IMG/VR virus record: IMGVR_UViG_3300042673_002211 | Span: 1-64,000 of that record | From: a virus | Reading direction: 5' to 3' (one strand) | Length of the DNA stretch: 64,000 bases | Part shown: positions 1-64,000 of the stretch, one piece after another | Layout: each line of letters starts with the position of its first letter | How positions within the stretch are numbered: the stretch's first letter is position 1 | The notes under the pieces: model-generated | Told to the model about the DNA's origin: nothing | Databases searched by the model: none | The model's input: the letters and a program-made list of their open reading frames with translations, nothing else | Made by a program: the position numbers and the translations under genes

Positions 1-2
1 CC

Positions 3-2645
3 ACAGGTGGGCTCCCTCAATATCTACTTAAAAAAATACAACTACTCAGAAACGAGTACGATATCTACTTGGTTGAATGGTCTAATCATAGTGGAGGTTT
101 TTTTGTTGTACAGCGAGATCAACTAATTGAACTTTTAGGAGATAAATTCTTTGAGATAGGAGAAGATAAAGGGAATTTATTTTACATAATCTCCTCAATT
201 AGACCCGATATTATTCATTTAGAAGAATTTCCTGAATTTTTTATGGATTCTTTTATAGCTAAACAACTCTATAAACAAAATAGAACGTATGCTATAGTAG
301 AAACGTCTCATGATAGTTCGTTTACTCCCGAACAAAAACAGTTCTTCCCCGACCATTATGCATTCATATCGGAATGGCATATGAACCAGTATAGAAACGA
401 TACTATACCAAAATCCACTGTATACTATCCCATAGAATATAAGAAACGACCAAATAGAGCAGAAGCTTTAAAGGAGCTAGGACTTGATCCTTTAAAAAAA
501 CACGTGTTGCATGTTGGATTATTTACCCCTAGAAAAAACCAAGCAGAGTTTTTTGAATACGCCCGTAAATTCCCTGATGTAGAATTTCATTGTTTAGGTA
601 ATCAAGCAGGCAATTTCCAGCACTACTGGCAACCTCTAATGGAAAAGAAACCTATAAATGTTTACATTTGGGGAGAAAGAAAAGACGTAGATAATTTCTA
701 CAGGGCAGTAGATCTGTTTTTGTTTACCTCTAAGGGTACCATTAACGATAAGGAAACAATGCCTTTAGTTATTCGTGAGGCCTTATCTTGGAGACTACCT
801 ACTCTAATCTACAATCTCCCAGTTTATATGAATTACTGGGATCAGTTTAAAACTATAGAATATTTAGATTTTGCTAGCTTTAACAGCAACGTAGCTAAAA
901 TCGCTAAAACACTAGGGATAGAAGAAAAACAGATAGATATTAGCAAAGAAGCATTTATAATTTCTACTTACCCCCTAACAGATTCTGTAATACAAACCAC
1001 TAAAGAATGTATTAGGGCAGTTAAACAAACTGGTCGTAAGGTTATCTTGACATCTCATATCCCAATCCCACTTGAATTAAGCAACGAGGTAGATTATTGT
1101 ATAAATGATAATAATAATATTTTAACAAAACATACCTTCTATAGTAATTCATGGATGCAAACCTCCAATTATAAGGCTAATGTTAACCTAAGAGGAGAGA
1201 ATAACGACGTTTACCATGGCCCAGCATGCTATACTAATTACTATAACGGAACTGCTTTAGCTAAAAGTTTAGGTTTTAAAAAAGTATACTTACTTAACTA
1301 CGACTATATCTTAAAAGATGCTACCTACATTGATAGGATAAGCGGAGTTTTAGATAAAAAAGATGCATTTTTAGGGACTGATGAGGCCCTAGAGGGTAAA
1401 CAAGTTGTAACTTGGTTTGCAGCATTCAAACCTGATTTATTTTTAGATTTACCTAAAGTAGAGGTAGCCCAAGATTATGATAGTTTGATGCAATTGTGGG
1501 GTGCTGAATCAAACGGGTACGAAAATCTAATGTATCATGCCTTCAAAAACACAGATAATATACATTGGGAACCCAAAGAAAATTTTTACAAGTATACCCA
1601 AGAAACATTTACTCATAAAGACTATTCAAGGGTAGAATATTTTACAGTACTACCTAGTACACGTAAAAACGAAATAGTACCATTTGTTCAAATATCAAAC
1701 AGCAACGACAGTAGAACAATCAAGTATATTTTAGAAAAAAATGGTGAAGTTATAAAACAGCAAGAATATGCTGTTATTAATAAATTCCACACTTACGATG
1801 CTATACCCTACTTAGAAGAAGATGAATTTAAAGTTATCTTTGAAGTATATGATTTACATACCGGAGACTTTTTAGAGAGTAAAGAAATTTTTATAGACAA
1901 ATACTATAGAGATACTAAATTACATAACAATGGTTTGTTTGAATGGTTTGAACCTAAAATCAAACTAATGCATTTGGTAACTGAACCTCAAACAAATCCA
2001 AAAGAAATCCGTTCAATCGAAAACGTAAAAGATTTTTGTGAAAAAACTGGTATTGTGTATGAGCAACGTGTAAACGAGATTTGGAAAGAAATCCCACCAA
2101 CAGAAAACTGTGCGCGACCCTCTGAGGTACAAGACAAACCAGGATACTATAAACTAGCTCCGGGCCATTATGGATGTTATCTAGCTCATAAAAACGCGTT
2201 ATTAGCGCAAGACAATCCCCAATACGACTACATCCTAATATTTGAGGGTGACGTTATTATAGACAGTGACTACGCGGAATTGTACGAGTCACTTAAGCGC
2301 TTTACACGATTATCTAAACAAACAGACATGGATATTATCGGATTTGGCAATCCATGGCAAAACAGGAATTTAAACGGACCTAAAGTAGAAGACATTTACA
2401 CTGATACTACTCCCTTTATACCAGCTCAATCCTATCTTATAAACCAAGATAAAATAGAAAAGATAGTAGATCTAATTAATTCAACACCTTGGGATGCTTT
2501 TGATCTATGGGTTTGTAATGTAGCTAAATTGAGGGTAGGAATAGCAGAAAAAATCTACACTAAACACCTTCCGGGATTCAGCATAATAGAGCAAGAGTTT
2601 AAAGGAACAGATGAGAATAGTCCCTTAATATACGCGGCTGAATGA
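3..2645 (+). CDS. GT4-GT25 fusion glycosyltransferase, 5' truncated by window edge
   Basis: The frame is open to the left edge, so the gene begins outside the window; the TTG at 69 is not its start. The residues read before it (TGGLPQYLLKKI) look like the donor-side loop of GT-B enzymes. Residues about 1-320 (counted from 69) are a group 1 (GT4) glycosyltransferase with the typical late segment TMPLVIREALSW. The middle (about 325-620) is a region I do not recognise. Residues about 628-858 resemble a GT25 (LPS glycosyltransferase-type) domain: GHYGCYLAHKNALL followed by ILIFEGDVII, where GT25 usually has an acidic EDD-like motif. The stop overlaps the next start (ATGA). Acceptor and donor are unknown. 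Two catalytic folds in one chain suggest successive transfers onto one glycan. Confidence 0.85.
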   Translation, partial: TGGLPQYLLKKIQLLRNEYDIYLVEWSNHSGGFFVVQRDQLIELLGDKFFEIGEDKGNLFYIISSIRPDIIHLEEFPEFFMDSFIAKQLYKQNRTYAIVETSHDSSFTPEQKQFFPDHYAFISEWHMNQYRNDTIPKSTVYYPIEYKKRPNRAEALKELGLDPLKKHVLHVGLFTPRKNQAEFFEYARKFPDVEFHCLGNQAGNFQHYWQPLMEKKPINVYIWGERKDVDNFYRAVDLFLFTSKGTINDKETMPLVIREALSWRLPTLIYNLPVYMNYWDQFKTIEYLDFASFNSNVAKIAKTLGIEEKQIDISKEAFIISTYPLTDSVIQTTKECIRAVKQTGRKVILTSHIPIPLELSNEVDYCINDNNNILTKHTFYSNSWMQTSNYKANVNLRGENNDVYHGPACYTNYYNGTALAKSLGFKKVYLLNYDYILKDATYIDRISGVLDKKDAFLGTDEALEGKQVVTWFAAFKPDLFLDLPKVEVAQDYDSLMQLWGAESNGYENLMYHAFKNTDNIHWEPKENFYKYTQETFTHKDYSRVEYFTVLPSTRKNEIVPFVQISNSNDSRTIKYILEKNGEVIKQQEYAVINKFHTYDAIPYLEEDEFKVIFEVYDLHTGDFLESKEIFIDKYYRDTKLHNNGLFEWFEPKIKLMHLVTEPQTNPKEIRSIENVKDFCEKTGIVYEQRVNEIWKEIPPTENCARPSEVQDKPGYYKLAPGHYGCYLAHKNALLAQDNPQYDYILIFEGDVIIDSDYAELYESLKRFTRLSKQTDMDIIGFGNPWQNRNLNGPKVEDIYTDTTPFIPAQSYLINQDKIEKIVDLINSTPWDAFDLWVCNVAKLRVGIAEKIYTKHLPGFSIIEQEFKGTDENSPLIYAAE

Positions 2646-3604
2646 AAATTTGCCAGGTACACCCAGCATGTGGGATAGATGTTCCACCAAAAGATTGGGG
2701 TGCAATCGAAAAGATTGTATGGGAACTACATTTAAACTTTTTAGCGCAAGGACATGAGTCAGAAATCAAATTCGCAACTGAGATTAACCCTGGTGACTTT
2801 GATATTGTTCACTGTCATGTTGGTAATCTAGCAACCATGCTCAGGGAACAAAACGTTCCCTATGTTTTCCAATTACACGATCATCATGCTTATCATTATG
2901 GAAAGGATAGTTATGTTTTTAAAGAAAACATGGAAGCTATAGAGGGTTCTATAATGTCTTTAGTTCCCGCTCGTTATTTGGTAGATTATTTTGACCATCC
3001 AAAAGTACAATACTTTGCTCACGGGGTTAACACTAAAGAATTTTACCCTGTAAAAAAGTCTAAACCCACAGAACCTAAACTACTAATGATAGCCAATAAC
3101 GGATTAGCAGGCAATCCAGGCTTTGATAGGAAAGGATTTACATACGGGATAGCTTTAGCTCAATCTCGTAATTTACCTATAACTGTAGCTGGTCCCTCAA
3201 ACAATAAACATTTTTTTAATAATCATTTATGGACCTTGGCTTACCCAAAGCTTAATATTATATTTGATTTACCAAATAGTAAATTATTAGATTTGTACCA
3301 CCAACACGATATATTTATACATCCTACAATGTTGGAAGCAGGCCACCCAAACCTAACCATGATTGAAGCAGCATCGGCAGGTCTACCAGTTATAGCAGAT
3401 TGGGAATCTAAAACAGATTTTCATGGTGGTTGGAGATCACCCCGCGATATATTTGAAATGGCTAAAGGATTAGACGATATAATAAGTAACTGGGATAGCT
3501 ACAGGCAAAGATGTTCAGATACATCTAAAGAGCTAGATTGGTATAATAGAACAAAAGAATTAGTAGAGTTATATGAAAGAAGTTTTGAAGGAAATTTACA
3601 ATAA
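2642..3604 (+). CDS. GT4 family glycosyltransferase
   Basis: A 320-residue GT-B glycosyltransferase. The N-terminal MKICQVHPACGIDVPPKDWG loop and GAIEKIVWEL helix are typical of the acceptor-binding half. The C-terminal half has the conserved donor-binding segment around HPTMLEAGHPNLTMIEAASA (about residues 231-250), where the glutamates contact the nucleotide sugar. The start overlaps the previous stop by 4 nt, and the C-terminus overlaps the next gene by 32 nt, so the three genes form a coupled operon. Substrate cannot be told from sequence. Confidence 0.85.
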   Translation: MKICQVHPACGIDVPPKDWGAIEKIVWELHLNFLAQGHESEIKFATEINPGDFDIVHCHVGNLATMLREQNVPYVFQLHDHHAYHYGKDSYVFKENMEAIEGSIMSLVPARYLVDYFDHPKVQYFAHGVNTKEFYPVKKSKPTEPKLLMIANNGLAGNPGFDRKGFTYGIALAQSRNLPITVAGPSNNKHFFNNHLWTLAYPKLNIIFDLPNSKLLDLYHQHDIFIHPTMLEAGHPNLTMIEAASAGLPVIADWESKTDFHGGWRSPRDIFEMAKGLDDIISNWDSYRQRCSDTSKELDWYNRTKELVELYERSFEGNLQ

Positions 3605-4766
3605 TGTAAAGATTTTAGGGTTACCTTACAAGGAATCCAAGAATAGTTTTATATGTCACTTTCTTGAGGGTGCTTTTTTAGAAGTTTTAGGTTCTGAAAA
3701 AGGAGAATATACTGTAAAGTTTATAGATCAAGATAAAGATGAAGTAGTACATGAAAACACTTTTTCAAATAATATGTGGACTCGAACTAACCGTAAATAT
3801 TTTACTAATTGGTTAGTTCAAGTATATGAGGATGACGAATTGGTTTTTGAACACAAATATAACGCTAAAGGTAAACGAGTATACATCCATTTAGATTCAT
3901 CAGCCATTGGGGATACGTTAGCTTGGTTTCCATATTTAGAGGAATTTAGAAAAAAACATAATTGTGAACTTATAGTATCTACATTCCATAATGAATGGTT
4001 TGCTAAAACATATAAAGATATTGAATTTGTAAAACCTAGTACTGTAGTTCATGATTTATATGCAATGTACACTATAGGGTGGTTTTATCAAGATAATCAT
4101 GTAGTTGATTTAGACCGTAATGTACGTGAGTTTAAAAATCTACCTTTAGCCCAAACTTCATCAGACATTTTAGGTTTAGAGTATACTGAAATAAAACCTA
4201 AAGTATATCTAAAGAAAAAACCAAAGTCAATCAAACAAAAATATGTTGTAATAGCTCCACATGCTTCAGCCCACGCTAAATACTGGAACCATCCAGGTGG
4301 GTGGCAACGTGTTATAAACTGGTTAAATGATAATGGTTATAAAGCCGTTATGATTACTAGCGAACCCCTGAACGATGAATGGCATGATTCTAAACTAGGA
4401 GGCACCCTAAAAAATGTAGTCAATAAAACTGGTAATTTACCACTTGAGGATAGGATGAACGATATTATACATGCTTCCGCTTTTATTGGTGTAGGTAGCG
4501 GTTTAAGTTGGTTAAGTTGGGCATTAGGACAAAAAACAGTACTCATTTCAGGATTTTCAGAAACATACAGTGAATTTAAAGATTGTGAACGTATTTTCAC
4601 CCCACCCAATTTATGTTCAGGGTGCTTTAACCGTGAATGGCTAAATCCCGGTGATTGGGAATGGTGTCCTGAACATAAAGATACACCACGCCAATTTGAA
4701 TGTACTAAATCAATCACACCAGATATGGTGATAAAATCTTTACAAAAAGTATTAGATATTTATTGA
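3573..4766 (+). CDS. autotransporter-type O-heptosyltransferase-like glycosyltransferase (GT9-like)
   Basis: A 397-residue GT-B protein resembling the TibC/Aah family, which transfers heptose to serines of autotransporter passenger domains. Seen: HLDSSAIGDTLAWFPYLEEF (ADP-heptose transferase-like first strand and helix), APHASAHAKYW, and GVGSGLSWLSWALG in the donor site. Four cysteines, C348, C351, C365 and C377, sit in CSGCFNREWLNPGDWEWC and FEC, matching the four-cysteine iron site known for this family. The first ATG in frame (3573) lies inside the previous gene. The gene is followed directly by the tail sheath, whose Ser/Thr-rich insertion is a candidate acceptor (inference). Sugar donor unproven. 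Confidence 0.75.
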   Translation: MKEVLKEIYNNVKILGLPYKESKNSFICHFLEGAFLEVLGSEKGEYTVKFIDQDKDEVVHENTFSNNMWTRTNRKYFTNWLVQVYEDDELVFEHKYNAKGKRVYIHLDSSAIGDTLAWFPYLEEFRKKHNCELIVSTFHNEWFAKTYKDIEFVKPSTVVHDLYAMYTIGWFYQDNHVVDLDRNVREFKNLPLAQTSSDILGLEYTEIKPKVYLKKKPKSIKQKYVVIAPHASAHAKYWNHPGGWQRVINWLNDNGYKAVMITSEPLNDEWHDSKLGGTLKNVVNKTGNLPLEDRMNDIIHASAFIGVGSGLSWLSWALGQKTVLISGFSETYSEFKDCERIFTPPNLCSGCFNREWLNPGDWEWCPEHKDTPRQFECTKSITPDMVIKSLQKVLDIY

Positions 4767-4829
4767 ATGTAAATAGTTCTGTTTTTTTAAGGTTGCGTTT
4801 ATTAAGCTGATTTTTGAATAGAGGCTTGA

Positions 4830-4840
4830 TATTTATAATA
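4830..4840 (+). promoter_or_regulatory. putative phage late promoter element TATTTATAATA
   Basis: Exact copy of a motif that recurs before structural genes, here 31 nt before the sheath ATG in the 94-base gap after the glycosyltransferases. No hairpin stands out in the gap. AT-rich background makes single copies weak evidence; recurrence and spacing carry the case. Confidence 0.5.
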
Positions 4841-4860
4841 AAATATAACCTATTACCAAA

Positions 4861-6969
4861 ATGGCAGAAACTTTAGTATCACCCGGTGTTTTAGCAAGAG
4901 AAAATGACCAGTCATTTCTAACTCAATCTCCAGCTACAGTTGGAGCAGCTATCATAGGACCCACTACAAAGGGCCCAGTTGAGATTCCCACAATTGTAAC
5001 CACCTATTCAGATTACATCAATAAATTTGGTGGTGCTTTTATTAGTGGTGGAGATTCCTACTCATTTTTTACAGCATTAACAGCTTATAACTACTTTGTA
5101 AACGGAGGTACTTCACTTTTAGTTGCTAGAGTAGTAAGTGCTTCTGCTACTTGGGCTCCTGCTACTACAGCTGGAACTGGAACTTCAATCACTAATGGAA
5201 TTCTAGCAACGACAGCATCTGTTACAGTTAGTAGTGCTAGTTTAGCTCCTTTTATTACTCCTACTGGATCATTTTCAATTAGCGGAATCACTATTGCTGT
5301 TACTGGAAGTACACCACCTGCAAATACAGCAACAACTATATTTGTAGCTTCAGGTTCAACACCTGCTAATACTGTTACAGCAATTACAACAGCATTTAAT
5401 TTTAGCTCTTCTATAGCTCCTTATAGCTCATCTTTACAATTTATTGTAGCTAGTGCTTCTGGATCTACTGGTTTATTATTTAACACTACATCTTCACAAG
5501 TAGGAACTGCTTTTTTAGCATCAACTTTAAATAATTTTACTTATGTATCTGGAAGTACTACTACTAATTTTAGTGGAGCTACAAATGCCGAATCCCTTGT
5601 TTTAGAAACCCTTTCAGAAGGTGTTATTATGAATAGTTCGGGATCGTTAGATTCTTCTGGAGCTTTAACCAATGGTACTTCAGATAATGTTAGGTGGTCT
5701 ATCCAAAACTCAAACACCTCTTCGGGCACATTTACTTTATTAGTAAGACAGGGTAATGATAATACAAATAACCAAATTGTATTAGAGACTTGGACTAATT
5801 TATCATTAGATCCAACTCAACCAAACTATATTGCCGCAGTAATTGGTGACCAAACTCAAAATTACAACCCATCAACCATCCAGCTTACAACTTCCGGTTC
5901 TTATGCTAATAGATCGAATTATATTAGAGTAAAATCAGTTACCTCTCCAACCCCAGATTACTTTGATAATAATGGTGTAGCTAAATCTTCTTTTACAGGT
6001 TCAATCCCTATAAATGCAAGTAGTTCTTTTGGAGGTGCTACTGGTAACCCCGTAGCAGCAGGTGGAAATAAGTATTACGATACAATTAGTAATACAAACA
6101 CTCAAGGTCTAATAGCAGGTGACTATACTAACATGATTAATTTGTTGGCTAACCAGGATGATTATAGATTTAATTTAATAACAACTCCAGGTTTAGTAGA
6201 TGCTTTCGCTAGTAACACTTCAGCTATTACAAGTATTGTTACAAATACTCAAAATAGAGGAGATAGCATTTACATTCCCGATCTAGTTGGGTATGGTTCA
6301 ACTGTAGGAGCTATAACTTCACAAGCTGCTTCTAGAGATACTTCGTATGCTGCTGCTTACTGGCCATGGTGTCAAGTCATTGACCCAGAAACAGGTAAAA
6401 ATGTTTGGGTACCAGCTTCAGCCCTAATCCCAGGTGTTTATGCTTTCAATGATAGAGCAGCTGATCCTTGGTTTGCTCCTGCTGGAATTAACCGTGGTGG
6501 TTTAGGTCAAGTAATTAGAGCAGAACAAAAACTCTCTCAAGCTAACCGCGATACATTATATACTGGCAAAGTCAACCCACTTGCAACATTCCCAGGAACT
6601 GGAGTTGTAGTGTACGGACAAAAAACATTACAAACTAAGTCATCTGCTCTTGATAGAGTAAATGTACGTAGATTATTAATTCAACTTAAGAGCTTTATTT
6701 CTCAAGTTGCTAATAACTTAGTATTTGAACAAAATACTTTAACAACAAGAAATAATTTCTTATCGATTGTAAATCCATATCTAGAGTCAGTACAACAGAG
6801 ACAAGGTTTATACGCGTTCAGAGTAATTATGGATGATTCCAATAATACTGCGGATGTAATTGATAGAAACCAGCTAATTGGGCAGATCTTCATTCAACCA
6901 ACTAAGACAGCTGAATTCATTTATCTCGACTTCAGTATCTTACCAACTGGTGCAACATTCCCAGCGTAA
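4861..6969 (+). CDS. tail sheath protein (gp18-like)
   Basis: Contractile tail sheath subunit, 702 residues. The N-terminus (VSPGVLARENDQSF, then GAAIIGPTTKGP and a YSDYINKFGG segment) is the standard myovirus sheath start. The conserved C-terminal region (about 430-702) has LDRVNVRRLLIQLKSFI, the ring-forming linker typical of sheath proteins, and an RVIMDDSNNTADVID segment. Residues about 91-245 are a low-complexity insertion dominated by Ser, Thr, Ala and Gly, likely exposed on the outside of the sheath. A putative promoter precedes it and the tube gene follows, the usual order. Confidence 0.95.
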   Translation: MAETLVSPGVLARENDQSFLTQSPATVGAAIIGPTTKGPVEIPTIVTTYSDYINKFGGAFISGGDSYSFFTALTAYNYFVNGGTSLLVARVVSASATWAPATTAGTGTSITNGILATTASVTVSSASLAPFITPTGSFSISGITIAVTGSTPPANTATTIFVASGSTPANTVTAITTAFNFSSSIAPYSSSLQFIVASASGSTGLLFNTTSSQVGTAFLASTLNNFTYVSGSTTTNFSGATNAESLVLETLSEGVIMNSSGSLDSSGALTNGTSDNVRWSIQNSNTSSGTFTLLVRQGNDNTNNQIVLETWTNLSLDPTQPNYIAAVIGDQTQNYNPSTIQLTTSGSYANRSNYIRVKSVTSPTPDYFDNNGVAKSSFTGSIPINASSSFGGATGNPVAAGGNKYYDTISNTNTQGLIAGDYTNMINLLANQDDYRFNLITTPGLVDAFASNTSAITSIVTNTQNRGDSIYIPDLVGYGSTVGAITSQAASRDTSYAAAYWPWCQVIDPETGKNVWVPASALIPGVYAFNDRAADPWFAPAGINRGGLGQVIRAEQKLSQANRDTLYTGKVNPLATFPGTGVVVYGQKTLQTKSSALDRVNVRRLLIQLKSFISQVANNLVFEQNTLTTRNNFLSIVNPYLESVQQRQGLYAFRVIMDDSNNTADVIDRNQLIGQIFIQPTKTAEFIYLDFSILPTGATFPA

Positions 6970-6985
6970 AAGTTTCAAACACTAA

Positions 6986-6996
6986 TATTTATAATA
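6986..6996 (+). promoter_or_regulatory. putative phage late promoter element TATTTATAATA
   Basis: Exact motif copy between sheath and tube genes, 30 nt before the tube ATG. The flank (ATATTTATAATAAAAT) is nearly the same as before the sheath. Confidence 0.5.
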
Positions 6997-7015
6997 AAAT
7001 AAATAACACAGCAAA

Positions 7016-7504
7016 ATGGCAGTATTAGGTATAAACGATATTTTCTTCACCCCCTTCGAACCTAAAGTTCAGAATAGGTTTATCTTCTCGATTACAGGCA
7101 TCCCCGCCTTTATGATTAAGGGCTTATCAGCGGTAGGCTTCGAACAAGGTGAAATTAAATTGAACCACATCAACATCTATCGTAAAGTAAAAGGTAGAAC
7201 TTCTTGGAATGATTTAACCATGACATTATATGATCCGATCACTCCTTCAGGAGCTCAGGCCGTAATTGAGTGGCTTCGTTTACACCACGAATCAGTAACT
7301 GGTAGAGATGGCTATTCCGACTTCTATAAGAAAGATCCAACTATTCAGATTTTAGGTCCAGTAGGCGATATCGTTTCAGAATGGGTAATCAAAGGAGCTT
7401 TTATTAAAAATGCTAATTTTGGTGAATATAACTGGGACACTGACGCAGGTGCTGTAAACCTTACTGTAACATTAGGAATGGATTACTGTGTATTAAACTT
7501 CTAA
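7016..7504 (+). CDS. tail tube protein (gp19-like)
   Basis: A 162-residue tail tube subunit of the T4 gp19 type. It opens with FEPKVQNRFIF, contains a KVKGRTSWNDLTMTLYDPI strand pair and a GAFIKNANFGEYNW segment, and ends in a strand with GMDYCVLNF; this layout is typical of the tube fold. It follows the sheath and is closed by a strong terminator, allowing high independent expression, as expected for a protein needed in hundreds of copies. Confidence 0.92.
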   Translation: MAVLGINDIFFTPFEPKVQNRFIFSITGIPAFMIKGLSAVGFEQGEIKLNHINIYRKVKGRTSWNDLTMTLYDPITPSGAQAVIEWLRLHHESVTGRDGYSDFYKKDPTIQILGPVGDIVSEWVIKGAFIKNANFGEYNWDTDAGAVNLTVTLGMDYCVLNF

Positions 7505-7529
7505 TAAAAGTTTACATAAAATTAAATTT

Positions 7530-7557
7530 AAGCTTGGCTATGCCAGGCTTTTTTTTT
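7530..7557 (+). terminator. intrinsic terminator after tail tube
   Basis: Nine-base stem (AAGCTTGGC with GCCAGGCTT, one T-G wobble) around a three-base loop, followed by a continuous T run. It lies 26 nt after the tube stop. Confidence 0.85.
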
Positions 7558-7615
7558 ACCTTATAGTCTAATCTATAAAGGACAGGTTTTTTAACATCTA
7601 ACACTACTCAAAAAT

Positions 7616-7894
7616 ATGGAAACAATATCATTTCTTTTAGGTGTAGCTGCTGTTATTACTGCTGTAATAGTTGTGGTTACGTTTATGAACTATGTGACAA
7701 TCAAAAATCTCATTAAAGATATAAGAAATCTTGAACAGGTTGAACAAAGGTTATACGATCATTCTAACAATCTAGACCAAACCTTCAGGCAGGAACTAGA
7801 AACTATCTACCGTCATATCGACAGTAGGGTGGATAAGCTTGAAGAAAAAACAAAAAACCAGTTAAAGGACATTACTTTAACTAAATCTAATTAA
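7616..7894 (+). CDS. small membrane-anchored coiled-coil protein
   Basis: A 92-residue protein of unknown function. Residues about 5-25 form one hydrophobic helix (LLGVAAVITAVIVVVTF); the rest is charged and helical with coiled-coil character (LEQVEQRLYDHSNNLD, then DSRVDKLEEKTKNQL). The position between tube and tail chaperone genes suggests a tail-related or membrane role, but nothing in the sequence fixes one. A spanin-like inner-membrane role is possible, without direct support. Confidence 0.6.
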   Translation: METISFLLGVAAVITAVIVVVTFMNYVTIKNLIKDIRNLEQVEQRLYDHSNNLDQTFRQELETIYRHIDSRVDKLEEKTKNQLKDITLTKSN

Positions 7895-7923
7895 TTAACC
7901 CGTTAGAAAACCTCCCTTTATAG

Positions 7924-7934
7924 TATTTATAAAC
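7924..7934 (+). promoter_or_regulatory. putative phage late promoter element (TATTTATAAAC)
   Basis: Variant of the recurrent motif, 36 nt before the start of the tail-assembly chaperone gene. Confidence 0.4.
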
Positions 7935-7959
7935 ATATAACCGTTATAACAAATAATTT

Positions 7960-8697
7960 ATGAGCGAATTTAAATTCCCAACCGAAATGGTTGAACTACC
8001 CTCAAAGGGTTTCTTTTATCCAACAGATCATCCTCTAAAAGAAGGCAAATTAGAGATGAAATATATGACAGCTAGAGAAGAAGATATCCTAGCTAATGCT
8101 AACTACATTCAACAAGGTATAGTTTTAGATAAATTACTAGAATCCCTTATTGTTAGCCCTAAATTTAATTTAGATGACTTGTTAATAGGCGATAAGAATG
8201 CTTTATTGGTGGCCGCCCGCATTTTAGGATACGGTTCAAATTATACGGTATCTTACGGGAAAAATACACAAACTATTGATTTATCTAAGTTAGAAAATAT
8301 TAATAATGATTTTACTAATTTAACTGAGGAATTAAATGAATTTTCTTACGTGATGCCCGCTACTAGCACTCACATTACTTTTAAGTTATTAACAAGTAAA
8401 GACGAAAAATCCATTGATAAAGAATTAGAAGGTCTTAGAAAAGTTAATCCTAATGCAGGTGAGTTAACTACTCGCTTTCGCTTTATTATCACCTCAGTTA
8501 GTGGTAAACGAGACATGAGTAGTATAATTGACTTTATTGATAATTATTTTTTAGCTACAGATTCAAGAGCATTTAGAGAACACTATAAAAATACTATGCC
8601 AGATGTGGATATGTCCTATGAGGGGGAGGACGGTCGATTTCGTACGATTCCCATTGGACTTGACTTTTTTTGGCCTGACGTCGCAGACCGTCTCTAA
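7960..8697 (+). CDS. gp26-like baseplate/tail-assembly chaperone, N-terminal (zero-frame) product
   Basis: A 245-residue protein. The opening (TEMVELPSKGFFYP, then MKYMTAREEDILANANYIQQG) is characteristic of the T4 gp26-like family seen in many T4-like phages. It ends IPIGLDFFWPDVADRL and stops at 8695-8697. The conserved region expected to continue it (NFRAALFNEIHEIIFHGNGG) begins at once in the +1 frame. With the tape measure gene next, this matches the arrangement of tail-assembly chaperones that make a short and a frameshifted long form (family knowledge from phages such as lambda and P2). See the following entry for the shift site. Confidence 0.8.
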   Translation: MSEFKFPTEMVELPSKGFFYPTDHPLKEGKLEMKYMTAREEDILANANYIQQGIVLDKLLESLIVSPKFNLDDLLIGDKNALLVAARILGYGSNYTVSYGKNTQTIDLSKLENINNDFTNLTEELNEFSYVMPATSTHITFKLLTSKDEKSIDKELEGLRKVNPNAGELTTRFRFIITSVSGKRDMSSIIDFIDNYFLATDSRAFREHYKNTMPDVDMSYEGEDGRFRTIPIGLDFFWPDVADRL

Positions 8698-8980
8698 TTT
8701 TAGAGCAGCTTTATTTAACGAGATACATGAAATAATATTTCATGGCAATGGTGGTTATGATTACTACACAGTCTATAATATGCCTGTATGGTTAAGAAAG
8801 TTTACATTCAATAAACTCCAGGAATATTATACAAAACAAGCTGAATCTCAAAAACAGCAAACCAAATCCGGAAACACAACTAATGTCATCAATGAAGATG
8901 GTACAGTAAATGCTCCTGAGTTTGCTAGAGTAAGTACTCAATATAATAGTAAAGAACAGAAGGCTCCAAAGTATAATTAA
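8603..8980 (+). CDS. C-terminal part of tail-assembly chaperone, probably reached by +1 frameshift
   Basis: The open frame formally starts at 8603, but its first 20-30 codons overlap and shadow the previous gene. Recognisable protein begins near 8690: SNFRAALFNEIHEIIFHGNG, then YNMPVWLRKFTFNKLQEYY. There is no convincing initiator or leader near that point. A run of seven T (8665-8671) lets a Phe codon at 8668-8670 re-pair one base on (8669-8671) and continue with GGC, giving a fusion of about 339 residues. Alternatives are a -2 slip, a single-base sequencing error in the T run, or a separate coupled gene. Confidence 0.65.
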   Translation: MWICPMRGRTVDFVRFPLDLTFFGLTSQTVSNFRAALFNEIHEIIFHGNGGYDYYTVYNMPVWLRKFTFNKLQEYYTKQAESQKQQTKSGNTTNVINEDGTVNAPEFARVSTQYNSKEQKAPKYN

Positions 8981-8996
8981 ACTTTAGGGCTTTCCA

Positions 8997-9007
8997 TATT
9001 TATAATA
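8997..9007 (+). promoter_or_regulatory. putative phage late promoter element TATTTATAATA
   Basis: Exact motif copy in the 39-base gap before the tape measure gene, 23 nt before its ATG. Confidence 0.5.
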
Positions 9008-9019
9008 TATAATTGAATA

Positions 9020-11449
9020 ATGGATGATACTACTCAAATAATAAAAAATATTAAAGATCTTCTTAAGACATTAGGACCTGAAGGTGAAGGTTACCAAGGT
9101 CAATTAGATGCTTTAAACCAAAGTAAAACTAATACTAAAGTTGCAGCCTATAATCAACTCTTAAAGGATGTTCGAAACACTGTAAGAGAGTTAAACAATG
9201 ATTTAAAATTTACTTATGATTCTTGGACTAGTATTATAAATGAAGTTACTAAAGCTAACGTAATATTAGGCAATACTAAAAAAGGTTTTAGGGAGTTTCA
9301 AAATATCTCTAACCAGTTGTTATATAGCCAAGAAAATATAACAAAGACTTCTGAAAAAGAAATTCAAAATCTTCAAAAAAGATCTGAAAAAAGTAAAATT
9401 CTTTTAGAACAGCAACAAAGACTATTACAATCTCAAAGAGTTAAAACAGATGAAGAAAAAGCAGCTTTAATTAATTTAAAAGGAGTTTTAAAAGAAAATG
9501 TAGGTGAAGTTGCAAAAACTAATCAAGCTTTAGAAAGTCAATTATTAGATTTAAAAGCTATTAATGCTACTATAGGATTAACTGGTGCTATATTAAAAGG
9601 TATTGGTAATATCCCAGGCCTAAGTAAAATAGGCAATATGCTTAAAGTTGATGATGCTGTAGACTCAATGCGTGAGTATGCAGCCGAACAACTTAATCTA
9701 GAAAAAAATACAGATGAGTATCAAAAGAAATTAGCTAGAATAAATAAAGAACTAGAAAATACTGGGTCTCCCGCGAAGCAAAGAAGATTAATTCAAGAAA
9801 GAGAAGATTTAGAACAAGAGGCTCGTAATAAATCTTTAAATTTTGTTACTAAATTAAATACAGCTTATGTAGGTATTAGTAAGTTAATTGGAGGTTTTAG
9901 TAAAGCTTTAGTTGATCCTCTAACAATATTTACTGCTTTAGCTAAACAAGCCGGAAAAATTGATGAAGAATTAGTTGGATTCCAAAAGAATTTAATGCTT
10001 TCTCGCTCAGAAGCTATAACTCTTCGAAAGGAATTATTACAAGCTGCAAGAGCTACTGGTTCTAATTTAATTAACACTAGTGATTTAGCTAAAGCTCAAT
10101 CCAATCTTAATGAATTATTAGGAGTTCAAGGTAAAATTGATGCTGATAATTTAGTTGTTCAAACTAGACTTACTAAACTAGTAGGCATCCAGGCTACTGA
10201 GGCAGCTCAATTACAATTTTTTGCTGAAGCTACCGGAGAAGATTTTGATCAACAATATACCGCTCAATTAAAAACTACCCAAGAAGTTAGTAAACAATTT
10301 GGGGTGCAAATCAACCAAAGAAAAGTATTAGAAGAAGTTGGTAAACAGGGTGCTTTTGCTCTAGCTCAATTTAGAGGTTCCGTACCAGCATTAACAGAAG
10401 CTGTAGCTAAAGCTACTGCTTTAGGTACCTCATTAGGTGCAGTAAATCAAGTAGCTAGTTCTTTACTTAACTTTGAAGATTCAATTTCTAAAGAATTAGA
10501 AGCTGAATTATTAATTGGTAGAGAAATTAACCTAGAAAGAGCTCGTTATTTTGCTTTAACTAATGATATCAATGGTTTAATGGATGAGCTTAATAATGAA
10601 ATGGGTACATTCAGTGATTTCCAGGGTATGAATGTTATCCAGCAACAAGCATTAGCTGAATCATTAGGAATGAACGTAGGTCAATTAAGTGAAATGCTAT
10701 TAAAGCAGGAATACTTAAATGAACAAGGTGAAATAATTAAAGATGTAACAGACGAGGAACTAAGAAATAGACTTGAATCTTTATCTACCCAAACAAAGTT
10801 TAACCTAGCTATAGAAAAAATGCAAGGTTTAATAGGAGATTTAGTCCAGGGTCCCCTAGGTCATTTTATGAATATAATGGGTGCTATTTTAGAAAACTCA
10901 GTAGCTTTAGGTGCAATTTTAGGAGTTATAGCTACAGTACAAATAGCTAAAATGGTTAGTGGATTTGCTCAAGCCGCTATTGGACTTAGGGCAATGGCTA
11001 CGGCTGCTAAAGGTACAGCTATTGCTAATGCTGCAGCCTATGCTATTGCTAATCCTTTTAAAGCTCTTGCGGGTTTGGCTGTTGCTGGTATTGCTATAGG
11101 GGGCATTGCTGGGTTAATAGCAGGTGCTATCGGAAACGATATTCCAGGTGCTCAATTTGGCGCTGAGGTAACCGAACCTGGTTTTATTAAAGTAGGTGAA
11201 GTTGGTCCTGAAATTGTTCACCTTCCCGAAGGAGCAAAAACCACACCATTAAATGTAGCTGAACGTGGTGATCTAAGAGCTACTGCTACTCAAGTTGCCC
11301 CATTAGACTTAAAACCAATGTTGGATGAATTAAAGAGTCTTAGAGAAGGATTTAATCGCCTCCCCTTAGCTATATCAAACATTAAGATGGTTACAGATAT
11401 GAATCGCCTAGAGATAGGTAGAATGACAAATGGTGCACAAGTCCAATAA
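9020..11449 (+). CDS. tail tape measure protein
   Basis: An 809-residue protein with the composition of a tape measure. Residues about 15-270 are long helices and coiled coil (for example NLQKRSEKSKILLEQQQRLL), and residues about 615-705 are strongly hydrophobic (LAGLAVAGIAIGGIAGLIAG). Near the end a GEVGPEIVHLPEGAKT segment matches the tail end of many tape measure proteins. It sits directly after the chaperone pair, the standard order. The hydrophobic part is the likely region inserted into the host membrane during DNA ejection (family inference). Confidence 0.9.
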   Translation: MDDTTQIIKNIKDLLKTLGPEGEGYQGQLDALNQSKTNTKVAAYNQLLKDVRNTVRELNNDLKFTYDSWTSIINEVTKANVILGNTKKGFREFQNISNQLLYSQENITKTSEKEIQNLQKRSEKSKILLEQQQRLLQSQRVKTDEEKAALINLKGVLKENVGEVAKTNQALESQLLDLKAINATIGLTGAILKGIGNIPGLSKIGNMLKVDDAVDSMREYAAEQLNLEKNTDEYQKKLARINKELENTGSPAKQRRLIQEREDLEQEARNKSLNFVTKLNTAYVGISKLIGGFSKALVDPLTIFTALAKQAGKIDEELVGFQKNLMLSRSEAITLRKELLQAARATGSNLINTSDLAKAQSNLNELLGVQGKIDADNLVVQTRLTKLVGIQATEAAQLQFFAEATGEDFDQQYTAQLKTTQEVSKQFGVQINQRKVLEEVGKQGAFALAQFRGSVPALTEAVAKATALGTSLGAVNQVASSLLNFEDSISKELEAELLIGREINLERARYFALTNDINGLMDELNNEMGTFSDFQGMNVIQQQALAESLGMNVGQLSEMLLKQEYLNEQGEIIKDVTDEELRNRLESLSTQTKFNLAIEKMQGLIGDLVQGPLGHFMNIMGAILENSVALGAILGVIATVQIAKMVSGFAQAAIGLRAMATAAKGTAIANAAAYAIANPFKALAGLAVAGIAIGGIAGLIAGAIGNDIPGAQFGAEVTEPGFIKVGEVGPEIVHLPEGAKTTPLNVAERGDLRATATQVAPLDLKPMLDELKSLREGFNRLPLAISNIKMVTDMNRLEIGRMTNGAQVQ

Positions 11450-11456
11450 AGGTTAA

Positions 11457-11467
11457 TATTTATAATC
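11457..11467 (+). promoter_or_regulatory. putative phage late promoter element (TATTTATAATC)
   Basis: One-base variant of the recurrent motif, 33 nt before the next ATG and inside the 40-base gap after the tape measure. Confidence 0.45.
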
Positions 11468-11489
11468 AAAACCCTAAATCAATTTAGAT

Positions 11490-11819
11490 ATGTCATTATT
11501 AAATAAACTCCAATCACAAGGTTCAGATTTAACTTTCTGGGATGGTACTACACCTCCACCCCTTAAGAATACTGAAAAAACCCAAACTCAAATGCACTGG
11601 GCGGGTCCCACTGCAGCCACTGATGGTTATTCATTAGATGGTAGCCCTAACCTACAAATCCAAAAGTCAGATTACTTTAGGTACGATGGTCCACAAAAAG
11701 CAGCTACAATTGTTTTACCACCACCTTCACAATTAGACTTTTCTAATGGTGAATTAACCTCAGATAGATATAAATTAGGAGCTCCCGAAGGTAGAGGATT
11801 CTTAGTAAGCGGACTTTAA
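11490..11819 (+). CDS. small tail/baseplate protein of unknown function
   Basis: A 109-residue protein, Pro/Gly-rich in the middle (TFWDGTTPPPLKN; ATIVLPPPSQLDF), without signal peptide or membrane segment. I do not recognise a family. Its place between tape measure and baseplate genes, and a promoter motif of its own, argue for a structural or assembly role. Confidence 0.65.
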   Translation: MSLLNKLQSQGSDLTFWDGTTPPPLKNTEKTQTQMHWAGPTAATDGYSLDGSPNLQIQKSDYFRYDGPQKAATIVLPPPSQLDFSNGELTSDRYKLGAPEGRGFLVSGL

Positions 11820-11837
11820 TAGTCTTAATGGTTAAGT

Positions 11838-13985
11838 ATGCCTTTAATAACCTCAACGACTAATCTTAAGTCTCTAAAGTATGAAACATACACCCAAGCC
11901 CCTTATGTAATTACACAAATTCCTGATGAACCTGAAAGTAACGGTTATCAGTTAATTAGTGGATTACCTCCTTTAGGTGGTGTTGGTGGTAATGTTACAG
12001 ACTTTTTTAGGGGTGGATTTGGTCTTCCTAGAGCTGTAATTCAGGATGAGGTTAGGATAGGTAAATTCTTAACATCCCCTCAAGGTCTTTTATTTATAGG
12101 AAAACAACAACTTTTGTCTCGTATTGGAGTTCGAGAACAAAACACAGTTGGTCCTTTAAATGATGGTTTATATAATCCTTTAAGTACACTAGCAAGTGTA
12201 GCCGGTATAGGTGTTGGGGCGTATTTTGAAAAACAAACTCAAAGAACTTATTTAGAAAAATTACAACCCGAATTCACAGCCGGTGATGATGGGGCAGAAG
12301 ATTATAATACAAATAGATTAGTACAACTACGTAATAGTAAAATTTTAACGGGTGTTGCCACTAATAATAGATCTCTTACGATTTCACCTTCAAATAATGA
12401 AATTTTATCATATACGGGTGGTCCCGGTGCTGAATTAGGTATAGGTAATACTGTTATAGGATTTGCTGGAAATCCTGGTGGGGGTTATTTAAGAACAGGT
12501 ATTAATAACAATAATGTTAAAAAATATCTATATGTTGCAGAACCCAATCCTGCATCCCCTGATTTAATATCTGCACTTTCAAGACTACAAAATTTACTTA
12601 TAGACGGAAAAGATACTAATAGTCAATCTTCCCTTTTATTTAATCCTGAATCAAAAGCATTAATCAAAACTCCTCCTGTTCTTAATTTAAGTAGAATAGT
12701 AGGTAATTATGGTGTTAGTAAACAATATGTTTTAAAAAAAGATACAAAATCAAGTATTTCAATTTTTAATGATCTTGAAAATGGAATAAATGTATTTGAT
12801 GGTTCACAAAATGTAACTAATGATAAACCATATAATAATAGAGCTACAGATGGTACCCCTAGTGGTGTATTAACTTACACTCAAGACCAACTTATTCAAG
12901 CAGGGAATAATACTCCTAATATACCTTCTACAACAACAGGTTACTCAACTTATGGAGCTAAGTTAAGAGATTTTAGACAAGAATTATATGCTTCTTTAAA
13001 AACAGAAAATGGTAGACGTATTTCCAATACTATATCGGCTGCCCCTGACTATACTGAAAAAAATATTGAAAAACGAGTCAATTTAGGAAATCCAGGCAGC
13101 CCCGCTTATAATAGATTTGATTATAGTAAAGGTATAGATTATAGCAATAATGGTAAAGGTATAAATGCTCTTGATACTATTACAGCATTCCCTATTTATA
13201 GGTCTACTAATGTTGATCCTAAACAGACTGATGTTGGGGGCCCTTTAAATGATTTAGTTAAATTTAGAATAGCTGCTATAAACAATGATAATCCTTCCTT
13301 AAAGGATTTTATGCATTTTAGAGCATTCTTAAACTCTTTTATAGATAATTATAACCCAGAATGGAATTCTATTTCTTATGTAGGTAGAGGTGATAAACTT
13401 TATACTTACTCTGGATTCACACGCCAAGTTACCTTATCTTGGACCATTGTAGCCCAATCAGTCCAGGAATTATTACCAATGTATAAAAAACTAAATTACT
13501 TAGCCTCTAATACTATGCCTGACTACAGCTCAGCAGGTTATATGAGAGGACCTTTAGTTGAATTAACTGTTGGAGCTTATTTATTTGACCAACCTGGCTT
13601 TATAAATAGTTTAACTTATACCGCTAATCTTGATGCGGGGTGGGAAATTGGTATAGGATCAGATGGTGAGAGTGCACAAACTACTGATTCAAACACTGAT
13701 TCTAACCCAGGAATATTTGAATTACCTAAAATGATAGATGTTTCAATGACCTTCACTCCAATCCCAGAATTTTTAGCTAGGAAACCTAAAGGAGTTTTCT
13801 TACCGTTCGATGCTTCACTAGATGAACAAAAAGATATTAAAGAATTTTCAGCAGCTAATAAGAGAGATGTTAACTTTTTACCACCGATAAATGCTGGATT
13901 AACAAACAATGAGGGATATTTAGTTCAACAAACTGAAAACTATATAGCGGTAACAAGAAAGGGTGACACATTTAGAAACTACTAA
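11838..13985 (+). CDS. large baseplate or tail-tube-initiator-like structural protein
   Basis: A 715-residue protein. The first two thirds are Gly/Asn-rich and unlike any domain I can name. The C-terminal third (about 520-690) has strands such as FTRQVTLSWTIVAQS, YMRGPLVELTVGAYL and LPKMIDVSMTFTPIPEF, resembling the tube-like domain of proteins that start tail tube polymerisation (T4 gp48/gp54 are the functional counterparts, by position and style only). The gene starts 18 nt after the previous stop and ends 2 nt before the LysM protein. Confidence 0.65.
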   Translation: MPLITSTTNLKSLKYETYTQAPYVITQIPDEPESNGYQLISGLPPLGGVGGNVTDFFRGGFGLPRAVIQDEVRIGKFLTSPQGLLFIGKQQLLSRIGVREQNTVGPLNDGLYNPLSTLASVAGIGVGAYFEKQTQRTYLEKLQPEFTAGDDGAEDYNTNRLVQLRNSKILTGVATNNRSLTISPSNNEILSYTGGPGAELGIGNTVIGFAGNPGGGYLRTGINNNNVKKYLYVAEPNPASPDLISALSRLQNLLIDGKDTNSQSSLLFNPESKALIKTPPVLNLSRIVGNYGVSKQYVLKKDTKSSISIFNDLENGINVFDGSQNVTNDKPYNNRATDGTPSGVLTYTQDQLIQAGNNTPNIPSTTTGYSTYGAKLRDFRQELYASLKTENGRRISNTISAAPDYTEKNIEKRVNLGNPGSPAYNRFDYSKGIDYSNNGKGINALDTITAFPIYRSTNVDPKQTDVGGPLNDLVKFRIAAINNDNPSLKDFMHFRAFLNSFIDNYNPEWNSISYVGRGDKLYTYSGFTRQVTLSWTIVAQSVQELLPMYKKLNYLASNTMPDYSSAGYMRGPLVELTVGAYLFDQPGFINSLTYTANLDAGWEIGIGSDGESAQTTDSNTDSNPGIFELPKMIDVSMTFTPIPEFLARKPKGVFLPFDASLDEQKDIKEFSAANKRDVNFLPPINAGLTNNEGYLVQQTENYIAVTRKGDTFRNY

Positions 13986-13987
13986 AA

Positions 13988-14287
13988 ATGAATCGTTATC
14001 AAACTATCCCAACTACTAAAACTACCTCAGGTAGAACTATTTACCGAACAGTTAAATATCCTGAGATTCCTTTAAATCCAAATGACATTTATGTTATTGC
14101 CAATAAAGGAGATAGGTATGATATTTTAGCTAACCAATACTATAGCGACTCATCCCTATGGTGGGTTATCTCTACGGCCAATAATAATGTAATCCAAAAT
14201 AGCCTATACCTACCAGAAGGAACTCAAATCCGAATTCCCTCAGACGTTACTTTAGCAATAGATAATTTTGAAGTTATTAACTCATGA
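13988..14287 (+). CDS. LysM-like baseplate protein (gp53 / gpX type)
   Basis: A 99-residue protein with one LysM-like domain: DIYVIANKGDRYDILANQYY, then SLWWVISTANN and LPEGTQIRIPSD. Contractile-tail phages carry such a small LysM protein in the baseplate (T4 gp53 contains the fold; P2 gpX is the short form), where it helps join the wedge or inner baseplate to the hub. Its stop overlaps the start of the hub gene, which fits co-assembly. Confidence 0.8.
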   Translation: MNRYQTIPTTKTTSGRTIYRTVKYPEIPLNPNDIYVIANKGDRYDILANQYYSDSSLWWVISTANNNVIQNSLYLPEGTQIRIPSDVTLAIDNFEVINS

Positions 14288-17200
14288 ATTTAATAGGTGA
14301 AAGTTTTGATGATTTTGTAGGGACTCAAGTTAATCTTAGACAAAAATTTTATGGGTCATCAACCACAGTTCTTGAAGGTAGAGAACAATATCTCTATAAT
14401 AAACAACCCTTTATTAAACTAGTCTCTAGTGTTAATATAGAAGCTGCAAAACTAAAAAAATTAGGTTTACCTGAAAGTTTAGCAGGTTCTAATTTAGCTA
14501 AATCTTTTGTATTATTTGCTGGTACTTCTGAATTTAAAGGCCTTAATAATGATGGTCAAGACCAATTTAGTTTTAAAGCAGGTTTAAATAATGATCAATC
14601 TATTTTAGGGGGTTCAGTTTATGGTTTAGGAGGCCTTGAATTTGGTCAAGTACCTATGCCTGGTATAACTTCAGCTACAGTCAGTTATAAAAACAGAGGT
14701 TCATTAAAAACTGCTACTATTAATGTTAAAGCTTATAACACAACTCAATTAAATATAATTGACGCTCTTTATTTAAGATTAGGTTACACTGTTTTATTAG
14801 AATGGGGGTGGGGAGCTAACTATTTAAATAATAAGGGTGAAGTAGTCCCTCAAATAAGAAGAACTTTAGCTAATGAATTTTTAGATGGTACATTAGATAG
14901 TGGAAATATTTTACCTGCAATTACAAGGAGTAGAAGAAATCTAAGTGGCAATTATGATGCTCTTTATGGTACAATAACTAATTTTAATTGGTCATTCAAT
15001 CCAGACGGCACTTATGATATTACTATAAGTTTGGTTAGTGTAGGCAATATTATTGAATCTTTAACTATAAATGATTATATTGGTAAAGGTAATCTTTTAA
15101 CCTCGGATGATTTTCAAGAAGTACTTGATAATGTTAAAAATCAATTAAGTAACCTTCCACAAAATAGATCTATTAATATTAACGGAACTCAAGTTCCAAT
15201 TACTGTAAATTTTCAATCTTATGGTGGAAGTTCTTATGGTGGGGGTGAATATGTAACTATAACTGATAATAATGGTAAACTCTTAGGCTCAGGCCCCTCT
15301 CTTACAGGTCGTTTTACATATGAGGATGAAGCAATCTCAGCCCTCATAACCCTAAATACAGGTTTAGTTTCTCAAACTGAAATAACTGGCTCAGAAATAG
15401 GAGTTGTAGGAGGTAATGCTGGGCTTAATTCTTTAACCTATTATTTATATAAAAACATCCAATTAGAGTTAGATAATCCTAATAAAGCTATAATTCTTTC
15501 AAAAAGAAAAGGACAAATTGATTCAGTATTATCTGTTTTAAAAGATGGTAGCACAACTTATGCTTGTAGAATTAATTGGGAAGGAAAAAGTGCAGTTAAC
15601 GATTATATAAAATTTAGAACACTATTAAGATGGATTCAAGATAATTTAATATATGATAATGTTAATGGTGCCAAAAAATCAAAAGCTATAACTTTTGATT
15701 TAAATGTAGGTGATAATCTTATTTATAAAAATAAATATTCTGTAGCTACTGATTTTACTAAAGTAGTTACTCGTAATATAGGTTATCCTGATTTAAATAC
15801 TGGAGAAAATACTTCAGATACTATTGATCTATTAAACCTTCCACCTGATGTTGAGTTTACTAGTGATAAAAACCCAAATGCGGGTAAATTAATGAATGTT
15901 TTTTTAAACTTAACTTGGTTAGTAGAAACTTTAAAATCTAATGTTGATGACGAAGGTAATATATCATTATTTAGGTTTTTGCAAGGTATATGTCAAGGTA
16001 TAAACTCATCTTTAGGGCATGTTAATAGTTTAGATGTAGTAGTGGATGAAGAAACTAACCAAATTAAATTTATTGATGATAAACCTATCCCCGGTATTCT
16101 AAAAGATTTTAATAAAAATACCACCCCAACTAAATTTCAAGTATATGCTTTTTCTCCAAATGGGGGTAATTTAAGTGGTAGTTTTGTTAGAGATTTTAGT
16201 ATTAGAACAGAGATAACTAATAAATTAGCAACTACTTTAGCAGTTGGAGCACAAGCATTAAATGCCGTTGTAACTGAAAATGCTACAGCTTTACAATCTT
16301 GGAATGAGGGTTTAACAGATAGAACCGCTAAAATTAAACAAGAGGCTACAGATGCCCCAAAATTAGCCTCAACAGAATTTGGAAAATTCAACGAGGCTGG
16401 GTTAAACCCAACTGCTTACTCAAAACTAACCTTATCCCAACAACAAGCTCTTTTACAATCTGTTCAACAAACTCTTCAACCCTCTTCATCTCAAACTGCA
16501 CTCGAAAAATACAAAAATGAGATAGTAGCTTTTGTTACACTACTTGAAAAATATGATGATAAAACTTTAAGTGTAGATGACCTTAGTCAACTAAATAACT
16601 TAAATAAAAACTGGCAAAAATTCTGGTCTCAAACAATAGCCGAAGCAGAACAAAAGGCATCACCCAATGGTGTTGGATTTATTCCTATTAACCTAAATTT
16701 AACAATGGATGGTTTATCAGGTATGAAAATTTACCAAACATTTATCATTGATAGTAAATTTTTACCCTTAAACTATCCCGAAAAACTCCAATTTCTAATT
16801 AAAGGTATTTCACATAATATTGATAGAAATAGTTGGACTACTCAAATTGAAACTTTTAGTATACCTAAAGAAATAACTTCAAATAGCTCACAGGGTACAC
16901 CAGAACCCCAAACCCCAGATACCACAAAAACTGAAAAAGAAATAGGATTCCAAATTAAAGAATCTAATATAAAATACGAAGATAAAGATTCAACTCGTAA
17001 ACCAATTAAAGAATTAACTTATAGTAATAATGCTATAATTTTAATTAAACGTTTTGAAGGACTTAGACTAGAAGCTTATAAACCAACTCCAAAAGATAGA
17101 TGGACTATTGGTTACGGTAGTACATTTTATAAAAATGGAAAAGCAGTTGGTCAAGGAGATAGGTTAGGTTCTGAAAAAGTAGCTACAGAACTTTTAAAAG

Positions 17201-17466
17201 TTTCACTTAATAAATTTGAAAATATTTTAAAAACTAACCTTTCAACAGTTAAACTTAATCAAAATGAGTTTGATGCTTTAACTGCTTTTAATTACAATTT
17301 AGGTCCTAAATGGTCTATAAACAGTGGTCTAAGAGATTTATTAGTAAGTAATAATTACACTGGGGCTGCTAATAAATTACTAGAATACAATACACAAGAT
17401 GGTGAAGTATTAAGAGGTCTAACTAGGCGTAGAAAAGCAGAAAGATTTTTATTTACCAAAATTTAA
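14284..17466 (+). CDS. baseplate hub protein with C-terminal T4-type lysozyme domain
   Basis: A 1060-residue hub. Residues about 110-180 (VPMPGITSATVSYKNRGSLK; IIDALYLRLGYTVLLEWGWG) and about 800-860 (DGLSGMKIYQTFIIDSKFLP, then FLIKGISHNIDRNSWTTQI) match hub proteins common in T4-like phages. Residues about 915-1060 are a GH24 lysozyme: E925 in KRFEGLRLEAY is the expected catalytic acid, followed by RWTIGYGST. The usual second acid position carries Pro-Thr, as in relatives where it varies. The lysozyme would cut peptidoglycan during entry, the job of gp5 in T4; here hub and enzyme are one chain. Confidence 0.88.
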   Translation: MNLIGESFDDFVGTQVNLRQKFYGSSTTVLEGREQYLYNKQPFIKLVSSVNIEAAKLKKLGLPESLAGSNLAKSFVLFAGTSEFKGLNNDGQDQFSFKAGLNNDQSILGGSVYGLGGLEFGQVPMPGITSATVSYKNRGSLKTATINVKAYNTTQLNIIDALYLRLGYTVLLEWGWGANYLNNKGEVVPQIRRTLANEFLDGTLDSGNILPAITRSRRNLSGNYDALYGTITNFNWSFNPDGTYDITISLVSVGNIIESLTINDYIGKGNLLTSDDFQEVLDNVKNQLSNLPQNRSININGTQVPITVNFQSYGGSSYGGGEYVTITDNNGKLLGSGPSLTGRFTYEDEAISALITLNTGLVSQTEITGSEIGVVGGNAGLNSLTYYLYKNIQLELDNPNKAIILSKRKGQIDSVLSVLKDGSTTYACRINWEGKSAVNDYIKFRTLLRWIQDNLIYDNVNGAKKSKAITFDLNVGDNLIYKNKYSVATDFTKVVTRNIGYPDLNTGENTSDTIDLLNLPPDVEFTSDKNPNAGKLMNVFLNLTWLVETLKSNVDDEGNISLFRFLQGICQGINSSLGHVNSLDVVVDEETNQIKFIDDKPIPGILKDFNKNTTPTKFQVYAFSPNGGNLSGSFVRDFSIRTEITNKLATTLAVGAQALNAVVTENATALQSWNEGLTDRTAKIKQEATDAPKLASTEFGKFNEAGLNPTAYSKLTLSQQQALLQSVQQTLQPSSSQTALEKYKNEIVAFVTLLEKYDDKTLSVDDLSQLNNLNKNWQKFWSQTIAEAEQKASPNGVGFIPINLNLTMDGLSGMKIYQTFIIDSKFLPLNYPEKLQFLIKGISHNIDRNSWTTQIETFSIPKEITSNSSQGTPEPQTPDTTKTEKEIGFQIKESNIKYEDKDSTRKPIKELTYSNNAIILIKRFEGLRLEAYKPTPKDRWTIGYGSTFYKNGKAVGQGDRLGSEKVATELLKVSLNKFENILKTNLSTVKLNQNEFDALTAFNYNLGPKWSINSGLRDLLVSNNYTGAANKLLEYNTQDGEVLRGLTRRRKAERFLFTKI

Positions 17467-17471
17467 GTATT

Positions 17472-18092
17472 ATGGCTTTATATTACCCTCCTAATCAAAT
17501 AAAACCTAATTTATTCGCCAATAGTGGTGAATTTGTATTTTCTTCTAATACTTTACCATTTAGTGGTTCATATCACCAACTATCAAATGGTAGATACTAT
17601 ACCGGAGCTTTACATTCAAATGATAGTTTGGAAATTATCCCTATTACTTCTCTAACTCAACCTAGTAGTATATCAAATAATCCTAGAGTTAATGTTACTT
17701 TAGTGGTAATAGATGATACAAATACTGTAAATAATACTTATTCTAGATTAACTAACCAAAATACTTCACCCAAAGAACTTCCAGTTAACCTTCAAAACTT
17801 ACCAACCCTACAAGATTACCAGATAGGAGAATTTACAAGATATTTTGCTAAAAAAATTAACCAAGACCTCTATATTGAGTTTACCCAAGATTTATATGAT
17901 AGGTTAATTTCTCAAAATCCTTCAATATATTACGAACAATATACAGCATTTAAACTTCCTTGGAGATTAATAGGAGATAAACAACAAGTAGCTCGTACTA
18001 ATAAAAACATAGTAGATTTAACATCTCAACAATTTAATTTATCTAAATTTGGAAGATACCTAAAGGATGATTACCTTAAGTACTACAAATAA
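17472..18092 (+). CDS. conserved tail-module protein of unknown function
   Basis: A 206-residue protein starting 5 nt after the hub gene. The N-terminus (YPPNQIKPNLFANSGEFVF, then NGRYYTGALHSND) looks like a virion protein that decorates or connects baseplate parts. The C-terminal half is helical and basic, with IGEFTRYFAKKINQDLYIEF. No enzyme motif is visible. It closes the tail module. Confidence 0.65.
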   Translation: MALYYPPNQIKPNLFANSGEFVFSSNTLPFSGSYHQLSNGRYYTGALHSNDSLEIIPITSLTQPSSISNNPRVNVTLVVIDDTNTVNNTYSRLTNQNTSPKELPVNLQNLPTLQDYQIGEFTRYFAKKINQDLYIEFTQDLYDRLISQNPSIYYEQYTAFKLPWRLIGDKQQVARTNKNIVDLTSQQFNLSKFGRYLKDDYLKYYK

Positions 18093-18103
18093 AGGGTAAA
18101 TAA

Positions 18104-19372
18104 GTGTTTTGGTTAATAGAAAATAAAGGTCAACTAGAGGAGTTTTGCTATAAGGGTTTTAAAGAAGCGTTTGTGGAGATAATCCCATACTCTCCATTTA
18201 TTCACCCAATCCAAAATTCCATCTGTGCTATCTACATCCGTCCAATAAGGGATGTAAAGGGGTATTTGCTACCCATTTTTCACACAGAGGTAGAAGAAAA
18301 TTTATTTGAGGATAAGGTATTTAAGTTTATAAAGGGGTTAGATAAAATATATTGTAGGGATAAAAAAGAATTTCTCCATTATTTTCCTCTTAAGCAGCTT
18401 ATTGACATAACCCTATCCTCCACTACGTATATACAACCCACTTCGGCTCACGAATTTATATATAGAAAATACCATGATAGACCGGATGTAAACATATTAG
18501 TTCCAATAGTTAAACATTATGAATATTGTGAATCTATTTTTGAGGAATTAGAGCATTTGATAGATGAGCCTGTTAACGAGTTTTATAATCATAAAGTAAG
18601 TTGGATGCTATACGGTATTGAGCAAGCGGGATTAACCGTTGATACCGCGCTATACGAGCAGTACTTTGAGCAAAGCACGGAGGGCGTGGTCTATACTCAA
18701 TATAACTTTAAAACGCTAACAACACGCCCATCAAATACATTCAATAAAATAAATTATGCCGCACTTAGTAAAGAGAACGGGTGTAGGAAAGCTTTTATCC
18801 CGCGTAATTCTTCGCTTGTTGAGCTCGATATTGCAGCTTATCATCCTACTTTGTTGGCTAAGTTGGTTGATTATGATTTTGGTAATGAGGATATTTATAG
18901 TCACTTTTCGCAAATTTACGGATTGGATAGACAAAATGCGAAAATTCTAACCCTACAACAACTATATGGGGGGATTTTACCACAATATGAGGAGCTTGAA
19001 TTTTTTAAAAAGGTAAAAGTATATGTAGATGATTTATGGGAGGTGTTCAATAACTCTGGGCAAGTTATCGTGCCAATTTCAGGATATTGCTTTAAAAAGG
19101 ATAAGCTGGAAAACATGAACCCACAAAAACTGTTAAATTATTTGATTCAAAACTTGGAGACAGCATATAACGTTAATATATTGTGGGAAGTATTCAAGAT
19201 ATTAAAAGATAAAAAAACTAAACTTGTATTATATACATTTGATTCGTTTTTGTTTGATTGGAGCGACGATGAGCGCGAAGTTTTAACAGAGATTCAAAAA
19301 GTATTTAAAAAGTATAAATTAAACATAAAAGTTGCGCATGGAACCAGTTATGACTTTCGACCTACCATATGA
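18104..19372 (+). CDS. compact family A DNA polymerase-like protein
   Basis: A 422-residue protein starting at GTG, right behind an in-frame stop. The C-terminal half carries the family A polymerase signatures. TTRPSNTFNKIN comes before motif A, with D242 in VELDIAAYHPTLLA. Motif B is RQNAKILTLQQLYGG, with R276, K280, L284, Y288 and G289 at the same spacing as the E. coli Pol I O-helix (R754, K758, F762, Y766, G767). Motif C is YTFDS with D380. The N-terminal 150 residues show no intact 3'-5' exonuclease motifs. Role unknown; gap filling, translesion or specialised synthesis are possibilities. It is odd because the phage also has a family B replicase. Confidence 0.8.
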   Translation: MFWLIENKGQLEEFCYKGFKEAFVEIIPYSPFIHPIQNSICAIYIRPIRDVKGYLLPIFHTEVEENLFEDKVFKFIKGLDKIYCRDKKEFLHYFPLKQLIDITLSSTTYIQPTSAHEFIYRKYHDRPDVNILVPIVKHYEYCESIFEELEHLIDEPVNEFYNHKVSWMLYGIEQAGLTVDTALYEQYFEQSTEGVVYTQYNFKTLTTRPSNTFNKINYAALSKENGCRKAFIPRNSSLVELDIAAYHPTLLAKLVDYDFGNEDIYSHFSQIYGLDRQNAKILTLQQLYGGILPQYEELEFFKKVKVYVDDLWEVFNNSGQVIVPISGYCFKKDKLENMNPQKLLNYLIQNLETAYNVNILWEVFKILKDKKTKLVLYTFDSFLFDWSDDEREVLTEIQKVFKKYKLNIKVAHGTSYDFRPTI

Positions 19373-19796
19373 TATTTATGGGGTAGACAACCCCATAAAC
19401 TTCACAGATTTGAATAATAAGTTATTTTGTACATTTACCACATTAGAAGGTGTAAATGATTTGGTAGACTCTATTCAAAGAAGTTATACTGTAATGTACA
19501 GTAAGATATTTGTATTAGAGGTTAAAAATAACAATGAGTATGTTTTAACGTACAACATTGAGATGGCTAACATAGCTAGTATCCCAGAAAACACGATTTT
19601 GGTTCATCGTAAAAAAGAATCAAACACTCTATATACAATTAACGCCCTGAACGAGCTTATTAAAAGCTTAAATGGTGGGGTGGTAGATACGCGTTTCCAG
19701 ATTGACTGGCAACACTATAAAAACACCATTTTGCTAACTCAACAAAACGAGTTAAAGCAGCTAAGAACTAAAATCCACGAGATTATTGAACTGTAG
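19350..19796 (+). CDS. hypothetical protein overlapping the family A polymerase gene
   Basis: About 148 residues from the ATG at 19350 (MTFDLPYDIYG); earlier in-frame starts exist at 19338 (ATG) and 19332 (TTG). It overlaps the polymerase gene by 23 nt, so the two are probably coupled. Mixed alpha/beta composition, no recognised domain; the C-terminus is helical (LTQQNELKQLRTKIHEIIEL). In T4 this neighbourhood (before gene 32) holds helicase-loading and late-transcription factors, but I see no similarity that would justify such a name. Confidence 0.65.
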   Translation: MTFDLPYDIYGVDNPINFTDLNNKLFCTFTTLEGVNDLVDSIQRSYTVMYSKIFVLEVKNNNEYVLTYNIEMANIASIPENTILVHRKKESNTLYTINALNELIKSLNGGVVDTRFQIDWQHYKNTILLTQQNELKQLRTKIHEIIEL

Positions 19797-19808
19797 TAAA
19801 AATTTGTA

Positions 19809-19819
19809 TATTTATAATA
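19809..19819 (+). promoter_or_regulatory. putative phage late promoter element TATTTATAATA
   Basis: Exact motif copy 26 nt before the first tagged protein. Only its downstream half (ATAATAA) is contained in the duplication before the second copy, where the rest reads TACATAGGG. Confidence 0.5.
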
Positions 19820-19883
19820 AATAATTTAGACACAATGGACAATTTTGATTTTAAAAAATACTTAGTAGAGAATAAACTTACTT
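19814..19883 (+). repeat. 70-bp perfect direct repeat, copy 1 (leader plus 16 codons)
   Basis: Bases 19814-19883 are identical to 20184-20253, an offset of 370. The repeat spans the untranslated leader and the first 16 codons of two otherwise different genes. Perfect identity, including silent positions, indicates a recent duplication or gene conversion. Confidence 0.95.
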
Positions 19884-20170
19884 TAAATTCTCGTTTAAGT
19901 GAAACTACAACAGATAATGTTAGCGATTATGATGATGGTATATACATTGCAATTAATAAGAAACCAACCCCCGAAATGCAAGCACAGATCGCGAAAGCAG
20001 CTAATGAAGAGTTTTTTGTTGATGAGGAAGAAATAAAATTTGGAGAAAATCCAAACACTGGAGAATATTCAGTATATATACCATTTGCTGGAGATTATTC
20101 TAATATGATGGATGTTTTAAAAAAATTTAAAATAGGGAAACGACCTTACACCAGCCCACATCTTAGGTAA
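19835..20170 (+). CDS. small protein with duplicated N-terminal tag, copy 1
   Basis: A 111-residue protein. The first 16 residues (MDNFDFKKYLVENKLT) equal those of the next gene; the rest is unrelated. The tag is amphipathic and contains L-V-E at 10-12, which fits the (L/I)-x-E cleavage site of the T4 prohead protease gp21. T4 internal proteins begin with a comparable short capsid-targeting peptide ending in such a site. The body (about 30-111, ISLAVINKK-like strand then TPEMQAQIAKAANEEFFVDE) is acidic and of unknown function. A packaged internal protein is an inference. Confidence 0.7.
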   Translation: MDNFDFKKYLVENKLTLNSRLSETTTDNVSDYDDGIYIAINKKPTPEMQAQIAKAANEEFFVDEEEIKFGENPNTGEYSVYIPFAGDYSNMMDVLKKFKIGKRPYTSPHLR

Positions 20171-20183
20171 AAGATACATAGGG

Positions 20184-20253
20184 ATAATAAATAATTTAGA
20201 CACAATGGACAATTTTGATTTTAAAAAATACTTAGTAGAGAATAAACTTACTT
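20184..20253 (+). repeat. 70-bp perfect direct repeat, copy 2
   Basis: Partner of 19814-19883. The copy keeps ATAATAAATAATTTAGACAC before the ATG but not the full TATTTATAATA element, so the second gene may depend on readthrough from the first. Confidence 0.95.
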
Positions 20254-20720
20254 CTAACTCTCGTTTAAATGAAGATAAACAAGAACTTTTAGATTTTATA
20301 AAAGCTAACAGTAAAGAAATTGCCCAAGCAGTTAGAGCTACAAATCTAAAAAATATCTCATCTGATAGTATGGGAGATATTTCAGCTACTCCACTATTTA
20401 TAGATTATGAAATGGTATCCTCAACATCAGCCCCAAAAGCAACAATTGAGTTAAATGGAGAAACTTTTACAATTCAAGATGTTGTTTCTAACCCATCTAT
20501 GTTTTTAAATAAAAAAGTAGTTTTCCAACGTAATGATGCATATTATCCTGAAAAAAGAATAATAGGAGTTATTGAAGATGATAGTATTGGGTTTAATGAA
20601 GGACCAAGCTCAAAGGGATCTGATATTTCATTTTCTGAAACCCCAATTACAGATGGTGAAGAATCAGGTAAGGTTAATGTTGGAGGAAAAACAATATACT
20701 ATACAATGTATAATGTTTAA
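20205..20720 (+). CDS. small protein with duplicated N-terminal tag, copy 2
   Basis: A 171-residue protein sharing its first 16 residues with the preceding gene, then S-NSRL-NE in a conserved continuation. The rest is a different protein: a helical part (about 25-60) followed by a beta-rich part (KATIELNGETFTIQDVV; KKVVFQRNDAYYPEKR) and a conserved-looking end GGKTIYYTMYNV. No enzyme motif is visible. The same tag on two unrelated bodies suggests a targeting signal rather than shared function. Confidence 0.7.
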   Translation: MDNFDFKKYLVENKLTSNSRLNEDKQELLDFIKANSKEIAQAVRATNLKNISSDSMGDISATPLFIDYEMVSSTSAPKATIELNGETFTIQDVVSNPSMFLNKKVVFQRNDAYYPEKRIIGVIEDDSIGFNEGPSSKGSDISFSETPITDGEESGKVNVGGKTIYYTMYNV

Positions 20721-20768
20721 TATTCTACATATAGTCGCCCCAATTAAATAAACAACATATAAAATAAA

Positions 20769-20794
20769 AAGCCCTTCAAAAGAGGGCTTATTTT
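20769..20794 (+). terminator. probable intrinsic terminator before gp32
   Basis: Perfect seven-base stem AAGCCCT with AGGGCTT around a seven-base loop, followed by a short T-rich stretch (ATTTTAA). The weak T tract lowers confidence; partial readthrough is likely. Confidence 0.6.
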
Positions 20795-20797
20795 AAC

Positions 20798-20828
20798 TTG
20801 GCTACCCCAAATCAAGTTCGTACATTTA
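20798..20828 (+). promoter_or_regulatory. putative Bacteroidota-type promoter before gp32
   Basis: TTG at 20798-20800, 20 nt spacer, then TACATTTA at 20821-20828. The block TTCGTACATTTA is shared with the leaders at 31773 and 36999. The layout matches the Bacteroidota consensus TTTG / TAnnTTTG. A T4-like TATAAATA also occurs at 20837-20844, 12 nt before the ATG, and could be a second element. Confidence 0.5.
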
Positions 20829-20855
20829 GTATCAAATATAAATAAGTTATAAAAA

Positions 20856-21674
20856 ATGGATTTAGAAGCAATCAAATCGCGTTTAAACGCAATGCAAAAA
20901 ACCTCAAATGGTAAAAATGGAGGTGATCGTGCCTCAATGTTCTGGAAGCCTACCGTAGGCAAACAGACAGTTCGTGTTGTACCCTCAAAGTATAACTCAT
21001 CAATGCCCTTTAGTGAAATTTTCTTTCACTATGGAATTGACAAACCCGTAATGGTATCTCCCATCAACTGGGGAGAAAAAGATCCCATTGTAGAATTTGC
21101 AGCTACACTAAAGAAGACTAACGATAAGGAAAACTGGCGTTTGGCTAAAAAAATCGAACCAAAAGCTCGTTACTTTGCTCCCGTAATTGTACGAGGTGAA
21201 GAAGATAAAGGTGTTCGCTTGTGGCAGTTCGGTAAAGAAATTTACGAAACATTCCTACAAATGGCTGTTGACGAGGAAGTTGGTGATTACACTGACTTGA
21301 TGGAAGGTCGCGACATCAAACTCACTACAGTGGGTCCCGAAGCAACTGGTACACCTTACAACAAAACTACAGTTGCCCCATCAATGAAGAACACTCCATT
21401 GGGTGATGCTGATCAAATCCTATTGTGGAAAGACAATCAACCAAACCCTAAAGAGACATTCAAACCATTTACTTTTGATGAGATGAAATTGGCTCTACAA
21501 AACTGGTTGACTCCCGAGTCTACAGAAGGTAGCATTATCGATGACGAGAAGGAAGTAGAAGAAGCACCAAAAACCAACTACTCAGTAAACACTTCAACTG
21601 CTGCTGTAAAGCAAAGCAAGCTTGATAAGTTTGATAGTTTGTTTGAAGATGAATCTGACGGTCTACCTTTCTAA
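20856..21674 (+). CDS. single-stranded DNA-binding protein (gp32-like)
   Basis: A 272-residue T4 gp32-type protein. The N-terminal segment (MDLEAIKSRLNAMQ) corresponds to the part that gives cooperative binding. The OB-fold core includes MFWKPTVGKQTVRVVPSK and WQFGKEIYETFLQM. The very acidic C-terminus (FDSLFEDESDGLPF) is the expected protein-interaction tail. It lies immediately before UvsX, 2 nt apart, so coat protein and recombinase are expressed together. The T4 zinc-binding Cys/His set is not evident, as in other distant gp32 homologues. Confidence 0.88.
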   Translation: MDLEAIKSRLNAMQKTSNGKNGGDRASMFWKPTVGKQTVRVVPSKYNSSMPFSEIFFHYGIDKPVMVSPINWGEKDPIVEFAATLKKTNDKENWRLAKKIEPKARYFAPVIVRGEEDKGVRLWQFGKEIYETFLQMAVDEEVGDYTDLMEGRDIKLTTVGPEATGTPYNKTTVAPSMKNTPLGDADQILLWKDNQPNPKETFKPFTFDEMKLALQNWLTPESTEGSIIDDEKEVEEAPKTNYSVNTSTAAVKQSKLDKFDSLFEDESDGLPF

Positions 21675-21676
21675 GC

Positions 21677-22756
21677 ATGGCTAAAAAACGTAGTGAATCA
21701 CTTTCGGCAGCAGTATCTGCCGAGATTAGATCAGGATTTAGTCTTGATAAATTCAAGGATAAAAAAGGTCTATCAGGTTCGGTTAAATTCAAACCCCAAC
21801 AATGGGTACCCCTTGCTCCTGCTTTTCAAGAAGTAACGAGCATACCTGGTATTCCTACTGGTCATATTGTTCTCCTCCGGGGCCATAGCGACACAGGTAA
21901 AACAACCGCACTTATTGAGGCAGCAGTCAACGCTCAAAAAGCAGGTATTCTACCAGTGTTTATCATCACCGAGATGAAATGGAACTGGGAACACGCCACT
22001 CAAATGGGCCTCCAATTGGAGGAAGTGTGGGACGAAGAAACAGGTGAATTGGTCAATTATACAGGATTTTTCCTATATGCTGACCGCGAAACCATCCATA
22101 CCATTGAAGATGTAGCAGCCTTTATTTTAGATTTGCTTGATGAACAGAAAAAAGGTAACCTACCATACGATTTAATGTTTTTGTGGGATTCAATTGGTTC
22201 AGTACCTTGTGAGTTGTCGGTTCGTTCTAATAAAAACAATAACGAATGGAATGCTGGAGCGATGTCAACTCAATTTGGCAATGGTGTAAATCAAAAGATT
22301 ACACTATCGCGTAAAGAGTCTTCAAAGCATACTAATACTTTAGTTTGTATCAATAAGGTATGGACCGCTAAACCCGAAATGCCTATGGGTCAACCCAAGT
22401 TGATGAACAAAGGTGGTTTCGCTATGTGGTTTGACGCTACATTTGTAGTAACCTTTGGTAATATTGCAAATGCGGGTACCAATAAGATTAAAGCAATCAA
22501 GGACGGCAAGCAAGTAGAATTTGCTAAACGCACTAACGTTCAAATTGATAAAAACCACATCAATGGCATTACCACTAAGGGTAAGATTATTATGACACCC
22601 CACGGGTTTATTAATGATACTGATAAAGCCCTTAAGGATTATAAAGATTCACACGCTAAAGAGTGGAGTAGGATCTTAGGTGGTGGAGATTTTTCTATAG
22701 TAGAGGAAGTTGATACTTTCGAAGCTCCAGAAATATACACTCAGGAACCAGAATAG
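21677..22756 (+). CDS. uvsX: UvsX recombinase (RecA family)
   Basis: A 359-residue RecA/UvsX ATPase for strand exchange and recombination-dependent replication. Walker A is GHSDTGKTT at about residues 69-77; the Walker B region is YDLMFLWDSIGS near 165-176. The segment NNEWNAGAMSTQFGNG and the following conserved glutamine region match the DNA-binding loops of the family. The acidic C-terminus is typical. It lies between gp32 and the 5'-3' nuclease. Confidence 0.9.
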   Translation: MAKKRSESLSAAVSAEIRSGFSLDKFKDKKGLSGSVKFKPQQWVPLAPAFQEVTSIPGIPTGHIVLLRGHSDTGKTTALIEAAVNAQKAGILPVFIITEMKWNWEHATQMGLQLEEVWDEETGELVNYTGFFLYADRETIHTIEDVAAFILDLLDEQKKGNLPYDLMFLWDSIGSVPCELSVRSNKNNNEWNAGAMSTQFGNGVNQKITLSRKESSKHTNTLVCINKVWTAKPEMPMGQPKLMNKGGFAMWFDATFVVTFGNIANAGTNKIKAIKDGKQVEFAKRTNVQIDKNHINGITTKGKIIMTPHGFINDTDKALKDYKDSHAKEWSRILGGGDFSIVEEVDTFEAPEIYTQEPE

Positions 22757-22757
22757 G

Positions 22758-23798
22758 ATGGATGCTAAAGATCTATTATCACTCCTCAACAATGTAGTTG
22801 AGGAGAATGAGACAGAATCCCTTAATAAACATGACCGTGTTCTTTTAATTGATGGTCTAAATTTATTTTTTCGTAATTTTGCAATGCTGAACTTTGTCAA
22901 TGAAGACGGAGTTCACGTTGGAGGGTTAGGCGGGTTTCTTCGTTCACTAGGAACTTTAATAAATCGAATCCAACCCACCTCAGTTTATGTAGTATTTGAT
23001 GGAGTTGGTTCTACGATTAATCGCAAAAACCTTCTCCCCGAATACAAATCTAATCGCAACATAACCCGTATTACAAACTGGGATATTTTTGAGAGTTTGG
23101 ATGACGAACACGCCGCTAAGGTGGACCAAATTGTGCGTTTAATCCATTATTTACAGTGCTTGCCTGTTAAAACGTTGTCACTGGATAAAGTAGAGGCTGA
23201 CGATATTATAGCGCATTTAGCCACAAAGCTATCCTCTGATTATGGTTCAAAAGTATTTATAGTCTCAAGCGATAAGGATTTTATTCAATTGGTAAACGAG
23301 AATATTATCGTATATCGCCCCATTGAAAAAGACTACTATACAACAGATACTGTAATTGAAAAATTTGGTATTTCTGCTGCTAACTTTATTTTATATAAAG
23401 TACTAATGGGCGATGCTTCAGATAAAGTAGCAGGTGTGAAAGGTTTAGGCGAAAAGAAACTAATGAAATTGTTTCCTGAACTCTCTCAGCGTATATTAAC
23501 GCTGCAAGATATTTTGGACATAAGTGAGGTAAAACTCAAAGAAAACATTATATACGCTAGAGTATTAGATATGCAAGACCAGCTTGAAAAAAATTACCGC
23601 ATTATGAATCTGCATAATCCTATGTTAGATGATATTGAACAAGAGTTTTTAGATGCTATTATTGAATATCCTTTACCTGAACTTGATAATATGAAATTTC
23701 TTAAGTATTATCACGAGGATGGTTTGAAACATTTAATCAAGAATATTGATTATTGGATTCAAAACACATTTAAAGATTTAATCAGTTATAATAAATAA
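22758..23798 (+). CDS. 5'-3' exonuclease / RNase H-like (FEN-type)
   Basis: A 346-residue PIN/FEN-fold nuclease; the ATG at 22758, just after the UvsX stop, is the natural start. Acidic active-site segments seen: LLIDGLNLFFRNF, VVFDGVGSTINR, KVEADDIIAHLA and IVSSDKDFIQL. A helix-hairpin-helix-like stretch (DKVAGVKGLGEKKLMKLF) follows. T4 RNase H removes RNA primers and is the functional counterpart. The neighbours (gp32, UvsX, gp41) support a replication role. Confidence 0.88.
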   Translation: MDAKDLLSLLNNVVEENETESLNKHDRVLLIDGLNLFFRNFAMLNFVNEDGVHVGGLGGFLRSLGTLINRIQPTSVYVVFDGVGSTINRKNLLPEYKSNRNITRITNWDIFESLDDEHAAKVDQIVRLIHYLQCLPVKTLSLDKVEADDIIAHLATKLSSDYGSKVFIVSSDKDFIQLVNENIIVYRPIEKDYYTTDTVIEKFGISAANFILYKVLMGDASDKVAGVKGLGEKKLMKLFPELSQRILTLQDILDISEVKLKENIIYARVLDMQDQLEKNYRIMNLHNPMLDDIEQEFLDAIIEYPLPELDNMKFLKYYHEDGLKHLIKNIDYWIQNTFKDLISYNK

Positions 23799-23803
23799 GT
23801 TAC

Positions 23804-25162
23804 ATGACACTCACAAATATTAATCAATACGGACCTGGATTTCAGGTTAAAGTATTAGCTGCTCTTTTGAGCCATAAAGAATTTTTGATTAATATTCACG
23901 ATATTATCAGTGAAGAATACTTTGAATCACAAGCCCATAAATGGATTATCAAAGAGATTTTAAAATACTATGGTAAGTATCATACGACCCCATCATTGGA
24001 GGTTTTAAAAGTAGAAATTAAAAAATTACAAAATGAAGTTTTACAAATTGCCGTTAAAGAACAACTTCGCGAAGCATATAAAGAGTCAGACGATTTGGCT
24101 TATGTTGAAGAAGAGTTTTCTGCGTTTTGCAAAAATCAGATGCTTAAGAAAGCGCTGCTGCAGTCAGTAGATTTACTGCAAGCCGGAGATTACGATTCAA
24201 TCAAATTTATGATTGAGTCTGCTATGAAAGCCGGTCAAGATAAAAATTTAGGTCATGAATATAATAAAGATATTGAAACACGCTATCGCGAGGAACACCG
24301 AGTTATTGTTCCAACCCCTTGGACTGAGTTTAACAACATACTTCAGGGAGGCCTCGGAAATGGAGATTTTGGTCTTATATTTGGTAATCCAGGAGGTGGT
24401 AAATCTTGGGCTCTAGTAGCCCTAGGAGGTCATGCCGTTAAAATGGGTTACAATGTAATCCATTATACTCTGGAGCTAGGTGAGGATTATGTTGGTAGAC
24501 GATATGACGCTTACTTTACTCAAATCCCAGTAAACGTAATCTCAACACATAAAGATAAAGTAGAAGAGGTTATGGACAGTCTACCAGGACAACTAATCAT
24601 TAAAGAATACACGCCAGGTAAAGCATCCATATCTACGCTTGAATCTCATATTCAAAAATGTATTGATTTAGATTTCAAACCCGATTTGATTATTATTGAC
24701 TACGTTGACCTGCTTCGCTCAAAGAAGCTGAATCGTGAGCGTAAGGAAGAAATAGATGATATTTATGTGGGCACTAAAGGATTAGCACGCGGATTGAATA
24801 TCCCAGTTTGGAGCGTCTCACAGGTCAACCGCGCAGGTGCCAAGGACGATATCATTGAGGGAGATAAAGCCGCAGGTTCTTATGATAAAATCATGATTAC
24901 CGATTTCGCTGCTTCTTTAAGTCGTAAACGCCAAGACAAAGTCAACGGCACAGGTAGATGGCATATTATGAAAAATAGATACGGAATGGATGGTTTAACT
25001 TATGGCGCTAAAATCGACACCTCTATGGGATTGTTCGAGACAATTAGCGATGATGAGCTAGAATCAATTACCCCAGCCGATACTAAACAAAGCTATGGCC
25101 AAGTGTCTGATTCCGAAAAAGAACAATTACGACAGCACCACAACTTTTTCCTAAATAACTAA
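23804..25162 (+). CDS. replicative DNA helicase (gp41 / DnaB-like)
   Basis: A 452-residue DnaB-family helicase. A helical N-terminal domain (about 1-150) is followed by the RecA-like motor with Walker A GNPGGGKSW at about 193-201, Walker B LIIIDYVDLLRS, the sensor SQVNRAG and the arginine-finger region SLSRKRQDK. It would unwind DNA at the fork together with the split polymerase and clamp encoded further on. No primase gene is recognisable in the window. Confidence 0.92.
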   Translation: MTLTNINQYGPGFQVKVLAALLSHKEFLINIHDIISEEYFESQAHKWIIKEILKYYGKYHTTPSLEVLKVEIKKLQNEVLQIAVKEQLREAYKESDDLAYVEEEFSAFCKNQMLKKALLQSVDLLQAGDYDSIKFMIESAMKAGQDKNLGHEYNKDIETRYREEHRVIVPTPWTEFNNILQGGLGNGDFGLIFGNPGGGKSWALVALGGHAVKMGYNVIHYTLELGEDYVGRRYDAYFTQIPVNVISTHKDKVEEVMDSLPGQLIIKEYTPGKASISTLESHIQKCIDLDFKPDLIIIDYVDLLRSKKLNRERKEEIDDIYVGTKGLARGLNIPVWSVSQVNRAGAKDDIIEGDKAAGSYDKIMITDFAASLSRKRQDKVNGTGRWHIMKNRYGMDGLTYGAKIDTSMGLFETISDDELESITPADTKQSYGQVSDSEKEQLRQHHNFFLNN

Positions 25163-25172
25163 TAACCCTACA

Positions 25173-26159
25173 ATGGCAAAGAAATTAAATCTGTTGCATG
25201 AGAGAATCATCTACAAACCTTTTGAATACCCTCAAGCTTACGAATACTGGCTAAACCAACAACAGGCACACTGGCTTCATACTGAAATCCCAATGATGTC
25301 TGACCTAAATGATTGGAACTCTAATCTAAATAAAACAGAAAAAAATATTATAGGCTCAATCCTAAAAGGATTTGCCCAAACCGAAACTATTGTAAACGAT
25401 TATTGGTCTGGATTAGTAACTAAATGGTTTAGAAAACCCGAAGTTATAATGATGGCTACAACATTTGGCGCATTTGAAACAATCCACGCCGAAGCTTATT
25501 CTCTATTAAATGAAACACTTGGACTCGATAACTTCTCAGAATTTCTTGAGGATGAAGCTACAATGGCAAAAATTGAAAATCTTATGTCTGTTAGGGATAG
25601 TTTCAATGGCGAAAAAAATGTCCCGGAAATTGCCAAATCATTGGCTATATTCTCAGCCTTTACCGAGGGCGTTAACCTATTCTCTTCATTCGCCATACTA
25701 CTCTCTTTTAAAATGCGAAACAAGCTTAAAGGAGTGGGTCAAATTGTTGAATGGTCTATTAGAGACGAGTCGATGCACTCAGAAGCCGGGTGCTGGTTAT
25801 TTAGAACCCTTATTGAAGAAAATCCGTACCTTAAAACAAAAGAATTAGAGGCAGCAATTAACGAGGCCGCTCTACTTTCACTTAAACTTGAACTTGACTT
25901 TATTGATAAAGTATTTGAGTTAGGTGATCTAGAAGGATGTTCAAAATACGATTTACAAAACTTTATTAAAAATAGAGTTAACACTAAACTTGGTGATTTA
26001 GGATACAACCCCATTATCACCGATATTGACCTAACAGCAGTTGAGCGTATGAAATGGTTTGATCACCTTTCAGCAGGTAAACAACACACCGACTTTTTTG
26101 CTAATAGAGTCACTAACTATTCTAAAGGAACTATGACATGGGACGAATCAATTTTTTAA
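25173..26159 (+). CDS. nrdB: ribonucleotide reductase class I small subunit (NrdB)
   Basis: A 328-residue ferritin-fold subunit. Metal ligands by alignment: E71, E102, H105, E165, E199, H202; radical tyrosine Y109 (FETIHAEAYSLL). The first ligand is Glu where E. coli has Asp84: E71 lies 31 residues before E102, the same spacing as D84 to E115. The Glu is reminiscent of class Ic enzymes, but those lack the tyrosine, which is kept here. It precedes NrdA by 13 nt and supplies dNTPs for replication. Confidence 0.92.
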   Translation: MAKKLNLLHERIIYKPFEYPQAYEYWLNQQQAHWLHTEIPMMSDLNDWNSNLNKTEKNIIGSILKGFAQTETIVNDYWSGLVTKWFRKPEVIMMATTFGAFETIHAEAYSLLNETLGLDNFSEFLEDEATMAKIENLMSVRDSFNGEKNVPEIAKSLAIFSAFTEGVNLFSSFAILLSFKMRNKLKGVGQIVEWSIRDESMHSEAGCWLFRTLIEENPYLKTKELEAAINEAALLSLKLELDFIDKVFELGDLEGCSKYDLQNFIKNRVNTKLGDLGYNPIITDIDLTAVERMKWFDHLSAGKQHTDFFANRVTNYSKGTMTWDESIF

Positions 26160-26172
26160 TAACAAACAAATA

Positions 26173-27882
26173 ATGGACAGTAATTTAGTAGTAGACTACA
26201 CACAATGGGAACGAGGTAAAGACTATCCCGAATTTTTTGATGAAGTAGCCCTTAGTACTATCTCTAGAGGATACTTACTACCAGGTGAAACACCTAAAAA
26301 AGCATACCGAAGAGTAGCTCACGCTGTAGCGTTGCGTTTAAACCGCCCTGAATTAGAGAATAAATTTTTCAAATACATTTGGAATGGATGGATTGGTTTG
26401 GCTAGCCCAGTACTCAGCAATACTGGTACTGATCGTGGGTTACCTATTTCTTGTTTTGGGATTGATACCCCAGATAGTGTCCGAGGAATTGGACTTACTA
26501 ACGCTGAACTTATGCGCCTTACTTCGTACGGTGGTGGTGTGGGAATTTCCCTTAGCCGAATTCGACCAAGAGGTACCTCAATTACAGGAAACGGTAGATC
26601 AGAAGGAGTAGTACCTTGGGCTAAAATCTATGATTCTACTATCATAGCTACTAACCAGGGTTCAGTTAGAAGAGGAGCTGCTTCAGTAAATCTAGATATC
26701 AACCACAAAGATATTCACGAATTTCTTCAAATCCGCAGACCAAAAGGTGATCCTAATAGGCAATGTCTTAATCTACACCAATGCGTTGTTGTTGATGACG
26801 CGTTTATGAAGCGCTTAAATGATCGCGACAGCGATGCTATGTCACTTTGGTTAGAGGTGCTTAAATCACGCGTAGAGACCGGAGAACCATACATTATGTT
26901 TAGCGATAATGTCAACAAAGATAATCCATTGGCGTATAGGATGAATAATCTTGATGTTTCAATGACTAACATTTGTACTGAAATTACTTTACATACAGAC
27001 GAGGAACACTCATTCATTTGTTGTTTATCTTCTCTTAATTTAGCCAAGTATGATGAGTGGAAAGACACTGACTTGGTAGAAACATCTATCTATTTTCTAG
27101 ATGGTGTAATGGAAGAATTTATCCAAAAAACTAATGGTAAAGAATCTATGATTAGATCTCACCGCCATGCTAAAAAAGGTAGAGCACTAGGATTAGGGGT
27201 AATGGGTTGGCATACTTTTCTACAACAAAAGAATTTACCATTCAATTCAATTGCTTCAACAGCCTGGACACACACTATCTTTAGCCAAATCAAAACACAA
27301 GCCGAAGCTGCTTCTCGTAAAATGGCAGTTGAATATGGTGAGCCACTTTGGTGTAAAGGAACAGGTACAAGAAATACACACTTGCTAGCTATTGCTCCTA
27401 CTGTTTCTAACTCGCGCATCAATTCATGTTCAGCAGGTATTGAACCACAACCAGCAAACGTTTATGTTTTCAATGGTGCTAAAGGAACATTTATCGTTAA
27501 AAATCCCGAATTAGAGACATTACTTGAATCTAAAGGACATAATGTAAGTAAAGTATGGGACCAAATTCTAGCAGATAATGGTTCAGTACAGAATTTACCT
27601 AGTTCAATATTGAGTGATGAAGATAAAGAAGTATTTTTAACTTTCCCTGAAATTAACCAGTTAGCTTTAGTTCAACAAGCTGCGGCTCGCCAACGCTATA
27701 TTGACCAAACTCAATCACTTAATGTATCGTTTGACCCAACCGATTCACCAAAATGGATTAATCAAGTTCACATAGAGGCATGGAAACTAGGAATCAAAAC
27801 ACTTTACTATCTACGTACTGATTCAGTGATTAAGGGAGATCTTGGATCTCGCACCGTAGATTGCGTTTCTTGCGATGGGTAG
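26173..27882 (+). CDS. nrdA: ribonucleotide reductase class I large subunit (NrdA)
   Basis: A 569-residue catalytic subunit, shorter than the about 750 residues of E. coli NrdA. It has no N-terminal ATP-cone, so dATP feedback through that domain is absent. Active-site features: ISCFGID and the later CCLSSLNLAKYDEW (redox cysteines), NICTE (thiyl cysteine and general base) and TLYYLRT (radical-relay tyrosines). The C-terminal CVSCDG carries the shuttle cysteine pair, probably reduced by the thioredoxin encoded at 34477. Confidence 0.93.
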   Translation: MDSNLVVDYTQWERGKDYPEFFDEVALSTISRGYLLPGETPKKAYRRVAHAVALRLNRPELENKFFKYIWNGWIGLASPVLSNTGTDRGLPISCFGIDTPDSVRGIGLTNAELMRLTSYGGGVGISLSRIRPRGTSITGNGRSEGVVPWAKIYDSTIIATNQGSVRRGAASVNLDINHKDIHEFLQIRRPKGDPNRQCLNLHQCVVVDDAFMKRLNDRDSDAMSLWLEVLKSRVETGEPYIMFSDNVNKDNPLAYRMNNLDVSMTNICTEITLHTDEEHSFICCLSSLNLAKYDEWKDTDLVETSIYFLDGVMEEFIQKTNGKESMIRSHRHAKKGRALGLGVMGWHTFLQQKNLPFNSIASTAWTHTIFSQIKTQAEAASRKMAVEYGEPLWCKGTGTRNTHLLAIAPTVSNSRINSCSAGIEPQPANVYVFNGAKGTFIVKNPELETLLESKGHNVSKVWDQILADNGSVQNLPSSILSDEDKEVFLTFPEINQLALVQQAAARQRYIDQTQSLNVSFDPTDSPKWINQVHIEAWKLGIKTLYYLRTDSVIKGDLGSRTVDCVSCDG

Positions 27883-27915
27883 TAATATGTATAACAATAA
27901 CAAATAATATAAATA

Positions 27916-28113
27916 ATGGAATTTTTAAAAAAACTTTGGAACTGGTTACTAGGACAAACTACGGTAGATGAAAAAATTGAAGCTAAAGTAGTTGAAGTCA
28001 AAAAAGAAGTAGCTGAGGTAGTAGAAGCTGTTAAAGTCGTAGTCAAAGAAACTAAAGACGTAGTTAAAACTGTTAAACCCAGAAAACCTCGTAAGCCAAA
28101 AGCTAGTAAATAA
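27916..28113 (+). CDS. small lysine-rich amphipathic protein
   Basis: A 65-residue protein in three parts: an amphipathic N-terminus (FLKKLWNWLLG), a Val/Lys/Glu helix with heptad character (EAKVVEVKKEVAEVVEAVKV), and a basic tail (KPRKPRKPKASK). It resembles histone H1-like tails in composition, so DNA binding or membrane association are both possible. It is followed by a strong terminator. TATAAATA lies at 27908-27915, touching the ATG, too close to act as its promoter. Confidence 0.6.
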   Translation: MEFLKKLWNWLLGQTTVDEKIEAKVVEVKKEVAEVVEAVKVVVKETKDVVKTVKPRKPRKPKASK

Positions 28114-28136
28114 TTACATTTTTTATATAAACTTTT

Positions 28137-28161
28137 AAGGGCATCTTGTATGCCCTTTTTT
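28137..28161 (+). terminator. intrinsic terminator after the nrd operon
   Basis: Perfect eight-base stem AAGGGCAT with ATGCCCTT around a five-base loop, followed by TTTTT. A TATTTATAATA element follows directly. Confidence 0.85.
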
Positions 28162-28162
28162 A

Positions 28163-28173
28163 TATTTATAATA
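28163..28173 (+). promoter_or_regulatory. putative phage late promoter element TATTTATAATA
   Basis: Exact motif copy directly behind a terminator, 54 nt before the PAS protein. A terminator with this motif right behind it is the layout expected for the start of a new transcription unit. Confidence 0.55.
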
Positions 28174-28216
28174 GACCAAAAAGTTTTGAATTTATTAAAT
28201 CTTATAAAGAAAAATA

Positions 28217-29326
28217 ATGAAAAACTTATCCAAAGAAGAGTTATTAAATAGAATGGAGGCTATTAATCGTAGCAACGCTCTTATTTATTTTGATCTTAAT
28301 GGTTTTATTCTTGGAGTGAATTCTATCTTTTTAACAACAATGGGTTATAAAGAGGACGAACATGAAAAAGTTGTTGGTCAGCATCACAGTATTTTTGTTG
28401 CTCCTGAATATGCACAATCAGAAGAATATAAAAGGTTTTGGAAAAAGCTAGGAGAAGGTAACTTTCACGAAGGTGAATTTGAAAGAATAAAAGCAGACGG
28501 AAACATTATCTATCTCCAGGCAACTTATAATCCAATACTTGATGAAAATGGTGTTGTAACTAAGGTAATGAAGGTTGCTTCTGATATTACTACAACTGTA
28601 ATAGCAAAAAATGCAATTAGTGCAATAAATAAAAGTAATGCTATTATATATTTTGATTGTGATGGTTATATACTAGATGCAAACTCCATATTTTTAGAAA
28701 CAATGGGGTATAACAAAAACGATTTAGATAAAATTGTTGGGAAGCACCATAGTATTTTTGTAGGTTATGAGTATGCTAAATCCGAAGAATATAAAGGATT
28801 TTGGCAAAAGCTAAAAAGTGGTAAATTTTTTGAGGGTGAATATGAAAGGATGAGAGTAGATGGTTCTTCTATTTATTTAAAAGCATCCTATAATCCCATA
28901 ATTAGCAACGATGGAACTTGTAAAAAAGTAATGAAAATTGCTACTGACATTACTGATACGATTACTATTAAAAAGCAAGTAGAAGAACTTTCTAAAAATT
29001 TACAGGTTGAATTAGATAATTCAAATAAACTTAAATTATCAATAGAAATAGAAAAAAATAATGCACTAGAAGACTTAGATGCAACTATAAAAAAAAGCCA
29101 AAATGAACTAATTAAAACTATTGTTAAATCAGCTCTATTTGTAATCATGAGTGTTGGGTTTATTACCACTATTATGTACTCATTTGCAATACTTAATGAT
29201 AGAGATACTCAAATAATTGGTTCAACCTGGAGTAACATGTTTAGCGTACTTTTAACGAATGCATTTTCAATTGTAGGCACAATTATGGGTATTAAATATG
29301 CAACACAAGAAGATAAAAAAACTTAA
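28217..29326 (+). CDS. tandem PAS-domain protein with coiled coil and two C-terminal membrane helices
   Basis: A 369-residue protein. Two PAS domains (about 12-125 and 135-250) are copies of one another; each has a VGxHHSIFV segment, an EYAxSEEYKxFW helix and a final YNPI..KVMK.A.DIT strand. This is the kind of PAS found in chemoreceptors. A coiled coil (about 252-300) follows, then two hydrophobic helices (about 303-325 and 341-360) and a short charged tail. There is no kinase, cyclase or methyl-accepting domain. It has its own promoter and terminator and lies next to the lysis genes. Domain content is well supported; function is not. Confidence 0.85.
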   Translation: MKNLSKEELLNRMEAINRSNALIYFDLNGFILGVNSIFLTTMGYKEDEHEKVVGQHHSIFVAPEYAQSEEYKRFWKKLGEGNFHEGEFERIKADGNIIYLQATYNPILDENGVVTKVMKVASDITTTVIAKNAISAINKSNAIIYFDCDGYILDANSIFLETMGYNKNDLDKIVGKHHSIFVGYEYAKSEEYKGFWQKLKSGKFFEGEYERMRVDGSSIYLKASYNPIISNDGTCKKVMKIATDITDTITIKKQVEELSKNLQVELDNSNKLKLSIEIEKNNALEDLDATIKKSQNELIKTIVKSALFVIMSVGFITTIMYSFAILNDRDTQIIGSTWSNMFSVLLTNAFSIVGTIMGIKYATQEDKKT

Positions 29327-29335
29327 AATATATAG

Positions 29336-29359
29336 AAAGGATATTTTATATTCTTTTTT
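29336..29359 (+). terminator. intrinsic terminator after the PAS gene
   Basis: Nine-base stem AAAGGATAT with ATATTCTTT (one G-T wobble) and a TTT loop, continuing into a T run. Confidence 0.7.
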
Positions 29360-29360
29360 A

Positions 29361-29370
29361 TATTTATAAC
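29361..29370 (+). promoter_or_regulatory. putative phage late promoter element (TATTTATAAC)
   Basis: Motif variant immediately behind the preceding terminator and 56 nt before the holin-like gene, repeating the terminator-plus-motif layout at 28137-28173. Confidence 0.5.
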
Positions 29371-29416
29371 AAATGTTTTATCCAATAGTTGTATTTAACT
29401 AACTTAAATTTAAATT

Positions 29417-29656
29417 ATGACATTTTCAGATATTTTCAAAGACAAGAGTGATTTTAACGAAAAAACTATCGTAGGATTTTTATCATTCGCGGTAATGGCA
29501 ATTTTTGCCGGAGCTGACGTAGTAACGGGTATTATGGGTAATCATCTCGTAATCAGTGATACAATTTTTAATTCATTTGTAATCATTACTCTTGGTGCTT
29601 TCGGTATTGCTGAAGCAGGTAAGATTTTTGGTGGAAATAAAAAAGGAGAAGAATAA
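29417..29656 (+). CDS. small holin-like membrane protein
   Basis: A 79-residue protein with two hydrophobic helices (about 19-38 and 48-68) and a charged C-terminus (KIFGGNKKGEE), the size and layout of a class II holin. It directly precedes the endolysin gene, whose ATG overlaps its stop. An AGGAGAAG stretch inside its last codons may act as ribosome binding site for the endolysin. The two-helix end resembles that of the PAS protein upstream in topology. Confidence 0.7.
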   Translation: MTFSDIFKDKSDFNEKTIVGFLSFAVMAIFAGADVVTGIMGNHLVISDTIFNSFVIITLGAFGIAEAGKIFGGNKKGEE

Positions 29657-30267
29657 TGAGTTTAAAAAGTTTACAAGAGAAGATCGGAGTAGGCGCAGAT
29701 GGTGCTTTCGGTCCTGGTACAATGAAAAAAGCTATGGAGTTTTATAAACTAACTCCAGTAAGAGCAGCACACTTCTTTGCTCAAACAGCTCACGAGACAG
29801 GTGGTTTTAAAGCATTTTCAGAGAACCTAAACTACTCCGCCCAAGGCCTGCAAGGTATCTTTGGAAAGTATTTCCCAGGTACTCTAGAAGAATCTTATGC
29901 TCGCCAACCTGAAAAAATCGCTAACCGTGTTTACGCATCTCGTATGGGTAACGGAGACGAGACTTCAGGTGATGGTTGGAAGTTTAGAGGTAGAGGAGCT
30001 CTACAATTAACAGGTAAAGCCAACTACGAGGCATTCGCAAAGTACTTAGGTAACGATGAAGTTTTAAAAAATCCAGATACAGTTGCTACAAAATACGCTT
30101 TTGAATCAGCAATGTTCTTCTTTGAAAGAAATAAGCTATGGGCAATTTGCGATAAAGGTATCAACGATGCTGCTATCTTAGAACTTACAAAACGTATCAA
30201 CGGTGGTACTCATGGTTTAGAAGACAGAAACGCCAAAACTAAAAAGTATTACGAATACGTTAAATAA
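29656..30267 (+). CDS. endolysin, GH19 (chitinase-like) family
   Basis: A 203-residue glycoside hydrolase family 19 enzyme that would cleave peptidoglycan glycan strands at lysis. Seen: AQTAHETGGFKAF with the first catalytic Glu, SENLNYSAQGL with the second, FRGRGALQLTGKANYEAF in the substrate groove, and ELTKRINGGTHGLEDR near the end. The first 25 residues look like a trimmed peptidoglycan-binding motif (KIGVGADGAFGPGT). There is no signal peptide, so release depends on a holin, which the neighbours may supply. Confidence 0.92.
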   Translation: MSLKSLQEKIGVGADGAFGPGTMKKAMEFYKLTPVRAAHFFAQTAHETGGFKAFSENLNYSAQGLQGIFGKYFPGTLEESYARQPEKIANRVYASRMGNGDETSGDGWKFRGRGALQLTGKANYEAFAKYLGNDEVLKNPDTVATKYAFESAMFFFERNKLWAICDKGINDAAILELTKRINGGTHGLEDRNAKTKKYYEYVK

Positions 30268-30273
30268 ACTACT

Positions 30274-30711
30274 ATGAAACTAAGCCTCCCACTACTAGCT
30301 ATCACATCATTTACCGCAGGTATAACCTTTATGTGTTCATATTTTATGAATCTAACAATGGCAAATTCTGATCAGTATCTAGCTATAGTGGGAGTAATGT
30401 TTTTAGATGGAGTATTTGGTATGATTGCTGGTACTAGAAGAGAAGGATTCCAAACACGTAAAGCAATTAAAGTACTAAGAAACACCGTTGCGTGGTTAGT
30501 TATTTTAACAGTTATTTTAATGGTTGAACAAGGCTTTGCTGGTACAGCTTGGCTTAGTGAAGTAATTGTAGTACCTTTTATGGTGTTCCAGCTCATAAGT
30601 GCACTTAAAAATGCATCTATGGCGGGATTTATCCAGATGAGTCTATTAAACCAAATCTTGGATAAAATAGATAAACATAAAGGTATAAGAGATGAAGAAC
30701 CTAAAGAATAA
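30274..30711 (+). CDS. holin-like multi-pass membrane protein
   Basis: A 145-residue protein with about four hydrophobic segments (about 7-28, 34-51, 68-90, 95-115). The GVMFLDGVFGMIAGTRREGF and AIKVLRNTVAWLVILTVILM region resembles phage_holin_4-type proteins, which have a conserved Asp-Gly turn and a basic loop between helices. The C-terminus is charged (DKIDKHKGIRDEEPKE). The position directly after the endolysin supports a lysis role. If both this and the 29417 gene are holins, one may be an antiholin. Confidence 0.65.
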   Translation: MKLSLPLLAITSFTAGITFMCSYFMNLTMANSDQYLAIVGVMFLDGVFGMIAGTRREGFQTRKAIKVLRNTVAWLVILTVILMVEQGFAGTAWLSEVIVVPFMVFQLISALKNASMAGFIQMSLLNQILDKIDKHKGIRDEEPKE

Positions 30712-31750
30712 AATATTTCCGCTTTTAATAGCATTATCTGCCCTGTCAGTTTCTGCTTCTGCCGCTTTCTATTCAGTTAGTGGCCTTAGCAAACTCTTTG
30801 CTGGTGCATCACTTGAGGTCATTATTATGGCTTCTTCGCTTGAGGTAGCTAAACTTGTAATTGCTTCCCTGCTTTATCAATATTGGGATTCCTTAAATAA
30901 AGGTTTAAGAGCATACCTAGCAGTAGCAACTTGTGTGCTTATATTAATCACCTCAGCAGGTATCTATGGTTTTTTATCGGGAGCGTATCAGGAAACAGCT
31001 AATAAAGAAGGTATTGTAACTCAACAAATCACTGCTTTGGAAACTAAAAAAGCATTATACGAGGAAACAAGAGATAATTTTTTAGCAGATAGAAAATCAA
31101 ACAACGAGCTTAGAGGTACACTCTCTAAAGGTTCAACTACCCAATTTACAGACAAAAATGGTAATCTAGTAGTTAAAACAAATAATTCAGCTATCCGAAA
31201 CATCGAATCAACAGCTAAAGAAAACGAAAGACTAGCCACTAAACTAGATGTTGTAAATGATTCTATATTTTCTCTTGAAACACAAATTCTAGAGGTTAAA
31301 GTAAATAGTGAAGCAGCAAGTGAACTAGGACCACTTAAATACCTTTCAGAGTTAACTGGGGTAGAGATGAACCGGATTATTAACTGGCTTCTTTTAATAA
31401 TCATCTTTGTATTTGATCCTCTAGCAATCGCTCTAGTTATAGCAGCAAACTTTGCTTTTAACCAATTACGTTCTAAAGAAGGATATGACATGTATAAAGA
31501 TACTCCATTAGAAGAACAAGTAGAAGATAATGAAGGAACTGATATCTATACTGAAACAGAATTAGAAGAATTAAAAGATTGGGATGTAACCTTAAATGAT
31601 GGTTTAGAAGATGAAAAACAACCAAACAATCCAGAACCCGAACCAGCTAAACTAGAGGACGATAAACTATTAAATAATTCAGGTATCTCATCTTGGCGTA
31701 AGAAAAAATTGCGAGATTATTTAGACGGAAATACAAAAACATATTTTTAA
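30692..31750 (+). CDS. conserved phage membrane protein with coiled-coil loop
   Basis: A 352-residue protein overlapping the preceding gene by 20 nt. Hydrophobic helices lie at about 8-27, 38-60, 72-92 and 225-252. Residues about 105-215 between them are charged and coiled-coil-like, and the last 95 residues are acidic. I do not recognise a function. The basic end (SSWRKKKLRDYL) follows the acidic stretch. Two membrane-pass groups around a long soluble loop fit a scaffold or superinfection-exclusion protein, but this is a guess. Confidence 0.65.
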   Translation: MKNLKNKIFPLLIALSALSVSASAAFYSVSGLSKLFAGASLEVIIMASSLEVAKLVIASLLYQYWDSLNKGLRAYLAVATCVLILITSAGIYGFLSGAYQETANKEGIVTQQITALETKKALYEETRDNFLADRKSNNELRGTLSKGSTTQFTDKNGNLVVKTNNSAIRNIESTAKENERLATKLDVVNDSIFSLETQILEVKVNSEAASELGPLKYLSELTGVEMNRIINWLLLIIIFVFDPLAIALVIAANFAFNQLRSKEGYDMYKDTPLEEQVEDNEGTDIYTETELEELKDWDVTLNDGLEDEKQPNNPEPEPAKLEDDKLLNNSGISSWRKKKLRDYLDGNTKTYF

Positions 31751-31752
31751 AA

Positions 31753-31784
31753 TTTGGAAGCCCGTAAGGGCTTTCGTATATTTA
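31753..31784 (+). promoter_or_regulatory. putative Bacteroidota-type promoter
   Basis: TTTG at 31753-31756, 20 nt, TATATTTA at 31777-31784, ending 20 nt before the ATG at 31805. The spacer contains a perfect six-base hairpin AAGCCC-GTAA-GGGCTT (31758-31773), which may also end transcription of the preceding gene. Confidence 0.55.
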
Positions 31785-31804
31785 CCCAAATAAAAAATCA
31801 AGTT

Positions 31805-31972
31805 ATGGACCAGAAGGAACAAATGCAATTGCTAGACGAACTAATGTCAGTTATTCAAATCATGGATGAGCTTTACCGCTACCATCCCGAAAACCCCAAC
31901 CAAGTAGATGTGGCATCAGAATTCAAGAGGCTGGCAGAACGCAAAGTCGAAATCGAAGAAAAACTGGGTTAA
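31805..31972 (+). CDS. small helical hypothetical protein
   Basis: Fifty-five residues from the ATG at 31805, the first after the promoter-like element; an in-frame TTG at 31754 would put the promoter inside the gene and is rejected. All-helical, acidic (MQLLDELMSVIQIMDELYRY; FKRLAERKVEIEEKLG). Function unknown. Confidence 0.6.
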   Translation: MDQKEQMQLLDELMSVIQIMDELYRYHPENPNQVDVASEFKRLAERKVEIEEKLG

Positions 31973-31976
31973 TAAG

Positions 31977-32069
31977 ATGCAAGCAGAGGAGTTGGTTAAC
32001 CACTCCTCTCTTCGTACCTTACGTGAAATATTAAAAAATAAACCAGGAACAATCGAGGATGCCTTTTAA
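31977..32069 (+). CDS. very small coupled ORF (30 aa)
   Basis: An ATG 4 nt after the previous stop opens a 30-codon frame (MQAEELVNHSSLRTLREILK, ending EDAF) whose stop overlaps the next gene. It fills the gap exactly and is coupled at both ends, which favours a real peptide, but it is too short to judge by composition. Confidence 0.4.
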   Translation: MQAEELVNHSSLRTLREILKNKPGTIEDAF

Positions 32070-32592
32070 TTGCTTTTTAGATACATTTATTACTCAACCC
32101 GAAGAGGTTGTCGATAAGGAACTATCTAAACTCAAACCACTCAATTATAACAAGTTTATGTGGTGGCGTACCCACTCTCAACCTGGTGTACCATTGGGTA
32201 AACGCGCTCCATTAAAAGATCGCATTTTAAATGGTGATTTTGATTTTTCATGTTACTATTGGCAAGCACAATCTGCTGCGATACAAGCGCGTAAAAAACT
32301 CAATTTAGACAAGGATGACTACCAGTCACAATACGAAAAAGTTACTGTTGACGTTGCTCGTTATCGTCGTTTGCTAGCTGATTTTGATAAGGAAGAAAAT
32401 TCTCGTATCGAGGCTTTACTTGATGCGTTTACTGTCTCGTTTAAAATCAGTCGCGAAGAGTTACTTGATCGGTTATGTAACTGGTCTTATGATTTGCTAT
32501 CGTTTTATGAATCGCTTGATGAGTTTGGTACTCCAACCTCAACTGAAATTCGTAAACGAGGTCGTCCAAAGAAACTTGCCTACCCCAAATAA
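32059..32592 (+). CDS. conserved phage protein with C-terminal AT-hook-like motif
   Basis: A 177-residue protein. The N-terminal part (FMWWRTHSQPGVPLGKRAPL, then GDFDFSCYYWQAQ) looks like a conserved phage family of unknown function. The middle is helical. The C-terminus reads IRKRGRPKKLAYPK, and the GRP core flanked by basic residues matches an AT-hook, a minor-groove DNA-binding motif. Binding to the AT-rich phage DNA is a fair inference. It begins inside the preceding tiny ORF. Confidence 0.65.
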   Translation: MPFNCFLDTFITQPEEVVDKELSKLKPLNYNKFMWWRTHSQPGVPLGKRAPLKDRILNGDFDFSCYYWQAQSAAIQARKKLNLDKDDYQSQYEKVTVDVARYRRLLADFDKEENSRIEALLDAFTVSFKISREELLDRLCNWSYDLLSFYESLDEFGTPTSTEIRKRGRPKKLAYPK

Positions 32593-32594
32593 AA

Positions 32595-32604
32595 TATTTA
32601 TATT
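32595..32604 (+). promoter_or_regulatory. weak copy of TATTTATA promoter-like motif
   Basis: TATTTATATT lies 16 nt before the TGT/DpdA-like gene. The spacing is shorter than at the structural genes, so support is weaker. Confidence 0.3.
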
Positions 32605-32610
32605 TAAGTT

Positions 32611-33399
32611 ATGATTAAAGTATCTCACGAAACCCCCCTATGTTTACTAGGGGATAGTCGTTTATTTAACGACTATGATTATTGTCTCCCACATTTGCTC
32701 GATCAAGAGCAAGGATATAAAGACTATTTTACAACCTCTAAAGCACAAGGGCGCTATATTATAATGGATAATTCGCTTCATGAATTAGGTGAAGCATACG
32801 ATAGTGATCGTCTATTATACTGGATTGATCAGTTACGTCCTAATGAGTTTATTGTTCCTGATGTCTGGGAAAACCGAGACAAATCAGTGGTTAATGCCCG
32901 CCAATGGTCTCAGTATAAATTACCTAAAGGGGTAGAAAAAGTAGCAGTAGTTCAAGCAACCACAATTCATGAAGCATCTACTTGTTACCAAACCTATAAA
33001 GATTTAGGTTATAAAAAGATTGCATTCTCGTATGGCGCTTCCTATTACAATGATGTAGTACCTCACCCTAATAAAAATTTAGGTAAAGCACTTGGTCGCC
33101 TATCCGTAATTTCAGCTCTACATAGAACTGGAACTATTGATTCAAACGATCGTGTACATCTATTGGGATGTCAAGTACCACAAGAATTTGGGTGGTATCG
33201 TGGCTTCAATTTTATTGAATCTATTGATACATCTAACCCAGTAATGGCTGCTTTAGAGGGAATGCGTTATTCAAATTCAGGTTTGATTGAAAAACCTAAA
33301 GCAAACATGAACGACTATTTCTTTATGTTATCTGATCAAGTTGATTATGAACTTTTATCTTATAATCTTCTAAAATTCCGTGAAATCAACGATCTATAA
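32611..33399 (+). CDS. TGT-like DNA 7-deazaguanine transglycosylase (DpdA-like)
   Basis: A 262-residue member of the queuine/archaeosine tRNA-guanine transglycosylase superfamily. Seen: FIVPDVWENRDKSV, AVVQATTIHEASTCY, IAFSYGASYYND, DRVHLLGCQVPQEFGWY and FIESIDTSNPVM, the last placing an Asp where TGT enzymes have the nucleophile. The bacterial TGT zinc cysteines are absent. In phages, DpdA enzymes exchange guanine in DNA for preQ0 or derivatives (established for several phages). The neighbouring QueC, QueD, QueE and FolE make preQ0, so DNA rather than tRNA modification is the better reading. Confidence 0.75.
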   Translation: MIKVSHETPLCLLGDSRLFNDYDYCLPHLLDQEQGYKDYFTTSKAQGRYIIMDNSLHELGEAYDSDRLLYWIDQLRPNEFIVPDVWENRDKSVVNARQWSQYKLPKGVEKVAVVQATTIHEASTCYQTYKDLGYKKIAFSYGASYYNDVVPHPNKNLGKALGRLSVISALHRTGTIDSNDRVHLLGCQVPQEFGWYRGFNFIESIDTSNPVMAALEGMRYSNSGLIEKPKANMNDYFFMLSDQVDYELLSYNLLKFREINDL

Positions 33400-33415
33400 A
33401 CCCGACACATTTAAA

Positions 33416-33425
33416 TATTTATAAC
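33416..33425 (+). promoter_or_regulatory. weak copy of TATTTATAAC promoter-like motif
   Basis: Lies 14 nt before the QueC ATG, in the short gap after the transglycosylase. It may serve the preQ0 genes; spacing is atypical. Confidence 0.3.
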
Positions 33426-33429
33426 AAAC

Positions 33430-34260
33430 ATGGCAAAACACGTAGTAGTTTCATTATCCGGGGGAATGGATTCCTCAACATTATTGCTTAGAGCACTAAG
33501 CGAATTTGATACTGTAACAGCAGTATCGTTTGACTACGGTCAAAAACACCGAGTAGAACTTGATCGAGCACGGACCCTAGTTAACTACTTACTTATTCAT
33601 AATAAAATAATTAATTATCAAGTAATTAAACTTGATGGGTTAGCTGATCTACTTAACTCAGCTTTAGTAACAGGTGGGGGTGAAATACCTGAAGGACACT
33701 ATGCTGAAGAAAACATGAAAGCAACAGTTGTTCCTAACCGAAACAAAATCTTCAGTTCAATCACTCAAGCGATTGCTTTATCTATTGCTACTGAGAAAAA
33801 AGAAGAATGTTCTATTGCTTTAGGTATTCACGCCGGTGATCACGCTATTTATCCTGACTGTCGTCAAGAGTTTCGTGACGCTGATGATCATGCTTTCCGA
33901 GTAGGTAACTGGGATAGTGAATTAGTATCATACTGGACTCCATATCTTGAAGGCGATAAGTTCACTATCCTGAAAGACGGAGAGAGATTATGTGAAGAAC
34001 TAGACCTTAATTTTAATCAAATTTATAAACGTACTAATACTTCTTATAAACCACTCCAACATACTATTGAAACACACCCTGGATGGACTGAACTAGTATG
34101 GTTTAGTGATTATAAGTCAGCTTCTTCAGTAGAACGAGTTGAAGCATTTATTAAGCTAGGACGTCCTGATCCTGCATCTTATGCAGATGAGACCGGTCCT
34201 GTAACTTGGGAACATGTAGTAACAGAAGTAACTAAAGTACTAGAAAGTCATGAGCGATAG
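33430..34260 (+). CDS. queC: 7-cyano-7-deazaguanine synthase (QueC-like)
   Basis: A 276-residue PP-loop ATPase that converts 7-carboxy-7-deazaguanine to preQ0. The PP-loop SLSGGMDSSTLL is at residues 8-19; AVSFDYGQKHRVEL, VPNRNKIFSSI and GIHAGDHAIYPDCRQEF are standard QueC blocks. The four C-terminal zinc-binding cysteines of E. coli-type QueC are missing: where TCY is expected the protein reads TNTSYKP, and no Cys follows. It is therefore a divergent QueC, possibly with altered stability or product. It is the second gene of the modification block. Confidence 0.88.
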   Translation: MAKHVVVSLSGGMDSSTLLLRALSEFDTVTAVSFDYGQKHRVELDRARTLVNYLLIHNKIINYQVIKLDGLADLLNSALVTGGGEIPEGHYAEENMKATVVPNRNKIFSSITQAIALSIATEKKEECSIALGIHAGDHAIYPDCRQEFRDADDHAFRVGNWDSELVSYWTPYLEGDKFTILKDGERLCEELDLNFNQIYKRTNTSYKPLQHTIETHPGWTELVWFSDYKSASSVERVEAFIKLGRPDPASYADETGPVTWEHVVTEVTKVLESHER

Positions 34261-34480
34261 AGATAATTTATATAGAGATATCTTTAATGGTGCAAACAAA
34301 AAACACTGGAAAGAAGAACAAAAAAACAAAAAAATGAAAAAAATCGAAACTTTATTTTTAAAGTATGGACACTGGAGCTTTTTATTTAGCTCACTTTTTG
34401 AAGCATCAAGTAATAGTTGGTTAACAGCTGCTGCTCTTATGTTTCTTTTTATTAATTATCAATATTCAAACAAACAATGA
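34250..34480 (+). CDS. small basic protein with one membrane helix
   Basis: A 76-residue ORF overlapping QueC by 11 nt; a later ATG at 34334 would give 48 residues. A charged Lys-rich first half is followed by one hydrophobic segment (about 41-68, including WLTAAALMFLFINY). Its stop overlaps the thioredoxin start. Function unknown. Confidence 0.5.
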   Translation: MSDRDNLYRDIFNGANKKHWKEEQKNKKMKKIETLFLKYGHWSFLFSSLFEASSNSWLTAAALMFLFINYQYSNKQ

Positions 34481-34752
34481 AACAATTATGGTATTTCTCA
34501 GCGGACTGGTGTGGTCCCTGCAAACAATTCGGTCCTTTAATGGACGAACTCGCTAAACCCTGTTTAGCTAGACCTCAAGGTATATCTATTAAAAGACTTA
34601 ATATAGATTACACCCCAGATGCAGCTAAAATTTATAAAATTCAAAGTGTTCCTACAGTTATTCTAGTGGAAGACGAACAAGAAAAAGCACGCTTTACAGG
34701 AACACGTACAATGCAACAAGTAATCGACTTTTATAACCAAAAGAATGGGTAG
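34477..34752 (+). CDS. thioredoxin
   Basis: A 91-residue thioredoxin fold with active site DWCGPCKQF (C12, C15) and the cis-proline segment SVPTVILVEDE. It is the likely electron donor for ribonucleotide reductase, which ends in a CxxC; T4 NrdC plays that role. It is embedded in the preQ0 genes by overlapping stops and starts. Confidence 0.9.
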   Translation: MKQLWYFSADWCGPCKQFGPLMDELAKPCLARPQGISIKRLNIDYTPDAAKIYKIQSVPTVILVEDEQEKARFTGTRTMQQVIDFYNQKNG

Positions 34753-35209
34753 TTTTAGATCCACTAAAGTATTTGATGGCTATTCTACAGTCTTCCGTCA
34801 GTGGAAAGCTGAAGGAACTCATTGTCGTTTCCTACATGGTTACGGGGTAAGCCTTAGAGTATGGTTTGAAGGTGAACTTGACGAACGCAATTGGGTTTGG
34901 GATTTTGGAGGCATGAAACGTGCTAAAAATACCATTGATGGTAAAAATCCTAAAGAATGGATGGATTATATGCTAGATCATACCACCATTGTAACGGAGG
35001 ATGATCCCGAACTAGAAGGATTTAAAGCAATGGAACGATTTGGAGTTATCCAACTTCGAATTCTCCCAGCTGTTGGAGCAGAACGTTTTGCTGAATATTT
35101 TTATAATAAACTAAATGATTTTGTTCAAATTGAAACAGAAGGACGCGTAAAAGTAGTTCAAGTAGAATTCCGCGAAAACGAAAAAAACACAGCATTTTAT
35201 AAAGGATAA
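34745..35209 (+). CDS. queD: 6-carboxytetrahydropterin synthase-like (QueD family)
   Basis: A 154-residue T-fold protein. THCRFLHGYGVSL matches the QueD/PTPS block (C then LHGHN), but the second His of HGH, normally a zinc ligand, is Tyr. WVWDFGGMKRAK and YMLDHTTIV correspond to the later conserved DFG and DH motifs. QueD converts dihydroneopterin triphosphate, the FolE product, to carboxytetrahydropterin for QueE. The metal site differs from E. coli; activity is probable but should not be assumed. Confidence 0.8.
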   Translation: MGSFRSTKVFDGYSTVFRQWKAEGTHCRFLHGYGVSLRVWFEGELDERNWVWDFGGMKRAKNTIDGKNPKEWMDYMLDHTTIVTEDDPELEGFKAMERFGVIQLRILPAVGAERFAEYFYNKLNDFVQIETEGRVKVVQVEFRENEKNTAFYKG

Positions 35210-35211
35210 TT

Positions 35212-35994
35212 ATGGCAATAAAAAGAATAGAAGACTATAATAAAATTCTACCTATCGTAGAACTATACACTTGTATCCAATCAGAAGGTAGCCGTGCAGG
35301 TCGTCCTACTGTTGCTGTCCGCACCACGGGTTGTACCCACCGCTGTTACTTCGGTGAAGGTGGTTGGTGCGATTCATGGTACACAAGCATTCACCCTGAA
35401 AAAGGCAAATACAGCTTCCAGGATATTATTAATATTTACGATGCTAATCCTGAAATTAAGGAGATGATGCTAACGGGAGGTTCTCCTACTATGCATCCCA
35501 CTATTGTAAATGAACTAACCCATTTTGCAAATGAAAGACAAATCATCATTACTATTGAAACTGAAGGCTCTGCTTTCGTCGAAACAGATTACCCTCTTGG
35601 CCTTATTAGCTTCAGCCCTAAATTTAGTAATAGCATACCTGTTTTGGGGGCTACTACACCCTTAGGAAGTATTGTAGATCAACGCTTTATTGACACTCAT
35701 AATCGCTTACGTCTAAATAAAGATTCTATCAAGCAATCAATGGCTTATCACTCAGATTATCACATGAAAGTAGTAGTTAACCCTGTTGAGCGTCCAGATG
35801 TTTGGACTGAAATTAGAGCATTTATGGATGAACTGGAGGTACCAAAAGACAAGATCTGGATCATGCCCCCGGGTGATAATCGTGAAGAACTAATCCGTGT
35901 TTACCCTATGGTGATTAACTGGTGTACTGATAATATGTACAACTTCACAGGCCGTGAACACATCATTGCTTTTGATACTAAACGTGAAGTCTAA
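35212..35994 (+). CDS. queE: 7-carboxy-7-deazaguanine synthase (QueE, radical SAM)
   Basis: A 260-residue radical SAM enzyme for the third step of preQ0 synthesis. The start region YTCIQSEGSRAGRPTVAVRT, the cluster cysteines C41, C45 and C53 (TTGCTHRCYFGEGGWC), MLTGGSPTMHP and TIETEGSAF are QueE features. Spacing between the second and third cysteine is seven residues rather than two, an insertion known to vary in QueE. It follows QueD by 2 nt. Confidence 0.9.
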   Translation: MAIKRIEDYNKILPIVELYTCIQSEGSRAGRPTVAVRTTGCTHRCYFGEGGWCDSWYTSIHPEKGKYSFQDIINIYDANPEIKEMMLTGGSPTMHPTIVNELTHFANERQIIITIETEGSAFVETDYPLGLISFSPKFSNSIPVLGATTPLGSIVDQRFIDTHNRLRLNKDSIKQSMAYHSDYHMKVVVNPVERPDVWTEIRAFMDELEVPKDKIWIMPPGDNREELIRVYPMVINWCTDNMYNFTGREHIIAFDTKREV

Positions 35995-36173
35995 TGCCCT
36001 ACATAATTCTAAAACACACTACTATACAGGATACCCCCCGTACTATTTTAGTAAATGATAGCGAGGGTATTGCTATGGAATTTGATTCACTAGATTATGC
36101 TCTTAAGCTAACTGAATTATTTCAGGCTAATACTGCCTCAGGTAATATTTACGAAGTAAAAGAAATAAAATGA
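35994..36173 (+). CDS. small hypothetical protein (59 aa)
   Basis: The ATG overlaps the QueE stop (TAATG) and the stop overlaps the next ATG (ATGA). The product starts MPYIILKHTTIQDTPRTILV and has an ITS-like pattern of two beta strands, a helix (SLDYALKLTELFQAN) and a final strand. Double coupling and ordinary composition favour a real gene. Function unknown. Confidence 0.6.
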   Translation: MPYIILKHTTIQDTPRTILVNDSEGIAMEFDSLDYALKLTELFQANTASGNIYEVKEIK

Positions 36174-36352
36174 TACCACACGGATACCTACAAAACCTAC
36201 ATCAACTTTGGGCTCTTAAAGTTCTTGAACCAGCTGGAGTTATAGCCGCTATTTATCCTTATGGATATAAGTTAAGTTATCTTAGTTTAGATGGGATAGG
36301 GATAGAAAAAGAAAATGAAAAATTTGAATTTCTTTATGGCAAAAGAATCTGA
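36170..36352 (+). CDS. small hypothetical protein (60 aa)
   Basis: Coupled to the genes on both sides by overlap. Reads MIPHGYLQNLHQLWALKVLE, then a hydrophobic PAGVIAAIYPYG stretch. No recognisable domain; possibly membrane-associated. Confidence 0.5.
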   Translation: MIPHGYLQNLHQLWALKVLEPAGVIAAIYPYGYKLSYLSLDGIGIEKENEKFEFLYGKRI

Positions 36353-36470
36353 AAATATAGTTTGCCACAACTGTTTAGATACTGTGGCTTTTAAAACAGC
36401 ATTTAGAGTAGAGAGGAATAACTTTGGTATTCCTCACTTTGTTTGGATTTGTAAAAAATGTAAAAAATGA
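36315..36470 (+). CDS. small zinc-ribbon protein (51 aa)
   Basis: Starts inside the previous ORF (or at the internal ATG 36336) and ends with ATGA overlapping HPRT. Two Cys pairs, VCHNC and ICKKC, 26 residues apart, form a treble-clef or ribbon-type zinc site. Likely a nucleic-acid or protein-binding adaptor; partner unknown. Confidence 0.6.
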   Translation: MKNLNFFMAKESENIVCHNCLDTVAFKTAFRVERNNFGIPHFVWICKKCKK

Positions 36471-36991
36471 TAGAATTATATTCAGCACACGATATAGATA
36501 TTAAAACTAAAATTATCGCCCAACAAATCTCTCGAGAACACCAATCCGATTCCACCCCAGTAGTGATGGTAGGGGTATTAAACGGAGCATTTATGTTTTA
36601 CTCTGATCTAGTTAGCAACATGGACATTGATGTAGAATGTGACTTTATTCGAGTTAAATCATATTCAGGTAAAGAACGAGGTAGCATCCAACTAACTAAA
36701 GACGTTGAAACATCAATACATGGTAAACACGTTTATCTAATAGATGATATTTTCGATTCAGGAGCTACTATGAAATTTTTAGCTAAATATTTTAATTTAA
36801 AAGGAGCTAAAACAATTCATATCGTTACTTTAGTAAAACGAGCTAAAAATGAATTTAAACCTATTGAATCACATAGCTATGTAGCTTCATTTAGGCATGC
36901 TTTCGAATGCGAAGACGAATGGTTAATTGGTTATGGGATGGATTCAACCGGAGGTTATAAAAGAAATTTGAAGTCAATTTTTGCTCTGTAA
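36467..36991 (+). CDS. hpt: hypoxanthine/guanine phosphoribosyltransferase
   Basis: A 174-residue type I PRTase. VYLIDDIFDSGATMKF is the PRPP-binding signature; GVLNGAFMFYSDL and FIRVKSYSGKERGS are HPRT-specific neighbours. It converts free guanine or hypoxanthine to GMP or IMP. In this context it could recycle guanine released when a DpdA-type enzyme swaps bases in DNA, feeding GTP back to FolE (inference). The preceding small ORF overlaps its start. Confidence 0.9.
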   Translation: MIELYSAHDIDIKTKIIAQQISREHQSDSTPVVMVGVLNGAFMFYSDLVSNMDIDVECDFIRVKSYSGKERGSIQLTKDVETSIHGKHVYLIDDIFDSGATMKFLAKYFNLKGAKTIHIVTLVKRAKNEFKPIESHSYVASFRHAFECEDEWLIGYGMDSTGGYKRNLKSIFAL

Positions 36992-37010
36992 AGATTGTTT
37001 CGTACATTTA
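36980..37010 (+). promoter_or_regulatory. putative Bacteroidota-type promoter before folE
   Basis: TTTG at 36980-36983, 19 nt, TACATTTA at 37003-37010, ending 16 nt before the FolE ATG. Shares TTCGTAYATTTA with two other leaders. The upstream box lies in the last codons of HPRT. Confidence 0.55.
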
Positions 37011-37025
37011 CGTAAAATAAGTTAT

Positions 37026-37730
37026 ATGGAAAACATTGAAAATAAACGTCGTAAGAAGTACGACAATATAGAGTGTGTTCAACCCGGCTTTGCCAATGGT
37101 GTTGCAGGAGATTTCCCACTCTCGGATGAGCAAAAACAACAGATGGTAGAAGAGGCAACCGAGCATTTTGGTAAGTTTCTTGATGCTTTAAAATGCGATT
37201 GGAGAAACGACCCTAATTCAATGGAAACCCCCCGTCGCGTAGCTAAAGCATACGTTTACGATTTGTGGAAGGGCCGCTACGAAAAATTCACTGAGATTAC
37301 TTCATTCCCCTCAGATGGTTATGATGGGATTGTTATTGAACGTAACATACCTCTTACCTCTATGTGTTCGCACCATCACCAAACTATTAATGGTGTAGTT
37401 CATATAGGATACATTGCAGGTGAAAACGGACGAGTTATTGGATTAAGTAAACTAAACCGCATTGTAGAACATTTTGGACGTAGAGGAGCTATTCAAGAGC
37501 AACTTACAACAGCTATTCACCAAGCAGTAGATAAGGTTTGCGAAGATAATCGGGGTGTAATTGTAACTGTGGTTGCTACTCACTCTTGCGTATCTTGCCG
37601 AGGTGTAAAACACCAAGGAGCAGCAATGGTAACTACTAAAGCCTCTGGAGTGTTTATGGACAATAATAACCAAGCACGTAAAGAATTCTTCGACTCACTT
37701 AAAATCAACAACGGACATGTCTCAATTTAA
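37026..37730 (+). CDS. folE: GTP cyclohydrolase I (FolE)
   Basis: From the ATG at 37026 the protein has 234 residues; an upstream in-frame TTG at 36981 would place the promoter-like element inside the gene. Conserved blocks: NSMETPRRVAKAYVYDLWKG, SMCSHHHQTINGVVHIGYI with the zinc Cys and His, GLSKLNRIVEHFGRR, and HSCVSCRGVKHQGA with the second zinc Cys. It makes dihydroneopterin triphosphate from GTP, the entry to preQ0. It overlaps the next gene by 14 nt. Confidence 0.94.
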   Translation: MENIENKRRKKYDNIECVQPGFANGVAGDFPLSDEQKQQMVEEATEHFGKFLDALKCDWRNDPNSMETPRRVAKAYVYDLWKGRYEKFTEITSFPSDGYDGIVIERNIPLTSMCSHHHQTINGVVHIGYIAGENGRVIGLSKLNRIVEHFGRRGAIQEQLTTAIHQAVDKVCEDNRGVIVTVVATHSCVSCRGVKHQGAAMVTTKASGVFMDNNNQARKEFFDSLKINNGHVSI

Positions 37731-38334
37731 AGATTTAATCACTATTGAACTAATTAATAGTTTAGGTAAACTTCGCTCATTCAATGATCGAGATGAAGCC
37801 ACTCGTAATCCTGAAATGGATTGGGCTGAAATTACAGCAGAAAGAATCGCAAATTTATTTAATTCACAATATGTACCATTCGTCAGCGAGGTTGAAGAGT
37901 TCAATAGCTTAATGAATAAACCAAACAACTATGAACCAGTTATACCAGCCAAACATGAATGGGATTTTATCTACAACTTCATTCTGGAAGAACTTGAGGA
38001 GTATAAACATGCTTGCGAAACAGAAAACATCGTGGAAGTTTTGGATGCACTGTGTGACATTGCTTACGTATCCATTGGGAATGGTGCTATGCTTCATGGT
38101 CTTAAGGATAAAATTTGGCCAGCCTATATGGAAGTTCAGGCATCAAATCTTTCAAAAGCTTGCTCTACACAAGACGAGGCACAAAAGACTGTTGAAATCC
38201 GTTCACAAGAACAAGGCGAAGGCTGTCACTATGAACAGGTTGTTGACAAGTATATTGTATATCGTACTCGAGACAGAAAGGTAATGAAATCAGTAAATTA
38301 CTTCAAACCAGATTTGAAGCAATTTTTTAGCTAA
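37717..38334 (+). CDS. MazG-like all-alpha NTP pyrophosphohydrolase
   Basis: A 205-residue protein with the MazG/PRA-PH pattern: ILEELEEYKHACETENIVEV gives the E-x-x-E metal site and LDALCDIAYVSIGNG the E/D-x-x-D half. The helical C-terminal part contains VQASNLSKACST. These enzymes hydrolyse NTPs or dNTPs to monophosphates and may alter nucleotide pools or (p)ppGpp. Here it sits between FolE and the polymerase, so it may remove unwanted dNTPs. It overlaps the polymerase start by 1 nt. Confidence 0.75.
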   Translation: MSQFKDLITIELINSLGKLRSFNDRDEATRNPEMDWAEITAERIANLFNSQYVPFVSEVEEFNSLMNKPNNYEPVIPAKHEWDFIYNFILEELEEYKHACETENIVEVLDALCDIAYVSIGNGAMLHGLKDKIWPAYMEVQASNLSKACSTQDEAQKTVEIRSQEQGEGCHYEQVVDKYIVYRTRDRKVMKSVNYFKPDLKQFFS

Positions 38335-40172
38335 TGAGTTATAAATCTTGTTTTGTTCAACCCCTTAAGGATAAAAACTATAAAGTTCACTTATGGGATG
38401 ATGGTGGTTATCAAACATTTACGTGGCAATACTCTGCTTATCTAGAGTGCGATAGTCATGATGCTGATAAAAACATTAGAGGACTTAAACAAGAATCTCT
38501 TCGTAAAATAAACGGATGGGATAAAGACAATCCTAAATTACATTTTCACGATATGAGACCTTACCAAAGGTTTTTAATCGATATGTACGGGACAAATGAC
38601 GAGCCTTCCGTAACCCACCAAGAAGTATTCTTTGATATCGAATGTGAAATGGGAGGAGCGCTTACAGAAGACTATATTCGAAGTGCTCCAAAACCAATCA
38701 CCTCAATAGCTTGGTGGCACAAGCAAAAAGACGAATGGAAAATTCTTATTTTAGATAAAAAAGGTGAGCTACAACAAGATAAAGAGGGTAACAGAGAGAT
38801 TATTCCTGTTAAAACAGAAAAAGCCTTACTTGAGGCATTCATAACACACCTCCGCGAAATTAATCCGGATATACTAGTTGGTTACAATAGCGATTACTTT
38901 GATATTCCTTACCTATACTACCGTATTTGTAATGTATTTGATAAAGAAGTAGCAAACATGCTGTCTCCAATCGGAATTGTAATGGATGAATCCGAATGGA
39001 ATAGAGACGGTTGGCTTAAAATTGCGGGTATCGAGTCTTTAGACTACATGAAATTCCATAAAAAGTTTAGCTTTAAGGACGAACCATCATATAAGCTAGA
39101 TGCGTTAGGAAAAAAGTACGTAAACATGGAAAAAATTACGTACGAGGGTAGTTTGGATCGTTTATTCAAAGAAGATAAACAAAAGTTTATAGCCTATAAC
39201 TTTAGGGACGTAGAGATTTTAAAGGCATTGGACGAGAAATTCCAATACCTACCTTTGATAAAAAACCTAGCACATAAAGGTAAAATCAACTATTCAGACG
39301 TCTATAAAAATAGTATGATCCATGACGGAGCTATTTCAGCTTACTTATTATCTCAAGGTATTATACCTCCTCCAAGAGATAGAAACCCTATTATTAAAAA
39401 GAATTACGCAGGTGGTTACTTGTTTTGCCCTAAAGCAGGACTATATAAGTATATGTTTGACGAGGATTTAACCTCGCTATACCCTTCTATTATTAGGTCT
39501 TTAAATATTGGTAAGGAAACGTTAGTGGCTCGGATTTTAATTCCGGATGAGAAAGTAGTAGTAGAAAATAAAGAGATTTTTAATTGCAGGTACGGGTTAA
39601 ATGATCTAATGAAAATGGATCCTAATCTTGAGTTTACGGTTCAAAATGCTAAACGTAAAACCATGCAGATGAAAGTCTATGAGATTATAAATCTAATTAG
39701 GGAATCTGGATTAGCGGTCTCGGCAAACGGGGTTTTATATAGAACAGATTTTGATTCGGTACTTAAAACGATTTTGGCAAAATGGTTTGACGAGAGAGTC
39801 GTCTACAAAGATAAAATGAAGCAAGCCTACAAAGCGGGCAACAAAGCAGACGGTGAAAAATTTCACTTGATGCAACATACCATGAAAATCCTTTTGAACT
39901 CTCTATACGGGGCTACAGCTTTGGGTTCATTTAGATATGGTAACGTAATTTTGAGTGAAAGTATTACTTTATCTGGTCAACGGATTATCCAGGAATCAGC
40001 TTTGTTTGCTAACACTCATATGAATAAAGTAATGAAGGGAGAAATAGAATTTTCTCAATCCCCCCAACCCAAATATCAAGAATCTGGTTCAATTCCAAAT
40101 GAATTAAAAGAAACAATTTGGGATGAGAATAGTAAAAATTTTAGAAATTTAGCAACACACAATTTTGGATAA
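38334..40172 (+). CDS. family B DNA polymerase (gp43), N-terminal half: exonuclease, motifs A and B
   Basis: A 612-residue chain holding the proofreading exonuclease (Exo I FFDIECEMG near 98, Exo II VGYNSDYFDIPY near 182, Exo III AYNFRDVEI near 287), motif A DEDLTSLYPSIIRS near 376 and motif B LLNSLYGATALGSFRYGN near 519. It ends with about 40 extra residues after NKVMKGEI, then stops. Motif C, with the second catalytic Asp, is in a separate gene at 40656. The two chains must associate to make an active site. Together they have 921 residues, close to T4 gp43 (898). Confidence 0.93.
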   Translation: MSYKSCFVQPLKDKNYKVHLWDDGGYQTFTWQYSAYLECDSHDADKNIRGLKQESLRKINGWDKDNPKLHFHDMRPYQRFLIDMYGTNDEPSVTHQEVFFDIECEMGGALTEDYIRSAPKPITSIAWWHKQKDEWKILILDKKGELQQDKEGNREIIPVKTEKALLEAFITHLREINPDILVGYNSDYFDIPYLYYRICNVFDKEVANMLSPIGIVMDESEWNRDGWLKIAGIESLDYMKFHKKFSFKDEPSYKLDALGKKYVNMEKITYEGSLDRLFKEDKQKFIAYNFRDVEILKALDEKFQYLPLIKNLAHKGKINYSDVYKNSMIHDGAISAYLLSQGIIPPPRDRNPIIKKNYAGGYLFCPKAGLYKYMFDEDLTSLYPSIIRSLNIGKETLVARILIPDEKVVVENKEIFNCRYGLNDLMKMDPNLEFTVQNAKRKTMQMKVYEIINLIRESGLAVSANGVLYRTDFDSVLKTILAKWFDERVVYKDKMKQAYKAGNKADGEKFHLMQHTMKILLNSLYGATALGSFRYGNVILSESITLSGQRIIQESALFANTHMNKVMKGEIEFSQSPQPKYQESGSIPNELKETIWDENSKNFRNLATHNFG

Positions 40173-40193
40173 TAAAAATAAAATAACACTATA

Positions 40194-40457
40194 ATGGAAA
40201 ATAAAATTTCAAAACAAACAATCAGATCAGGAGTATCTATTTTTTTATTAGATGAAAAACTTGATAAAGATACTATCATCAGTAAATCTGAAAAATGGTC
40301 AGATAAAGAGATATTATTCTTTAGGAAAATGCTTAGACAAGGGGGGCGCTTTAGTATTAAAGGAGAAAAATTCTATATTACTGTTCCCGAACAAATCTAT
40401 AACCAAAAAGGTGAGATTGAAGGAGTATTCCATAATGAAGAGGAAAGCAACTCTTGA
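40194..40457 (+). CDS. small hypothetical protein between the polymerase halves
   Basis: An 87-residue basic protein (SKSEKWSDKEILFFRKMLRQ; GGRFSIKGEKFYITVPEQ) that looks like a short helix plus beta hairpin. It starts 21 nt after the polymerase N-half and overlaps the Smr-like gene by 23 nt. Not a recognisable homing endonuclease. Function unknown; it could be part of a mobile insert or a bridging subunit. Confidence 0.6.
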   Translation: MENKISKQTIRSGVSIFLLDEKLDKDTIISKSEKWSDKEILFFRKMLRQGGRFSIKGEKFYITVPEQIYNQKGEIEGVFHNEEESNS

Positions 40458-40659
40458 TCTACACAGAGTTAAACACGCTGATGTTGAGGATAAGTTGATT
40501 GATTTTTTCTTTTGGCAAAAATTTGATTTTAAAGGGATAAATATTATAACCGGTAATTCTAAAAAAATGCAAGAAATAGTTATGGATTTCCTTGACAAAT
40601 ATGAATTTAAGTATTATATTTCGTCTCATAATTTAGGAGAAATAGTAGTAGTAGGATGA
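40435..40659 (+). CDS. stand-alone Smr-like domain protein
   Basis: Seventy-four residues from the ATG at 40435. ATLDLHRVKHADVEDKLIDF corresponds to the LDLHG helix of Smr (MutS2 C-terminal) domains, and INIITGNSKKMQEIVMDFL to the second motif (usually HGxG, here TGNS). Smr domains bind or nick branched DNA or cleave RNA. The stop overlaps the start of the polymerase C-half (ATGA), so this insert is translationally coupled to the polymerase. Confidence 0.65.
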   Translation: MKRKATLDLHRVKHADVEDKLIDFFFWQKFDFKGINIITGNSKKMQEIVMDFLDKYEFKYYISSHNLGEIVVVG

Positions 40660-41585
40660 TTAATTTAGAAAGTACACCTTGGTTTATTTGCAAGGAAGGG
40701 GACACTAACTATTGTGCCTACGTTGATACAGACTCCAATTATTATAATGCCGAGCCTATACTTAGACATCTTTATCCTAATTTTGATGAAATGGGTGAAG
40801 AGGAAAGAGACAACAAGCTTGAAGAAATTGCCCTTAAATATCAAGACTTAATTACGGATTATTATTCCGAAATGTCTACAGACGTATTTAACGTTCCTGT
40901 TCATCATTTTGATATGAAGACCGAATGTATAATTCGTTCGGCTTACTTTAGAGCGACTCGAAGATATGCTCAATGGATTACTAAAAAAGAAGGTGAAGTT
41001 AAAAACGAGCTAGATATTAAAGGTCTGGAGTTTATGAAAGCTAACTTCCCACCAATTTTTGGGAAATTTTTTAATAAGATTTTAAAATCTGCTCTTACAG
41101 GTACCCAACAAGGTGAAATTGATAAATGGCTTTTAGATTTTAGAAAATATATAATGTCTAAAGAATGCGATATTGCAATTTTAGGTAACCCAACTTCGGT
41201 AAAAACCCTAAATGCTTATATTCAAAGTGCACCTAAACCTGGAGAAATGTTTTCTTTAATTAAATCAAAAGCACCAGCTCCAGTTAAAGCAGCTATTAAA
41301 TATAATGATTTATTGTCGTTTTGGGGTCTAGATAAACAACATTCTCGTATTGTACAGGGTGATAAGATTAAATGGATTTATTTAAGAGACAATCCATATA
41401 GAATTGAAGCACTTGCATTTTTAGATTTTGATATGCCAGAAAAGATTCGTATATTATTGGATGAATATGCAGATAAACACAAATCATTTGAATCGATTTT
41501 GGAAAGTAAGCTAGAAGGTTTTTACCATGACCTGGGTTGGTCATTAAATTTGAACCCATATAGAAATATGTTTTTTAGTTTTTAA
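40656..41585 (+). CDS. family B DNA polymerase (gp43), C-terminal half: motif C, thumb
   Basis: A 309-residue chain starting just before motif C. CAYVDTDSNYY at residues 20-30 supplies the catalytic Asp pair, and KTECIIRSAYFRATRRYAQW the KxY-type segment. The rest is the thumb, ending GWSLNLNPYRNMFFSF, a PIP-like end that could touch the sliding clamp encoded next. Too much is conserved for a decayed fragment. Split gp43 is known in some Aeromonas T4-like phages. Confidence 0.92.
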   Translation: MINLESTPWFICKEGDTNYCAYVDTDSNYYNAEPILRHLYPNFDEMGEEERDNKLEEIALKYQDLITDYYSEMSTDVFNVPVHHFDMKTECIIRSAYFRATRRYAQWITKKEGEVKNELDIKGLEFMKANFPPIFGKFFNKILKSALTGTQQGEIDKWLLDFRKYIMSKECDIAILGNPTSVKTLNAYIQSAPKPGEMFSLIKSKAPAPVKAAIKYNDLLSFWGLDKQHSRIVQGDKIKWIYLRDNPYRIEALAFLDFDMPEKIRILLDEYADKHKSFESILESKLEGFYHDLGWSLNLNPYRNMFFSF

Positions 41586-41588
41586 AAT

Positions 41589-42326
41589 ATGATAAATAAA
41601 GGAGAACTACAGTCAACTATCTCAAAATATAATTTGGGAGGAATGATTGATGCTGTAAAATGGACAGTTCAAAATAAACATCTTACAATTAAATTTAACG
41701 CACCCACTAAGGATATGATTGGGGAGATAACGCATACTTCTTTTGATATAGAGGATTGCGAAATTGCTATTTATAATACCTCTCAGTTAGATAAACTGTT
41801 AGCTATTACCTCGGGTGATGTTAACCTACAATTAGAAAAAATAGGTAAAATATTTGGTAGATTAGTAATCGAGGATACAAATTATAAACTTAATTACTCA
41901 CTATCTGATCTTTTATTAATCCAAAAACCAGGTACAGTAATGGACCCAGACAACTATATTGTTGAAAGTGTCCTCGAATCAGATGCTATTTCGGCTGTTA
42001 TTAGGGCTAAAAATGCTCTACAAAGCGATAACGTAAACTTTACTATCACCACAAATTTTGATGGTGAGCAGGTATTAACAATGATATTTGGTGATAACTC
42101 AACACACACACATAAGGTGGAGTATATCGTTCCTAATACGGTTATAACGGGCAACCAATATAATTTCAACACCCCATTCAATTCTGAAATGATCCGCGTT
42201 ATATTCGCAAATAACAAAGATGCGAATAAAGCCTATATGAGCTTAAATATAAATGGATTGCTTAGACTTATATTTGAGGGTGATAAATGGAAAAGTACTT
42301 ACTATATTATAGGAACCACTAATTAA
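41589..42326 (+). CDS. sliding clamp (gp45-like)
   Basis: A 245-residue DNA clamp. Two repeats of the clamp fold are visible in the strand pattern (DAVKWTVQNKHLTIKFNAPT in the first, VNFTITTNFDGEQVLTMIFG in the second), and the end NGLLRLIFEGDKWKSTYYI matches T4 gp45-type proteins. Residues SQLDKLLAI and SMVIRV-like strands follow the usual order. It follows the polymerase C-half by 3 nt; the loader genes are at 45418 and 46893. Confidence 0.85.
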   Translation: MINKGELQSTISKYNLGGMIDAVKWTVQNKHLTIKFNAPTKDMIGEITHTSFDIEDCEIAIYNTSQLDKLLAITSGDVNLQLEKIGKIFGRLVIEDTNYKLNYSLSDLLLIQKPGTVMDPDNYIVESVLESDAISAVIRAKNALQSDNVNFTITTNFDGEQVLTMIFGDNSTHTHKVEYIVPNTVITGNQYNFNTPFNSEMIRVIFANNKDANKAYMSLNINGLLRLIFEGDKWKSTYYIIGTTN

Positions 42327-42354
42327 TAATATTTATTATGGACATAAAATTGTA

Positions 42355-42364
42355 GCTAGGGCAC
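42355..42364 (+). repeat. left arm of 10-bp inverted repeat flanking hsp20
   Basis: GCTAGGGCAC; its exact reverse complement GTGCCCTAGC lies at 42871-42880. The arms lie 56 nt before and 20 nt after the small heat-shock gene. Confidence 0.5.
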
Positions 42365-42386
42365 AAAGTTATGTTAATGTTTAACC

Positions 42387-42403
42387 GCTGATCTTCGGAC
42401 AGC
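42387..42403 (+). promoter_or_regulatory. UUCG-tetraloop hairpin in the hsp20 leader
   Basis: GCTG-A-TC and GACAGC pair around a TTCG loop closed by C-G, with one bulged A: a small but very stable RNA hairpin, 17 nt before the Hsp20 ATG. It may shape mRNA stability or translation; temperature control is possible but not shown. Confidence 0.45.
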
Positions 42404-42419
42404 ACAAATTTAAAATGAT

Positions 42420-42851
42420 ATGAGTACATTATTTTTTGAGAGACATATCTCACCATTTGATCTCTTATTTAGAGATTTCTTTAAGTCTGAACTAGACTTT
42501 CAACCGGCTAATGAAGCCAAAATTTCCCACCCTGTAGATATTTACGAAAATAAGGACGGACTGCATTTCGAAATTGCATGTACGGGTCTTACTAAATCTG
42601 ATATTGAAATCAATATCGAAGGGGATATCCTTAAAATCAGTTATAATAAATCAAAGGACGAAACATGTTGTGAAGTAGATGATTGCAAATACATTCACAA
42701 AGGAATTGCAAAGCGTTCTTTTAATTTAGGTTATAAAGTCGCTTCCAAGTTTAATCTCCCAGAATCATCAGCTGAAATGAAAGATGGACTTCTTAAGATT
42801 TCAGTACCGTTTGCTGAAGAATCAAAACCAAAATCACTTAAAATAAAGTAA
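42420..42851 (+). CDS. small heat-shock protein, Hsp20/alpha-crystallin family
   Basis: A 143-residue ATP-independent holdase. The alpha-crystallin domain runs from HPVDIYENKDGLHFEIACTG to ADMKDGLLKISVP-like strands near the end (AEMKDGLLKISVPF), with the usual GxLxI-type motif as DGLLKI. The C-terminal I-x-I motif is weak. It has its own leader and lies next to the chaperonin genes. T4-like cyanophages also carry Hsp20; here it would hold unfolded virion proteins for GroEL. Confidence 0.9.
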   Translation: MSTLFFERHISPFDLLFRDFFKSELDFQPANEAKISHPVDIYENKDGLHFEIACTGLTKSDIEINIEGDILKISYNKSKDETCCEVDDCKYIHKGIAKRSFNLGYKVASKFNLPESSAEMKDGLLKISVPFAEESKPKSLKIK

Positions 42852-42870
42852 TAGTTTTCGATTAAAAACG

Positions 42871-42880
42871 TGCCCTAGCG
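42871..42880 (+). repeat. right arm of 10-bp inverted repeat flanking hsp20
   Basis: GTGCCCTAGC, exact reverse complement of 42355-42364. A promoter-like TCGTATATTCAC (42891-42902) follows, related to the shared TTCGTAYATTTA block but without a clear upstream TTTG. Confidence 0.5.
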
Positions 42881-42921
42881 CAATTTTGGTCGTATATTCA
42901 CGTTATAATTAAATAAATGTT

Positions 42922-43205
42922 ATGAGGACAAAAGAATCCAAACAGTACACTCGCTATATCAAAGACCCCCTAATTGAACCATACTATATTCAATTAGATG
43001 ACTATTGTTATGCGGTGCAAAAAGGTATTACCGCTGGAGAAAGCGGTAAAGAATACCAACAAACCCTTGGATATTATACTAGTCTAAGCAATGCGCTTGA
43101 AGCCATTGCTCGAGATGAAGCTATGAGTGTCAGCTATGACACGATCCAAGAATTTATCAACACCTATAATCAAATCATGAATCGTTTAAGTAAAATCATT
43201 AAAAT

Positions 43206-43209
<4 letters not shown>
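42922..43209 (+). CDS. hypothetical protein preceding groES
   Basis: A 95-residue protein (YIQLDDYCYAVQKGITAGES; YYTSLSNALEAIARDEAMSV). A short beta hairpin followed by a helix resembles small phage proteins that report per-gene parameters, but I recognise no family. Its stop overlaps the GroES start by 4 nt, so it belongs to the chaperonin operon. Confidence 0.65.
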
Positions 43210-45173
<1,964 letters not shown>

Positions 45174-45174
<1 letters not shown>

Positions 45175-45434
45175 TGGAATCCCAACAAGTAGAAAGAAAT
45201 ATTCAAATCGCTGAGAGAGTTCCACCTGGTGACAGGTGGAAACTCCTTAACGGTGAGAAAATTTATGATTCATTAACTGAGGTGTTAAATGCTTGGTACC
45301 AACAAGCAACCTCTAAACCTCAAGCATTTAGGCTTGAGCCTATTAATGGGAAGTTGTATATTATTACAACCGAAGAAATAGAAATTCCAAAACCTGAACC
45401 CAAGAAGTACGACCTATATGGTGATTTCGAATAA
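45174..45434 (+). CDS. small hypothetical protein between groEL and clamp loader
   Basis: An 86-residue protein. ERVPPGDRWKLLNGEKIYDS, then SLTEVLNAWYQQATSKPQAF and FRLEPINGKLYIITTEE: a small alpha/beta unit with an acidic, Pro-rich end. Coupled by 1-nt and 17-nt overlaps to its neighbours. Function unknown. Confidence 0.65.
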
Positions 45435-46335
45435 AGAACATACTCTATTAGTTGAAAAATATAGATCTACTAAACTAGAGGATTATGTAGGTAACGAAAA
45501 TATTAAGGCAACTATATCGAAATATTTATCACAGAACGATATACAAAACCTAATATTCTATGGCCCACCTGGAACTGGTAAAACTACTCTTGCTAAGCTC
45601 ATTGTTAATAACCTTAACTGTGACCATCTTTATATCAACGCCTCAGACGAAAGGGGAATTGAAACAATTAGGGACAAAGTGTCGGGATTTGCTTCATCGG
45701 CTTCGTTCAAACCTCTCAAGGTAATTATTTTAGATGAGGCTGATTTTTTAACTATTCAGGCTCAGGCATCACTTCGAAATGTAATCGAAACATTCTCTCG
45801 TAGTACTCGTTTTATTTTAACTTGTAACTATATTGAGCGTATAATTGACCCTTTACAGTCAAGATGTCAGGTACTCAAAATTGTACCTCCTTCTATGAGA
45901 GAGGTAGCATCTCATATAGCAGGTATTTTAGATAATGAAAATATTGAATGGACTAAGGAAACACTAGGACCTATTGTTAAGCAATATTACCCTGATATCC
46001 GTAAAATCTTAGGTACAGCTCAGTTATCTACCATTGATAATAAACTAGTTTTAGACAAGTCAATACTAGTATCAAATAACTATATTGAGCAAGTAATAAA
46101 CGAGCTTAAAACCGGAAAAAACTGGAAAACTATCCGTCAGATAATAGCTGACTCCAATATCAATGATTATGATGAATTATTTAAAGCGCTTTACGATAAT
46201 GTTTCTACTTATGCTCCTCAGTCCGAAGGAATGGTTACGATATACATTAATGAACATTCGTACCAAGCTAATTTTAGGATCGATAAAGAAATAAACATGA
46301 TGGCTTGTATAGCCCAAATTATACAAGTGCTATGA
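45418..46335 (+). CDS. clamp loader large subunit (gp44-like AAA+ ATPase)
   Basis: A 305-residue RFC/gp44 family ATPase. Seen: VEKYRSTKLEDYVGNE, Walker A YGPPGTGKTTLAK (about 47-59), Walker B VIILDEADFLT (about 100-110), ASLRNVIETFSRSTRFILTC with the sensor, and DPLQSRCQVLKI, the SRC motif of clamp loaders. With the gp62-like subunit at 46893 it would load the clamp encoded at 41589. Confidence 0.93.
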   Translation: MVISNKEHTLLVEKYRSTKLEDYVGNENIKATISKYLSQNDIQNLIFYGPPGTGKTTLAKLIVNNLNCDHLYINASDERGIETIRDKVSGFASSASFKPLKVIILDEADFLTIQAQASLRNVIETFSRSTRFILTCNYIERIIDPLQSRCQVLKIVPPSMREVASHIAGILDNENIEWTKETLGPIVKQYYPDIRKILGTAQLSTIDNKLVLDKSILVSNNYIEQVINELKTGKNWKTIRQIIADSNINDYDELFKALYDNVSTYAPQSEGMVTIYINEHSYQANFRIDKEINMMACIAQIIQVL

Positions 46336-46517
46336 ACTACCAGGTTATAACTACTAATGATAAATTATTTAAAGTAGTTAGAATTTTAAGAGAAGATAAA
46401 GAATGGGATTTAGATATCCTAAGACAACTTTGGCATTGTAGTCATACCTTTAAAAAAGAAGGAATTATATATTTTGTAAGAGAAATAGAAGACGTAGAGT
46501 ATGAAACACTTCCTTAA
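46332..46517 (+). CDS. small hypothetical protein
   Basis: Sixty-one residues from the ATG overlapping the clamp-loader stop (ATGA); an upstream TTG at 46305 is less likely. Reads MNYQVITTNDKLFKVVRILR, then a helix with LRQLWHCSHTFKKEG and a final acidic strand. No recognised domain. Confidence 0.55.
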   Translation: MNYQVITTNDKLFKVVRILREDKEWDLDILRQLWHCSHTFKKEGIIYFVREIEDVEYETLP

Positions 46518-46707
46518 GTATACTGTAATTTGGATTAGCCAAAACCTTTCCATACCTTTCTGGATGGTTGGACACGTACACTTAAGTGTAAATATCTACC
46601 AAGACCTACACGAAATAATCGCTAGTGTAGGTATGAATTTAATAGTAGCGATTGGTTTTATAATAGATTATCTAGAACAAAGAAAAAATGGATCAACAAA
46701 CCCCTAA
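46501..46707 (+). CDS. small membrane protein
   Basis: A 68-residue ORF overlapping both neighbours. Two hydrophobic stretches (about 7-26 and 40-57, NLIVAIGFIIDYL). Function unknown. Confidence 0.5.
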   Translation: MKHFLKYTVIWISQNLSIPFWMVGHVHLSVNIYQDLHEIIASVGMNLIVAIGFIIDYLEQRKNGSTNP

Positions 46708-46927
46708 ACTAAACATCGACCTTAAAAACACAGAAAAAGTAGAAACACCAGACGGTAACTACGTAGTGGCTGAAGGTATTATCCTTCGTAAAGCATCTCG
46801 CTTTGCTGTGGGTACCGATAAGGATGCTCTCATCCCTATTCCAATATTTTATGATGTTAAAACCGGCGCAATTTTAAAAGAAACTCTACCAGGTGACATC
46901 AAAGACGACTACCCGGACGCTATTTGA
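46688..46927 (+). CDS. small hypothetical protein
   Basis: A 79-residue soluble beta-rich protein (NTEKVETPDGNYVVAEGIIL; IPIPIFYDVKTGAILKETLP). The conserved-looking FYDVKTG turn is the only landmark. It overlaps the small clamp-loader gene by 35 nt in another frame, so both reading frames there are constrained. Confidence 0.6.
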   Translation: MDQQTPKLNIDLKNTEKVETPDGNYVVAEGIILRKASRFAVGTDKDALIPIPIFYDVKTGAILKETLPGDIKDDYPDAI

Positions 46928-47330
46928 TTGGCTGGAGGAAATAACAGTTAAAAAAACTCTTCCGAACGATTTCAGCGAAGAGTCATGGGACTCATTCAAC
47001 TCTTATATGGTTCATAGATATTTATCGATGGATATAAATTACATAGAAATTGTAAATTATGTTCAAAAGATAAATCCACAGAATAAAAAACAAATTTATA
47101 CCATTTACAGAGAAATGATCCCAAAGAAAAAAGTTTGGTTAAAATATATCAAACCTAGTAAGAAACAAAGACCACCAAGTATAGCAGAATACATAGCAAA
47201 ATATTATGAATGTAGTTTAGGCGAAGCCGATCACTACATTGATATAATTCGAGAACCGGGTGTTCGACATATTTTATGGCAAATGGGAATTGATCAAAAA
47301 GAACAAGATAAATTAGTAAAAACTCTCTAA
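46893..47330 (+). CDS. clamp loader small subunit (gp62-like)
   Basis: A 145-residue protein with a GTG start at 46893. The block SWDSFNSYMVHRYLSM, followed by NKKQIYTIYREMIPKKKVWL and AEYIAKYYECSLGEAD, matches the pattern of T4 gp62-like proteins (a conserved phenylalanine/methionine-valine-asparagine-arginine-like helix, then basic KKR region, then a short helix pair). It sits a few small genes behind gp44, as expected for its ATPase partner. Assignment rests on pattern and neighbourhood. Confidence 0.68.
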   Translation: MTSKTTTRTLFDWLEEITVKKTLPNDFSEESWDSFNSYMVHRYLSMDINYIEIVNYVQKINPQNKKQIYTIYREMIPKKKVWLKYIKPSKKQRPPSIAEYIAKYYECSLGEADHYIDIIREPGVRHILWQMGIDQKEQDKLVKTL

Positions 47331-47693
47331 ATGGAAGAACAAGTAGGTTACGGAAACAACAAAGCAGTTACAGATTTCGAAAAAACATACCCTGAATTAG
47401 CATATGAATTTCAACAGATTCAAAAAGAACAATATGAATTGTTTGCTAGTAAAATGATGGACTATGGTCTTTCAAATATTTCTTTAGGTTCTACCTTAGA
47501 AAAAGAAGAAGACATTAGTCTATCTATTACAGGTATTTGGCTACGATGTAATGATAAGATTAATCGTTTAAAAAATATGCTTCAACGTAATGGAAAAAAT
47601 TACGTTAAAGGAGAAGCAATGATTGATAGTTTTATAGACATTTCTAATTACGGGATTATAGCCCAGTTAGTTATGAAAGGTAAGTGGAAATAA
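47331..47693 (+). CDS. DUF1599-like protein (nucleotide modification-associated domain 1 type)
   Basis: A 120-residue protein with YELFASKMMDYGLSNISLGS, IWLRCNDKINRLKNML and IDSFIDISNYGIIAQLVMKG. This KxxDYG / DKIxRL / DIxNYG pattern is that of DUF1599, which occurs in phages and has been linked by context to modified-nucleotide systems. It fits a phage with a 7-deazaguanine pathway, though it lies 10 kb away. Family recognition from memory; role unknown. Confidence 0.65.
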   Translation: MEEQVGYGNNKAVTDFEKTYPELAYEFQQIQKEQYELFASKMMDYGLSNISLGSTLEKEEDISLSITGIWLRCNDKINRLKNMLQRNGKNYVKGEAMIDSFIDISNYGIIAQLVMKGKWK

Positions 47694-48269
47694 ATGGAAC
47701 CCTGGAATAGAACAATTGTAGAAGAAAAATACCATTATCTTCGGAATACCCCTTCAGATATAAATGAACATTTTCCTATTATAAAATGTTACACTGAAGA
47801 ATGTGAATCAGTTTTAGAATTAGGAGTTAGATGGATAGTTGCTTCTTGGGCTTTTTTAGCTGGTAAACCTAAAGTTTATACAGGTTTTGATGTTGAACAT
47901 CCATCTAAGTTTGGAGCTAGTTTAGATGAATTAAAAAAAGGAGCTGAACAACAAGGAACCCAATTTGATTTTATCTTAGGGGATGACTTAAACCCTGAAA
48001 TATACAATCAATTACCCAATTTCGATCTTATTTTTATTGATACAGATCATACCTACCAGCAAGTAAAAAATGAGTTAGAAGTATATCATTCAAAAGCAAA
48101 TAAATACCTTATGCTTCATGATACTGTTTCCTTTAGAAATGGTGGGTTTGGAGGAGATGAAAAAGGTATTTGGGCTGCTATTATGGAATTTTTATTTTAC
48201 CACGAAGAATGGGAGTTGTGGGAATCATTTGCTAATAATAATGGTTTAACTATTTTAAAAAGAAAATGA
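47694..48269 (+). CDS. class I SAM-dependent methyltransferase-like protein
   Basis: A 191-residue Rossmann protein: ESVLELGVRWIVASWAFLAG (motif I with ELG), VYTGFDVEHP, FDLIFIDTDHTYQQVKNEL and YLMLHDTVSF. The DTDHTY and HDT motifs are like the Methyltransf_24 and cephalosporin-hydroxylase-like group found in glycan clusters. It opens the second sugar block and overlaps the next gene by 4 nt. Substrate unknown. Confidence 0.75.
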   Translation: MEPWNRTIVEEKYHYLRNTPSDINEHFPIIKCYTEECESVLELGVRWIVASWAFLAGKPKVYTGFDVEHPSKFGASLDELKKGAEQQGTQFDFILGDDLNPEIYNQLPNFDLIFIDTDHTYQQVKNELEVYHSKANKYLMLHDTVSFRNGGFGGDEKGIWAAIMEFLFYHEEWELWESFANNNGLTILKRK

Positions 48270-48901
48270 TTAGTTTTATAATCCCTACTATCTATAAATC
48301 TCCTAGATTAATTCAACTACTTTATGATTTAAATAGTTGTAATTATGTAAATGAAGTATTAGTTATAGAAGATGCTCCTAGCAATGGGATGTTAAATAAT
48401 TTTGTTTTAGAAAAAGTTAAAATTATTCCTTTTACTGAAAAAAGACATTGTAATGGATCTTGGAATTATGGGATAACTCAAATTAAAAATTATTATTATG
48501 CCTTATGTAATGATGATATAAATTTTAACTCTAAAATTATCATTGATGTTATAAATTTCTATAAACAACATCCCCAAACTGGTTTTATAGGAATGCACCC
48601 CAGTCAATTTGAAACACAAATTGAACCCTTTATTTATGGTTTTGAAAGAAAACTAGGTATAGAAACAGTTAATGGTTGGGGGTGTTTAATTTTTAATCAT
48701 AAGTTAAATGATGTTATAATACCTAATGATTTAAAACATTGGTGTGGTGACACTTATTATTTAAACTATAGTAAATTTCCTAATTATAGCTATTTAGGAG
48801 AAAAAATTTATACAGAAATGTCAACTTCTTTATCTTCTGAAGTACTTAAAATTGGAGAACAAGACCAAAAAACTTATATTGAAAAATACTTAAATAAATA
48901 A
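48266..48901 (+). CDS. GT2-like glycosyltransferase
   Basis: A 211-residue GT-A protein. It starts MISFIIPTIYKSPRLIQLLY, carries an acidic site YYYALCNDDINFN where GT2 enzymes bind metal and nucleotide sugar, and has NGWGCLIFNH later. Shorter than typical GT2 enzymes. Acceptor unknown. Confidence 0.7.
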   Translation: MISFIIPTIYKSPRLIQLLYDLNSCNYVNEVLVIEDAPSNGMLNNFVLEKVKIIPFTEKRHCNGSWNYGITQIKNYYYALCNDDINFNSKIIIDVINFYKQHPQTGFIGMHPSQFETQIEPFIYGFERKLGIETVNGWGCLIFNHKLNDVIIPNDLKHWCGDTYYLNYSKFPNYSYLGEKIYTEMSTSLSSEVLKIGEQDQKTYIEKYLNK

Positions 48902-48904
48902 GTT

Positions 48905-49855
48905 TTGGCTAAAAAGAAAATACCCTCCATAGTTAAGGAAGTACAACGATTCACACCTCCTGAAATTAACTATAGCTTTCAAAAGCAAATCTCATTTAGT
49001 CAGTTCTCTATGTTTGAGAGCTGCCCCCATAAATGGTCACTGCAATATAGAGATGGGCATTATACGTCGGAAGTATCGATTCATATGACATTTGGTACAG
49101 CAATGCACACGGTATTGCAAGACTATTTAACTGCGTTTTATAACGTGAGTAAAACAGCAGCGGATCAAATTAATTTAGAGGAGCAATTTGAAGAAAAACT
49201 TAGAGAAGGATATAAAGCTGATTATGAACGAAATAAAAAGGAACATTTTTCATCGTCTAAGGAAATAAGAGAATTTTATGAAGATGGTTTAAGTATTCTT
49301 TCTTGGTTTAAGAAAAATAAGGGTAAATATTTTAGTAAAAGAGGTTGGTGGCTAGTAGGGATTGAAGTACCTATTATTCTTCAACCAAACCCTCTTTACC
49401 AAAATCTATATTATAAAGGATTTTTAGATGTTGTTTTGTATAATGAAACACTAAATAAAATAAAGATTATAGATATTAAAACTTCAACTCGAGGTTGGAG
49501 AGATAAAGAAAAAAATGACGAGGTAAAAATGATGCAGCTAATTCTCTATAAGAAATTTTTTAGTGAATTATACGGGTTTCCCATTGATGATATTAATATC
49601 GAATATTTTATTGTTAAACGAAAATTACACGGGAACCCTGAATTCCCAGACCCTAGAGTACAAACTTACATACCAGCTTCTGGTAAAATAAAACTTAATA
49701 AAACAACAAAACGTTTTCAAGAGTTTATAGAAATGGCTTTCAATAAAGATGGTACCCATAATATGGGACCTCAATTAAAAAATCCCTCAAAATACAATTG
49801 CACATACTGTTTATTTAAAAATAATAAAGAATTGTGCGATAAAGGATTATCTTAA
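48905..49855 (+). CDS. PD-(D/E)XK nuclease, Cas4/RecB-like with Fe-S type cysteines
   Basis: A 316-residue nuclease; the only plausible start is the TTG at 48905. SFSQFSMFESCPHKWSLQYR with a first Cys, a His in FGTAMHTVLQDYL, the catalytic DVVLYNETLNKIKIIDIKTS (D...D-x-K) and QLILYKKFF are PDDEXK features. Three more cysteines at the end (CTYCLFKNNKELC) complete a Cas4/AddB-like four-Cys iron-sulfur set. Likely DNA end processing in recombination or host DNA degradation. Confidence 0.85.
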   Translation: MAKKKIPSIVKEVQRFTPPEINYSFQKQISFSQFSMFESCPHKWSLQYRDGHYTSEVSIHMTFGTAMHTVLQDYLTAFYNVSKTAADQINLEEQFEEKLREGYKADYERNKKEHFSSSKEIREFYEDGLSILSWFKKNKGKYFSKRGWWLVGIEVPIILQPNPLYQNLYYKGFLDVVLYNETLNKIKIIDIKTSTRGWRDKEKNDEVKMMQLILYKKFFSELYGFPIDDINIEYFIVKRKLHGNPEFPDPRVQTYIPASGKIKLNKTTKRFQEFIEMAFNKDGTHNMGPQLKNPSKYNCTYCLFKNNKELCDKGLS

Positions 49856-49867
49856 ATAATCCCAATA

Positions 49868-49877
49868 TATTTATATA
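49868..49877 (+). promoter_or_regulatory. putative TATTTATA promoter-like element
   Basis: TATTTATATA, 36 nt before the small RHH-like gene and inside a 48-base gap; same spacing as at the chaperone gene at 7960. Confidence 0.35.
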
Positions 49878-49903
49878 TGTTATATTAATTAAAAAACAAT
49901 GTT

Positions 49904-50089
49904 ATGAGTAAAAAGGACATGACACTTACGAGTGTAAAAATCCAAGGTGACTTATTTGATGAATTCAAAATTTCTTGCGTTCGTCACAAATTTTCGTTTC
50001 AAAAACTTGCCGACCGCGCAATTCATTTGTACCTTACAAATGAAACGTTTAGAAAACAAATCCATAGTCACAACGATTTAGATATTTAA
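49904..50089 (+). CDS. small ribbon-helix-helix-like DNA-binding protein
   Basis: A 61-residue protein. LTSVKIQGDLFDEFKISCVR gives a strand plus first helix and FSFQKLADRAIHLYLTNETF the second helix, as in CopG/Arc-type ribbon-helix-helix repressors. It has its own promoter-like motif and precedes the glycosyltransferase run, which it may regulate (inference). Confidence 0.7.
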   Translation: MSKKDMTLTSVKIQGDLFDEFKISCVRHKFSFQKLADRAIHLYLTNETFRKQIHSHNDLDI

Positions 50090-50094
50090 AATTT

Positions 50095-51528
50095 ATGAAA
50101 GAAGGTTATTTACCAAAAGATCAAAGGAAAAAAATTCTTTTGATGTGCGATGATATTAGAATGCCATCAGGTATTGGAACAGTAGGAAAAGAATTAATAA
50201 TTGGGACATCCCATAGATACAATTGGGTAAATATTGGAGGAGCTATCCAACACCCTGATGCTGGTAAACGTTTAGATTTAAGTGTTGATACTAATATAAA
50301 TGCTGGGATTGAAGATTCAAGTGTATTTCTTTACCCAGTAAATGGTTATGGTGATGCTGCTCTTTTAAGAAATATTATTAGTATTGAAAAACCAGATGCT
50401 ATTTTCTTAATTACAGATCCACGTTATTGGGTTTGGTTATTTTCTATTGAAAATGAAATTCGTAAAGAAATTCCTATTGCTTACTTAAATATTTGGGATG
50501 ACCTCCCAGCCCCATATTATAACCAGGCATTTTACGAATCATGCGATGCTTTGTTTGGAATCTCAAAACAAACAGTTAATATTAATAAACTTGTTTTAGG
50601 TGATAAAGTTAAAAATAAAATTATTAAGTACGTTCCTCATGGTTTAAATCCTAAAGTATATTTTCCAATTGAGAATAAAGAACAAGATAAAGAATTTATT
50701 GAATTTAAAAAGCAATTATTTAAAGGTAAAGAATATGAGTTTGTAGTATTTTTTAACTCTAGAAATATCCGTCGTAAACAAGTACCTGATACTATATTAG
50801 CTTTTAGACAATTTGTTGAGGAATTAACCCCTGAACAAAGGGAAAAAGTAGTACTAATGCTTCATACTGAACCTATTTCGGAACATGGTACTGATCTTTT
50901 AGAAGTAATCCAAACACTTTGCCCTTCTTATTGTAATATTATCTTTACAGAAGGTAGATATGATAACAAACGAATGAATTATTTATATAATTTATCAGAT
51001 GTTCAAATTCTACTTACATCAAATGAGGGGTGGGGTTTATCACTTACAGAAGCACTTTTAGTTGGTAATCCTATTATTGCTAACGTAACAGGTGGAATGC
51101 AAGACCAAATGCGCTTTGAATTTGAAGATGGTACTTGGATTGATTTCGATGCGGATTTCCCTTCAAACCATAGAGGTACCTATAAAAAACATGGTAAATG
51201 GGCCTTTCCAGTTTATCCTACGAATAGTTCAATCCAAGGTTCTCCTCCAACTCCTTATATATTTGATGATAGATGTAGTTGGGAAGATGCATCTGAATGT
51301 ATTAAAGAAGTTTATAACTTATCCTCTAAAGAAAGAAAAGTAAGAGGTAAAGCTGGTAGAAAATGGGCTTTATCTAATGAAGCCGGATTCACTCAGGAAC
51401 ACCAAGCAAATCGTATTATTGAAAGTATGGATAAGTTATTTTCTATTTGGACTCCTAGAGAAAATTTTGAACTTATTAATGCTAATACCTATCAAAAACC
51501 AATTCTAAACCATAAATTAATCTACTAA
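50095..51528 (+). CDS. GT4 family glycosyltransferase
   Basis: A 477-residue GT-B enzyme. LLMCDDIRMPSGIGTVGKEL is the N-terminal donor-site loop, FFNSRNIRRKQVPDTILAF the start of the C-terminal domain, and LTSNEGWGLSLTEALLVGNP the conserved E-x7-E type segment binding the nucleotide sugar. The second half of a two-gene set with the following GT. Substrates unknown. Confidence 0.85.
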   Translation: MKEGYLPKDQRKKILLMCDDIRMPSGIGTVGKELIIGTSHRYNWVNIGGAIQHPDAGKRLDLSVDTNINAGIEDSSVFLYPVNGYGDAALLRNIISIEKPDAIFLITDPRYWVWLFSIENEIRKEIPIAYLNIWDDLPAPYYNQAFYESCDALFGISKQTVNINKLVLGDKVKNKIIKYVPHGLNPKVYFPIENKEQDKEFIEFKKQLFKGKEYEFVVFFNSRNIRRKQVPDTILAFRQFVEELTPEQREKVVLMLHTEPISEHGTDLLEVIQTLCPSYCNIIFTEGRYDNKRMNYLYNLSDVQILLTSNEGWGLSLTEALLVGNPIIANVTGGMQDQMRFEFEDGTWIDFDADFPSNHRGTYKKHGKWAFPVYPTNSSIQGSPPTPYIFDDRCSWEDASECIKEVYNLSSKERKVRGKAGRKWALSNEAGFTQEHQANRIIESMDKLFSIWTPRENFELINANTYQKPILNHKLIY

Positions 51529-51529
51529 T

Positions 51530-52837
51530 ATGAGTAAAAATACGTTTTATATAAGTTGCCCGTTTGACACATATAGTGGTTATGGGGCCCGCTCTAGAGA
51601 TTTAATTAAAGCTATTATAGAATTAGATAAATACGATGTTAAATTAATCTCACAACGTTGGGGAAACACACCCTGGGGATTTATCAAAAATAATCCTGAA
51701 TGGTCATTTTTAAATAATCATCTACATAACCACCCTCAATTAACTGAACAACCCGATATTTGGATGCAAATTACAGTTCCAAACGAATTTCAACCCGTTG
51801 GTAAATTCAATATTGGTTGTACCGCAGGTATGGAAACTACTTTGGTAGATGGGAGTTGGGTAGAAGGAATTAATAGAATGAACATTAATTTAGTCTCCTC
51901 AGAACATTCAAAACAATCTTTTCTTAACTCAACTTATGAAAAAAAACACACTAATGGGCAATCATTGGGTCAGATTAAAGTAGAAAAACCAATTGAAGTA
52001 TTATTTGAAGGAGCTAACATTGATATTTACAAGGTATTAGATATTTTACCTAAAAATGAATTACATAATTCAATTACTTCTCTTCCTGAATCATTTGCTT
52101 ATTTGTTTGTAGGACATTGGATGCAGGGTGATTTAGGTCAAGATAGAAAAAATGTAGGTTTGTTAATTAAAGCTTTCTATGAAACCTTTAAAAATAAAAC
52201 CAAAAAACCAGCACTCATTTTAAAAACAAGTGGTTCTGGTGCTTCCTATATGGATCGAAATGAACTTTTAAAAAAGATAAATCAAATTAAAAAAACTGTA
52301 GTTTCAACTAATTTACCTAACATTTATCTTTTACATGGTGAGTTTACTGATATTGAAATGAATCAGTTATATAATCATCCTAAAATAAAAGCTATGGTTA
52401 GCTTAACTAAAGGTGAAGGATTTGGCAGACCACTTCTTGAATTTAGCTTAACTAAAAAACCAATTATAACTTCGGGATGGTCAGGACATATTGATTTCCT
52501 AAACTCAGAATTCACTTCTTTACTCCCTGGTAGATTGGAAAATGTTCATGATTCCGCGGCTGTACCTAATATGATTCTAAAAGAAAGCCAATGGTTTTCA
52601 GTAGATCATGGGGCAATAGGACATTACCTAAAAGATGTATTTGAAAACTATAAAAAGTATACTAATGGGGCTAAACGTCAGGCATTTAAAAATAAAAAGG
52701 AGTTTAGTTGGGAAGCTATGAAAAATAAAGTAAATGAATTATTTACTCAACATATTCCTGATTTACCTAAAAAGGTAGAACTTAAATTACCTAACTTAAA
52801 AAAAATTGAATTACCTAAAAAACTAAAAGTAGAATAA
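51530..52837 (+). CDS. GT4-like glycosyltransferase
   Basis: A 435-residue GT-B enzyme starting 1 nt after the preceding gene. CPFDTYSGYGARSRDLIKAI is the acceptor-side loop; AMVSLTKGEGFGRPLLEFSL is the donor-binding segment, with E in the expected place. The C-terminal 40 residues are Lys/Leu/Pro repeats (LPKKVELKLPNLKKIELPKK), perhaps a membrane-associating tail. Confidence 0.82.
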   Translation: MSKNTFYISCPFDTYSGYGARSRDLIKAIIELDKYDVKLISQRWGNTPWGFIKNNPEWSFLNNHLHNHPQLTEQPDIWMQITVPNEFQPVGKFNIGCTAGMETTLVDGSWVEGINRMNINLVSSEHSKQSFLNSTYEKKHTNGQSLGQIKVEKPIEVLFEGANIDIYKVLDILPKNELHNSITSLPESFAYLFVGHWMQGDLGQDRKNVGLLIKAFYETFKNKTKKPALILKTSGSGASYMDRNELLKKINQIKKTVVSTNLPNIYLLHGEFTDIEMNQLYNHPKIKAMVSLTKGEGFGRPLLEFSLTKKPIITSGWSGHIDFLNSEFTSLLPGRLENVHDSAAVPNMILKESQWFSVDHGAIGHYLKDVFENYKKYTNGAKRQAFKNKKEFSWEAMKNKVNELFTQHIPDLPKKVELKLPNLKKIELPKKLKVE

Positions 52838-53397
52838 TGGCTCACCCATCACAACAAATATTTTTCCAATCAGTTAAAGAAAAATATCCTTCATTTTTTT
52901 CAGATGTAAAAGTATTAGATATTGGATCTTTAGATATTAATGGTAGTATTAAACATTTATTTAGTGCCCCTTATTATTATATAGGTGTAGATTTATTTGA
53001 AGGGAACAATGTTGATGTAGTATGTCCTGGTCATTTATATGACAGTGGATTCCAGTTTGATGTTGTTACATCAGCTGAATGTTTTGAACATGATTTTTAT
53101 TATGCTAGAACTATTAATAATATGATTAGGTTACTAAAATCAGGTGGGTTAATGATATTGACTTGTGCTTCTACTAATAGAGCAGAACACGGTACTTTAA
53201 GAACAACACCATCTGATGCTCCTTTTTTACAACATATGAATGAAAAATGGGCTAATTATTATAAAAATTTAACCGAAGATGATATAAGAGCAGTTATTGA
53301 TATTGATAAACATTTTGAAACTAATGAATACATGTTTATAGAACAGCCTTGTGGATTTGGAGGAAATGATTTATACTTTTACGGAATTAAAAAATAA
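52837..53397 (+). CDS. class I SAM-dependent methyltransferase
   Basis: A 186-residue Methyltransf_11-like enzyme: VKVLDIGSLDINGSI (motif I), YYIGVDLFEGNNVDVVC (motif II acidic) and FDVVTSAECFEHDFYYARTI (motif IV). It would methylate a sugar or small molecule in the glycan pathway. It overlaps the preceding GT stop by 1 nt. Confidence 0.82.
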   Translation: MAHPSQQIFFQSVKEKYPSFFSDVKVLDIGSLDINGSIKHLFSAPYYYIGVDLFEGNNVDVVCPGHLYDSGFQFDVVTSAECFEHDFYYARTINNMIRLLKSGGLMILTCASTNRAEHGTLRTTPSDAPFLQHMNEKWANYYKNLTEDDIRAVIDIDKHFETNEYMFIEQPCGFGGNDLYFYGIKK

Positions 53398-53409
53398 AAA
53401 AATAAAATA

Positions 53410-53856
53410 ATGGATAATTTAATAACATGTGAACGTTGCGGGTCAGATGCCTGCTATTGCCAAGAAGTAAATTCTGAAATTAAACTCTATCATTGCTATG
53501 GTTGTGGATTTATGGCTAACACCGCTATGGTTAGTGGTTCAGAATTTTTAGAACAACAAATGACTGTACTCCCTGAACTCTATAAAGAATTAATGGGTGA
53601 AGACGATAACGGAACTATTTGGATGCCATCAGTAGTAAACCTTCCAGATAAAGGAATGGTATTTGCTGATGGTCCTAATGGACAAAATTGGAATTGGGGT
53701 GCTGTAAAAGCTACTCTTATGTCAGATAAAGAAAAAGCTAAATTTAAAGCTAAAGGAAAAGAGTACGATTATAAAATGGATATGACTACGCTAAAACATT
53801 TTCCTGAACGTGAGTATATGGAAGCCCTTTCGTACATTGGCGTATTGCCTGAATGA
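53410..53856 (+). CDS. zinc-ribbon conserved phage protein
   Basis: A 148-residue protein. Cys pairs CERCGSDACYC and YHCYGCGF at the N-terminus form a zinc ribbon; the C-terminal part (WMPSVVNLPDKGMVFADGPN, then GAVKATLMSDKEKAKF) looks like a conserved phage family of unknown role. Its last codons precede the next gene by 1 nt. Confidence 0.7.
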   Translation: MDNLITCERCGSDACYCQEVNSEIKLYHCYGCGFMANTAMVSGSEFLEQQMTVLPELYKELMGEDDNGTIWMPSVVNLPDKGMVFADGPNGQNWNWGAVKATLMSDKEKAKFKAKGKEYDYKMDMTTLKHFPEREYMEALSYIGVLPE

Positions 53857-53857
53857 T

Positions 53858-54484
53858 ATGAAAATAAGTTACGCATTAACGGTCTGTAATGAGCTAGTAG
53901 AGATACAGCGACTGCTTCCTTTCTTGATTGAAAATAAGAGGAAAGAAGATGAGATTGTTATTTTCTATGATTCCAATAATGGAACTAAAGCAGTAGATGA
54001 ATATCTAAGAAGTATATCATCCGATACCTTTGCCCAATTCCGTTTTATACATTACCACTTTGATGGGCATTTTGCTAATATGAAGAATGCTTTAACTGAA
54101 GCATGCTTAGGTGATTACATATTCCAGATTGATGCTGATGAGGTACCTAACACACACCTACTTCAATCCCTACCCACCCTTCTAGAGGCTAACCAAATAG
54201 AGGTACTTAGAGTACCTAGAGTAAACACAGTTCATGGTTTAACACCAGAACATACCCAAAAGTGGGGATGGACTGTTGATAATCACGGAAGGGTTAACTG
54301 GCCTGATTTACAATGGAGGATCTATGCTAATAACGGAAAGATCAAGTGGAAAAATAAAGTACATGAAGTGTTAGAAGGATACCAAACTTATGCTATATTA
54401 CCTTTAGAAATAGAGTTTAGTTTAAGCCATCATAAAGATATTAAGAGACAAGAAAAACAAAATTTATATTATAATACACTATGA
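53858..54484 (+). CDS. GT2 family glycosyltransferase
   Basis: A 208-residue GT-A enzyme from the ATG at 53858; an earlier in-frame codon at 53810 overlaps the zinc-ribbon gene and is unlikely. KISYALTVCNELVEIQRLLP, then GDYIFQIDADEVPNTHLLQS with the D-x-D-like metal site and VHEVLEGYQTYAILPLEIEF. The pattern resembles enzymes adding a sugar to LPS core or glycoproteins. Confidence 0.8.
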   Translation: MKISYALTVCNELVEIQRLLPFLIENKRKEDEIVIFYDSNNGTKAVDEYLRSISSDTFAQFRFIHYHFDGHFANMKNALTEACLGDYIFQIDADEVPNTHLLQSLPTLLEANQIEVLRVPRVNTVHGLTPEHTQKWGWTVDNHGRVNWPDLQWRIYANNGKIKWKNKVHEVLEGYQTYAILPLEIEFSLSHHKDIKRQEKQNLYYNTL

Positions 54485-54894
54485 GCGACCGAAAATATCT
54501 ACCAACATTAAGTGAATTAATCGATAGATTAAGTATTACACAACTAAAAGAAGTATTTATTATAGAACACAAAGCAGAATATGCAGCTGAAATAGCTGAC
54601 ATTGTGCATGATATTCAGTTACATCTTAACGAAAGTAAAGAACCAATTACAGCTGATACAATCAGAGCAATTGTAGTATTATCTCAAATGAACTTACACA
54701 TTTGGCATAACGAATCAAATGTAAGAAGTGGTAAATCTGGGGCAAATGCTTTAGTATTAACTCATGGTTTAAACGGTATTCGCAATACTGCTAAAAACCA
54801 AATTCAAGAGGTAATGGGTGGACGTAAAGACTATAAAATTGATTGTTTAGCAGCAGATTTTAAAGATTGGGAAATTTCTTGGAAAAACAAATAA
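54481..54894 (+). CDS. conserved phage protein of unknown function
   Basis: A 137-residue helical protein beginning RKYLPTLSELIDRLSITQLK, a sequence style I have met in other T4-like phages, followed by a helix-rich body (ADIVHDIQLHLNESKEPITA; ALVLTHGLNGIRNTAKNQIQ). No catalytic motif. It is inserted among glycosyltransferase genes and coupled by a 4-nt overlap. Confidence 0.65.
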   Translation: MSDRKYLPTLSELIDRLSITQLKEVFIIEHKAEYAAEIADIVHDIQLHLNESKEPITADTIRAIVVLSQMNLHIWHNESNVRSGKSGANALVLTHGLNGIRNTAKNQIQEVMGGRKDYKIDCLAADFKDWEISWKNK

Positions 54895-54897
54895 ACA

Positions 54898-55779
54898 ATG
54901 AAAGTATTTTGCGACTTTAAAACACCAGGATATTTTGATTATTATATTGAAAGATATAAAAATTATCCTATTGATTTATATGTTGATTATACTAATATCA
55001 CAAATTTAGATAAAGATAGAATAAATATATTTTTATTGCATGAACCAAATGAATTCTTTGGTATTCATACTTGGGTATGTCATAATTATCATCACTTCCA
55101 CGCTATTATATCTTGGAATAAAGATGTATTAAATTATTGTTCTAACGCAATTGAATTTCAGTGTAGTTGGAGAGAAAATGATAATCGTGCTTTTGAATTT
55201 TTAGGTAAAAAAAAGTTTGAAGTATCCTATTTATGTGGAACTAAAAACTTAACTGAAGGACATCAGCTTAGACAAAAAATATACACTCAATTAAAAAATA
55301 AAATTAAAATTCCTAATAAGTGGTATTATGTATTAGATGATTTTGATCATAAAACAGGTACACGCCCGGGATATGCTGAATATTCTAAAGACTTATCCCA
55401 TGTTCCTATTGAATACAAAAATGACCCTCTATTTTATGGTAAAAAATTCCTATATAAAAATACGATGTTTAGTATTGGGGTTGAAAACCTAAAACAAGAA
55501 AACTGGTTAAATGATAGAGGATGGTCGTGTTTTGCTTCTAAAGTTATTCCAATATACTGGGGATGCCCTAATTTAGAAGAATTTGGATATGATGAGAGAG
55601 GTATTATTAGGTTTAATAATGTAGAAGAATTATCATATATACTAGATAATTTAACCGAAAAAGACTACTATGATAGGTTACCTTATATTGAATATAACTA
55701 CCAGGTAAATAAACAAGATACTATCCAAAATAAATTAAATTACATCCTAGATGAAATAATTAAACTAAATAACATATGA
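54898..55779 (+). CDS. GT10-like (fucosyltransferase-type) glycosyltransferase
   Basis: A 293-residue protein. The C-terminal part FSIGVENLKQENWLNDRGWS followed by FASKVIPIYWGCPNLEEFG matches the alpha-1,3-fucosyltransferase donor motif (F-x-x-x-x-E-N ... K...P(I/V)YWG). The N-terminal half is more divergent. GDP-fucose-type or another GDP-6-deoxy sugar donor is suggested, which agrees with the ColD/GFS-like enzymes encoded downstream. Confidence 0.75.
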   Translation: MKVFCDFKTPGYFDYYIERYKNYPIDLYVDYTNITNLDKDRINIFLLHEPNEFFGIHTWVCHNYHHFHAIISWNKDVLNYCSNAIEFQCSWRENDNRAFEFLGKKKFEVSYLCGTKNLTEGHQLRQKIYTQLKNKIKIPNKWYYVLDDFDHKTGTRPGYAEYSKDLSHVPIEYKNDPLFYGKKFLYKNTMFSIGVENLKQENWLNDRGWSCFASKVIPIYWGCPNLEEFGYDERGIIRFNNVEELSYILDNLTEKDYYDRLPYIEYNYQVNKQDTIQNKLNYILDEIIKLNNI

Positions 55780-55853
55780 TAGTTAAAAACAATATTTTAA
55801 TTAGAGATAGGCATATTAATATAGAAATCTTAAACCCTATAACCCATTGGTAA
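55776..55853 (+). CDS. possible 25-aa coupled ORF
   Basis: Start overlaps the previous stop (ATGA) and stop overlaps the next ATG (TAATG). It reads MIVKNNILIRDRHINIEILN and ends HW. The only content of this short stretch; may be a translated linker without a product function. Confidence 0.3.
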   Translation: MIVKNNILIRDRHINIEILNPITHW

Positions 55854-56335
55854 TGATATTTCCTGAAGTAAAAATATATGCACCAGATGTTTACACTGAT
55901 TTTAGGGGTGACTTATGGACGTTATGGCATAAAGATAAATTTGAACCTAAATTAGATTTTAACCACGATAAAGTATCTACATCAAGACACAATGTATTAA
56001 GAGGAATCCACGGCGATAATAAATCGTGGAAATTAATTACTTGTTTATATGGTGAAATGTATTTTGTAGTCGTTGATAATAGACCTGAATCACCAAACTA
56101 TTTAAAATGGGATTGGATAATATTAGATGATAGAACTAAAAAATCAGTATTAGTACCTCCTATGTTTGGAAATGGATTTCTAGTGTTAAGTAACCATTCA
56201 GTATTCCATTATAAATGGGCTTATGATGGTGAATATGCTGATGTAGGTCAACAATTTACATTAAAATGGAACGATTCACGAATAGGAATAGATTGGCCTA
56301 TTAATAATCCAATTTTACAAAAACGTGATAAATAG
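55853..56335 (+). CDS. dTDP-4-dehydrorhamnose 3,5-epimerase-like cupin (RmlC type)
   Basis: About 160 residues from the ATG at 55853. YTDFRGDLWTLWHKDKF, HNVLRGIHGDNKSWKLITCL with the catalytic His of the LRGIH motif, GEMYFVVVDNRPESPNYLKW and VPPMFGNGFLVLS are RmlC features. It would epimerise a 4-keto-6-deoxy nucleotide sugar, an early step of the downstream pathway. Confidence 0.8.
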   Translation: MIFPEVKIYAPDVYTDFRGDLWTLWHKDKFEPKLDFNHDKVSTSRHNVLRGIHGDNKSWKLITCLYGEMYFVVVDNRPESPNYLKWDWIILDDRTKKSVLVPPMFGNGFLVLSNHSVFHYKWAYDGEYADVGQQFTLKWNDSRIGIDWPINNPILQKRDK

Positions 56336-56380
56336 TTGGAAATACAAAATAAATTAATTATATTTAACAAAAATAACAAT

Positions 56381-56932
56381 ATGAAAAAAGCACTTATTAT
56401 TACTTGGGAAAAATTCCAAGATCATGAATTGATTTACCCTTATTATAGTTTAAAAGAAGCTGGTTACGAAGTAACATTAATGGCTAATAAAGTAGGTAAA
56501 ATCTGGGGTTCATTAGGTACACACATGCCTTGTGATGTTGAAACATCTATCTTCTTAGACGAAACAACAAGACAACAATACTTAAATGAATATGAAATCC
56601 TACTACTACCAGGGGGAGTTAAAGCACTTGAAAAAGTAAGACAAGAACAAGGTGTACTACAGTTTATTAGAGAATGGAATACATCTAACAAAACAATATT
56701 CTCAGTATGTAATGGGGCCCAATTATTAATATCAGCTAAAATATTACAAGGTAGAACATTATCTGGGTATTATAGTATTGATACTGATATCGAAAATGCG
56801 GGTGCAACCTACAGTAGAGGTCCGGTAGTAGTAGACGGTAATATTATCTCATGTCCACACTATGACTTTATGGGTGATTGGATGAGAACAGCTTATCAAG
56901 TACACAACGAAAGAAAAGCAACAAATGAGTAA
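56381..56932 (+). CDS. DJ-1/PfpI-like protein
   Basis: A 183-residue protein from the ATG at 56381. It has the DJ-1/PfpI fold: KKALIITWEKFQDHELIYPY, ILLLPGGVKALEKV and FSVCNGAQLLISA with a nucleophile-elbow Cys, then PVVVDGNIISCPHYDFMGDW. Members are proteases, glyoxalases or amidotransferase-like; none can be chosen here. A glyoxalase or sugar-tailoring role fits the neighbours. Confidence 0.75.
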   Translation: MKKALIITWEKFQDHELIYPYYSLKEAGYEVTLMANKVGKIWGSLGTHMPCDVETSIFLDETTRQQYLNEYEILLLPGGVKALEKVRQEQGVLQFIREWNTSNKTIFSVCNGAQLLISAKILQGRTLSGYYSIDTDIENAGATYSRGPVVVDGNIISCPHYDFMGDWMRTAYQVHNERKATNE

Positions 56933-57590
56933 TTACAATACAAATATAGTTAAGAAGCCTTGGGGTTATGAATATCTCGCTTACGAAAACGAATATGTCG
57001 CTATCTGGTTTTTATATATTAAACATAACCATTCTACCTCTTTTCATTGTCATCCTAATAAAACAACAGGATTAATATTATTGGATGGACAAGCTGAAAC
57101 GTCATTCTTAAACAATACAAATAAGCTCAATCCAACTAATAAGATAATGATTCGTAAAGGATTATTTCACTCAACAAAGGCAACTGATGAAAGAGGTGCT
57201 TGGATATTTGAAATTGAAACACCAGTTGATAAGCAAGATTTAGTTAGATTTAAAGACAGCTACGGCAGAGAAGGTAAACCATACGAAGACGAAACGTTTG
57301 AAATACCTAAAGCCGAAGATTGCTTATGGATTAAAAACACACCAGAGATATATAACTTTGCTAACTGTATACTTGACGTTAAAAATATTACTGACGTAAA
57401 TGAATTTACAGATATAGATGATTTATTAAACGTGATGTTTCTAAAAGGTGGGTTAGTAACTGACTACGATCAAAAAGTAGCAGGACCTGGAGATATTGTA
57501 TTATCTTCAACGATTAAAGAATTAACTGAGGTATTTAAGAAAGTAGATCCTAGTACATTAATAATGATAATAAAACAACAAAATGGCTAA
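56925..57590 (+). CDS. cupin protein (mannose-6-phosphate isomerase-like)
   Basis: A 221-residue cupin. KKPWGYEYLAYENEYVAIWF, HSTSFHCHPNKTTGLILLDG with metal-binding His residues, and FHSTKATDERGAWIFEIETP. Such cupins act on sugar phosphates or nucleotide sugars (for example the C-terminal type II mannose-6-phosphate isomerase). Likely part of the same nucleotide-sugar route. Confidence 0.75.
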   Translation: MSNYNTNIVKKPWGYEYLAYENEYVAIWFLYIKHNHSTSFHCHPNKTTGLILLDGQAETSFLNNTNKLNPTNKIMIRKGLFHSTKATDERGAWIFEIETPVDKQDLVRFKDSYGREGKPYEDETFEIPKAEDCLWIKNTPEIYNFANCILDVKNITDVNEFTDIDDLLNVMFLKGGLVTDYDQKVAGPGDIVLSSTIKELTEVFKKVDPSTLIMIIKQQNG

Positions 57591-57969
57591 TTTTTATCCT
57601 CCTGGATATAAAAACGACAGAATAGTAGTTGCCGTTGATTTTGACGGTGTATTACACAATGCTGATCAAGGTTGGGGTGATGGTACATGCTATGGAAATC
57701 CAATTCCTGGATCTATAGACGCTATTAAAAAACTATCTGAAACCTATGATGTAATCATATTCACAGCTAAAGCAAAACCAGATCGCCCTTTAGTAGACGG
57801 TAAAACCGGTACTATGTTAGTAACGGAATGGTTTCAAAAATATGGTATTATAAATTGTATTAAAGGTATTACTAGCGAAAAACCAAGAGCAGAATTATAT
57901 ATTGATGATAATGGATATCGTTTTCAAAATTGGGATGATACTTTAAAATTTGTAGAAAATGAGTTATAG
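57583..57969 (+). CDS. HAD-like phosphatase
   Basis: A 128-residue HAD fold with VAVDFDGVLHNA (nucleophile and acid Asp in D-x-D), VIIFTAKAKPDR (motif II Thr) and ELYIDDNGYRFQNW (motif IV). It could dephosphorylate a sugar phosphate in the pathway; small HADs of this kind are common in sugar clusters. Confidence 0.78.
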   Translation: MANFYPPGYKNDRIVVAVDFDGVLHNADQGWGDGTCYGNPIPGSIDAIKKLSETYDVIIFTAKAKPDRPLVDGKTGTMLVTEWFQKYGIINCIKGITSEKPRAELYIDDNGYRFQNWDDTLKFVENEL

Positions 57970-58789
57970 ATTAGACGTTTTTAAAAAAGCATCATTTTGT
58001 AGACATTTTGAAAACCAAGTTTATCAAAATGCACAAAAGAAACACATTAAGTTTCCTATGTACCTATCAGCAGGACAAGAATATATTCCTGCAAGTATAG
58101 CTACTATATTAGAGAAAAAAGGTATTGAACCTAATATCTTCATTCAACACAGAGGACATTCAACATACCTTTCATTCAATGCTTCACCCATTGAATTGAT
58201 TGATGAATTACTAGGTAGAAAAACAGGATGTGCTGGTGGGATGGGAGGGTCAGCTTCAATTCATTCACACGAAAAGAATATATTTGGCCATGATGGATTA
58301 ATGGGTAGTCAAGTCCCTATTGCTGTTGGGCATGCTTATGAAACTCGTAAACCTACAGTTGTAGTAATGGGAGATGCTTCCGCGGAAGAAGATTATGTTA
58401 TGGGTGCTTTAGGTTGGGCTTCAACTAAAAACTTACCTATCCTATTCATAGTAGAAGATAATAACTTATCTATATTAACTGAAAAGAAAGTAAGACGTAA
58501 CTGGGAAATGGATGATATTGCTAAAGCATTTAAAATAAAAGCATTTAACATATCAGATGATCCATTAGTGATTAATATGCATCTTAAAGATTATAACTTT
58601 GAAGGCCCAATGCTATTAAACATTAATACAAACAGAAAATATTGGCATTCAGGTGCGGGTCAAGATGAAGATAATTTTGATCGTTACGAAAATGAACTCA
58701 AAGCATTAGGAGAAGAAGCAAACCAAATTGATTTAGAAAATAAACAATTAGTAGAAAAATTATGGCAACAACAGTTAGAGATACAATAA
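57959..58789 (+). CDS. thiamine-diphosphate-dependent enzyme, E1 alpha-like subunit
   Basis: A 276-residue protein of the pyruvate dehydrogenase E1 alpha / transketolase N-terminal type. HRGHSTYLSF, GCAGGMGGSASIHSHE, GSQVPIAVGHAYETRKPTVV and the ThDP motif VVMGDASAEEDYVMGALGWA ... VEDNN (G-D-G type, then N-N) are clear. It pairs with the next gene. In a sugar operon such a pair could transfer a two-carbon unit to a keto sugar. Confidence 0.85.
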   Translation: MSYRLDVFKKASFCRHFENQVYQNAQKKHIKFPMYLSAGQEYIPASIATILEKKGIEPNIFIQHRGHSTYLSFNASPIELIDELLGRKTGCAGGMGGSASIHSHEKNIFGHDGLMGSQVPIAVGHAYETRKPTVVVMGDASAEEDYVMGALGWASTKNLPILFIVEDNNLSILTEKKVRRNWEMDDIAKAFKIKAFNISDDPLVINMHLKDYNFEGPMLLNINTNRKYWHSGAGQDEDNFDRYENELKALGEEANQIDLENKQLVEKLWQQQLEIQ

Positions 58790-59673
58790 AAGAAATTACC
58801 CGTAAACATCTTACTACAGATCAAGGTAAATGTTATGGTCAATGCCTTACTGCTGTAGGTTGGGTAGGTGGGACTTTACCTGAAATATATGAAGATGGAG
58901 GTATGGTTGAATTTTCAATGGCCGATGTTGCTGGTGGTGCTATTGCTACTGGTATTGCTTTAGCAGGCGGTAGACCTATTTATGTAGTTCGTTATCAAGG
59001 ATTTCAATGGTATAATTTAGCTTCAGTAGTTAATTATGCTGCTAAATCTAAAGAAATTTGGAATCGCCCCTGTCCTATCTTTGTAAGAAGTATTGCTATG
59101 GAAGGCGGAGTAGGTCCTGTAGCAGGTTCATCTCACCACTCAATGGCTCAACGTATGCCTGGAATTAAAGTTATAGCTCCTATGACACCAGGTGAATACC
59201 AATCTGCTTATGATTCTTTTATGCTTGATGATGATCCTTACTATATTTCAGAACATAGAAAATCCTATGACAACACTGAAGAATTAGAAAATACAATCCA
59301 CCCAGTAGCTGATTTTACTATATTTCCTATTTCTATAACTCGTTTAGAAATGAAAAAGCTAGTTCAATTAGCTGAACAAGAAGGGATTAAATTAAATATT
59401 ATTCATCAACTTTGGATTAAACCCTTTATAGTAGAAAATAGTTGGAAAATAGCTTTAGATAATTCTAAATACGGTGGTTTAGTTACAGATGATGATTATG
59501 TAGAAGGAACAGCTAGCAGTATAGCTAATGAGTTAAGCTTGGCAACTAATAAAAGAGTTTATACATTAGGCCTAGAACCACGGACTGCTGGATTTCACCC
59601 ATCAGTAGATAATTTACCCCCAACAGCTGAAAAAATACTTGAAAAACTAAAACAAATAAAAAATGGAATATAG
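58762..59673 (+). CDS. thiamine-diphosphate-dependent enzyme, E1 beta / transketolase C-like subunit
   Basis: A 303-residue partner with the pyrimidine-binding domain (FSMADVAGGAIATGIALAGG, then VVRYQGFQWYNLASVVNY, GGVGPVAGSSHHSMAQRMPG) and the transketolase C-terminal domain (VTDDDYVEGTASSIANELS). It overlaps the alpha-like gene by 28 nt, which indicates a two-chain enzyme. There is no lipoyl partner in the window, so acetyl-CoA production is unlikely. Confidence 0.85.
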   Translation: MATTVRDTIKEITRKHLTTDQGKCYGQCLTAVGWVGGTLPEIYEDGGMVEFSMADVAGGAIATGIALAGGRPIYVVRYQGFQWYNLASVVNYAAKSKEIWNRPCPIFVRSIAMEGGVGPVAGSSHHSMAQRMPGIKVIAPMTPGEYQSAYDSFMLDDDPYYISEHRKSYDNTEELENTIHPVADFTIFPISITRLEMKKLVQLAEQEGIKLNIIHQLWIKPFIVENSWKIALDNSKYGGLVTDDDYVEGTASSIANELSLATNKRVYTLGLEPRTAGFHPSVDNLPPTAEKILEKLKQIKNGI

Positions 59674-60826
59674 TTGGCCTCTTATTAATGATAATATCAC
59701 TCAAGGTGATAGAAAAGTATTAGCAGATTTTTGTTTACATGGTGAACGTTTTACAAACGGAGCTAAAGTAAAAGAATTTGAAAAGATTTGGTCTGAATGG
59801 TTAGGTGTTAAGCATTCAGTAATGGTTAACTCAGGAGCATCTGCAAACTATATTTCAATTGCGATGGTTAAAGAGTTAAAAGGTTTAGGTGAAGTAATTG
59901 TTCCTCCTATTGGTTGGGTTTCTGATTTGGCTTCAGTAGCTCAACTTGGAATGACTCCTGTAATTGTAGATGTTAGTTTAAATGATTTTAACATTACAGC
60001 TGAAAATATTAAAAACGCTATTACTCCAAAAACAAAAGCAATTGTATTAGTTCATACTTTAGGATTTCCAGCTATTAATGATGAAATTATTAAGTTAGCT
60101 AAAGAACATGATTTAATTTTAATTGAAGATTGTTGTGAAGCACATGGTGCTACTTATAAAGATAAAAAAGTAGGTTCATTCGGAGATATTTCACTATTCT
60201 CGTTTTATTTCGGTCACCATATCACTACTATTGAAGGTGGTACTGTTTGTGTAAACGATGATAAATTATATGATTTAGCTAAATTGTTCCGTTCACACGG
60301 AATGACTCGTGAAGCTTCCCAAGAACTACAACGTGACTACCAGTTAATGTACCCCAACCTAAACCCATTGTTTACTTTCGCTGTAGCCGGGTTTAATATG
60401 CGCTCAACCGAATTGAATGCTGTATTGGGTATAGAGCAAATGAAGCGCTTAGACAGCAATATAGAAATAAGAACTCGTAATCTCCATTCTTGGTTAGATA
60501 ATCTTGATAATTCTAAGTTTATGACTTCATTTCCAACTCAGGGCAGTAGTAATTTTGCTTTACCCTTAATGATGCAAAGCATTATTCGTGATAAACTTAA
60601 AGATGTTTGTCACATCTTAGAAGAAGAAGGAGTTGAATATCGTTTAGGTACTGCTGGTGGTGGTAACCAAGCACTTCAACCTTACCTTAAAAAGTTTCCT
60701 CATCGTATAAGTGGAGCTTTAGCTCATGCCGACTATGTTCACTACAATGCTTTGTATGTAGGTAATCATCCAGAATTAACTGAGGAACAAATTATTAATC
60801 TTTGTAAAAAACTAAATAATGTTTAA
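59663..60826 (+). CDS. ColD/RfbH-like sugar 3-dehydratase (DegT/AHBA fold, His in place of Lys)
   Basis: A 387-residue PLP-fold enzyme: MVNSGASANYISIAMVKELK, IVPPIGWVSDLASVAQLGM, ILIEDCCEAHGATYKDKKVG and ALYVGNHPELTEEQI. At the position of the aldimine-forming Lys it reads FYFGHHITTIEGG, with H185-H186. Replacement of Lys by His is the signature of ColD (GDP-4-keto-6-deoxymannose 3-dehydratase) and of the CDP-sugar enzyme RfbH/E1. It should therefore remove the 3-OH, making a 3,6-dideoxy keto sugar, rather than aminate. Confidence 0.83.
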   Translation: MEYSWPLINDNITQGDRKVLADFCLHGERFTNGAKVKEFEKIWSEWLGVKHSVMVNSGASANYISIAMVKELKGLGEVIVPPIGWVSDLASVAQLGMTPVIVDVSLNDFNITAENIKNAITPKTKAIVLVHTLGFPAINDEIIKLAKEHDLILIEDCCEAHGATYKDKKVGSFGDISLFSFYFGHHITTIEGGTVCVNDDKLYDLAKLFRSHGMTREASQELQRDYQLMYPNLNPLFTFAVAGFNMRSTELNAVLGIEQMKRLDSNIEIRTRNLHSWLDNLDNSKFMTSFPTQGSSNFALPLMMQSIIRDKLKDVCHILEEEGVEYRLGTAGGGNQALQPYLKKFPHRISGALAHADYVHYNALYVGNHPELTEEQIINLCKKLNNV

Positions 60827-61781
60827 AAATCAAAAAGTTTTAGTAACAGGAGGGGCGGGGATGATTGGTCGTCAACTAGTAGATTTATTACTAGAAAAAG
60901 GAGCTAATGTAACCATAGCCGATTTAAATAAACCAAATGATCTTCCTGAAAATGTAAATTTTGTTCAAGCAAATTTATTGTATTTTGATCAATGCCAAAA
61001 CATCTGCCAGGGTCAAGATTATATTTTTAATTTAGTAGGTATTAAATGTTCACCCAAAGTAACAATGGAACAACCCGCTGATATTATGGGACCAATGATG
61101 CAATTTAATACTAATATGTTAGAGGCAGCTATGAAAGCTAATGTTAAATGGTATTTGTATACAAGTACTGTTGGTGTTTATACTCCTGCTGAAGTATTTT
61201 ATGAAGATGATGTTTGGGAAGGTTCTCCATCACCAAATGATTGGTATGGTGGTTGGGCTAAGCGAATGGGGGAATTACAATGTGAAGCTTATGAAAAACA
61301 AAGTGGTGAAGGTAAATGTTCAATCGTAAGACCAGCTAATGTTTATGGTCCTTATGATAATTTTGATTTAAAAAATGCTATGGTTGTTCCTTCACTTATT
61401 AGAAAAGCAAACGAAAATAATATAATTGATGTTTGGGGAGATGGTTCACCAATTAGAGATTTCATTCATGCTAAAGATGTTGCTCGTGGAATGATGTTTG
61501 TAGTTGAAAACAAAATTACTAAACCTGTTAATTTAGGTTCAGGTACAGGAGTAACAATTAAAGAACTATCAGAAATTGTAGCTAATTATTTTAGTAAACC
61601 TATTCAATATTCACCTGAAAAACCATCTGGGGATGCTAAACGTATTTTTAGTATGGAAAGAGCTAATTCGTATGGTTTTTATCCTGAAGTTTCTATTAAA
61701 GAAGGTATAGAAAGTACAATTGAATGGTTCCTATCCAACCCCGATAAAATAGATAAGAAATTTAATGCCCTTAACAAATAA
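60819..61781 (+). CDS. NAD-dependent epimerase/dehydratase (extended SDR)
   Basis: A 320-residue extended SDR with the Rossmann loop LVTGGAGMIGRQLVD, YLYTSTVGVYTPAEVF and RDFIHAKDVARGMMFVVEN, and NLGSGTGVTIKELSEIVANY at the end. Near the expected Y-x3-K it reads WYGGWAKRMGE, so Tyr is five rather than four residues before Lys. Other members of this subgroup carry GW-KR as well, so activity is still likely. Probably a nucleotide-sugar 4-reductase or epimerase. Confidence 0.78.
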   Translation: MFKNQKVLVTGGAGMIGRQLVDLLLEKGANVTIADLNKPNDLPENVNFVQANLLYFDQCQNICQGQDYIFNLVGIKCSPKVTMEQPADIMGPMMQFNTNMLEAAMKANVKWYLYTSTVGVYTPAEVFYEDDVWEGSPSPNDWYGGWAKRMGELQCEAYEKQSGEGKCSIVRPANVYGPYDNFDLKNAMVVPSLIRKANENNIIDVWGDGSPIRDFIHAKDVARGMMFVVENKITKPVNLGSGTGVTIKELSEIVANYFSKPIQYSPEKPSGDAKRIFSMERANSYGFYPEVSIKEGIESTIEWFLSNPDKIDKKFNALNK

Positions 61782-62356
61782 TGGATAAAATTCTAATCAC
61801 AGGAGCAAATTCAGGTCTAGGTAAACATTTAGTATCTAAGTTTAAAAATAGTGGATATGAAGTATTTGAACATAAAGGTAGTAAACATTATGATTTATCC
61901 AAACCAGATGAAGTAAAAAAATTAGCAGATGATGCTAAAGATTTTGGAGTAAATATTTTGGTAAATAATGCTGCTATAGTTTGCCCAAGTAAAGAATTAT
62001 TATTATATTCCGACAACGAAATTAAAAATATGATAGAAGTAAATTTAACTTCTCCTATATTATTAACATTTTATCTATTAGATCAATTAACAGATATAAT
62101 TAATATTAATTCAATGGTTGGACTCGAAACTAAATCCCTACGAACATTATACTCAGCAACAAAATGGGGATTAAGAGGATTTGCTCAAAGTTTAAAGGAA
62201 GAAAATAAAAATATAAATGTTTTAGATGTTTACCCTACTAATATTAAAACAACTCCTGATAGGCAGAATGCTATGGATGTTGGTTTTGTAGTAGATAGTA
62301 TATATAATTCATTTTCAAATAAAGAACAAACACTTATACTAGATGGAAGAAAATAA
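61781..62356 (+). CDS. short-chain dehydrogenase/reductase
   Basis: A 191-residue classical SDR: LITGANSGLGKHLVSKF for NAD(P), LVNNAAIVCPSKELL (NNA motif), IININSMVGLETKS with the Ser, and YSATKWGLRGFAQSLKEE with the Y-x3-K pair. Shorter than the usual 250 residues at the C-terminus. It could reduce a keto group in the deoxy sugar route. Overlaps both neighbours. Confidence 0.82.
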   Translation: MDKILITGANSGLGKHLVSKFKNSGYEVFEHKGSKHYDLSKPDEVKKLADDAKDFGVNILVNNAAIVCPSKELLLYSDNEIKNMIEVNLTSPILLTFYLLDQLTDIININSMVGLETKSLRTLYSATKWGLRGFAQSLKEENKNINVLDVYPTNIKTTPDRQNAMDVGFVVDSIYNSFSNKEQTLILDGRK

Positions 62357-63302
62357 AACAATATTAATTTGTGGAGCAACAGGTTTTATTGGTAGAAATT
62401 TATTAGATTTTTATTACAAACAAGGAAAATACAAAATTAAAGCTACTCATTTCAAACGTCCTCTAGTTGATGGGTATGATGGAGTAGAATGGGTTAATTG
62501 TGATTTGCGTGATCCAAACCAAGTTAAAAAAGTTATAGAAGGAGTAGACATTATATTACAATTTGCAGCTACTACTACAGGAGCTAAAGATATAGTTTCT
62601 AAACCTTACATTCATGTTACAGACAATGCTGTTATGAATTCTTTATTACTTAGAGAAGCATTTGAACAAGGGATAGAACATTTTATTTTCCCTAGTTGTA
62701 CTATCATGTATCAAAAATCTGAAATAGCTATTAAAGAATCCGATTTCAACCCTTCAGAAGAAATACAATCATTTTATTTTGGAGCAGGATATACTAAAAT
62801 ATATTTAGAAAGAATGTGTGAGTTTTATTCTCGCTTAGGTAAAACAAAACACACAGTTATTAGACATTCTAACATGTATGGCCCTTATGATAAATATGAT
62901 TTAGAAAAATCCCATGTATTTGGAGCTACTATTACTAAAGTAATGACATCACAAGATGGAAAAATAAATGTGTGGGGTACAGGAGAAGAAAAACGTGATT
63001 TGTTATATGTTGAAGATTTAGTAGATTTTATAGATATTGCTATTAATAAACAAACTACTCCATATGAATTACTTAATATTGGTTTAGGTGAAGGAATTAA
63101 AATTAAAGATTTAGTCCAAAAAATCATTACTCACTCAGAACGTGATTTAGAAATAGTTCACGATTTGTCAAAACCAACAGTTCCAACTTCTTTATTTTTA
63201 GATTGTTCTTTAGTAAAAGAAAAATTAGATTGGGAACCAAAACACACCTTGGATGAAGGTATTATTAAAACTTTAAATTGGTATAAAAATAATATTAAAT
63301 GA
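62343..63302 (+). CDS. NAD-dependent epimerase, GDP-L-fucose/colitose synthase-like
   Basis: A 319-residue extended SDR: LICGATGFIGRNLLDFYY, FIFPSCTIMYQKSEIAIKES, HSNMYGPYDKYDLEKSHVFG and KRDLLYVEDLVDFIDIAI. The PSCTIMY and GPYDKYD blocks with a long C-terminal substrate loop are like GDP-L-fucose synthase (and ColC, which makes GDP-L-colitose after ColD). The preferred substrate is not provable by reading. Confidence 0.8.
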   Translation: MEENKTILICGATGFIGRNLLDFYYKQGKYKIKATHFKRPLVDGYDGVEWVNCDLRDPNQVKKVIEGVDIILQFAATTTGAKDIVSKPYIHVTDNAVMNSLLLREAFEQGIEHFIFPSCTIMYQKSEIAIKESDFNPSEEIQSFYFGAGYTKIYLERMCEFYSRLGKTKHTVIRHSNMYGPYDKYDLEKSHVFGATITKVMTSQDGKINVWGTGEEKRDLLYVEDLVDFIDIAINKQTTPYELLNIGLGEGIKIKDLVQKIITHSERDLEIVHDLSKPTVPTSLFLDCSLVKEKLDWEPKHTLDEGIIKTLNWYKNNIK

Positions 63303-64000
63303 AAGATATAGCTGTTATAATTCAATCAAGAGATAGAGTTGAGGAATTTATTAATACTATTAATATGTTATATACTACTTGTTATGATCAAAAAAATTTT
63401 GACATAATAGGAGTTATTGATGATGATCAAATACAATTATATTCACAAGTTAAAAATATTTACCCTGATATTATTTGGTTACATCCTAAACATACTCCTG
63501 GTAGTTGGGTTAATTTAGTAAAAATTCAACATAATTTTATAAAAAATAATGATTATTACTTTATATGGGCGGTATGTGATGATTTTTTTGATGTAAGTAA
63601 GAATTGGGATTTTTCTATAATAACTCAAAAGAATAAATATCCTGATGATTTATTTACTATTCATTCTTCTAATAAAAAAGATTTATTAGCTGAAGAAGTT
63701 AGAAAAAATGCGTATATTTGTAATGACAATAATCTTGATAATATAGGGTTCGGAATCTACCATAACTACTGTGAACGATTACCGGTAAGTACTAAAAAAT
63801 GGATTGAGTTCATGTCACCAATTGTATCAAATCCTAAATTTTGCACACAGCATGAATTAATCACAGCTAGTTTAATAATGTTATTAAAATACCACTATGG
63901 TATAAATAGATTAGTAACAGTTAATGAATTTTATTGGGGGGGTTTAATAGATCAAGGAGGAAGTAATATTTGTGATAGAAAAAAAAATTATCTTGATTTA
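63299..64000 (+). CDS. GT2-like glycosyltransferase, 3' truncated by window edge
   Basis: Starts with ATGA overlap and stays open to the last base (234 codons visible). MKDIAVIIQSRDRVEEFINT is a GT-A N-terminus; YFIWAVCDDFFDVSKNWDFS carries the acidic D-D metal motif. The rest ends ...GGSNICDRKKNYLDL. Missing C-terminus, acceptor unknown. Confidence 0.72.
   Translation, partial: MKDIAVIIQSRDRVEEFINTINMLYTTCYDQKNFDIIGVIDDDQIQLYSQVKNIYPDIIWLHPKHTPGSWVNLVKIQHNFIKNNDYYFIWAVCDDFFDVSKNWDFSIITQKNKYPDDLFTIHSSNKKDLLAEEVRKNAYICNDNNLDNIGFGIYHNYCERLPVSTKKWIEFMSPIVSNPKFCTQHELITASLIMLLKYHYGINRLVTVNEFYWGGLIDQGGSNICDRKKNYLDL

Follow-up and report, generated by a model that had tools for sequence, protein, structure and literature searches.

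The window, the whole stretch of DNA that we have analyzed, comprises 64,000 nucleotides of a virus, positions 1 to 64,000 of the IMG/VR record IMGVR_UViG_3300042673_002211 (73,230 bases). The nearest isolate is Flavobacterium phage immuto, a myovirus, whose proteins are the closest to the tail sheath (47.7% identity) and the endolysin (80%). Our subject is a gene coding for a 369 amino acid protein with two PAS domains. It is located between nrdA (26173-27882), which is followed by a 65 aa ORF, and a lysis block formed by a 79 aa holin-like protein, a GH19 endolysin and a Phage_holin_4_1 protein. An earlier note on this DNA, made from the sequence alone, had given this position, which is confirmed by the ORFs and by Pfam and PHROG matches. 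The features of the region are shown in Table 1. In immuto, a protein similar to the 79 aa one, the endolysin and the holin are found in identical order and the PAS gene is absent, so this gene is an accessory of the lysis block. The groES/groEL genes of immuto adjoin its lysis genes; in the window, positions 43561-45174 code for a GroEL-chaperonin-like product, judging from the start of its sequence.

Table 1. Features of the PAS gene and its surroundings, in window coordinates
Feature	Position	Strand	Evidence
65 aa charged ORF, upstream; present in close relatives only	27916..28113	+	
Intrinsic-terminator-like hairpin upstream of PAS gene	28137..28157	+	
Putative late-type promoter motif TATTTATAA of PAS gene	28163..28171	+	
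PAS-PAS-coiled coil-2TM protein, 369 aa	28217..29326	+	ORF call, Pfam, hydropathy, AlphaFold
PAS domain 1, residues ~20-124	28274..28588	+	Pfam PAS_3 residues 34-120; AF2; 3ewk fold match
PAS domain 2, residues ~142-246	28640..28954	+	Pfam; AF2; internal DNA repeat
Continuous helix 246-326, coiled coil into TM1 (~305-326)	28952..29194	+	AF2, hydropathy
Near-invariant C-terminal motif TQIIGSTWSNMFSVLLTNAFSIVGTIMGIKYATQ, turn + TM2, residues 331-364	29207..29308	+	Conservation, hydrophobic moment
TATTTATAA copy upstream of 79 aa/endolysin genes	29361..29369	+	
79 aa two-TM holin-like protein; family in 26 of first relatives' loci	29417..29656	+	Hydropathy
GH19 endolysin, phrog_181 9.6e-63	29656..30267	+	
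Phage_holin_4_1 family holin	30274..30711	+	Pfam/PHROG
352 aa membrane/coiled-coil protein, no function assigned	30692..31750	+	

Pfam, hydropathy and AlphaFold agree with the architecture that had been read from the sequence: two PAS domains, a coiled coil, two C-terminal helices and a charged tail, with no known output. PAS_3 matches two stretches of the protein (3.7e-24; 85 bits, with a curated cutoff of 25.6) and PAS_9 is also detected (5.4e-20). Only PAS families appear above the Pfam cut-offs and nothing is found past residue 250, so that an output domain is absent; there is no HAMP or MCP signalling domain, and the protein stops five residues past the TM2 motif. The PAS pair arose by internal duplication: a 295 base DNA repeat (28246-28540 and 28609-28903) is 71% identical. 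The AlphaFold model, obtained from a 32-sequence alignment with a mean pLDDT of 82, contains PAS domains at residues 6-123 and 125-244, an uninterrupted 81-residue helix (246-326), a five-residue turn and a last helix (332-363). Hydropathy places the membrane helices at about 301-326 and 339-362, followed by the charged tail. Lysines before TM1 and after TM2 predict an N-in/C-in topology. TM2 is amphipathic (moment 0.30, permutation P=0.012), with a polar stripe of Ser, Asn, Thr and Gly on a single face (S336, N340, S343, T347, S351, G354 and G358); TM1 is not amphipathic.

Foldseek matches cover the PAS part only, the best one in the PDB is 3ewk, which corresponds to the tandem-PAS redox sensor MmoS. 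When the PAS domains are aligned with those of MmoS and Aer, the tryptophan of their GxxWxG motif corresponds to His or Phe in the 369 aa protein. The two histidines of GKHHSIF are conserved among relatives, and they are not diagnostic for FAD or heme binding. Binding of either cofactor, which the earlier note had considered, is unsupported.

Promoter motifs had been claimed on both sides of the gene, and TATTTATAA is indeed found at 28163 and 29361. The window contains 12 copies of this motif, where 6 are expected. Of the 11 copies on the plus strand, nine precede a gene start by 14-56 bp: these two and the copies at 4830, 6986, 7924, 8997, 11457, 19809 and 33416. Six of the nine are within the structural-gene region (4.8-19.8 kb), and the tail sheath is among the genes they precede. 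We consider TATTTATAA a putative late promoter motif of this T4-like phage. This reading, together with the upstream hairpin, suggests that the PAS gene is probably a late gene under its own promoter. Terminators of its own had been proposed at both ends; the upstream hairpin is present, but no intrinsic terminator was found downstream of the gene, and terminator-like hairpins in the region, including the upstream one, are not more numerous than in shuffled sequence.

The C-terminal part, residues ~295-369, behaves as a module, which we call MOD. Among candidate stretches of viral contigs, 219 are related to the full-length protein, and MOD recurs in at least 580 IMG/VR contigs; variant MODs were gathered with a relaxed DNA pattern for the C-terminal motif. 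In 41 dereplicated members, residues 329-364 have a mean pairwise identity of 98%, against 68-78% for the rest of the protein, that is, the PAS domains (72-78%), linker, coiled coil and TM1 (70%). Codons differ at 45% of the identical residues in the C-terminal motif, the same as in the rest of the gene. The constraint must therefore act on the protein, which rules out a cause at the DNA level, such as recent exchange or a DNA or RNA element. No match covering MOD exists in the protein-family libraries; phrog_1544 only gives weak matches (E 0.027 and 0.011).

Practically all MOD proteins carry a sensory front end. Among 233 distinct proteins with an intact 5' end, 232 have either a PAS or a two-component-type N-terminus, a count that may miss a few loci. 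Three forms are found: with one PAS domain (about 248 aa), with two (about 369 aa), and with a different short N-terminus and a long coiled coil (184-229 aa). Immediately 5' of the last form lie genes for a PAS-histidine kinase and for a receiver that stands alone. The receiver sequence retrieves 549 relatives, and the order kinase, receiver, MOD appears in nearly all of the 80 loci kept, commonly with an adjoining hydrolase. The MOD start usually overlaps the end of the receiver gene, which indicates translational coupling. The sequences agree with a two-component system: Pfam detects HATPase_c and Response_reg, the H, N and G boxes of the kinase are intact, and so are the Asp, Ser and Lys residues of the receiver. 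AlphaFold predicts for the two-component-type MOD a 148-residue helix running into TM1, followed by TM2. In some cassettes (L272:4166-9959, L324, L282 and L316), two histidine kinases flank a secreted coiled-coil protein of about 200 aa (YPIQTxLKGDSVV...), placed before the receiver and MOD.

In a tree of the MOD ends, the PAS fusions are almost a single clade (all 87 fall within a group of 89, support 0.998), in which forms with one and two PAS domains are intermixed. All 16 genomes checked contain a single MOD, and the receiver is found only in genomes with the two-component form. The clearest case is a single locus found in L281, with kinase, receiver and MOD, and in L051 and L058, with the PAS-PAS-MOD fusion. 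Flanking genes are 79-99% identical, and PAS-PAS-MOD takes the place of kinase-receiver-MOD; between the L281 kinase and the fusions, the PAS domains share 37-48% identity. This replacement at one locus is the strongest evidence that both forms share one job. It also goes beyond the idea in the earlier note: a histidine kinase with a receiver is an alternative driver of this membrane module.

To evaluate the link with lysis, profiles of four recurrent neighbor families (GH19, M15 peptidase, GH24 lysozyme and PG-binding/phrog_3000) were run over 248 dereplicated loci, and only loci with full flanks were counted. These loci had been seeded with PAS, MOD or receiver sequences, never with lysis genes. 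In 62 of the 71 PAS-type loci and 29 of the 51 two-component loci, MOD has a gene of a peptidoglycan-hydrolase family at most four genes away, against 11 of 678 control genes located farther off on the same contigs. These counts come from greedy ORF calling, the loci are not phylogenetically independent, and a PG-binding match need not mean an endolysin. A smaller initial set gave similar figures (61/70, with 13/435 in the control). The proposed association with lysis genes thus extends to many cassettes in other phages, with different types of endolysin, but not to all loci: no recognized hydrolase appears within four genes in 9 of the 71 PAS-type and 22 of the 51 two-component loci. In L051, L058 and L281 the module lies between recombination and replication genes, and no recognized lysis gene was found near it in L039, L059, L150 and L226. 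These exceptions, and the lysis block of immuto without the PAS gene, count against a strict role in lysis. The phrog_3000 PG-binding proteins (L082:4310-5119; L247, reverse complement 8096-8719) are repeatedly found next to MOD and to other lysis genes. This family, listed as of unknown function, is likely an unannotated family of phage lysis enzymes.

The module is borne by hundreds of uncultured bacterial viruses, mostly next to the host-lysis genes. With tblastn, no match to MOD or to the receiver was obtained in 50,697 phage isolate records. Among 84,980 species genomes from GTDB, the MOD motif was found once, on contig L413 (CAJQGZ010000002.1), which belongs to a metagenome bin assigned to bacteria but has the genes of phage contig L200. 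A bacterial origin of MOD is rejected, since its sole match in these genomes is on a phage contig. The best "phage" match of the PAS part, MT836939.1 (L083), was also rejected. Although labelled as a bacteriophage, it is a bacterial contig with MCP and GGDEF-EAL proteins and an ArsR-like regulator. The earlier note knew of no phage protein with this architecture, and we have found no description of one, or of a sensor-MOD system of this kind, in the sequence collections and the open-access literature that we searched.

We slightly favor the view that the 369 aa gene is the one-protein version of a phage-specific sensory circuit which tunes the time of host lysis. The cytoplasmic PAS sensor would read a small-molecule, redox or energy signal, which would travel along the helical coiled coil into the two-helix membrane hairpin of MOD; the output would be its amphipathic, nearly invariant second helix. 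In other phages, a PAS-histidine kinase and a receiver would act on the same MOD. Direct action is suggested by the absence of a DNA-binding domain in the receiver and by its translational coupling with MOD. The identity of the signal, direct signalling from the receiver to MOD, the action on lysis and its sign are what we infer. A more general proposal, which we put forward tentatively and as somewhat short of probable, is that interchangeable phage circuits, either fused PAS domains or a histidine kinase with a receiver, directly gate an effector of two helices found only in phages, and that the metabolic or redox state of the host sets the moment of lysis. The interpretation in the earlier note, that a state sensed by PAS domains gates membrane permeability and controls lysis time, is partly supported.

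At the lysis step, MOD may be a holin-like membrane effector itself or a regulator of separate holins. The 369 aa protein has two TM helices and is genetically linked to an endolysin, two features of holins. MOD has no match among the holin families of Pfam or PHROGs. The likeness to the 79 aa protein noted earlier is confirmed for the layout of the helices but not for kinship: hhalign gives a probability of 1.4%, and under 4% for all neighboring holin-like families, so homology with the 79 aa, c10 or c61 families is rejected. Crude hydropathy counts find no other small protein with at least two TM helices near 19 of the 29 two-component lysis cassettes, which suggests that MOD may be the effector in them. 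Another such protein, or one of a holin family, is present in 48 of the 62 PAS-type cassettes. The cassette of the window, which already has two other holin candidates, is one of these; their presence counts against the proposed role of the gene in lysis. Both observations would fit a MOD that is the holin in two-component cassettes and a co-holin or regulator in PAS-type cassettes.

A specific form of this explanation is an antiholin-like brake, in which the sensed state keeps the 79 aa or the Phage_holin_4_1 holin inhibited until energy or redox collapse. The abundance of separate holin candidates in PAS-type cassettes agrees with it, and condition-sensing antiholins with a partner holin are known from T4 (PMC11413866). 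We find it doubtful, given the two-component cassettes that lack another holin candidate and the lack of sequence kinship between MOD and the neighboring holins.

The main rival to a sensory circuit that tunes lysis, which we judge unlikely, is that MOD is a membrane adaptor. It would bind some membrane protein of the host that is highly conserved, such as one of respiration, transport or division, and alter late host physiology on signal; lysis genes would adjoin it since both are late, envelope-related functions. Holins are small and generally very variable, and the near-invariance of TM2 over very diverse phages is unusual for them; binding to a conserved partner would explain it equally well. 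The copies in a replication locus and the accessory nature of the gene, judging from immuto, also favor an adaptor. The linkage to unrelated hydrolase families far exceeds that of the control genes, however, and two-component cassettes frequently have no other candidate beside the hydrolase, which are points against it. As for ordinary cargo, a captured fragment of a host chemoreceptor (PAS domains plus anchor) with no role in lysis, the PAS domains share 43-45% identity with a PAS-PAS-MCP receptor from a bacterium (MT836939), but this explanation is largely refuted and very improbable: MOD is in no bacterial sequence searched except one phage contig, exceeds the PAS part in conservation and also occurs in the two-component form.

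Lysis timing is usually pictured as an intrinsic holin clock, and superinfection sensing by T4 is the best-known conditional case. A sensory module of this kind, conserved in large uncultured phages and located beside their lysis genes, would imply that phages read the physiology of the host before lysing it. The protein family, its invariant motif and the allelic replacement between PAS fusion and kinase-receiver make this idea directly testable.

Several known systems resemble parts of this one. In Aer, a cytosolic PAS domain is followed by a membrane hairpin. The 369 aa protein is similar to Aer and to PAS-PAS-MCP receptors in having PAS domains of the same type before such a hairpin; it differs in lacking HAMP and MCP domains, in ending just past TM2 and in its phage-specific MOD. 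Class II holins share with it two TM helices, a predicted N-in/C-in topology, a charged tail and an adjacent endolysin, but they have no 250-residue sensor, and the neighboring holin-like families show no HMM kinship to MOD. In T4, holin T and antiholin RI are membrane proteins through which a sensed condition sets lysis time (PMC11413866). T4 senses superinfection through RI, with no PAS domain, kinase or receiver; MOD has been compared with T and RI only through the absence of Pfam and PHROG matches.

In Cellulophaga phage phi14:2, a cultured phage, g078 is a membrane protein with a PAS fold whose gene overlaps an endolysin gene. It has the reverse order, TM-coiled coil-PAS, lacks the MOD motif and appears to be independent. 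PAS sensors beside lysis genes may be more widespread among Bacteroidota phages. This phage is crAss-like (L418:3312-4501, NC_021806.1; the overlapped endolysin is g077). Chryseobacterium phage MA9V-2 has a homologue of g078 two genes away from a GH108 hydrolase.

The nearest functional analogue of the MOD systems is LytST-LrgAB, in which a two-component system that responds to oxygen and glucose controls holin-like membrane proteins (PMC3507848). Both tie two-component sensing to holin-like proteins. LytST-LrgAB is chromosomal and acts through transcription, whereas the phage receiver lacks a DNA-binding domain and its translation is coupled to that of MOD.
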